Shown here in pieces: positions 1 to 35,823 of a DNA stretch of 35,823 bases. Where the stretch lies: positions 1 through 35,823 of the forward strand of contig JAUHYN010000003.1 of assembly GCA_030426505.1 (NCBI GenBank). The letters run 5' to 3'. Numbering within the stretch: position 1 is the first letter of the stretch; each line of letters opens with the position of its first letter. This DNA is from a bacterium (GTDB lineage: Bacteria; Myxococcota; Kuafuiibacteriia; Kuafuiibacteriales; Kuafuiibacteriaceae). A program made the position numbers and the translations under genes. The notes beneath the pieces were generated by a model that was given only the letters and a program-made list of their open reading frames with translations, was not told the origin of the DNA and did not search any database.

Positions 1-487
1 CGGCCGCGGGACGCGGTTCGTCTTCACCGCGGTCTTCGCGGAGGCGAGCGAGGACCTCCCGGTCGCGTTCGAGGCCGAGGCCCAGGCGGCGCCGGTCGCT
101 GCGGCGACCGCGCGGATCCTCCTCGCGGAGGACAACCAAGTGAACCGCCTCGTCGCGTCGCGGATGCTCGAGCGGCTCGGCTACGCCGTCGACGCGGTGG
201 GTGACGGCGCCCAAGCGGTGCGCGCGGTCGAATCGGGCGACTACGGTCTCGTGTTGATGGACTGCCAGATGCCGATCCTCGACGGCTTCGAGGCCACCGC
301 GCAAATTCGCGGGTTGCCGGGCGGCAAGGGAGCGATCCCGATCGTCGCGCTCACCGCGAACGCGATGACGGGCGATCGCGAGAAGTGCCTCGCCGCCGGG
401 ATGGACCGCTACCTCTCGAAGCCGCTCCGCATCGCCGCGCTCGGTGACGTGTTGCGCGAGCTCCTCGGCGTCGAGACGCCCGCGTGA
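1..487 (+). CDS. Hybrid sensor histidine kinase, C-terminal part
   Basis: Partial gene, cut by the left edge; the reading frame is open from base 2. The first residues (GRGTRFVFT) match the G2 box that ends a HATPase_c kinase domain. A linker of about 25 residues rich in Ala and Glu follows, then a complete receiver domain starting RILLAEDN. The acidic pair is in AEDN, the phosphoacceptor Asp is in LMDCQMP, the conserved Thr is in ALTANA and the Lys is in LSKPL. The protein therefore ends with a REC domain, as in hybrid kinases that relay phosphate internally or to a phosphotransfer protein. Sensor and dimerisation domains lie outside the window, so the stimulus is unknown. It ends 10 bp before the convergent TetR gene. 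Confidence 0.9.
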   Translation, partial: GRGTRFVFTAVFAEASEDLPVAFEAEAQAAPVAAATARILLAEDNQVNRLVASRMLERLGYAVDAVGDGAQAVRAVESGDYGLVLMDCQMPILDGFEATAQIRGLPGGKGAIPIVALTANAMTGDREKCLAAGMDRYLSKPLRIAALGDVLRELLGVETPA

Positions 488-497
488 ACGCGCGCGG

Positions 498-1097
498 TCA
501 CGGCGCGAGCGCGTCGACCCACGCTTCGATCTGAAACCCCACGAACGGCTCGAACGCGTCTTCACCGATCGTCGCGCGCCCCTGCGCGATGGCGAGCGCG
601 GCCGCGGGGATCGCGGTGAAGGCCGCGGTGGACACGCCGCGCCGGACGAGCCCACGCGCGCGGAGGCGCCGGAGCACGGCGGCGAAGTAGACGTCGTCGT
701 CGCGGCGCGCCTCGTCGAGCGCGCCGGGCGGGAGCGCGCGGAGGAGCCACGCCATGTCCTCCGGATCCGCGAGCGCGCGGAGCATCGGGTGTTCGGTGAC
801 CGCATCGAACAGCGCGCGGAAGAAGGCGCGGAGCGTGGCGCGTGGCTCGTCGCCGGCCTCGACGATCCGATCGAGGTCGCCCCGCAGCGCGGATTCGGCG
901 GCGCCGAGGAGCTCCAACCACAGCGCCTCCTTGCTCGCGAAGAACGCGTAGAACGAGCCCTTGCTGATCCCCGCGCTGCGCGTGAGCGCCTCGACCGACG
1001 TCTTGCGGAACCCCGTCGTCGCGAGGTGCGCGCGCCCGACCTCGAGCAACCGCGCGCGGATGTGCTCCGCCTCCGCCTCGGTGAACGCGCGCGGCAT
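498..1097 (-). CDS. TetR/AcrR-family regulator
   Basis: A 199-residue one-component repressor. The N-terminal HTH is clear: TSVEALTRSAGISKGSFYAF, followed by KEALW, the usual TetR recognition-helix pattern. The C-terminal two thirds is helical and presumably binds a ligand, which cannot be predicted. The ATG at 1097 shares one base with the stop of the upstream ABC1-kinase gene (TGATG), so the two are translationally coupled and co-transcribed. An imperfect palindrome (2361-2384) next to the -10 of that operon is a likely autoregulatory operator. The family is certain; the regulon is inferred. Confidence 0.93.
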   Translation of the reverse strand: MPRAFTEAEAEHIRARLLEVGRAHLATTGFRKTSVEALTRSAGISKGSFYAFFASKEALWLELLGAAESALRGDLDRIVEAGDEPRATLRAFFRALFDAVTEHPMLRALADPEDMAWLLRALPPGALDEARRDDDVYFAAVLRRLRARGLVRRGVSTAAFTAIPAAALAIAQGRATIGEDAFEPFVGFQIEAWVDALAP

Positions 1098-2350
1098 CAG
1101 GCGTCCACCATCGCGCGGAACCGCGCCGTGAGGTCGGCGCGCCCGCCGATACATTTGAGGACGGCCCACAAGCCCCACTGCACTCGTTGGAGCCAGATCC
1201 ACTCGGGCGGGAAGCCTTGGTGCCGCGCGTTCTTCGCGGTCGGCCGCGTGAAGGACTGCCCGCGCGACCACCACTCGGTGTCGAACGCGAAGCGCGGCGT
1301 GCGGACCGGTTCGAAGAGCCAGGTGTACAGCCGCGCGAGCTCGTCGAAGTCGATGCGGTCCGGGTTCGGTGCGAGCCCGAGCTCGATCGCGACGCGCCGA
1401 AACGCAGCGCGGTCGTCGTCGAGCACCGCGCGGCAGAAGTCGCGGTAGCGCGCGACGTAGCCGTCGTCGAACGCGCGGACGCAGCCGAAGTCGAGGGCGA
1501 CGATCGCGCCGTCTTCGCGGTAGAGCTGGTTGCCCGGGTGCGGGTCGGCGTGGAGCCACCCGCGCGCGAACAGCGGCGCGAACGCGAAGTCGAGGAGCGC
1601 CTGAGAAGCGGCGTCGCGCGCGGCGGGTTCGGCGTGCGCGACGAAGTCGTCGAAGGGCGCGCCGTCGGCCCACGCGGTGGTGAGGACGGCGTCGCCCGAG
1701 AGCGCGTCGAACACGCGAGGCACGGAGACGGACGCGTGCTCCGCGAAGAACGCGCCGAAGCGCCGCTGCCACTCGGCCTCGCGCGCGTAGTCGCACTCCT
1801 CGGCGACGCGCGCGAAGAGCTCGGCGACGAGCGCGCGCCCATCGACGGCGGTCACGGCGCCCGCGATGGCGCCGAGGCGCTCGAGCTGCGCGAAGTCGCC
1901 CTCGAGGGCGTCGCGGACGCCCGGGTAGCGGACCTTCACCGCGACGCTCGCGCCGTCGTGCGTTCGACCCCGGTGGACCTGTCCGATGCTCGCGGCGGCG
2001 ATCGGCGTGGGCTCGAGCTCGGCGAAGCACGCCTCGACCGGGCGATGGAGCGAGGCTTCGATCACCTCCGCGATCGCCGCGTACGGCAGCGGCGTCACGC
2101 CCGTGCGGAGGCGCGCGAGCTTCTCGGTCACCTCGGCGGGGAGCCCGACGTCCATGTACGAGAGGATCTGACCGACCTTCATCGCCATCCCCTTGAGGTG
2201 ATCGAGCTCGTCGAGGAGGAGCGCGCCGAGCGCCTCGTCCGCCGCCGACGCGCCCCCGAACAGACGTCGCGCGCCGCGGAGCCCGACGCCCCACGCGATG
2301 CGCCCCGTCGCCCGCGCGCGCGACCGCAGACCGATCGGGAGACGATCCAT
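1097..2350 (-). CDS. ABC1/UbiB-family atypical protein kinase
   Basis: A 417-residue ABC1 (AarF/UbiB/ADCK) kinase-like protein. The family hallmarks are present: KVGQ at about 58-61, the Ala-rich loop AAASIGQVH at 118-126 replacing the Gly loop, the VAVKV lysine at 139, HADPHPGN at 267-274 and the DFG metal-binding motif at 287-289. Relatives act as ATPases or kinases in ubiquinone and isoprenoid-lipid metabolism. No ubi genes are nearby, so a ubiquinone role is only possible. I chose the ATG at 2350. A longer frame opens at 2425 but would run across the -10 element and palindrome. The gene leads an operon with the TetR gene. Confidence 0.9.
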   Translation of the reverse strand: MDRLPIGLRSRARATGRIAWGVGLRGARRLFGGASAADEALGALLLDELDHLKGMAMKVGQILSYMDVGLPAEVTEKLARLRTGVTPLPYAAIAEVIEASLHRPVEACFAELEPTPIAAASIGQVHRGRTHDGASVAVKVRYPGVRDALEGDFAQLERLGAIAGAVTAVDGRALVAELFARVAEECDYAREAEWQRRFGAFFAEHASVSVPRVFDALSGDAVLTTAWADGAPFDDFVAHAEPAARDAASQALLDFAFAPLFARGWLHADPHPGNQLYREDGAIVALDFGCVRAFDDGYVARYRDFCRAVLDDDRAAFRRVAIELGLAPNPDRIDFDELARLYTWLFEPVRTPRFAFDTEWWSRGQSFTRPTAKNARHQGFPPEWIWLQRVQWGLWAVLKCIGGRADLTARFRAMVDA

Positions 2351-2360
2351 GGCATCAGTA

Positions 2361-2384
2361 TGACCAGATTCGTTGAAATAGTCA
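2361..2384. promoter_or_regulatory. Candidate TetR operator
   Basis: Imperfect palindrome TGACC-N14-AGTCA in the divergent region, directly downstream of the -10 of the ABC1-kinase/TetR operon, where a repressor would block initiation. The half-sites resemble the TGACC-N13-GGTCA sites at 13571 and 14250, but the spacer is one base longer and one arm has a mismatch. Assignment to the TetR protein encoded in this operon is inference. Confidence 0.45.
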
Positions 2385-2389
2385 TTGTA
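2384..2389 (-). promoter_or_regulatory. -10 element (TACAAT) of ABC1 kinase operon
   Basis: On the minus strand TACAAT matches the sigma-70 -10 consensus at five of six positions and lies 34 bases before the ATG at 2350. No good -35 was found at 16-18 bp, so activation or a diverged -35 is possible. The predicted transcript start falls inside the palindrome at 2361-2384. Confidence 0.4.
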
Positions 2390-2409
2390 TTCATGGGGCG
2401 CGCTCGGTG

Positions 2410-2442
2410 CGTGACTCCCGGGCACGTTCGTGGTGAGTCACG
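2410..2442. promoter_or_regulatory. Perfect 8-bp inverted repeat before serine hydrolase gene
   Basis: CGTGACTC at 2410-2417 and GAGTCACG at 2435-2442 form a perfect 8-bp inverted repeat with a 17-bp spacer. It ends three bases before the ATG at 2446. It could be an operator or a hairpin over the ribosome site; the SD-like GGTGAG at 2432-2437 overlaps the right arm. Confidence 0.45.
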
Positions 2443-2445
2443 ACC

Positions 2446-3924
2446 ATGCGGATCCCTGTCGCGCCGTCGCTGCTCTTCGCACTCCTCGTCGCTTGTTCCG
2501 GCGGCACGGAGGCCCCCAACCCGCCGCGTGACGGCGGCGCGTCGATCCAGGACGGGGGCGAAGCGCCGCGCGACGGCGGTGAAGCGCCGCGCGACGGCGG
2601 CGTCGATGTCGACGCCGGCTTCGAGCCGACCGCGCACGCGATCGTCGATATCGCGCAGCCGATGATCGACGAGGGCTGGTACCCGAGCCTGTCGGTCGCG
2701 TGGCTCGACGACGGCGAGGTCCACCACCTGGGCCTCGGCACCGTGGGCGCGGGCGGCCCGACGCCGGACGCCGACACACTCTACGAGATCGGATCGATCA
2801 CGAAGACGTTCACCGGGACGCTGCTCGGCGACATGGCGTCACGCGGCGAGGTCATGATCACGGACACCGCGCAGAGCGCCGCGTGGCCGTCGCTCACGCT
2901 CCCGGTCTTCGACACGACCGAGATCCGCCTCGTGGATCTCGCCACGCACTTCTCGGCGCTCCCGCGCCTGCCCGACAACTTCGCGCCGGCGGATCCCGCG
3001 AACCCCTACGTGGATTACACGCGCGACGACCTCGACGCGTTCTTCGCCAACCACACCCTCGCGCGTCGGCCCGGGCAGACGTTCGACTACAGCAACCTCG
3101 GCGTCGCCCTGCTCGGCCAGCTCCTCGCGAACACCGCGTCGACCGCGTACGACCAGCTCCTCGCCGAGCGCGTGTTGGATCCGCTCGGCATGATGGACAC
3201 GACCTTCGACCTCGACGCCGAACAGCAGACCCGGCTCGCGCCCGGATACGACTACAACGGCGAGCCCACGTCGAACTGGGACCTCGGGATCTTCGACCCG
3301 GCCGGCGGCCTCGAGAGCTCCGCGAGCGACATGATGCTCTACGCGCGCGCCTACCTCGACCGGACCACGCTCGGCGACGCGATGAACCTCGCGACCACCG
3401 CGCAGGCCAACATCGACGCCCAGACCTCGGTCGGCCTCAACTGGATCCTGGCCAACGGCGGCGAGCTCGTCCTCCACGACGGCGCGACCGGCGGGTACAA
3501 CGCGTTGCTCGTCCTCGTGCCCAGCGAAGATCGCGCCGTCCTCGTGCTCGCCAATGGGGCGAGCTACCGCACCAACGAGTTGGGCTTCGCGATCGTCCAG
3601 GCCGTGCGCGGCCAGGCGTACGTCCGACCGGACCCGATGCCGACGGTCGACGTCTCCGACGAGGCGTTGGATCGGAACGTCGGCGTCTACGCGCTGCAGG
3701 GGAACGCGGCGCTCCAGGCGACCGTCACCCGAGTCGGCGACGCGCTCTGGGTACAGCTCACCGACCAGCCGAACTTGAAGCTGTTCGCGACCTCCGACCG
3801 CGACTTCTACATCCGGGCGGTCGAGGCCGCGCTGACGTTCGACGCACCGGACGGAGCGGGCGAGGTCGCGGGCTTCACCCTCCGCCAGGGCGGCGGGACG
3901 CCGCGGTTCGATCGCATCCCCTGA
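2446..3924 (+). CDS. Serine hydrolase lipoprotein, class C beta-lactamase fold
   Basis: A 492-residue exported protein of the Beta-lactamase (PF00144) family, which covers esterases, D-aminopeptidases and penicillin-binding-like hydrolases. The signal peptide ends in a lipobox with Cys17 (LLVAC). Residues 18-60 are a disordered Asp-Gly-Gly linker with a tandem DGGEAPR repeat (21-bp DNA repeat, 2560-2601). The catalytic motifs are complete: S117-I-T-K120, Y215-S-N217 and H344-D-G346 followed by ATGG. A C-terminal beta-rich domain of about 110 residues follows, as in many family members. The substrate is unknown; antibiotic hydrolysis should not be assumed. It is divergent from the ABC1-kinase/TetR operon, so shared control is possible. 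Confidence 0.9.
   Translation: MRIPVAPSLLFALLVACSGGTEAPNPPRDGGASIQDGGEAPRDGGEAPRDGGVDVDAGFEPTAHAIVDIAQPMIDEGWYPSLSVAWLDDGEVHHLGLGTVGAGGPTPDADTLYEIGSITKTFTGTLLGDMASRGEVMITDTAQSAAWPSLTLPVFDTTEIRLVDLATHFSALPRLPDNFAPADPANPYVDYTRDDLDAFFANHTLARRPGQTFDYSNLGVALLGQLLANTASTAYDQLLAERVLDPLGMMDTTFDLDAEQQTRLAPGYDYNGEPTSNWDLGIFDPAGGLESSASDMMLYARAYLDRTTLGDAMNLATTAQANIDAQTSVGLNWILANGGELVLHDGATGGYNALLVLVPSEDRAVLVLANGASYRTNELGFAIVQAVRGQAYVRPDPMPTVDVSDEALDRNVGVYALQGNAALQATVTRVGDALWVQLTDQPNLKLFATSDRDFYIRAVEAALTFDAPDGAGEVAGFTLRQGGGTPRFDRIP
2560..2601 (+). repeat. 21-bp tandem repeat in lipoprotein linker
   Basis: Two adjacent 21-bp units differing at one base encode EAPRDGG twice in the disordered linker of the serine hydrolase lipoprotein. 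Linkers of this kind keep lipid anchors away from the catalytic domain and vary in length by slippage. Confidence 0.8.
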
Positions 3925-4034
3925 TCCCTCGGGTCACCCGACCACCGGTCGACCCGTCGAATGTCGCATAGTGGAGACTTTTGCGCACCTTTGAAGCGTT
4001 CTGACCGAAAACGATCGGCAAGGAAGGGAACCCC

Positions 4035-4442
4035 ATGCCGACGACTGTCCAACCCGGAAGCCCCGTCAACCCCAGCCTCCCCGCGTTCGCGCCCGCCGCG
4101 TCCGGTCAGGTCCAAGTCATCCAGCCCGCCCAGTTCCGTCAGGCGATCGCGCAGGGCGACACCGTCGTCGAGTTCTTCAGCTACGGCTGCGGCTACTGCC
4201 GCGAGGCGAAGGGCAAGGTCCAGCAGGTCGCGAACCAGCTCGCCGGCAAGGCGAAGATCGTGGCGATCTCCGTCGACGATCCGGCCGGCAAGCAGATCGG
4301 CATTCAGCACGGCCTCGCGCTCTACCCGACCTTCGCCGTGTTCCGCGACGGCGCCTACAAGGGCACGTTCATGCGCGACGGCGCGAATCCGGTCACGGCG
4401 CAGCACGTCCGCGCGAACATCGATCGGATCCTCGGGTACTGA
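4035..4442 (+). CDS. Thioredoxin-fold protein (CGYC)
   Basis: A 135-residue thioredoxin-like protein. About 25 Pro/Ala-rich residues precede the fold. The active site is C52-G-Y-C55 in FFSYGCGYC and the cis-Pro is P98 in LYPTF. No signal peptide is evident, so it is probably cytoplasmic. CGYC differs from the CGPC of standard thioredoxins and is nearer to DsbC/DsbG-type sites, suggesting a less reducing potential. A strong purine-rich ribosome site (AAGGAAGGGAA) precedes the ATG. Only two bases separate it from the DCC-type gene, so they form a two-gene thiol-redox unit. Confidence 0.85.
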   Translation: MPTTVQPGSPVNPSLPAFAPAASGQVQVIQPAQFRQAIAQGDTVVEFFSYGCGYCREAKGKVQQVANQLAGKAKIVAISVDDPAGKQIGIQHGLALYPTFAVFRDGAYKGTFMRDGANPVTAQHVRANIDRILGY

Positions 4443-4444
4443 CG

Positions 4445-5137
4445 ATGCAGGCTGGCTCGACTCGCGGCGGTCTCGGCGCGTCCGGCGCGCGGGACCTCAC
4501 GCCGCTCGAGAACATCGCGGCGCCCCGCAGCGTTGCGCCCGTCGCGCCGCGCATCGCCGTCCCCGGTGACGCGGACGTCTTCGTCCCGCCGACGCCGGCC
4601 CCGACGACCGCGGCGCGCACGCGCCCGATCCTCCTCTACAACGACCAGTGCGAGACCTGTCAGGTGCTCTCGGCCTGGGTGAAGAAGCGCGATCTGTCGG
4701 GCGGCGATCTCATCGACGAGCGCCCGATCGGTCACGACCCGGCGGTCCTCGCCGCGCTCGATCCGCGCCTCGACATGTGGGACGTCTACGAGAAGATCCA
4801 CGTCCTCATGCCGAACGGCGACATCAAGAAGGGCGGCGCCGCGATCGGCGAAGTCCTCCGTCGCCTCCCGGGCACGAAGTGGATGGGCCCGCTCCTCGAC
4901 ATCGAGATCGGCGGCACGCGCCCCTTCGAGAAGGTCGTCGACGCCGGCTACACCACCCTCGACGCGCTGCGCCCCGCGCTCGGCTGCTCGAGCTGCGGCG
5001 GCGGCCCGGTGAAGTGGTGGGCGAAGCCAGTGAAGTGGATCGCCGACGGCATCAAGGCCATCCACCGCCTCTTCACGGGCGCGCCCGCGCCCGAGCCGCA
5101 CAAGCCCGAGCTCCCGCCGGGCCCGCCCGCGCAGTAG
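4445..5137 (+). CDS. DCC-type thiol-disulfide oxidoreductase-like protein (DUF393)
   Basis: A 230-residue protein. Residues 1-58 are Pro/Ala-rich and disordered. From about 61 it resembles the DCC/DUF393 family: an ILLYNDQC start with C69-x-x-C72 where family members have DxxCxxC, then a central Asp-rich segment, PNGDIKKGG, and a GEVLRRLP segment matching the family's G-A-LLRRLP region. A second CxxC (C181-S-S-C184) sits before a basic, Trp-rich tail ending in a Pro-rich stretch. The first family Asp is Asn66 here, followed by Asp67. It lies two bases after the thioredoxin gene, so the thioredoxin may reduce it. The family call is moderately firm; function is unknown. Confidence 0.7.
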   Translation: MQAGSTRGGLGASGARDLTPLENIAAPRSVAPVAPRIAVPGDADVFVPPTPAPTTAARTRPILLYNDQCETCQVLSAWVKKRDLSGGDLIDERPIGHDPAVLAALDPRLDMWDVYEKIHVLMPNGDIKKGGAAIGEVLRRLPGTKWMGPLLDIEIGGTRPFEKVVDAGYTTLDALRPALGCSSCGGGPVKWWAKPVKWIADGIKAIHRLFTGAPAPEPHKPELPPGPPAQ

Positions 5138-5286
5138 TCACCGCTCCGCGCCTCGGAGACCGTGTGCGCGAATCGACGCCGCTGTCACCCTGGCGGCGAA
5201 CCCCGTCCTCGTCCACCGTGCCGCTCGCCGCGCCGCGCCCGTAGTCCCACGGAGCGCGCGCCGTCGGCAGGGGAGGGACGTTGGAA

Positions 5287-6408
5287 ATGAAGACAACTCG
5301 AGCGATCGCCGCGAGCGGAGTCGCCGCTTTGATGACCATGGGCTGCGGAGGCGTCGAGGACGCGGAATACGACAGCGCCTCCGCGAGCCTCGCGCCGCTC
5401 GCGACGCGAGGCCGCTTCGTATTCGAGAACCGCGAGTTCCTGGGTAACGGCCGCGTCTGCCGGACGTGCCACCTGAACGGCTCGGGGACGATCGCGCCCG
5501 AGGACGTGGAGGCCGCGTTCCAATCGGATCCCGGCGGCGATCTCTTCCGCGCGATCGACAGCGACGACGGCCTCGGCCTCACCTACGACCGCCTCCGCAC
5601 GCACGCGACCATCCGCGTGTTCATCCCGTTGCCGAGCAACGTCTCGATCGTCGGCGACCCGACCGCGACCGACGTCGTCGTCCACCGCGGCGCGTCCGCG
5701 ACGCTCAACAACCCCGGCCTCGAGTCGGTCTTCATGCAGGACGGCCGCAACCTCACGCTGCAGGAGCAGGCCGCGGGCGCCGTCAACGCGCACTACGAAC
5801 CCGGCCGGCAACCCTTGGCGTCCGAGCTCGACGCGGTCGACGCCTTCCAGCGCGAGCGCCGCCAGTTCTACTCGAGCGGCGCGTTGTTCCGGTGGGGCAC
5901 CGGTCGCGGGAGCGCGCCGAGCCTCCCCGCCGGACACACGGCGAGCGAGATCCGCGGCCGCGCGTTCTTCGAGACCTCGCCGGGCGGCCTCTGCGGTCAC
6001 TGCCACGGCGGACCGAACCTCAACGAGACGAACGAGTTCCTGCTGCTGCCGTTGGCGCCCGGTTCGCGGTTCGTCTCGGTCGCCGTCAGCGAGGTCAACA
6101 ACCAGGGCAACCCGGTCTACGACTTCGCGTTCTCGGATCCGTCGAACCCCGGCGCGCCGCCGACGGTCGTGAGCAGCCCGGACCCGGGCCGCGCGTTGAT
6201 CACGGGCGACGTCGCCGATGCGAACGCGTTCCGGATCCCGTCGCTGTGGGGCGTGAATCGGACCGCGCCGTACTTCCACGACAACTCCGCGAAGACGCTC
6301 GAGGAGGTCATGGATCACTATCGGTTCTACTTCGCGCTCCCGCCCGCGAACCTCGTGCTCACCGACCAGGAGGTCGAGGACATCATCGCGTACATGCGGT
6401 TGCTCTGA
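5287..6408 (+). CDS. Diheme cytochrome c peroxidase/MauG-like lipoprotein
   Basis: A 373-residue exported diheme protein. Two c-type heme sites are visible, C58-R-T-C-H62 and C236-G-H-C-H240, spaced as in the MauG/CcpA (bacterial cytochrome c peroxidase) family, with the family's C-terminal RIPSLWGV and PYFHDNSAKTLEEVMDHY segments. The N-terminus is a signal sequence with a possible lipobox (MGC, Cys20) that is imperfect at -3. Expected location is the periplasm, taking electrons from small cytochromes for peroxide reduction or a specialised oxidation. I chose the ATG at 5287, about 10 bases after GGGAGGG; a TTG at 5281 in the same frame is less likely. No partner gene is adjacent. The upstream 149 bp hold nothing else I recognise. 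Confidence 0.85.
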   Translation: MKTTRAIAASGVAALMTMGCGGVEDAEYDSASASLAPLATRGRFVFENREFLGNGRVCRTCHLNGSGTIAPEDVEAAFQSDPGGDLFRAIDSDDGLGLTYDRLRTHATIRVFIPLPSNVSIVGDPTATDVVVHRGASATLNNPGLESVFMQDGRNLTLQEQAAGAVNAHYEPGRQPLASELDAVDAFQRERRQFYSSGALFRWGTGRGSAPSLPAGHTASEIRGRAFFETSPGGLCGHCHGGPNLNETNEFLLLPLAPGSRFVSVAVSEVNNQGNPVYDFAFSDPSNPGAPPTVVSSPDPGRALITGDVADANAFRIPSLWGVNRTAPYFHDNSAKTLEEVMDHYRFYFALPPANLVLTDQEVEDIIAYMRLL

Positions 6409-6438
6409 GTCGGGAACCCTCCGGGACTGGCCTTCGCC

Positions 6439-6452
6439 GCCCTTCGCAGGGC
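6439..6452 (+). other. Small hairpin before kinase gene
   Basis: GCCCT-TCGC-AGGGC forms a 5-bp stem, flanked by CCTT and AAGG that could extend it. It lies 11 bases before the GTG start of the kinase and after the MauG-like gene. There is no U-tract, so it is a weak terminator at best or a structure near the kinase ribosome site. Confidence 0.25.
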
Positions 6453-6463
6453 AAGGTCTCGGC

Positions 6464-8056
6464 GTGTACTTGCTGCTCGAGGAGGTGGGCTCCGGCGCGG
6501 CCGGCACCGCCCACCTCGCCGTGCGCTCGGACGAGCGCACCGACGAGCTCTTCGTCGTCAAGCAGCTGCGCCCCCAGATCGCCGAGCAGCCCGAGCACCT
6601 CAGTCGCTTCAAACACGAGGCCTCGATCGCCGTCATGGTCGATCACCCGAACGTGGTCGAGGTCGTCGACGTCGGCCTCGGCGCGGAGCGGCCCTACATC
6701 GTCATGCGCTACGTGGAGGGTCCGACGCTCGCGGCCTTCATGAACGCGCTCGAACAGAACGGTCGAACGTTGTCGGTGCCCGCCGCGGTCGGCCTGGTGC
6801 GCGACGCGCTCGCGGGGTTGCAGGCGCTGCACGAAGCGAAGCACCCCGAGACCGGCGAGCCGCTCGGGTTCGTCCACCGCGATCTTTCGCCGCGGAACCT
6901 GATCGTCACGCGGAGCGGCCCGGTGCGCCTGATCGATCTCGGGCTCGGCCGTTCGCGCCTCGGCGACTGGCAGACCGAGGCCGGGCGCATCATGGGGTCG
7001 ATCGGGTACATGCCGCCGGAGCAGCTCCGCGCCCAAGGCGTCGACCACCGCACGGACCTGTGGTCGATCGCGTGTGTCCTCTTCGAGCTCATCACACTCG
7101 AGCCCTACGTGCGTGGGCACGGGCGCGAGCGTCTGATGAACACGATGCGCGAGGAGCCGCGCTCGCTGAGGACGAAGCGCCCCGACGTCCCCGCTGCGTT
7201 GGACGACGTCATCCAGCGCGCGCTCTCCGCGACCCCCGCCGCGCGGTTCGAGTCGGCCGCGTCGTTCTCGCGCGCGCTCGCGGAGACGTGTCCGGCCGAC
7301 GCGCCGGGCGAAGCGGCGGCGCTGGTCGAGGCGTTGTTCGGGGAGGCGTTGGACGAGCGGCGGCATCGGCTGCTCGAGGTCGCGCTGACGGTGGTGCAGC
7401 CGCTCGAGATCACCGAGGCCTACGAGCGGATCGCGTCGCGGCCGGGCGCTGCGGATCCGGAGAGCTTCGCGACGTTCGACGCCACGCGCGTCGTCGCGGA
7501 TCCGACGCGCGTCGATCCCGAGGCCGGGCGCTTCGAGTCGGTGCCTCCCGTGCCGCCTCCGCCCGCGGCGACGCCTCCGCGCCAGCGCACGGTGTGGATC
7601 GCCGCCGCGGTGGGCGTGCTCGTCGGCGCCGCCACGGTGACCGCCGTGCTCGGGCCGTCGCCTTCTTCGTCGCCGGCGCCGATCGAGCGCCCGCAGCCGG
7701 CGCCCCGCGTCGAAGCGACCCCGGTCATCGAGCCGCGCGTGGCCGAGGTGCCCGAGCCTGTACGCCGAACGCGATCGCGCCCCCGCCGCACCGCGCCGCG
7801 CGCGGCGGACACCACCGTGGCGAAGGCCCCCGAGCCCGCGAAGCCCGCGCCGGTGAGGAAGCCCGAAGCGCCGTCACGTACGCCCCGCGAACGAGCGGCG
7901 CAGCTGCAGAAGCGACTCCAGCGTTTGCGCGAGGGTGACGCCGAGCGCGTCGATCGCCTGTTGATGGAGCTGACCGCGCTGGACTTGGTCACCGACGCGC
8001 GCCGCTATGAGCGCGCGCTCGAGCGCATCGAGCGCGAGGTCGCTGCGCTGGACTAG
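6464..8056 (+). CDS. Membrane Ser/Thr protein kinase (Pkn-type)
   Basis: A 530-residue Hanks-type kinase with an intact catalytic domain: Gly loop GSGAAGTA (9-16), Lys33 in VVKQL, Glu52, HRDLSPRN at 138-145, DLG at 158-160 and PPEQ in place of APE. The domain ends near 275. A Pro-rich segment (about 355-375) leads to one membrane helix (378-397). The C-terminal outer part is Pro/Arg-rich, then a charged coiled coil (about 480-530). The DLG and HRDLSPRN variants are typical of myxobacterial kinases and compatible with activity. Start GTG at 6464 places the Gly loop close to the N-terminus. The stop TAG lies in the CTAG at the left end of the inverted-repeat element. Substrates are unknown. Confidence 0.92.
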   Translation: MYLLLEEVGSGAAGTAHLAVRSDERTDELFVVKQLRPQIAEQPEHLSRFKHEASIAVMVDHPNVVEVVDVGLGAERPYIVMRYVEGPTLAAFMNALEQNGRTLSVPAAVGLVRDALAGLQALHEAKHPETGEPLGFVHRDLSPRNLIVTRSGPVRLIDLGLGRSRLGDWQTEAGRIMGSIGYMPPEQLRAQGVDHRTDLWSIACVLFELITLEPYVRGHGRERLMNTMREEPRSLRTKRPDVPAALDDVIQRALSATPAARFESAASFSRALAETCPADAPGEAAALVEALFGEALDERRHRLLEVALTVVQPLEITEAYERIASRPGAADPESFATFDATRVVADPTRVDPEAGRFESVPPVPPPPAATPPRQRTVWIAAAVGVLVGAATVTAVLGPSPSSSPAPIERPQPAPRVEATPVIEPRVAEVPEPVRRTRSRPRRTAPRAADTTVAKAPEPAKPAPVRKPEAPSRTPRERAAQLQKRLQRLREGDAERVDRLLMELTALDLVTDARRYERALERIEREVAALD

Positions 8057-8230
8057 TCACCTGCGTCAGTGATTCCTCACGTATCTCGCGGCCGCTTTTC
8101 GCGCCTGCTGCCCGCGCCGCCTTCGGCTCTCGTCGGTTGCGTACGCCCGGTATGCGCCCTCCTCACGCGGGCACCAGGCACGAAACTCGACTCGCGATAT
8201 ACGCAAGGAATCACTGACACAGGTGACTAG
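8053..8230. mobile_element. 178-bp long inverted-repeat element (MITE-like)
   Basis: Arms at 8053-8090 and 8193-8230 are inverted copies matching at 34 of 38 positions. An inner pair (8097-8116 and 8166-8185) matches at 18 of 20, leaving a loop of about 49 bases, so nearly the whole element folds as one hairpin. Both outer ends carry CTAG. This may be part of the repeat or a 4-bp target duplication, since CTAG is its own complement. No transposase is encoded. It sits between two convergent genes and includes the stop of the kinase, so it could also stop transcription from both sides. A non-autonomous transposon is my preferred reading, unproven from one copy. Confidence 0.6.
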
Positions 8231-8268
8231 CTGGCAGCCTTCAGCCTTCAGGTGGCAGCCCCTTGGTG

Positions 8269-8286
8269 CGAGCGCTTCGGCGCTCG
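8269..8286. terminator. Candidate bidirectional hairpin terminator
   Basis: CGAGCGC-TTCG-GCGCTCG is a perfect 7-bp stem closed by a cTTCGg tetraloop, in the convergent gap between the kinase (+) and the PEGA protein (-). There is no T-tract on either side, so it would act as an RNA-end barrier or a Rho-assisted stop. Confidence 0.4.
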
Positions 8287-8321
8287 GCGTCGCGCCGGAG
8301 ATTCGTGGTGCGAGTGCTCGC

Positions 8322-9113
8322 TCAGCACCCGGGTGGGCACGCGACATCGCCGACGCACGCGCACTCGCCGGGGGTCTGGGTGGCGACGACCGCGACCGAG
8401 ACGCCGGCGGCGATCACCACGCCCACGCCGATCCACAACCACGGCGAGGAGAGGATCGAGCCCTCCGCGTTCAGCTCGACGGCGATCGTCTCGGCGCCTC
8501 CGGGGGCGAGCGCGATTGAGCGGTGCTCCGACTCGTAGCCGACGCGCTTGATGTCGAGCTCGACGTCGCCGGGCGCGACCCAGAACACGCCGTCGGCGTC
8601 GCGGCGGACGGACGCGGGGACCTCGACCGTGGCGTCGCGCGGCTCGGCCTGCACCGTCAACCGCGCGAGGCGCGCGAAGCCCGCGGTGTCGAGCGCGGCG
8701 TCGAGCTGATCTTCGATGCGCGCGAAGATCGGCGTGTCGGGGGCGCCGCCGACGGCGCGGTGGATGAGCTTCTGTTCGTCGACGTCGATCAGGAGGGTCG
8801 CGACCAGCGGCGGCTCGAGCGCGGTATTGGCGACGACGACTACGAGGTAGCGCGCGGTGAAGGCACGAGCGCCACGCGCGAGGCACTCGGCCTCCAGCGC
8901 GCAGTCACCGAGCTGACGAATCACTTCGCGGGGCGTGGTGAGGAACGTGGTGCGCGAGACGATCGACAGGCCCGCGCGCTTCGACGCGATCGCCTCGACG
9001 CGCGCGTGGACGTCGTCCGCGGTGACCTCGCCGACCTTCGCCTTCACGACCGGGAACACGGCGACCTCCGGCGTGGTCGCGGCGACGAGTCCGGCGAGGA
9101 GCGTGGCGATCAC
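8322..9113 (-). CDS. PEGA-domain membrane protein
   Basis: A 263-residue exported protein. The N-terminal signal (start GTG at 9113) is followed by a domain of about 140 residues with the pattern of periplasmic sensors tied to myxobacterial kinases (PEVAVFPVV, ALEAECLARGARAFTARYLVVV). A PEGA-like beta domain (about 155-222) contains the VAPGDVELDIKRVGY turn. One membrane helix follows near 230-250, then a short Cys-rich tail (CACVGDVACPPGC). The start overlaps the stop of the upstream lipoprotein by four bases (GTGA), so they are coupled. Proteins of this layout occur in Myxococcota envelopes; the exact function is unknown. Confidence 0.75.
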   Translation of the reverse strand: MIATLLAGLVAATTPEVAVFPVVKAKVGEVTADDVHARVEAIASKRAGLSIVSRTTFLTTPREVIRQLGDCALEAECLARGARAFTARYLVVVVANTALEPPLVATLLIDVDEQKLIHRAVGGAPDTPIFARIEDQLDAALDTAGFARLARLTVQAEPRDATVEVPASVRRDADGVFWVAPGDVELDIKRVGYESEHRSIALAPGGAETIAVELNAEGSILSSPWLWIGVGVVIAAGVSVAVVATQTPGECACVGDVACPPGC

Positions 9114-11842
9114 TTCGGCACCACCACCGCGACGACGCGCTCGCCTTCGCCGCCGACCAGGACGAGGTCGCCCGACACCGCCGCGCCGCCGACGAAGGAG
9201 AACGGCAACAACAGGCGCGGGCTGACGCGCGGCTCGACCGAGGCGTCGTCGTAGAGGAAGAGCAGGGTCCCGTCTTCGAAGCGGAGTGAGTTGATCGGGC
9301 GGACCCACGCGAAGGGCTTCGAGAAGCTTCGGAAGCGGAGCTCGTCGGCCTCCGGCTCCGGGAACGGGCAGAGGCCGAGGCCCGAGCCGCAGCGCGGGTC
9401 TTCGCCGAGCGTCCACGGGCGGAGGCCAGTGGTATCCGTGACGCCCGTGCTCCACTGGACGCCGGTGATCACGGCGCGGTCGGCGCACCAGGTCTCGATC
9501 GACGTGGGGATCGTCTCGAGCTCGTCGCCCGACGTCCACGGCGCGCCGAGGTGGTCGTGCCAGTAGCCTTCGACGACGAGCTTGCGGCCCGGTCGCCACG
9601 CGATACGCCCGAGCGTCCCGCGTCCGACGAGCCACGCGACGCCGTCGCGGCCGTCGAGGTCGTCCCAGCCGACGACGGGGGGCGCGATCTCCGTGGCGTC
9701 GGTCGTGGGATCGTCCCACTCCATCTCGAGTTCGACGAACGCGCGATCGATCATCGCGAAGACGCGGCCGCCGGCGTCGAGGAACACGAACACGCCGCCG
9801 CCGAGCGCGGCGCCGGCGACGAACGATTGGGACCCTGGCGACACCGATCCGACCACGGAGCGAGTCTCGAGATCGACGAGCTGCACCTGAACCTCGGTGG
9901 GCGACGCCGGCGGGAGGCAGGGGACGCGCGGCGTCCCGCGGAAGAAGCAGCGCCAACGCTCCGCGCGGTGGGTCGCGACGACGACGCGATTCGGAGCGCC
10001 CGAATCCGCGATCGCGACGTCAGCGTGGCTGTCGCGCGCGGGCGGGTAGCCTTCGATCGTGATCGGTTCGCGCGTGGGGCGCGGCGACGCTTGGCGGTAG
10101 CGATGCACGCCGGACCCGAACGCGACGATCGTGTTCGGCTCGGTCGCCGCGAACGCCGACATCACGCCGCGGCGCGGCTCGCGGCTGGTGTAGATCGGCG
10201 AGAACGTCGTCTCGCCCGGCGCGCGCCGGTAGATCCAGCGCGCGGCGGTGACCGCGACGGCCCAGTCGCCGGCTTCGATGTAGTCGAGGACCGGATCGGC
10301 GACCTCCGTGAGGAGCTCGGCTTCTGCGCCTTCGTCCCAGGGCTGTCCGATGCGCCCGTACTGGATCGGGTCGCGTCCGTGCTCGATGTCGACGACGAAG
10401 TCGCCGAAGCCCCAGACCGTCCGCACGAAGTTCGCGTTCGGGGCGGGGCTGAGCGTCGTGCAGAGCGACAACGAGCTCCCCTCCTCGATCACGTCGAGTG
10501 TGGTCGGGAGGTCTTCGAACCGCTCGACGTCGCCGAGATCGAACGACCACACCACGCCGGTGACGTGTCGGGAGTTGGGGCCCGTCGACCGCTCGCCGGT
10601 CGAGCACACGTAGAAGCGCCCGTCCTTCTGGATCGCGTAGTCGTCGATGAACGCGTGCGTGAACAGGTTGCCGTTGAGGCGGTAGGCGAAGCGCGCGAGC
10701 CCGATGTGACAACGCCACGCCGCGTCCGCCGCGGAGCGGACGTAGAGCTGACCGCGTTCGCCGAGGAGGACGGTCGTCGCGTTGGTGCTGGTCGTCGTGA
10801 CGCCGCCGGTGAACGGGAAGAGATCGTCGCCGCAGGTCCCCGAGGCCGTCGACTCCTCGACGCATGTGTACGTCGTCGAGTTCTGCGCGGTGCAGCGGAA
10901 GATCGCGTGGCCGACCACGTCGCCGCGCTGGATGAAGCCGCCGACGTAGACGGCGCCGTCCGCGCCGCGCACGAGCGCTCGGGTCTGCATCTGCGGGAGG
11001 CCCATGACGACCTCGGCGCGGGGCTCGCGGGTGATGAGTCGGTAGTTCGTGCCGTCGCGCGTCGGATCGCGATCTTCGAAGGCGACGAGGATGCCGTCGT
11101 CGGTGTCGAGGAGCGCGCGAATGTAGCCTTCGGGGGTCGTCGGGCCCTGGCGGATCTCGCCGCTCGGATCGATCGCGACGAGGTGGCCGGGGGTCAGTCC
11201 GATCACCGTGCCGTCGGGGAGCAGGCGCCCGGCCCGGGTCGCGACGTTCGGCTCACCGGAGTCGACCTGCACGAGCTCCACGTCCGGTCGGCTCCTCAGG
11301 GGGGCGTCGTCGCAGGAGCACGCGCCGGGCCACGCGAGGAACACGCGGGCGGCGACGCTCGCTTCGAGCGCGCTGTCGACGAGGGAGGTGGGGCCGCCCG
11401 AGTTCTGGAAGATCTCCGCCTCGGCGAAGCGCGGGAGTCCGCACACGTCGCCGGGCGCGACGCGCTGCGGGGCCTCGATCGCTTCGTAGGTGCAGCGCCC
11501 GCACCCCACGTTCGGGTTCGTCGTGACTTCGAGTTCACTGAAGGTCGCGGCGTCGACGGGGAGGCCGCGGACGTCGACGAAGTCCTCGGCGTCGAAGCGC
11601 CACACCAACATGTGGCTCCCCGGCGGGAAGCGGATCCGCGCGGAGGTCTCGTCGTCGATGCGGGTGACTTCGAGCGCCTCGCCCTCGAGGACCGCGACGA
11701 TCGCGAAGGTCTCGGGGTCAAGATCGAGGTCGACGCGGTGTTGGACGTCGGAGCACGCGCCCGACACGAGCGCGAGCGCGAGCATGGCCGAGCGCGAGAC
11801 CACGGAGGCTGGAGCGTAGCTCGATTCGACCCGCGCGCGCAC
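9110..11842 (-). CDS. Large secreted lipoprotein, unknown function
   Basis: Up to 910 residues from a GTG at 11842. A lipobox (SGAC) follows a short hydrophobic segment. With the GTG at 11803 the signal is more compact (17 residues to the Cys), so that start is a real alternative. The body is a beta-rich protein with many short VxVGG, YVGGF and WxxxGDxxV-type segments, consistent with a beta-propeller or a chain of WD/YVTN-like blades, and about a dozen Cys that may pair outside the cytoplasm. I recognise no catalytic motif. It starts 10 bases after coaD ends and overlaps the PEGA protein gene by four bases, so the three may be one transcript. Confidence 0.7.
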   Translation of the reverse strand: MRARVESSYAPASVVSRSAMLALALVSGACSDVQHRVDLDLDPETFAIVAVLEGEALEVTRIDDETSARIRFPPGSHMLVWRFDAEDFVDVRGLPVDAATFSELEVTTNPNVGCGRCTYEAIEAPQRVAPGDVCGLPRFAEAEIFQNSGGPTSLVDSALEASVAARVFLAWPGACSCDDAPLRSRPDVELVQVDSGEPNVATRAGRLLPDGTVIGLTPGHLVAIDPSGEIRQGPTTPEGYIRALLDTDDGILVAFEDRDPTRDGTNYRLITREPRAEVVMGLPQMQTRALVRGADGAVYVGGFIQRGDVVGHAIFRCTAQNSTTYTCVEESTASGTCGDDLFPFTGGVTTTSTNATTVLLGERGQLYVRSAADAAWRCHIGLARFAYRLNGNLFTHAFIDDYAIQKDGRFYVCSTGERSTGPNSRHVTGVVWSFDLGDVERFEDLPTTLDVIEEGSSLSLCTTLSPAPNANFVRTVWGFGDFVVDIEHGRDPIQYGRIGQPWDEGAEAELLTEVADPVLDYIEAGDWAVAVTAARWIYRRAPGETTFSPIYTSREPRRGVMSAFAATEPNTIVAFGSGVHRYRQASPRPTREPITIEGYPPARDSHADVAIADSGAPNRVVVATHRAERWRCFFRGTPRVPCLPPASPTEVQVQLVDLETRSVVGSVSPGSQSFVAGAALGGGVFVFLDAGGRVFAMIDRAFVELEMEWDDPTTDATEIAPPVVGWDDLDGRDGVAWLVGRGTLGRIAWRPGRKLVVEGYWHDHLGAPWTSGDELETIPTSIETWCADRAVITGVQWSTGVTDTTGLRPWTLGEDPRCGSGLGLCPFPEPEADELRFRSFSKPFAWVRPINSLRFEDGTLLFLYDDASVEPRVSPRLLLPFSFVGGAAVSGDLVLVGGEGERVVAVVVPK

Positions 11843-11852
11843 GGCGGTCGTG

Positions 11853-12353
11853 TCAGGGCTGCGGGTACTTCGACCGGAGCGCCTTGAGGACGCCGGGCGG
11901 GACGTAGCGGGAGTAGTCGCCGCCGTTCATCGCGATCTCCTTCACGAGGGAGCTCGAGATGTACACGTGCTCCGACTCGGTGAACATGAAGACCGTCTCG
12001 ATGTCCGGCTCGAGGTCGCGGTTCGCGAGGCCGAGCTGGAACTCGTACTCGAAGTCGGTGAGGAGACGCAGCCCGCGGACGAGCACGCCCGCGCCGAGGC
12101 CGCGGCAGTAGTTGATCAACAACCCCGAGAACGACTCGACGTCGACGTTGTCGCAACCGGCCAACGCGTCGCGGAGCATGGTGAGTCGCTCTTCGGGGGT
12201 GAAGAGGCTCGTCTTCGCGGGGTTCACGCCGATCGCGACGGTCACGCGATCGTACAGGCGCGCCGCGCGTTCGATGATCGCGGTGTGTCCGTAGGTGACG
12301 GGATCGAACGACCCGGCGTAGACGGCGTGTCGGTAGTTGGGCGACGCCTTCAC
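11853..12353 (-). CDS. coaD: Phosphopantetheine adenylyltransferase
   Basis: CoaD, which makes dephospho-CoA from ATP and 4'-phosphopantetheine, the penultimate CoA step, in the cytoplasm. The 166-residue length is normal for the family. Signatures are AGSFDPVTYGH at about 13-23 (nucleotidyltransferase GxFDPxTxGH), LVRGLR in the middle and ISSSLVKE near the C-terminus (equivalent to ISSTxVRE). I chose the GTG at 12353 because an upstream extension in the same frame (to 12512) crosses the divergent prfB leader and has no family similarity. A TTGACA hexamer lies at 12394-12389 on this strand, but I found no matching -10. Confidence 0.95.
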   Translation of the reverse strand: MKASPNYRHAVYAGSFDPVTYGHTAIIERAARLYDRVTVAIGVNPAKTSLFTPEERLTMLRDALAGCDNVDVESFSGLLINYCRGLGAGVLVRGLRLLTDFEYEFQLGLANRDLEPDIETVFMFTESEHVYISSSLVKEIAMNGGDYSRYVPPGVLKALRSKYPQP

Positions 12354-12387
12354 GGTTGGACCGCACGCTGTCTCGCGCCGTTTTTGG

Positions 12388-12416
12388 ATGTCAAAGAAAA
12401 GAAGGTCTGGTACCTC
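12388..12416 (+). promoter_or_regulatory. Candidate leaderless promoter of prfB
   Basis: ATGTCA (12388-12393, four of six to TTGACA), a 17-bp spacer, then TACCTC (12411-12416), nine bases before the ATG. Transcription would begin within about three bases of the start codon. The intergenic stretch is unusually A-rich (12391-12403) for this genome. Confidence 0.4.
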
Positions 12417-12425
12417 TCCGCCGTC

Positions 12426-13542
12426 ATGTCGCTGCAAGACGTCTCGAGTGAGATCAAAGACCTCCGGGCGCGCCTGACCGCGCTCAAGGAGTATCTTTGA
12501 CGTCCCGGGCAAGCAGGCACGGGTCTCCGAGCTGGAGGCGCTGAGCGCCCAGCCCGGCTACTGGGACGACCAGGAGCGCGCCAAGGGTTTCGAGCGTGAG
12601 CGCGCCGGTCTCGAACGCCAACTCAAGGACATCGCCCGCGAGGACAAGGCGCTCGAAGACGCCGAGGTCTTCGTCGAGCTCGGGCTCGAGACGGGGGACG
12701 ACTCCGTGGAGGGCGAGGCGCGCGCGCTCGTGGACGAGGTGTCGACGTCGCTCGCGAAGTTCGAGCTGCGTCGGATGATGTCCGGCGAGCACGACAAGAA
12801 CAGCGCCATCATCGAGATCCACGCCGGCGCCGGCGGGACGGACGCCCAGGACTGGGCGGAGATGTTGCTGCGTATGTACACGCGGTGGTGCGAGCGGAGC
12901 GGATTCGAGATCGAAGAGGCCGACCGGCAGCTCGGTGAAGAGGCCGGCATCAAGGGCGCGACGATCTTCGTGCGCGGCGAGTACGCGTTCGGTTGGCTCC
13001 GCGCGGAGGAGGGCGTGCATCGCCTCGTTCGCATCTCACCGTTCGACGCGAGCAAGCGTCGCCAGACCGCGTTCGCTGCGGTGCGCGTGACGCCGGAGCT
13101 GGAGGACGAGGTCAACGTCGACATCGACTGGGAGAAGGCCGTCCGCGAGGACCGCTACCACGCGAGCGGCGCGGGTGGTCAGCACGTGAACAAGACCGAG
13201 TCGGCGATTCGCCTGACGCACCTGGAGACGGGGATCGTCGTGCAGTGTCAGTCGGAGCGCAGTCAGCACAAGAACCGGGCGACGGCGCGCAAGATCCTCG
13301 CGTCGCGGTTGTTCGACTACCTGCAGGCGCAGCAGGACGAGGAGCGCTCGAAGATCAGCGGCGAGAAGCTGAAGATCGAGTGGGGGTCGCAGATCCGCTC
13401 GTACGTGAACCACCCGTACCAGATGGTGAAGGACCACCGGACGGACCAGGAGTCGGCGCAGTTCGACCACGTGCTCGACGGGGACCTCGACGCGTTCATG
13501 GAGGCCTACCTCCTCTCCACCGCGGAAAAGCCGCGAAACTGA
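12426..13542 (+). CDS. prfB: Peptide chain release factor 2, programmed +1 frameshift
   Basis: RF2 terminates translation at UGA and UAA. The gene is in two frames: codons 1-24 are 12426-12497, an in-frame TGA is at 12498-12500, and the rest runs in the +1 frame from 12499 to the stop at 13542, giving 371 residues. The shift site CTT-TGA-C (12495-12501) is preceded by an SD-like AAGGAG at 12486-12491 with a three-base gap (TAT), the same architecture as Escherichia coli prfB. The protein has the RF2-specific SPF tripeptide (RISPFDASKRR) and the catalytic GGQ (GAGGQHVNK). The TGA gives autoregulation: low RF2 favours frameshifting. This is not a mutation. It is divergent from coaD. Confidence 0.97.
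12486..12501 (+). promoter_or_regulatory. prfB programmed frameshift signal
   Basis: AAGGAG, three-base spacer TAT, then CTTTGAC. The internal SD-like element pairs with 16S rRNA and pushes the ribosome from CUU to UUU while UGA waits for RF2. All known parts of the bacterial RF2 signal are present. Confidence 0.95.
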
Positions 13543-13553
13543 CGCGGCCGGGG

Positions 13554-13582
13554 TTGACGGAGCCGCTCACTGACCCGATGAT
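13554..13582 (+). promoter_or_regulatory. Candidate promoter of tetR gene at 13594
   Basis: TTGACG (13554-13559), 17-bp spacer, GATGAT (13577-13582, four of six to TATAAT). The predicted transcript start is about four bases before the GTG at 13594. The palindrome 13568-13596 covers the -10 and the start site. Confidence 0.5.
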
Positions 13583-13596
13583 CGAAACGGTCAGTG
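13568..13596. promoter_or_regulatory. TetR operator, TGACC-N13-GGTCA (site 1)
   Basis: CACTGACC (13568-13575) and GGTCAGTG (13589-13596) are perfect 8-bp inverted repeats with a 13-bp spacer. The palindrome covers the -10 and the GTG start of the TetR gene, an arrangement expected for tight autorepression. The same core and spacing recur at 14250-14272. Confidence 0.7.
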
Positions 13597-14196
13597 GAGC
13601 AGGCGAAGCGAGACGGGATCCTGGCGGAGGCCGGCCGAGCGTTCGGCCGGTTCGGGTTCAAGAAGACCTCGATCGACCAGATCGCCAAGATGGCGGGGGT
13701 CGCGAAGGGCACCGTCTACCTCGCCTGCCAGTCCAAGCAGGACCTCTTCTACCAGGTGCTCCACCGCGAGGTGCGCAAGTGGATCGCGGACGTGTCGACC
13801 CTGATCGACCCGCGGGTCCCGGCGGACGAGCTGTTGCTCCGGTCCTCGGAGGCGGGCGTCGCGTACCTCGAGAAGCGGCCGCTCCTGAAGACCCTCCTGT
13901 TCGGTGAGGCCCACTCGCTGCTCCCCACCTGGGCGGATCGCCTCGACGACCTGCGCGCGCTCGGGAGCGAGAACGTCCAGCAGATCCTCCGGCTCGGCAT
14001 CAAGCAGGGCCGGTTCGTGGAGGATCTGGACGTCGCCACCACCGCGGAGCTGTTGCTCGACCTCCAGCTCGCCTACTTCGTCCTGCACGATCGCCCCGGC
14101 GCCGACCACGACGCGCGCCTCGCTCGGCGCAAAGCCGCCGCCTTCTCACTCGTCTTGAACGGCCTGCGCGTCCGCCCGGACGCCGCAGGGGCCTGA
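13594..14196 (+). CDS. TetR/AcrR-family regulator
   Basis: A 200-residue repressor. The N-terminal HTH reads FGRFGFKKTSIDQIAKMAGV then KGTVYLA and KQDLFYQVL. The helical C-terminal part presumably senses a small molecule. The GTG at 13594 is the first possible start, because an in-frame TGA lies at 13579, and the operator palindrome includes it. A second palindrome with identical core geometry lies upstream of the downstream diiron protein gene, so that gene is the probable target. Related TetR proteins often control stress or lipid functions, but the ligand cannot be read from sequence. Confidence 0.93.
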   Translation: MEQAKRDGILAEAGRAFGRFGFKKTSIDQIAKMAGVAKGTVYLACQSKQDLFYQVLHREVRKWIADVSTLIDPRVPADELLLRSSEAGVAYLEKRPLLKTLLFGEAHSLLPTWADRLDDLRALGSENVQQILRLGIKQGRFVEDLDVATTAELLLDLQLAYFVLHDRPGADHDARLARRKAAAFSLVLNGLRVRPDAAGA

Positions 14197-14248
14197 TCCC
14201 CCCCTGCGACCCGAGGTGTACCGCGTGACCGTCTCCGTCCATTCACGA

Positions 14249-14273
14249 ATGACCAAAAAACCAAAATGGTCAT
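14249..14273. promoter_or_regulatory. TetR operator, TGACC-N13-GGTCA (site 2)
   Basis: ATGACCA (14249-14255) and TGGTCAT (14267-14273), perfect 7-bp inverted repeats with an A-rich 11-bp spacer, giving the core TGACC-N13-GGTCA seen also at 13571-13593. It lies 36-60 bases before the ATG of the diiron protein gene. A weak promoter (TTCACG 14242-14247, 17 bp, AATGGT 14265-14270) overlaps it. Confidence 0.65.
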
Positions 14274-14308
14274 CCAGATCGGCGCTGAGCGCGCCAGAAA
14301 GGTCCGTC

Positions 14309-15040
14309 ATGAACGTTCGACACCACCTCTCCCAGTACTTCCTCGAGGCCCTCATGAGCACGAAGCGCGGTCGCGCGCACCTGTTGAACCAGGTCGCGGA
14401 GGGCGAAGAGCAGGGCGAGCAGCGCGTCTTCGACGAGGCGATCGCACTCGTCGAGGACCCGGAGCTGAAGAAGCTCATCCGTCGCCACCGCGAGGACGAG
14501 ATCCGACACGGGCAGATGTTCCGCGCGCGCATCGAAGCGAACGGCGTCCCGGTCGGTCCGGTCCCGGAGAACCTCGACATGTTGCGCCGCCTCGACCGCG
14601 CGCTCGGCGGCTTCTTCGACAAGGGCCTGTCCTCCGAGGCCGACGTCATGCGCGCGTACGTCATCCTCCAGGTGATCGAGGAGCGCGCGTGCGAACAGTT
14701 CACGATGTACATCGACGCGCTCGAGCGCGTGGGCGAGCACGAGACCGCCGACGTCTTCCGACAAGTCGCGAAGGACGAGGCGCGTCACCTCAAGTACTGC
14801 CGCGCGATCGCGCTGCGCTACGCCGAGGACGAAGCGGACTACGAGCGCGAGCTCGTCCTCGTCCGCGAGTTGGAGGCGCGCTCGTTCAAGGACGTGCAGC
14901 GCTCGAACATCGAGTACATCCTCGCGAACGACCTCGCTCCGTCCCGCGGGGCGCGGCTCTTCTTCCGCGTGATGAAGGTCGTGACCGGGCTCGTCGACGA
15001 GGTGCCGTACACTTCGTTCGCGCAGCCCGCGATGGCGTGA
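14309..15040 (+). CDS. Ferritin-like diiron protein
   Basis: A 243-residue protein predicted as a four-helix bundle with two ExxH motifs, E64-I-R-H67 and E157-A-R-H160, plus Glu-rich helices at about 31-37 (EGEEQGE) and 124-129 (EERACE) that would supply the other iron ligands. This is the ferritin-like diiron layout shared by rubrerythrins, MiaE and similar oxidases. It lacks a rubredoxin domain and is cytoplasmic. The last 50 residues have a short amphipathic segment (RLFFRVMKVVTGLV). I chose the ATG at 14309, since the frame upstream overlaps the operator. Control by the neighbouring TetR is inferred from the palindromes. Iron storage, peroxide removal or a hydroxylase are all possible. 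Confidence 0.8.
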   Translation: MNVRHHLSQYFLEALMSTKRGRAHLLNQVAEGEEQGEQRVFDEAIALVEDPELKKLIRRHREDEIRHGQMFRARIEANGVPVGPVPENLDMLRRLDRALGGFFDKGLSSEADVMRAYVILQVIEERACEQFTMYIDALERVGEHETADVFRQVAKDEARHLKYCRAIALRYAEDEADYERELVLVRELEARSFKDVQRSNIEYILANDLAPSRGARLFFRVMKVVTGLVDEVPYTSFAQPAMA

Positions 15041-15043
15041 CGC

Positions 15044-15072
15044 TTGCGCGCGCCGGTCGCGACCGGTACCGA
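15044..15072 (+). promoter_or_regulatory. Candidate leaderless promoter of yjbQ
   Basis: TTGCGC (15044-15049), 17-bp spacer, TACCGA (15067-15072), six bases before the GTG start. The predicted transcript start coincides with the start codon, and no Shine-Dalgarno sequence is present. Confidence 0.45.
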
Positions 15073-15078
15073 GCCGGT

Positions 15079-15489
15079 GTGGCTTGGACCGATCACATCG
15101 TCGTCGAGACCTCCGGACGCTCCTTCGTCGACGTGACCCAACGGATCGCGGAGTGCGTCGCGCGCTCCGGCGTGCGCGACGGCCTCGCGAACGTCTTCAT
15201 CCGTCACACGAGCGCGTCGCTGGTCGTGCAGGAGAACGCCGACCCCGACGTGCGCCGCGATCTGGAACGCTTCCTCTCCGACCTCGTCCCCGACGGAGAC
15301 CGCCGCTACGCCCACACCGCGGAGGGGCCGGACGACATGCCGTCGCACGTGCGCGCGGTGCTCACGTCGACCTCGGTGACGCTCCCGGTTCGAGACGGGC
15401 GCCCCGCGCTGGGGACGTGGCAGGCCGTGTACCTGTGGGAGCACCGGCACGCGCCGCACCGGCGCACGCTCGACGTGACCGTCCTCTGA
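15079..15489 (+). CDS. yjbQ: YjbQ/UPF0047 family protein
   Basis: A 136-residue member of the YjbQ (UPF0047) family, small trimeric proteins for which thiamine-phosphate synthase side activity has been reported; the true role is unclear. Family signatures: FIRHTSASLVVQENADPDV, the YAHTAEGPDDMPSHVRAVL region and the C-terminal LGTWQAVYLWEHR. The His and Glu ligands expected for the family's bound metal or phosphate site are present. I chose the GTG at 15079 from the family start and the -10-like element just upstream. It follows the diiron protein gene by 38 bp but appears to have its own promoter. Confidence 0.9.
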   Translation: MAWTDHIVVETSGRSFVDVTQRIAECVARSGVRDGLANVFIRHTSASLVVQENADPDVRRDLERFLSDLVPDGDRRYAHTAEGPDDMPSHVRAVLTSTSVTLPVRDGRPALGTWQAVYLWEHRHAPHRRTLDVTVL

Positions 15490-15534
15490 CGTCGCGCCCC
15501 GCCGCGTCGCCTACATCGTTCGCCGCGCGCGCCC

Positions 15535-15563
15535 TTGCAGACCGGTTGGGGTCCGGGTAGCGA
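15535..15563 (+). promoter_or_regulatory. Candidate leaderless promoter of gene at 15572
   Basis: TTGCAG (15535-15540), 17-bp spacer, TAGCGA (15558-15563), eight bases before the ATG. The -10 hexamer is identical to the one before glyA. Confidence 0.45.
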
Positions 15564-15571
15564 TCGGATCC

Positions 15572-16984
15572 ATGGACGTCGCGGCACTGAAGGCGCTGCT
15601 CAGCGCGTCGGGCTACGACGTCCGCTTCCGTCGCGACACATGGGTCGAGTGCCTTCTCCTCAAGGAAGAAGAGTCGTTCGCGGGGCGCGGCGCCGATGAC
15701 GACGCCGCATTCACCGCGGCCGTCGAAGCCGCGTTCCCGTCGTCGCTCTCACGGACACTCCTCGAACGCGCGCTCGCGCCGACGACCGAGTCGAGCCTCC
15801 CGCGCCCTTCGCCGCCGAAGCCGGCGGTCGGGCACAAGGCCGCGGCGCGCTCGGCGCCGCCGTTGGTCGAGCGTTCGAACGGAGGCGGCGAGCGGACGGA
15901 TCTGCAGCGCGCGATCGACGAACTGCGCGTGTTGAATGAGCGCGTCCGCGACTCGCGCGACGAGCTCGGGCTCTGCACCTCCGAGCGGCAGCGTCTCGCG
16001 ATCCTCGCGTGGATCTGCGAAGCCCGCGCGCACACCGACGTGTTCCCGGGGGACGAGCGCATCCGCGAGGAGGTCGCGCAGGTCTCCCGGCAGCTCACCG
16101 AGATCGGCAAGGCGTTCTGGCCGGGCTCGGTCACCGCGCTGCAACTGCAGATGCACCCGAAGGATCTCCCGCGGCACCTCCTCGGCGGCGCCGCTTCCAC
16201 GTGGACCAGCGCGGCCGAGCTCGCCGAGCGCGCGCTCCACAGTATGGAGCACGCCGACGAGCGGCGCGGTCACGACGAGCACGGCTGGGCCGACTTCGCG
16301 TACACGCAGCCGCCGCCCGCCGACGCCGACGCGGCGCTCGCGGAGCTCGTGGAAGAGATCGAGCGCTACGGCGGTTCGCTCGAGCGCTACGCGGAGCCGC
16401 GTGATCCGAACTCGCGCCCGGACGAGGAGCGCTTCGTCCGTTGGATCCGCACGCTGCGTTGGCTGCGCGGGACCCACGTGGACCCCGACCGCTGGGCGCG
16501 CGTCTCCGGGCGCCTCCGCTGGTGGGCGGGGCGCCGCGATCCGAACCTCTCCCCACACGGCAAGGAGCTCGACGGCGGCTTCGTCCCGCCCCGCCCCTGG
16601 GCCGAGATGCTCCACCGCCCGGGCGCGGCCGCTCCGACGAACGGGCCGCCGCAGTCGTTGGTCGCCGCGGCGCGGAGCCGCTGCGCGGGGAAGCGCTTGG
16701 TGATCGTGAGCCACCGCCGCGATCCGGACCTGCAGTCGAACGTGGAGCGCGCCCTCGATGGCGCCGAGGTCGAGTGGGCCGTCGCCGAACCGAAGCGCCT
16801 CGAACAGCTCGCCGCGAAGATCGACGATCGTGCGTTCGATCTGGTGCTCGGCGCGTTGGGTTTGCAGGCGCCGCGCCCGGACCGCGCGCTCGCCCGCGCG
16901 TGCCGCGGGACCGAGACGCCGTACTTGCGCGTGAACCGGGGCCGACCGGTCGCGTGCCTGCGGGCGATCGCGAAGGTGCGCTGA
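15572..16984 (+). CDS. Protein of unknown function, three-part architecture
   Basis: A 470-residue cytoplasmic protein I do not recognise. Residues 1-60 form a small acidic domain, 68-110 a Pro/Ala/Arg-rich linker, and 110-340 a long mostly helical region rich in Arg, Glu and Trp (LRWLRG, RLRWWAGRRDPN). The last 100 residues look like an alpha/beta domain: KRLVIVSHRRDPDLQSNVE, an AEVEWAVAEP strand, AFDLVLGALG and TPYLRVNRGRP. That pattern resembles DUF2325 or a Rossmann-like fold, but this is a weak visual match. Its strong promoter-like element, lone position and convergent neighbour suggest a single-gene unit. Confidence 0.75.
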   Translation: MDVAALKALLSASGYDVRFRRDTWVECLLLKEEESFAGRGADDDAAFTAAVEAAFPSSLSRTLLERALAPTTESSLPRPSPPKPAVGHKAAARSAPPLVERSNGGGERTDLQRAIDELRVLNERVRDSRDELGLCTSERQRLAILAWICEARAHTDVFPGDERIREEVAQVSRQLTEIGKAFWPGSVTALQLQMHPKDLPRHLLGGAASTWTSAAELAERALHSMEHADERRGHDEHGWADFAYTQPPPADADAALAELVEEIERYGGSLERYAEPRDPNSRPDEERFVRWIRTLRWLRGTHVDPDRWARVSGRLRWWAGRRDPNLSPHGKELDGGFVPPRPWAEMLHRPGAAAPTNGPPQSLVAAARSRCAGKRLVIVSHRRDPDLQSNVERALDGAEVEWAVAEPKRLEQLAAKIDDRAFDLVLGALGLQAPRPDRALARACRGTETPYLRVNRGRPVACLRAIAKVR

Positions 16985-16990
16985 CCCCGA

Positions 16991-17013
16991 GCTCGGGCTC
17001 GGGCTCGGGCTCG
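16991..17013. repeat. GCTCGG hexamer repeat between convergent genes
   Basis: About 3.8 copies of GCTCGG fill most of the 30-bp gap between two convergent stop codons. It may vary in copy number by slippage; no hairpin or T-tract marks it as a terminator. Confidence 0.7.
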
Positions 17014-17014
17014 T

Positions 17015-18055
17015 TCAGGGGGCTCGCTTCGCGCCGGGGAACACCACCTCCAGGCGCTCGCGCATCCCCTCGACCGCGTCGACCGCCACCAGGTCCGCCG
17101 CCAGATCCGCCCCCCGCCGCTGCGCGAACGGCACCAACCGCCACGCCACCGGCGCCGCCTCGCCCAGCTCCACCACGAGGACGCCGCCGAGGCGCACCGG
17201 CCAGCCCACGCGTTCGAGGGCGGGGCCGTTGAGGTTGCCGAGGCTGTAGGCGCAGAGCCGATCGCCGAAGCGCTCGAGCGGCATCAGGACATGGGGGTGG
17301 TGGCCGGCGATCACGTCGACGCCGGCGCTCGTGAGGCGCCGCGCGAGGTCGCGCGTGGACTGTCGCGGGAAGTGCCGGAACTCGTACTCCCAGTGCGGCG
17401 TCGCGACGAGGTGATCGACCTCGGCGCGTACAGTCGACCAATCGTACGCCTCGACGGCGGGCGTGCGCACGATGTTCGGCGTGCCCGAGAGGCGCTGCTC
17501 GGAGTTGAGCCAGTGCGACCACGCGATCACACCGACGCGACGGCCGCTGCGCTCGACGATGCGGTAGGGCGGGTCGTCCGCGTCGAGGAGCGCGCCGACC
17601 GCGACCGCGCCGCGGCGCTCGATGCGCTCGACGGACGAGCGCAGGCCGTCCTCGCCCTGGTCGGCGATGTGGTTGTTCGCGATCGACAGCACGGCGCGTT
17701 CGGCCGGGACGCCGAGGCGATCGAGCAAGCCGAACAGGAAGTCTTCCGCCATCGCGAAGTGGCCGACGTAGCGCGCGTACGGCCGGACCTCCTCGAACAT
17801 CACCGGCGCCTCGCAGTTCACGAACACGAGATCGGCGCCCGCGAGCGCGTCGCGGACGACGGGATCCACGTCGGGGATCCGGTCGTTCTGCATGCACATC
17901 AGGTCGCCGAGGAACGCGACGCGCAGCACGGTCGACGCATCGCTCAGGCGGCCCTCGCGGGGGAGTGGGACGAGGTCGGTCGGGTTGCTCGTAGAGGGCG
18001 AGAAGTAGTCGAGCAGCCAGCGGAAGCCGTAGTACCAGGGGTAGGGCGAGCTCAT
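17015..18055 (-). CDS. CapA-family metallophosphoesterase-like protein
   Basis: A 346-residue protein of the CapA/PGA_cap family (calcineurin-like fold), named for poly-gamma-glutamate capsule synthesis but present in many bacteria without capsules. Motifs: AFLGDLM (first metal Asp), VNCEAPV, IANNHIADQGEDG and AGHHPHVLMPLE, all in family order. The N-terminal 45 residues are aromatic and basic (PWYYGFRWLLDYF) with no clear signal peptide. No other capsule genes (capB, capC, capD) are nearby, so polymer synthesis is unlikely. The ATG overlaps the stop of the upstream pseudokinase by four bases (ATGA), implying joint function. Confidence 0.88.
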   Translation of the reverse strand: MSSPYPWYYGFRWLLDYFSPSTSNPTDLVPLPREGRLSDASTVLRVAFLGDLMCMQNDRIPDVDPVVRDALAGADLVFVNCEAPVMFEEVRPYARYVGHFAMAEDFLFGLLDRLGVPAERAVLSIANNHIADQGEDGLRSSVERIERRGAVAVGALLDADDPPYRIVERSGRRVGVIAWSHWLNSEQRLSGTPNIVRTPAVEAYDWSTVRAEVDHLVATPHWEYEFRHFPRQSTRDLARRLTSAGVDVIAGHHPHVLMPLERFGDRLCAYSLGNLNGPALERVGWPVRLGGVLVVELGEAAPVAWRLVPFAQRRGADLAADLVAVDAVEGMRERLEVVFPGAKRAP

Positions 18056-19809
18056 CGCCGTCGCCGCCGTCGCCGCTTCCTCTTCGGGTTCGCTTCCTCT
18101 TCCGCGGCCTTCAGCGCCTCGGCCTCCGCGGCCTCCTGCGCGATCAGCTCGGGCGTCTTCTCGAGCGTGACGTCGAGCGCGACCGGCCCACCGCGCTCCG
18201 GCGTGATCGTCTTCTCGAACGGGACGTAGCCGAGCTTCTTGATCTCGATCCTCGTCTCCTTGTTCGTGCGCACGGACATCGAGGTCGGCGTGAGCGCGAC
18301 GTTGTTGCCGTCCATCCACAGCTCGGCGCTCTCCGGGACGGTCTTCACGGAGAGGTTCACCACCGCGCCGGGGAAGATGAGGTTCATCGTGCGCTTGCCG
18401 CCGGCCTGGACCGCGACGGTGCTCGTCACGGGCTCCTCGCCCTCGAGCTCCAGCTCGATGTAGTGCGTGACCACCGACTCCAGGTTCTCGATCGTCAGTG
18501 GCGTGCGCTTCCCGGTGCGCTCGTCGTCGAGCGTGACGAACGCGCCGGGCGGGATCGACTCGATCGTGAGCGCGCCGCCCGGGTTGCGGCCGACGAACGC
18601 CTCGCGGAGCTTCCGCGTGACGAGTCGTTGGTTGCGATCCGACCAGAGCGTGAACACCGCCATGGCGATCACCAGCGCTGCGCCGATCGAGATCGCGATC
18701 TTCCCGAGCGGGAGCGCGCGATCGTCGAGCGGTGGCGGTGCGCCCGTGTGCTGCGCCGTCTCCGCACGCGCGAGCGCCGATGGGAGGGACGGCATCGGAT
18801 CCACCGGCGGCCCGCCGTACATCGGCGCCATCACCGGCTCGTCCACCGGCTGCGGTGCCATCGAAGGCGCGGCTGCGGGCTGCGGGCGGGTGCGCGCGAT
18901 CGTCTCCATCGGGACCGCCGCTCCCGAGAGCTCGCGGCGCGCCGCGGCGTCCGCCTGACGGTCCGCGCCGGCCTCCGAACCGAGGACCATCGCGAGCAGC
19001 GACGCGAGGCGGCTCGCGGAGTACGTCGGGTCGCCGCTGTACAGCATCCGCGCGAGCTCGTCGCGGAGGACGGCCGCGCTCGCGTGGCGTTGGTTCGGGT
19101 CGGCGAGGAGCGCGCGATCGATCGTCATCGCGAGCGCGGGCGGTACGTGAGGCGCGGCCTGCACCAACGGCTGCGGGCGATCCGGGTCCGGATCGCGCCC
19201 CGCGAGCATCGACCACGTGAGGCGCGCGACGGCGTACACGTCCGCGCGCGCGTCGACGACGCCACCCGAGAGCTCCGGCGCGATCGTGCGCGGAGAGACC
19301 GGCGGCGCCGGCCGCGTCGACGACTGCGCGTAGAAGAAGTCGGTGAGTCGAACGCGGCCGTCGTGCCCGACGATGACGGCGTTGGCCTGCACGTCGCAGT
19401 GGACGATGCGAAGCGCGCCGGCATTCGGAGTGCTCGCCTGGTGGACGGCCTCCAGCGCGGCGAGCAACTCCATCGCGAGGAAGGTCGCGGCGCTCGGATC
19501 GATCGCCACGCCCGACTGCCGCGATCGATCGATCAACGTGCTCAGCGGTCGGCCCGCGATCGCAGCGCGCACGACGAACGCGCCATCGCCGTCCTGGTCG
19601 ATGTCCAGGATGCGCGCGACGCCGTGGTGGTCGACGTGCGCGGCGATCGTCGCGCCCTCCACGAGGAGCTGCTCGGCGTCACCGCCGATCCCGCGCGCCA
19701 ACTCGACGGGCCGGAGCACACCACCGGCGACTTCGTACGCGCGGTGGACACGCGCGACCTCGTTGCGCCGGATCTCTTCGAAGACGTGATATCGGCCGAC
19801 GCGCTGCAC
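18052..19809 (-). CDS. Pseudokinase with membrane helix and PEGA domains
   Basis: A 585-residue protein with a Ser/Thr kinase fold whose catalytic motifs are eroded. The Gly loop has lost its glycines (IRRNEVARVHRA, 13-24), the VAIK lysine is Ala38 (VELA), HRD is H137-C-D139 and DFG is D157-F-F159. The helix-C Glu51, Asn143, APEL (177-180) and Asp190 remain, so the fold should be intact but catalysis is doubtful. A Pro-rich linker leads to one membrane helix (about 370-388). Outside lie two PEGA-type domains (about 413-476 and 485-551), an acidic coiled coil and a poly-Arg tail. It has its own promoter-like element and is coupled to the CapA-type gene. Confidence 0.85.
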   Translation of the reverse strand: MQRVGRYHVFEEIRRNEVARVHRAYEVAGGVLRPVELARGIGGDAEQLLVEGATIAAHVDHHGVARILDIDQDGDGAFVVRAAIAGRPLSTLIDRSRQSGVAIDPSAATFLAMELLAALEAVHQASTPNAGALRIVHCDVQANAVIVGHDGRVRLTDFFYAQSSTRPAPPVSPRTIAPELSGGVVDARADVYAVARLTWSMLAGRDPDPDRPQPLVQAAPHVPPALAMTIDRALLADPNQRHASAAVLRDELARMLYSGDPTYSASRLASLLAMVLGSEAGADRQADAAARRELSGAAVPMETIARTRPQPAAAPSMAPQPVDEPVMAPMYGGPPVDPMPSLPSALARAETAQHTGAPPPLDDRALPLGKIAISIGAALVIAMAVFTLWSDRNQRLVTRKLREAFVGRNPGGALTIESIPPGAFVTLDDERTGKRTPLTIENLESVVTHYIELELEGEEPVTSTVAVQAGGKRTMNLIFPGAVVNLSVKTVPESAELWMDGNNVALTPTSMSVRTNKETRIEIKKLGYVPFEKTITPERGGPVALDVTLEKTPELIAQEAAEAEALKAAEEEANPKRKRRRRRRR

Positions 19810-19818
19810 CGGCCGGGG

Positions 19819-19848
19819 ATCCTACCCGCACCCGGGACTTCGCGCCAA
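19819..19848 (-). promoter_or_regulatory. Candidate leaderless promoter of pseudokinase gene
   Basis: On the minus strand TTGGCG (19848-19843), 18-bp spacer, TAGGAT (19824-19819, four of six to TATAAT), nine bases before the GTG at 19809. It lies in the 55-bp gap after mfd. Confidence 0.4.
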
Positions 19849-19864
19849 AACGCCCGCGAGCGCC

Positions 19865-23467
<3,603 letters not shown>

Positions 23468-23474
23468 GGGGCCC

Positions 23475-23503
23475 CGAATACCCCGCGGCGCCGGTTCCGT
23501 CAG
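23475..23503 (-). promoter_or_regulatory. Candidate leaderless promoter of mfd
   Basis: On the minus strand CTGACG (23503-23498, four of six), 17-bp spacer, TATTCG (23480-23475), seven bases before the GTG start. Confidence 0.45.
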
Positions 23504-23543
23504 CAGCGTGTGAGAAAATCTGTGGCCCCGCTCAGGGGCCGCC

Positions 23544-24314
23544 CTACGCGGCCTTCGAAGGAGCGGCTTCGTCCCAGGTGAGGCGGCCGACTTCGAGGGC
23601 GTCGAGCCAGTCCAGGAAGCGCGTCACGTCCTCTCCGCGGAAGATCGCGCCGTGCTGCGGGCAGATCATGCTGCAGTTCAGCGCGCGGACGCGCTTCGAC
23701 CACGAGCGCAGCGCGGCCGTGCTCGGCATCCAGCGCTGATGGAACCCGCGCATGTAGCGGACGTGTTTGTCGAAGTCCTCGACGAACAGCGAGGTCTCGC
23801 TGTTGGGGAGGAGCGCCGCGCCGACGTCGCCCGAGAAGAGGATCCTCGAGGCCGGATCGAACAGCGAGAAGTTCCCGGACGCGTGGCAGTAGTGCGCGGG
23901 CACGGCGTTGAGCCGGACACGCGAGCCGATGTTGATCGGCATGCCCTCGTCGGGGATCTCGATGATGCTCGCGGCGCGGCCCATCGCGAAGTGGGCGATG
24001 AAGCCGGTCCACATCCACGAGACGTACGTCTTCACGTTGGGACAGAGGTCGAGCCACATCGGGAGCGAGGACACGATGTCCGGATCCTGGTGGCTCGCGA
24101 ACAGCGCGACGACGTCTTCCGGCGAACAGTAGCGCGTGAGCTCCGACAGCACGCGCGGGAAGATCTCGATCCCGCCCGGGTCGGGGAGCAGCGTCCCCTC
24201 CGGCGTGACGATCGCGAACTCATTCGTGTCGATGACCTCGTCGCGCTTGTCCGGATCGCGACCCATCACGATCCAGCTGTGGGTGGGGCTCTCGTAGAGC
24301 ACTTCGCTTCTCAT
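23544..24314 (-). CDS. ODP-type diiron metallo-beta-lactamase-fold protein
   Basis: A 256-residue protein with the metallo-beta-lactamase fold of flavodiiron proteins but no flavodoxin domain. Ligand motifs are H75-Q-D77-P-D79, H144 (HYCHASGNF), D163 (LFSGDVG) and H221 (PQHGAIF). This resembles the oxygen-binding diiron protein (ODP) family, members of which sense oxygen or iron for chemotaxis in Treponema, rather than hydrolytic lactamases. The ATG at 24314 overlaps the stop of the MCP-like gene by four bases, so both are made together. That context favours a sensory role over oxygen reduction. Confidence 0.82.
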   Translation of the reverse strand: MRSEVLYESPTHSWIVMGRDPDKRDEVIDTNEFAIVTPEGTLLPDPGGIEIFPRVLSELTRYCSPEDVVALFASHQDPDIVSSLPMWLDLCPNVKTYVSWMWTGFIAHFAMGRAASIIEIPDEGMPINIGSRVRLNAVPAHYCHASGNFSLFDPASRILFSGDVGAALLPNSETSLFVEDFDKHVRYMRGFHQRWMPSTAALRSWSKRVRALNCSMICPQHGAIFRGEDVTRFLDWLDALEVGRLTWDEAAPSKAA

Positions 24315-25075
24315 CGTTCTTCGACTCCTCGTTCCAGTGCGGACAAGAGGCGTTGGCCGTCCGCGGCGATGCGACCCAGTGCGGTCAGGCGCTCCTCGAG
24401 CACGTCGACCGTCGCGGCGACGCGATCGCCGAAGCTCACGAAGCGCTCCGCGTCGCCCTGGATGCGCGCGACCTCGATGCGTACGCACTGGGAGATGTAG
24501 CGGGCGGTCCGCGTCGTCGCGTGCAGGTCGTCGAGCAACAAGCGCACCTCTTGGATGCTGCCGTGCGCTTCGTGCGTCAGGCGCTGCACCTCTTGGACGT
24601 GCGGCTCCACGCGGGCGGCGATCGCCGAGACGCTGCGCCGCTCCGTGACCGTGAGCGGGGCGCGCGAGAGCGCGCGCGTCAGGCGCGACAGGTCACGCCC
24701 GCTCCGGAACGCGACGTCGTCTCCGGAGAGCCCGTGGCGGCGCGCGATGTCGAGGAGCGCCTGGACCTCGAGCCCGTAGACGCGGATGACGTGCGTGCAG
24801 TGCGAGATCGCGCCGGCGACTTTGCGGCAGCGGTGGTCGATGTCCGCGACGAGCGGTTCGATCGCGGACGGGAGCTCCGACAGGAACTGCGTGAGCACGC
24901 CGAGCGAGCCACCTTGGTCGCGGCCGAGCTTCGCGGCGTGGACCACGCCGTTCCGAGCGAGGAGCTCCATCTGAAAGGCCAACTCCTTGAGCGGGCGCGC
25001 GCTGTTCTGGACTTCGACGCAGACCCCGAAGACCTGGTTCACGCGTTGGTTGAGTTCGAGCAGGGAAGACGTCAC
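24311..25075 (-). CDS. MCP-like soluble coiled-coil signalling protein
   Basis: A 254-residue all-helical protein with no membrane segment. Residues 42-64 (NGVVHAAKLGRDQGGSLGVL and following) resemble the hairpin tip of methyl-accepting chemotaxis proteins (NxxIEAARAGExGxGFxVVA), shifted toward a diverged form; LSELPSAIEP follows where MCPs have VRxLA. The rest is heptad-like helix. This suggests a cytoplasmic receptor-like protein that may contact CheW/CheA. I chose the GTG at 25075; the GTG at 25159 would add a Ser/Arg/Gly-rich stretch without family similarity. It is coupled to the ODP gene. The match is by eye and needs a profile search. Confidence 0.6.
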   Translation of the reverse strand: MTSSLLELNQRVNQVFGVCVEVQNSARPLKELAFQMELLARNGVVHAAKLGRDQGGSLGVLTQFLSELPSAIEPLVADIDHRCRKVAGAISHCTHVIRVYGLEVQALLDIARRHGLSGDDVAFRSGRDLSRLTRALSRAPLTVTERRSVSAIAARVEPHVQEVQRLTHEAHGSIQEVRLLLDDLHATTRTARYISQCVRIEVARIQGDAERFVSFGDRVAATVDVLEERLTALGRIAADGQRLLSALERGVEER

Positions 25076-25215
25076 CGAGGGCCTCGCAGCGGGTAATCGG
25101 CCAAAACCTCGCGACCCTGAACCCGACTCCGCTCGAATGGTCGATTTGAAGACGCGCACGATTCGCGCGGCTTCCCGACCTCACCCGACCCTCGGAACGA
25201 CCCACCCGAGTGCGT

Positions 25216-25221
25216 TACCCT
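25216..25221 (+). promoter_or_regulatory. Candidate -10 (TACCCT) of fatty acid hydroxylase gene
   Basis: TACCCT lies six bases before the ATG at 25228. The -35 at 18 bp is weak (TCGGAA, 25192-25197, three of six). The placement matches the other leaderless-type elements in the window. Apart from this I see nothing certain in the divergent gap 25076-25227. Confidence 0.3.
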
Positions 25222-25227
25222 CCGGCG

Positions 25228-25926
25228 ATGGCCGCGACCGTCCTTAGCACACGCCTCCCGGAGTCCTCCGTCGATGTCGACGCCCGCACCCTCGCGCCCG
25301 ACCTCGGCGCGCAGCTGATGTTCTTCGCGCGGCAGCCCACGCCTCGGCTGTTGCTCGCCCTGTTCACGTGCGCGGCGGTGACGCGGATCCTCTACGCGAC
25401 CTGGCGCCCGGCCGACGCCTACATCGTGCTCGCGATCGCGGTGTACTGGCCACTGCAGGAGTGGTTCCTCCACCGATTCCTGCTCCACCTGAAGCCGCGC
25501 ACGATCCTCGGCCACCGCTTCGATCCGCTCTTCGCGCAGGCCCACCGCGCGCACCACCGCCGTCCGTGGGTCGTCGAGACCACGTTCCTCCCCACGCGCG
25601 TCCTGCTGGGCCTGATCCCCGTCACGATCGTCGGCTGGGCCCTCGCCACGCCGGACATCGGCCTCGCGGCCACGGGCGTCGCCGCGTCCGCGTTCGCCGC
25701 GACCCTCTACGAGTGGACGCACTACCTCACCCACTCCGCGTACGTCCCGAAGTCGGCCTACGTGAAGCGCATCTTCCGCAACCACCGGCTGCACCACTTC
25801 AAGAACGAGCACCACTGGTTCGCATTCACGGTGCCGATGATCGATCGCATCCTTCGCACGGATCCGGATCCGAGCGAGGTCGACCGCTCCGAGACCGTGC
25901 GAACGCTCGGCGTCGACGACGCGTGA
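25228..25926 (+). CDS. Fatty acid hydroxylase/sterol desaturase family membrane protein
   Basis: A 232-residue integral membrane diiron enzyme. The His clusters that bind the two irons are present: H82-x4-H87, H106-x2-HH (109-110), H165-x3-H169, H186-x2-HH (189-190) and HH at 195-196. Hydrophobic segments at about 40-57, 63-77, 123-141 and 145-162 anchor it. The superfamily covers sterol C4 and C5 oxidases, fatty acid and carotenoid hydroxylases and alkylglycerol monooxygenase; substrate is uncertain, and steroid-like or lipid substrates are plausible in myxobacteria. I chose the ATG at 25228 over the GTG at 25210. A small membrane protein follows 7 bp later, probably in one operon. Confidence 0.88.
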   Translation: MAATVLSTRLPESSVDVDARTLAPDLGAQLMFFARQPTPRLLLALFTCAAVTRILYATWRPADAYIVLAIAVYWPLQEWFLHRFLLHLKPRTILGHRFDPLFAQAHRAHHRRPWVVETTFLPTRVLLGLIPVTIVGWALATPDIGLAATGVAASAFAATLYEWTHYLTHSAYVPKSAYVKRIFRNHRLHHFKNEHHWFAFTVPMIDRILRTDPDPSEVDRSETVRTLGVDDA

Positions 25927-25933
25927 CCTCGCG

Positions 25934-26443
25934 TTGAAGCCCCTCGCCAAGGCGGCGCTGCTCGTCGCCCTCTACGCGTCCGTCTACGCCGCGTTCTGTC
26001 TGTGGTTGGCGACCGACGGACACGCGCCGTCGGCCGCGTCCCCGCTGCTCGATCGCGAAACGCACTACCGCATGCAGGCGATGCTGCTGGTGCCGGTCTC
26101 GATGATCGCGTGGCTCGCGGTCGGCGCGACCGTGTACGCCGTGGCGCGCGCGCTCGGAGGGACGGGGCCGCGCGACGCGACGATCGCGCTGGTGGGGCGC
26201 GCGTGGGCCGGGCCGACACTCGCCCTGTTCGTGGTCCCCGATATCGCGACCTACGCGGCGCGCGGATTCGACGCGATCGCCGTGACGACCCGGTGGACCG
26301 CGCCGCTCACGCTGATCGTTTTGGCGGTGTGGCTGTTCAGGGGGCTGCGTCGGGAGCACCGCCTCGGCGGCGCCAGGTCGGCGCTCGCGGTCTTCGCGGG
26401 CGTCGTGCTCCTCGGGCTGCTGCACGGGCCCTGGCTTCGTTGA
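25934..26443 (+). CDS. Small integral membrane protein, unknown function
   Basis: A 169-residue protein starting with TTG. Four hydrophobic segments are visible at about 5-26, 48-71, 91-107 and 120-135, with a fifth near 148-163. No catalytic motif is recognised. It follows the fatty acid hydroxylase gene by 7 bp and may be an accessory membrane partner. It converges on the DUF4349 gene. Confidence 0.7.
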   Translation: MKPLAKAALLVALYASVYAAFCLWLATDGHAPSAASPLLDRETHYRMQAMLLVPVSMIAWLAVGATVYAVARALGGTGPRDATIALVGRAWAGPTLALFVVPDIATYAARGFDAIAVTTRWTAPLTLIVLAVWLFRGLRREHRLGGARSALAVFAGVVLLGLLHGPWLR

Positions 26444-26455
26444 TCGCTCGGCGCG

Positions 26456-27154
26456 TCAGTCCCACACGAACAACCACTTCACGCCCTTGAACACGCCGTA
26501 GAAGATCCAACCCACCGGGCCCGGCGACACGTCGTCCTCGAAGGTCACATCGATCGTCGCGAGCGCGACCGTGCGCGAGAGGTTCCGCATCTGGGCTTCG
26601 AGCGACTCGAGCTCGAGCGTCACGCGTGACAGCTCCTTCTCCACCGCGAGGATCTCCTTCACGTCCTGCGTCTTCTCGAGCAACGCGAGGAGACGCGTCT
26701 TGAGGTGCTTCGCGTTGTCGATGCGGATCCCGAGGTCGCGGTGCTGTCGCGTCACGTCGTCGACGCGGTGCCCGCGGCTGGTGACATCGCCGAGCTCCTC
26801 GAGCGCCGCGATCGCCTCGTCGAGCTGCGCGGCCGGGACGCGCATCGAGAAGCCCGACGCGCTCTGGGTCGCGAGGTACCCGTCGAACCCCGCCGCGATC
26901 TGATCCGCGCGCCGGATGAAGACGTCGCGCTCGTCCCCGTCGTCGTCGACCTCGAAGACCAGCCACGCGGAGCGCGCGAGCTTGCGGTCGCCGCCGCCCT
27001 TGTCCTCCGCGAGGTTGCTCGCCTCGAACGCGCGCTCCCCGTCGAACTCCACCGCGCCGACCGCCGCCTGCGAGGCGGTGACGACCGGGCCGGACCCGGC
27101 GTTGGCGCTGCATCCGGCGAGGGCGAGGGTGAGGAGGGCGAGGTTCGACCGCAT
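26456..27154 (-). CDS. DUF4349 lipoprotein
   Basis: A 232-residue lipoprotein of the DUF4349 family. The lipobox LAGC puts the lipid on Cys15. The core has the family layout: a small alpha/beta region (about 62-120, with FSMRVPAAQLDEAIAALEELG), then VTRQHRDLGIRIDNA leading into a long coiled coil (about 130-195, with VEKELSRVTLELESLE), then VALATIDVTFED. A hydrophobic C-terminus (GWIFYGVFKGVKWLFVW) replaces the usual single membrane helix. Function is unknown; the family is envelope-associated. The 52-bp gap upstream shows no -10 near the start. Confidence 0.88.
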   Translation of the reverse strand: MRSNLALLTLALAGCSANAGSGPVVTASQAAVGAVEFDGERAFEASNLAEDKGGGDRKLARSAWLVFEVDDDGDERDVFIRRADQIAAGFDGYLATQSASGFSMRVPAAQLDEAIAALEELGDVTSRGHRVDDVTRQHRDLGIRIDNAKHLKTRLLALLEKTQDVKEILAVEKELSRVTLELESLEAQMRNLSRTVALATIDVTFEDDVSPGPVGWIFYGVFKGVKWLFVWD

Positions 27155-27206
27155 GAAGACCTGGAACGGGCGTCCGTCGCCGAAGGTCTGAGTTTTTTCG
27201 CGACGG

Positions 27207-28523
27207 TCAGTCCACGTAGATCGGGTTCGCGTAGATCCACACGAACGACTGCTCGGCCAACGCCCCGTAGCTCGCGAGCGCCGCCGTCAGGTGCCGCGGC
27301 ACGATGCGCACCTCGGCACGGTAGGCGCCCGCGACCGACGGCGTGAAGGACAGCGACGCATCGCCGCGCGCGACCTCCTCCCAGCCCTCTCGAGTGGCGC
27401 GCAGGAGGTGGGTCGTGATCTTCGGTGCCGGGGCGTCGGGGTCGAGGTCCTGGACGGTCGGCGCCTTCACCTCGAGGGTGGGGCGCTCGGTGAGCGCGAC
27501 GGCGTCACCCATCTCGTGGGCGCCCGCAAAGAAGTCGAACCCGACCGGGTAACCGAACGCCTCGAACGCGCCGTAGAGGCGGCCGCCCGCGAGCGCGCGC
27601 TTGAGGGCTTCGTCGCCGGGGCCGTCGACGAGGAGGTGGTTCGAGAACCAGATCATCATGCGCCGGTAGCTGTCGACGCGCTCGCCGTCCGAGAGCTCGG
27701 CCTTGAACGTGTTGCGGTGGCAGTCCGTGCCCATCGTGGTCACGCGCTTGGCGCCGCGGGCGAGGGCCTCGGACCACTTCGAAAGGTAACGCTCGTCCTC
27801 GCTCACGATCGCGAGGAACGTCAGGTCCGGGTGCATCAGATCCGTGTCGCCGCGGTCGAGGCGCAACAACAGCTCGAGCACGTTCCCCGCCGCGCGCAGC
27901 GTGTTCGCGTGGAGGTTGTACATCTCGAAGCCGTCGACCGGCAGCGTGGTGAGTTGGTCGACCGTCCAGTCCTCGGTGTGTTGCAGCAACACGACCGCGC
28001 CGCGCTCGTGCATCGAGTCGATCGCGGGCGCCTCGGCGCGCCCGTACTGGGATCGATCGTCGAGGTGCCCCTCGAGTCCGACCGCCATCACCGCCGACTC
28101 CGTGCCGGCGAGGAGCATGACCTCGTGGCCGCCTTCGCAGTGGATCGTCGAAGCGACCGCGCGCCCGCCCCGCTCGTGGACCTCGTCCTCGAGCTCGGGG
28201 CGGTACAGCAGCGTCTCGGGGAACTCGGTCTGGGCGAACGCGTCCGAGTGATCCGTCAGCATCACGAAGTCGTGACCCGCCTCGCACAGCCCGCGGCGGA
28301 GATCCGCGAGGCACTGCGCGTCGCGGACGCCGTCCTTCTCCGGCTCGCCGTCGCACGCGTCGTGCGAGTAGATCGAGTGCGCGTGGATGATGCCGCGGAC
28401 GTCGGTGAGCCCGCGGCGCTCGGTGCGCGCGGAGGGGCGCGTCTGACCGGGCGCCCACGGCGTGGTCGTGCTCTTCGACGAGCACGCCGCGATCAGGAGC
28501 AGCCCGGCGACCCGCGCGCGCAT
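27207..28523 (-). CDS. PHP-domain lipoprotein
   Basis: A 438-residue lipoprotein (lipobox LIAAC, Cys14). Residues 41-95 hold PHP-type metal motifs: GIIHAHSIYSHD (H47, H49) and MLTDHSDAF (D91, H92). Later IHCEGGHEVML, LLQHTEDW and GTDCHRN supply further ligands. The PHP fold is a phosphoesterase in HisK-type histidinol phosphatases, polymerase subunits and others, so an exported phosphoesterase or nuclease is likely. A beta-rich domain of about 100 residues ends the protein. The ATG shares one base with the glyA stop (TGATG), so it is coupled to glyA, an odd pairing of an exported protein with a central enzyme. Confidence 0.85.
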   Translation of the reverse strand: MRARVAGLLLIAACSSKSTTTPWAPGQTRPSARTERRGLTDVRGIIHAHSIYSHDACDGEPEKDGVRDAQCLADLRRGLCEAGHDFVMLTDHSDAFAQTEFPETLLYRPELEDEVHERGGRAVASTIHCEGGHEVMLLAGTESAVMAVGLEGHLDDRSQYGRAEAPAIDSMHERGAVVLLQHTEDWTVDQLTTLPVDGFEMYNLHANTLRAAGNVLELLLRLDRGDTDLMHPDLTFLAIVSEDERYLSKWSEALARGAKRVTTMGTDCHRNTFKAELSDGERVDSYRRMMIWFSNHLLVDGPGDEALKRALAGGRLYGAFEAFGYPVGFDFFAGAHEMGDAVALTERPTLEVKAPTVQDLDPDAPAPKITTHLLRATREGWEEVARGDASLSFTPSVAGAYRAEVRIVPRHLTAALASYGALAEQSFVWIYANPIYVD

Positions 28524-29980
28524 CAGCCGAGGAAGCGCTTGCCCAGCGTGTCGAGGTCGAGCGCCGGGTAGGGCGAGAAGCGCTTCATCAGCGCGTCCAC
28601 GCCGTCCCGCGCCTTGTCGGCCGCGCCCGCGTCCTTCCACAGGTGCTTGGCCTTGCTGCCCGGCTTCGACTCCATGTGGTCGAGGATGGTCGCGTAGATC
28701 GACGCGACCTCGTCCATCTCCGCTTCCTTCATCCCGATCGTGGTGAGCGCCGCCGTCCCCGCGCGCAGCCCGGACGTGTACCAGGCGCCATTTTCGTCGA
28801 ACGGGATCGTGTTGCGGTTGAGCGTGATCTTGCACTCGCGGAACGCCTCCTCCGCCTGCCGGCCGGTGTAGCCGCGATCGGTGAGGTCGATCAGCACGAG
28901 GTGGTTCTCGGTGCCGCCGGTCAGGACCTTCACGCCGCGCTTCTCGAGCGACGCGGCGAGCGCGCTCGCGTTCTTCACGATCTGCGCCGCGTAGTCGCGG
29001 AAGCCCGGCTGCAGCGCCTCCTTGAAGCACACGCCCTTCGCCGCCATCACGTGCGGCAGCGGGCCGCCCGCCACGAGCGGGCAGCCACGGTTGAGCGTGT
29101 CGCGGAACTCCTTCGTGGACAGCACCATGCCGCCGCGCGGACCGCGGAGTGTCTTGTGCGTGGTGGTCGTGACGACCTGCGCGTGCGGGACGGGATCGAA
29201 GTCGCCCGTGAAGACCTTGCCGGCCACGAGCCCGGCGAAGTGCGCCATGTCGACCATCAGCACCGCGCCGACGTCGTCCGCGATCTGCCGCATCTTCGCG
29301 AAGTCGACCTTGCGCGGGTACGCGGAGTAGCCGGCGATCAGGATCAGCGGCTTCACTTCCTTCGCCTGCTTCGCGATCGCGTCGTAGTCGAGGAGCCCGG
29401 TCTCTTCGCTGACGCTGTAGCTGAACGCCTCGAACATCTTCGCCGAGACGTTGTGGCGGAAGCCGTGCGTGAGGTGCCCGCCGGAGTAGAGGCCGGGGCC
29501 GAGGAGGCGCTGGTTGCCCAGCTTCTGCCGGACGACCTCCCACTCCTCGTGCGACATCGTCGCGGGGTTCTTGTCGCCGACGGCGGGGGCCTCCACGCGG
29601 TTGGTGAGGATCGACCAGAACGCGATCAGGTTGGCGTCGGCGCCCGAGTGCGGCTGAACGTACGCGTGTTCGGCGCCGAAGAGCTCGCACGCCCAGCGCG
29701 CGGTCTGCGCCTCGATGGCGTCGACGTTCTCGCAGCCGGCGTAGAAGCGGCGCGGCTTGATGTCGCCCTCGTACTCGACGTAGCCCTCGGCGTACTTGTC
29801 GGTGAGGAGGTTCGCCATCGCGAACTGCACGGCGAGCGAGCTGTAGTTCTCGCTCGCGATCATCTTGAGGTTGCGACCTTGGTCGAACAGCTCCTGGACG
29901 ATCGGCCGCGCGATCTCGGGGGCCACGCGGCTGACCACGGCGATGAGGTTTTCGAAGGCCTGCTGTTCGGGAGTCGACAT
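28523..29980 (-). CDS. glyA: Serine hydroxymethyltransferase, long form
   Basis: GlyA converts serine and tetrahydrofolate to glycine and 5,10-methylene-THF, the main source of one-carbon units. It is a PLP enzyme. Lys276 in TTTTHKTLRGPRGG forms the aldimine and VDMAHFAG (Asp244) holds the ring. At 485 residues it exceeds the usual 415-435 residues because of an insertion at about 128-165 (between FWSIL and YSGGHLTHG); a similar long form exists in Chlamydiae. The ATG at 29980 follows TAGCGA by seven bases and has no ribosome site. It is coupled to the PHP lipoprotein gene. Confidence 0.96.
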   Translation of the reverse strand: MSTPEQQAFENLIAVVSRVAPEIARPIVQELFDQGRNLKMIASENYSSLAVQFAMANLLTDKYAEGYVEYEGDIKPRRFYAGCENVDAIEAQTARWACELFGAEHAYVQPHSGADANLIAFWSILTNRVEAPAVGDKNPATMSHEEWEVVRQKLGNQRLLGPGLYSGGHLTHGFRHNVSAKMFEAFSYSVSEETGLLDYDAIAKQAKEVKPLILIAGYSAYPRKVDFAKMRQIADDVGAVLMVDMAHFAGLVAGKVFTGDFDPVPHAQVVTTTTHKTLRGPRGGMVLSTKEFRDTLNRGCPLVAGGPLPHVMAAKGVCFKEALQPGFRDYAAQIVKNASALAASLEKRGVKVLTGGTENHLVLIDLTDRGYTGRQAEEAFRECKITLNRNTIPFDENGAWYTSGLRAGTAALTTIGMKEAEMDEVASIYATILDHMESKPGSKAKHLWKDAGAADKARDGVDALMKRFSPYPALDLDTLGKRFLG

Positions 29981-29987
29981 GCGAGGT

Positions 29988-30016
29988 TCGCTAACGAGCA
30001 CCCTCGTGACTGTCAA
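29988..30016 (-). promoter_or_regulatory. Candidate leaderless promoter of glyA
   Basis: On the minus strand a perfect TTGACA (30016-30011), 17-bp spacer and TAGCGA (29993-29988), seven bases before the ATG. The best -35 in the window. No Shine-Dalgarno sequence is present. Confidence 0.55.
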
Positions 30017-30034
30017 GCTGCGCGCCGGGTGGGG

Positions 30035-30040
30035 TAGTCT
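30035..30040 (+). promoter_or_regulatory. Candidate -10 (TAGTCT) of AmpG-like gene
   Basis: TAGTCT lies nine bases before the TTG start at 30050. No TTGAC-like hexamer is found at 16-18 bp, so this is weaker than the other elements of its type. Confidence 0.25.
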
Positions 30041-30049
30041 CCGCGCGCG

Positions 30050-31315
30050 TTGGCCGACCCGGAGCAATCGTCCCTGATTCGACGGACTTGGAACCGCCGA
30101 ATGCTCGTGTGCGTCCTCACCGGGTTCTCGTCCGGGCTGCCGCTCTACATCCTCATCCAACTCCTCCCCGGCTGGCTCGAGGACGAAGGCGTCGACATCA
30201 AGACGATCGGACTCTTCGCGTGGAGCACGACCCCATATACGTGGAAGTTCCTCTGGTCGCCGCTCCTGGATCGGTTCGTCCCGCCGTTCCTCGGGCGGCG
30301 CCGCGGTTGGGCGCTCGTCACGCAGGTCGCGTTGCTCTTCTCGATCGCGGCGCTCGCGCCGCTCGATCCCGCGGTGTCCGTCTGGCCGATCGCGTACGTC
30401 GCGCTCGCGATCTCGTTCTTCTCGGCGAGCCAGGACATCGTCCTCGACGCCTACCGCCGCGAGCTCCTCCCGGACGAGGAGCTCGGCCTCGGCAACTCGT
30501 ACTTCGTCAACGCGTACCGCGTCGCGGGCTTCGTGCCGGGAGGCCTCGCGTTCATCCTCGCGGATCGGATCCCGTGGTCGTCGGTCCACCTCGTGGTCGC
30601 GGCGTTCATGTCGGTCGGGATCGTCGCGACGCTCTTGATCCCGGAGCCCGAAGTCGACGGCCCGCCGCCGCGCACGTTGCGCGAGGCGGTCGTCGAACCC
30701 CTCCTCGAGTTCTTCCGGCGTCGCGGGACGCGCTCCGCCCTGGAGATCCTCGCGTTCCTCTTCCTCTACAAGCTCGGCGACAACATGGCCGTCGCGCTCT
30801 CGACGCCGTTCTACCTACAAATCGGATTCACGAAGACGGTCATCGGCACCACGGCGAAGCTCGTCGGGTTCTGGGCCGCGATCATCGGCGGCTTCTTCGG
30901 CGGCGCGCTGATGTTGCGGATCGGGATCAACCGCGCGCTGTGGTTGTTCGGCGTCGTGCAGATCGTGTCGATCCTCGGCTTCGCGCTGTTGTCGGTGTCG
31001 GGGCCGGATCAGACGGTGCTCGCGGGGGTCGTCGCGTTCGAGTACCTCGGTGTCGGGCTCGGGACTTCGGCGTTCGTCGCCTTCATGGCCCGCACCACGA
31101 ACAAGCGCTTCACGGCGACGCAGTTCGCGTTGTTCTCCAGCTTCATCGGGATCCCGCGGACGCTCGCCGCGAGCCTGACCGGCTTCATCGTGGACGCCCT
31201 CGGTTGGACGACCTTCTTCCTCGTATGCACTGCGCTCGCCGTTCCCGGGATGCTCATGTTGTTCCGCGTCGCGCCCTGGAACGGGGACCGCGCGAGCGCC
31301 CCCGAGGCGCTTTGA
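30050..31315 (+). CDS. AmpG-like MFS permease
   Basis: A 421-residue major facilitator with about 12 hydrophobic segments. The AmpG-family pattern is clear: GFSSGLPLYIL near the start, YTWKFLWSPLLDR in the loop after helix 2, RRRGWALVTQ, and SASQDIVLDAYRRELLP. AmpG imports GlcNAc-anhydro-muropeptides for cell-wall recycling; related proteins carry acetyl-CoA or other solutes, so substrate is not certain. Start TTG at 30050 (ADPEQSSLIRRTWNRR then the first helix). No other recycling genes are adjacent, though the 2446 serine hydrolase could act on cell wall. It diverges from glyA across a 69-bp gap. Confidence 0.85.
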   Translation: MADPEQSSLIRRTWNRRMLVCVLTGFSSGLPLYILIQLLPGWLEDEGVDIKTIGLFAWSTTPYTWKFLWSPLLDRFVPPFLGRRRGWALVTQVALLFSIAALAPLDPAVSVWPIAYVALAISFFSASQDIVLDAYRRELLPDEELGLGNSYFVNAYRVAGFVPGGLAFILADRIPWSSVHLVVAAFMSVGIVATLLIPEPEVDGPPPRTLREAVVEPLLEFFRRRGTRSALEILAFLFLYKLGDNMAVALSTPFYLQIGFTKTVIGTTAKLVGFWAAIIGGFFGGALMLRIGINRALWLFGVVQIVSILGFALLSVSGPDQTVLAGVVAFEYLGVGLGTSAFVAFMARTTNKRFTATQFALFSSFIGIPRTLAASLTGFIVDALGWTTFFLVCTALAVPGMLMLFRVAPWNGDRASAPEAL

Positions 31316-31340
31316 CCTCGCGACCGAGGCGCGGTAGAGC
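31312..31340 (+). promoter_or_regulatory. Candidate leaderless promoter of cyclophilin gene
   Basis: TTGACC (31312-31317, overlapping the AmpG-like stop codon), 17-bp spacer, TAGAGC (31335-31340), six bases before the ATG. The predicted transcript start is the first base of the start codon. Confidence 0.5.
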
Positions 31341-31346
31341 GGCGCC

Positions 31347-31868
31347 ATGGGTACACCGAATTTTCCTGATGTCAGCGACGTGAAGGGCGCGATCCTCCAC
31401 ACCTCGATGGGCGACATCGAAGTGAAGCTCTTCTCCGACCTCGTCCCGAAGACGGTCGGCAACTTCGTCGGGCTCGCGGAGGGCACGATCCCCTGGTCGG
31501 GCGGCTCCGGTCCGCTCTACTCGAACGTCATCTTCCACCGCATCATCAAGGACTTCATGCTCCAGGGCGGTGACCCGGAAGGCTCCGGCCGCGGCGGCCC
31601 CGGCTACCGCTTCGCGGACGAGTTCCACCCCACGCTCAAGCACAGCAAGCCCGGCATCCTCTCGATGGCGAACGCGGGCCCCGGCACGAACGGGTCGCAG
31701 TTCTTCATCACGACCGTGCCCACCCCGCACCTCGACAACCGGCACTCGGTGTTCGGCGAGGTCGTGAACGGCATGGACGTCGTCACGAAGATCGAGAACG
31801 TGCGCACCGGCCCCGGCGACCGCCCGGTCGAGGACGTCGTGCTGAAGAGCGTCGAGATCCTCCGCTGA
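31347..31868 (+). CDS. Cyclophilin-type peptidyl-prolyl isomerase
   Basis: A 173-residue single-domain cyclophilin, catalysing cis-trans isomerisation of prolyl bonds during folding. No signal peptide, so cytoplasmic. Motifs: [17 protein letters not shown] (catalytic Arg in FHR), [17 protein letters not shown] and the [12 protein letters not shown] segment. The position that is Trp in cyclosporin-sensitive cyclophilins (WLDGKH) is His here, common in bacterial members with weaker cyclosporin binding. It lies 31 bp after the AmpG-like gene, with its own promoter-like element. Confidence 0.95.
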
Positions 31869-31878
31869 CGGCCCGCGG

Positions 31879-31907
31879 TTGACCGCGCTCGGCGTGCGCC
31901 CTAGGTT
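31879..31907 (+). promoter_or_regulatory. Candidate leaderless promoter of dapD operon
   Basis: TTGACC (31879-31884), 17-bp spacer, TAGGTT (31902-31907), ten bases before the ATG at 31918. It would serve dapD and the two overlapping genes after it. Confidence 0.5.
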
Positions 31908-31917
31908 CCTGCGTCGC

Positions 31918-32762
<845 letters not shown>

Positions 32763-32766
<4 letters not shown>

Positions 32767-33779
32767 AGCGCCTCTTCGTCGTCCTCGCCGCCCTGCTCGC
32801 GTTCGCGTGTGACGAGACCGACGAGTGTCGTCGCCTCGATCGCATCAAGACCGAGAACGAAGAGGTCCTGCACCAGGCCGAGCGTCGCGCCGCCCAGGCG
32901 GAGACGATCGAGAAGCGGATGCAGTCGATGAAGGCGAAGGCTGACGAGGTCTTCGCCGACCTCGGCCTCGACCAGGCGGAGGACGCCGTCACGAAGACCT
33001 TCGAGGCGCGCGCGAAGGAGAACGGCGCGACCGTCGAGCGCGGCATCGACGTCGGCGGCAACCTGGCGGGGGGTGGCGGCACCGAGACGCAGTGGACGTT
33101 CGAGTTCTCCGCGAAGTCGACGAGCGCGGCGTGGGCCACCGCGGAGAAGCTGATGGCGATCCCGCCGCTGGCGCGCCTGATCGGGCTGTCGCCGATGAGC
33201 GCGCGCGGGCGCTACCGGTTGGAGATCTCGCGCGGCATCGTGGACCGCGCGCCGATGAAGGTGAAGCCGACGCCGCTCCCGAAGCTGCGGGACCCGTCGG
33301 AGGTGGCGTCGCAGTTCGGCTTCTGCGGCGCGGACGAAAAGCGCGCGGCGCTCGCCCAGATCACGAAGAAGGTCGAGGAGCTCACGCCCCAGGCCGAGGC
33401 GCTCTCCGTGAACCTCCCGCTCGCCGCGAGCTGGGAGGGCCTCTACAAGCGCGCCGAGGTCATCCGCGACATCGAGGAGGAGTCCCGCCGCATCGTGCGC
33501 GAAGTCCTCGCGGCGGCGGACAGCGCCAAGGTGAAGGTGAAGGCGGCGGGCGTCGAGAACGACATCGTGATCGTGGAGCTGATCGGCGGGAAGAAGGAGC
33601 GCGGGCGCGTGGAGCAAGCGATGCCGTCCAAGCTCGTCGAGCAGCTGCAGAAGGTCGAGGGCTCGGGCACCAAGGTCGAGCGCCTGATGATCGTGAACCG
33701 CCACGCGGAGAAGCGCCGCGAGGCGAAAGAGAAGCTCGAGAAGGCGATCGAGAAGCAGCAGCAGCAGAAGGGGCCATGA
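32763..33779 (+). CDS. Coiled-coil lipoprotein, unknown function
   Basis: A 338-residue lipoprotein (lipobox AFAC, Cys16). Residues 20-75 are a charged coiled coil, 80-165 a mixed region, 190-300 a second largely helical region and the C-terminus is a Lys/Glu/Gln-rich helix ending in a short Gln run. No enzyme motif is seen. ATGA overlaps join it to dapD before and the aminotransferase after, so it is expressed with the lysine/DAP genes. A link to peptidoglycan supply is suggestive but unproven. Confidence 0.8.
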
Positions 33780-34915
33780 GCACACCACTGTCCTCGCGCG
33801 TCGCGGCGCTCGCGCCGTCGATCATTCGCGTGATGAACGGGCGGCGCCGCCCGACCAGCATCGACCTGTCGTTGGGGCAGCCGGCGTTGCCGCCGGACGA
33901 TGGCCTCGTGGAGAAGGCCCTCGCCGCGACGGCGGCGGCGGGGTGGGGCTACACGCCGAACCCCGGGATCGTCGAGCTGCGCGAGGCGATCGCGAAGCAC
34001 TACGCGTTGCCGGGGCGTGACCGCGCGGAGAACGTCATCGTCACCGTCGGCAGCGAAGAGGCGGTGTACCTCGCGTTGTTGTCGAGCGTGGATCCGGGCG
34101 ACGAGATCTTGTTCCCGGAGCCGGGCTATCCGGCGTACCGCGGGATCGCGGGGCTGATCGGCGCGACGCCGGTGCCGTACCCGATCACGAAGGAGACCGG
34201 TCTGGTCGCGCGCGCCGACGCGATCGAGGCCCGCATCACGGACCGCACGAAGATCGTGGTGCTGAATTCGCCGTCGAACCCGTTCGGGATGTTCGAGGAC
34301 GAAGACGAGCTGCGCCGGATCGCCGACGTTTGCGAAGCGCGGGGCGTGACGATCCTCGCCGACGAGATCTACCGCGACCTCGTGTACGGCGATCGCGCGT
34401 TCCGTTCGGTGACCGAGCTGTCGGAGCGCACGATTCTCGTGAGCGGGCTCTCGAAGAGCTGCGCGCTCACCGGGTTCCGGCTCGGGTACCTCGTCGCGGA
34501 CGCGGACTTCATCGTGAAGGCGACGCTCGCGCACCAGCTCCTCGTCACGTGCGCGCCGCGGATTTCCCAGCATGCCGCGGTGGAGGTCTTCGCAGATCCA
34601 TCGAGCCTCGTGCGCCACGTCCCGTACTACGCGGCGGCGCGCGAGGCCGTGGTCGAAGCGGCGAAGGCGCTGCCGTCGGACGTGTCCTTGTTCGTCGGCG
34701 ACGGCGCGTTCTACGCGATCATCGACGTCAGCGCGAAGACGGACGACGCGTACGCGTTGGCGGTCGAGCTCCTCGATCAAGAGGACGTCGTCGCGGTGCC
34801 GGGCGTCGCGTTCGGGGCCGGCGGTGAGTGGTTCTGGCGCATCTCCTACGCCGCGGGCGCCGAGACGGCGTCCGAGGGTGTGCGTCGAATTGCGAAGTTC
34901 CTCGCGGCGCGCTGA
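33776..34915 (+). CDS. Class I/II PLP aminotransferase
   Basis: A 379-residue fold-type I aminotransferase. PLP motifs: YTPNPGIVELREAIA, NSPSNPFG (N164, N168), ILADEIY (D196, Y199), the Schiff-base Lys227 in SGLSKSCALTG, and Arg235 in GFRLGY that binds substrate carboxylate. Placement in the dapD operon makes N-succinyldiaminopimelate aminotransferase (the DapC step) the best guess, but aspartate or aromatic aminotransferases share the fold. The ATG overlaps the lipoprotein stop (ATGA). Confidence 0.88.
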   Translation: MSTPLSSRVAALAPSIIRVMNGRRRPTSIDLSLGQPALPPDDGLVEKALAATAAAGWGYTPNPGIVELREAIAKHYALPGRDRAENVIVTVGSEEAVYLALLSSVDPGDEILFPEPGYPAYRGIAGLIGATPVPYPITKETGLVARADAIEARITDRTKIVVLNSPSNPFGMFEDEDELRRIADVCEARGVTILADEIYRDLVYGDRAFRSVTELSERTILVSGLSKSCALTGFRLGYLVADADFIVKATLAHQLLVTCAPRISQHAAVEVFADPSSLVRHVPYYAAAREAVVEAAKALPSDVSLFVGDGAFYAIIDVSAKTDDAYALAVELLDQEDVVAVPGVAFGAGGEWFWRISYAAGAETASEGVRRIAKFLAAR

Positions 34916-34922
34916 AGACGCG

Positions 34923-35823
34923 CTACCAGCCGTCCTCGTCCACTGTGGCGACCGCCGCGCGACGGATGTCGGGGCGCCGGTGCGTCACGAGCTCCATCAA
35001 CAGCATGTCGGCGCCGGGGAGCTTGCTCTTGGCGATGCCTTGGATGAGCGCGATGCGCTCCGACGTCGACGCCGTCTCGAGCATCTGCTCGAAGCGGTTC
35101 AGGACGGGCGACGAGCTCGGCGGCGAGAGGAGGTGAATCGCCTCCAGGCGGATATTGGGGCGCGGATCGTCGAGGGCGCCGAGCACCACCGCGTTGCGCT
35201 CCTTGGTCGGCGTGGCGGCGATCGCGCGGAGCGCGGCGACCTGCACGTCGGACGCGGGATCCGCGAGGTGCTCTTCGAGCGCGACGCGCGCGGAGGCGGA
35301 CGGGATGGGGCCGAGCGCCGCCAGCGCTGCGATGCGCACTGCGGGCTGCTCGTCGCGCGCGAGCTCGGCGAGTCGCGGCGTGAGGGCGTTGTCCGCCATC
35401 TTCTCCATGACTTGGATCGCCGCGATGCGGCGCTCGTCGACGTCGCTTTCGGCCATCGCGAGGACCTTCGCCTTCACGCCCTCGCGCGGCGCGGCGACGA
35501 GGATGTCGAGGATCGCCGCCTTGGTGATGACACTCGCGCTCGGGAGCGCTTCGAACGCGCCATCGACGATCTTGTCGCCCATGACCGCGAGCGTGTCCCG
35601 CGCGAAAGCGCTCAGGCGCGGTCGACGCGACGCGAGCAGACCGAACAGCGCCTTGGCTTCGCGTTCGCCACCGCCCGCGACCATCATGTCGCGATACGCG
35701 GCTTGGCCCTTTTCGCCGGAGGCGAGGGCTGCCAGCGTGAGGATCTCGTAGGTGCGTCGCGTGGCGTCGGCGCGGAGCTTCTTCTTCATCGCGGCGCGGA
35801 CCGCGTCGTCGACGCGGCGGTCG
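34923..35823 (-). CDS. HEAT-repeat protein, N-terminal end outside window
   Basis: Partial: the frame stays open upstream to the right edge (DDAVRAA precedes the Met at 35789), so the true start is probably outside. At least 288 residues form helical pairs of about 30-35 residues with HEAT/armadillo features: AAILDILVAAP, RRIAAIQVMEKMADN, VRIAALAALGPI, VQVAALRAIAATP, IRLEAIHLLSPP and IRRAAVATVDE. Such scaffolds bind proteins; partners are unknown. It converges with the aminotransferase, 7 bp apart. Confidence 0.85.
   Translation of the reverse strand, partial: DRRVDDAVRAAMKKKLRADATRRTYEILTLAALASGEKGQAAYRDMMVAGGGEREAKALFGLLASRRPRLSAFARDTLAVMGDKIVDGAFEALPSASVITKAAILDILVAAPREGVKAKVLAMAESDVDERRIAAIQVMEKMADNALTPRLAELARDEQPAVRIAALAALGPIPSASARVALEEHLADPASDVQVAALRAIAATPTKERNAVVLGALDDPRPNIRLEAIHLLSPPSSSPVLNRFEQMLETASTSERIALIQGIAKSKLPGADMLLMELVTHRRPDIRRAAVATVDEDGW

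Follow-up and report, generated by a model that had tools for sequence, protein, structure and literature searches.

Two overlapping genes in a genome of the Myxococcota raise the question of whether a diiron protein of the ODP type is coupled to a dedicated MCP-like receptor and, if so, what such a receptor acts on. The pair lies in the window, the whole stretch of 35,823 nucleotides that was analyzed, for which a sequence-only reading had proposed an ODP overlapping a soluble helical protein with an MCP hairpin-like segment, possibly as a stand-alone receptor. Both open reading frames were found at the positions given there, on the minus strand, and they overlap:

23544..24314, minus strand: ODP gene, the downstream gene of the pair (ATG start, 256 amino acids; identified by PF19583 and the solved ODPs 6qrq and 6qnm)
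24311..25075, minus strand: gene of the predicted single-chain MCP-like partner, the upstream gene (GTG start, 254 amino acids; identified by the family profile)

The partner stop and the ODP start share 4 nt (ATGA). A plausible ribosome-binding sequence precedes each start, that of the partner being GAGG, 8 nt 5' of the GTG. The arrangement of the pair is operon-like; promoter and terminator scans of the pair gave nothing useful. The gene for the transcription-repair coupling factor, mfd (19868-23467, minus strand), starts 76 nt downstream of the ODP gene on the same strand and is probably unrelated.

Identity of the downstream gene product

The downstream gene product matched the Pfam profile PF19583 from end to end (positions 1 to 194 of 194) with an E value of 4.8e-71 and 239 bits, the curated cut-off being 27.2. 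The PDB entries 6qrq and 6qnm, both named "oxygen-binding diiron protein," were matched with E values near 1e-64 (5.7e-65 and 6.3e-64, respectively). With 256 amino acids and matches to ODP and Lactamase_B only, the protein lacks a flavodoxin domain, as had been claimed. The previously assigned ligand series H-x-D-x-D, H, D, H is complete:

24078..24092, minus strand: diiron ligand motif H75-Q-D77-P-D79, invariant in all aligned ODPs and matching H-x-E-x-D of 1E5D
23883..23885, minus strand: ligand H144, from the ODP alignment
23826..23828, minus strand: ligand D163 (bridging Asp position), from the ODP alignment
23652..23654, minus strand: ligand H221, from the ODP alignment

Every ODP compared, the solved ones included, has the residues H75, D77, D79, H144, D163, and H221, which align with the H-x-E-x-D, H, D, H ligands of the rubredoxin:oxygen oxidoreductase 1E5D. 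The second ligand position carries Asp instead of the flavodiiron Glu, likewise in the solved ODPs. At the sequence level, the ligands are thus consistent with a diiron site. By homology, the product is a true ODP and probably an iron/oxygen sensor.

Distribution of the gene pair

We searched for the ODP in 195 Myxococcota genomes and then read the best loci. In seven of them, including the window, a partner gene is located directly upstream of the ODP gene on the same strand, so that the gene neighborhood, the conservation of which had been named as a check, recurs; partner and ODP genes overlap by 4 or 11 nt or are separated by a 9-nt gap. The ODPs of the seven pairs are 50 to 71% identical, and the window partner shares 51% identity with the partner in genome G002 and 16 to 20% with the other Myxococcota members. 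Protein searches in a plasmid collection retrieved two further pairs with the partner directly upstream of the ODP, the first in Shewanella aestuarii and the second in Pseudoalteromonas xiamenensis; one of these two gammaproteobacterial partners is annotated as "chemotaxis protein." No such partner was present beside the ODPs of Acinetobacter, Eleftheria, and Mitsuaria in that collection. The seven Myxococcota partners are all-helical proteins of 189 to 256 amino acids.

A profile built from the seven Myxococcota partners retrieved, over the 195 genomes, the same seven sequences with at least 177 bits, followed by a drop to 49 bits and less, and no family member away from an ODP. A direct search with the window partner returned a single locus in the species-level genome collection, again that of G002, and none in viral contigs or plasmids; the relatives of this partner were reached only via ODP neighborhoods. 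A 713-residue frame in genome G001 scored no better than E 3e-4 over residues 19 to 103. In a tree of 25 ODPs, the nine partner-linked ODPs formed one clade (99/97), which falls in the part of the tree that contains the solved ODPs; the remaining Myxococcota ODPs are separate from it. Four genomes (G000, G002, G083, and G177) contain one ODP of each kind, i.e., one partner-linked and one of the other clade. The strict pairing supports the proposed coupling of the two genes.

Relationship of the partner to MCPs

The partner is a soluble, all-helical protein with neither a sensor domain nor a membrane span. In a single-sequence search, residues 20 to 68 matched MCPsignal (PF00015) with an E value of 0.0047 (about 0.005), and its 17.2 bits are below the curated cut-off of 34.6 bits; other members scored between 0 and 20 bits. 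Since this match is weak and is the only family match of the partner, it amounts by itself to a hint. The evidence from the family is as follows. (i) MCPsignal matched at the same place in four of the seven Myxococcota members, as the best match in three and as the second in one. (ii) The seven-member profile matched genuine MCPs with E values of 1e-12 to 1e-9 per genome, and several of its next matches after the partners (49 bits and less) coincide with MCPsignal matches in the same genomes. (iii) In the PDB, the nine best matches of this profile were all MCPs, headed by Tsr (1QU7, E 5.9e-7). (iv) Alignment with local MCPs by hhalign gave 98% and a P value of 8.6e-14 for the first half of the protein (hairpin 1 below). 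Since the next-best matches of the family profile, in the genomes and in the PDB, are genuine MCPs, the partner family is, as judged by profile comparison, MCP-derived. Profile comparisons thus bear out both family assignments, that of the ODP and that of the partner. The proposed hairpin-like segment needs revision: the similarity to MCPs is real, but instead of one segment it concerns two hairpins, which together take up most of the protein; the second is far more weakly supported.

Two predicted hairpins and a possibly divided tip

AlphaFold2 models were obtained for the window partner (pLDDT 86.4, pTM 0.77) and for the partner in G177 (pLDDT 88). Although these members are only about 15% identical, both models consist of four long helices forming two hairpins, and the features of the window partner are

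24737..25072, minus strand: predicted hairpin 1, residues 2-113 (helices 2-50 and 52-113); AlphaFold2 model and hhalign to MCPs
24320..24649, minus strand: predicted hairpin 2, residues 143-252 (helices 143-204 and 209-252); AlphaFold2 model
24884..24979, minus strand: hairpin 1 tip, residues 33-64, AFQMELLARNGVVHAAKLGRDQGGSLGVLTQF; aligned with Tsr tip 372-403, with His46 at the Glu385 position
24431..24499, minus strand: hairpin 2 tip, residues 193-215, YISQCVRIEVARIQGDAERFVSF; from the alignment, in register with hairpin 1 by hhalign

The topology of the models is consistent with a single-chain counterpart of the MCP dimer. For both models, the top Foldseek matches were not MCPs but for the most part designed single-chain four-helix bundles, along with other helical proteins; this is to be expected because the natural counterpart of the bundle spans two chains, and it provides no confirmation either.

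The tips of the two hairpins have diverged in different ways. In Tsr numbering, hairpin 1 has Asn or Asp at position 381 and Lys or Arg at position 388 in all nine members, and Glu at position 385 in none. At position 385 of hairpin 2, all nine have Glu, and residues of the 381 and 388 types are mostly absent there. An intact tip, with equivalents of Asn381, Glu385, and Arg388, is thus found in neither hairpin. For comparison, 27 MCPs were taken from these Myxococcota genomes by a motif favoring Asn381 that did not demand Glu385 in every case, and 26 of them have Glu385. The sole residue invariant across the nine members is E201 in the hairpin 2 tip. Among members less than 40% identical, conservation peaks at residues 33 to 48 and 57 to 64, around tip 1, and at residues 193 to 208, in tip 2; higher averages at residues 1 to 8 and 177 to 184 are based on one and four columns, respectively. 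The alignment suggests that the tip may still be in use, with its functions divided between the two hairpins.

That hairpin 1 alone is MCP-derived, the partner being an ordinary short MCP with an appended, unrelated helical pair, would account for the low similarity of hairpin 2 alone to MCPs (P 0.0017), a score reached by 2 of 100 heptad-block shuffles. We consider this unlikely. Hairpin 2 matched hairpin 1 in register (hhalign 70%, P 3.9e-5), at a score that none of 100 heptad-block shuffles equaled, and the reversed sequence gave 0.19; these controls were used instead of column shuffling, which is too lenient a null for coiled coils. In addition, the hairpin 2 tip of the Shewanella member, VIAVNARIEAGS, corresponds to the MCP tip pattern LLALNAAIEAARAG, and a loop is seen at the predicted tip in both models.

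Possible output of the pair

The statement that no cheA or cheW is nearby holds for the contig of the window, on which neither was found, but not for the genome, which encodes CheA (contig C380), CheW domains (C380 and C1250), and three MCP matches, all on contigs other than that of the window. None of the pairs has a che gene close by, and in the other Myxococcota hosts the CheW matches are not near the pair. CheA and CheW are encoded in all seven Myxococcota genomes carrying the pair; however, since 167 of the 195 Myxococcota genomes contain CheA, its presence in the hosts is uninformative on a coupling to Che proteins. The idea of a stand-alone receptor is therefore retained in part: no che cluster adjoins the pair in any locus read, but the receptor is probably not Che independent, as the MCP tip is its best-conserved part and, as weak evidence, all seven hosts encode CheA and CheW.

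In Treponema denticola, an ODP (TDE2498) is coupled to the MCP homologue TDE2496. This homologue modulates CheA and is devoid of transmembrane and sensing modules (PMC7666581). By analogy, we propose that the pair serves as an auxiliary oxygen/iron receptor in the cytoplasm, with CheA/CheW encoded elsewhere as its target, a reading to which we assign a probability of roughly 45%. The ODP would bind two irons and, by homology with the characterized T. denticola protein, O2, and its state would be relayed to the partner by protein contact, as the strict gene coupling and co-inheritance suggest. The partner, according to its sequence and the models, would be a single-chain four-helix bundle in which two tandem MCP hairpins replace the MCP dimer. 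The arms of the modeled hairpin 1, of about 49 and 62 residues, leave little room for methylation sites. Since the partner lacks sensor and membrane parts and is probably too short to include the usual methylation region, the ODP is its only evident input. In the least certain step, the conserved tip may act on the CheA/CheW of a chemosensory system encoded elsewhere, the partner possibly being a minority member or perturber of the array, as reported for TDE2496. The tip sequences themselves count against such an action, since Glu385 is missing from hairpin 1 and most other tip residues are missing from hairpin 2, as does the lack of linked che genes.

The same loss of Glu385 in nine of nine members, together with the unlinked che genes, would be expected if the ODP-driven sensor were genuine and its receptor a stub outside the Che pathway, the bundle signaling to some other target, for example a histidine kinase or response regulator, or else a further coiled-coil protein. 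In G002, a HAMP hybrid histidine kinase gene is indeed found 81 nt downstream of the pair, and in G083 a lone receiver domain gene follows at 205 nt. Such linkage is limited to two of the nine loci, and conservation resides in the MCP tip and not in the rest of the bundle; because of this and of the analogy with TDE2496, action on unlinked CheA/CheW is favored, and an output outside the Che pathway appears somewhat unlikely. Strict pairing would be equally expected of an accessory subunit, so that the partner might instead stabilize, scaffold, or inhibit an ODP that is an oxygen- or NO-handling enzyme, in keeping with the relationship of ODPs to flavodiiron reductases (the 1E5D match). However, the ODP has no flavodoxin domain, there is no adjoining electron-donor gene, the characterized ODP is a sensor (PMC7666581, PMC6978683), and a mere stabilizer would have no need of an MCP tip pattern, all of which make an accessory role improbable.

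Returning to the receptor reading, a broader version of it may be put forward tentatively: the partners may be a so far unrecognized, ODP-dedicated receptor family in which the MCP dimer has become a single, obligately asymmetric chain with a divided tip (hairpin 1 having the Asn381/Arg388 side and hairpin 2 having Glu385), linking a metal/oxygen sensor to arrays or to a new output.

Comparison with known systems

ODP sensing, ODP-MCP operons, ODP fusions (PMC7319448), and soluble single-chain MCPs (PMC4692393) have already been published. Like TDE2498/TDE2496, the pair couples an ODP gene to a cytoplasmic MCP homologue without transmembrane or sensing modules, and in the tree the two solved ODPs share a side with the paired ODPs. 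Possibly unlike TDE2496, the partner is a predicted tandem-hairpin single chain of 189 to 256 amino acids with a degenerate, divided tip. According to the summary in PMC7319448 of the work of Muok et al. (2019), ODP-MCP operons occur in two gene orders, and ODPs are also found with other signaling genes or fused to signaling domains; an MCP-type gene and an ODP gene in one operon are common to those operons and ours, and that summary mentions neither single-chain nor degenerate receptors.

Natural soluble single-chain MCPs have two signaling hairpins per chain, and their function is stated as unknown (PMC4692393). The partner may likewise have two MCP hairpins in one soluble chain; the repeat described above speaks for this, and the weak similarity of its second hairpin to MCPs speaks against it. 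Whereas those proteins are described as versions of MCP signaling domains, the ODP partners are much shorter, tip degenerate, and, in the data searched, always paired with an ODP. An engineered single-chain Tsr controls CheA (PMC4692393), which shows that arrays can form and CheA can be controlled when both subunits of an MCP dimer are joined; unlike the partner, it is engineered, full length, and membrane bound, with both tips intact. We found no description of the combination of an ODP with a single-chain MCP, or of a divided tip, in the literature searched, which did not extend to the original ODP paper.

The two subunits of a dimer are placed differently in the MCP trimer of dimers, one toward the trimer axis and one toward the outside (PMC4692393); the role of each cannot be seen with ordinary MCP homodimers. 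If our reading is correct, nature would have supplied a tool for this question in the form of a single-chain receptor with oppositely diverged tips, and ODP sensing through dedicated soluble receptors, here of a new build, would extend to Myxococcota and marine Gammaproteobacteria.

Other ODP contexts

The host genome has another ODP locus (L009, contig C1356), in which a Hemerythrin-like domain is fused to the ODP (2480-3928; Hemerythrin E 7.8e-13). A second such fusion was found in the same family (L052, 2430-3851; Hemerythrin E 6.4e-16), in a genome (G003, 97% complete) with no CheA match; two different diiron domains are thus combined in one protein. Next to each of the two ODP loci of the host genome is a fatty acid hydroxylase-type gene, a class of oxygen-using enzymes, namely, at 25237-25923 on the plus strand of the window (Pfam E 5.3e-14) and at 3949-4719 of L009 (assigned by eye), which may be coincidence.

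In five loci with Myxococcota ODPs of the second clade (L050, L051, L054, L056, and L060), a Roadblock/LC7-type protein is directly adjoining, as checked with Pfam in L051, L054, and L060. The clusters L054 and L060 read sensor kinase, Roadblock, ODP, response regulator, and ParA-type ATPase, and this context could be a different oxygen signaling module. In L056 (5165-8314) and L057 (8695-11850), the ODP is followed by a large protein in which HD-GYP-, PAS-, and histidine-kinase-like regions were recognized by eye.
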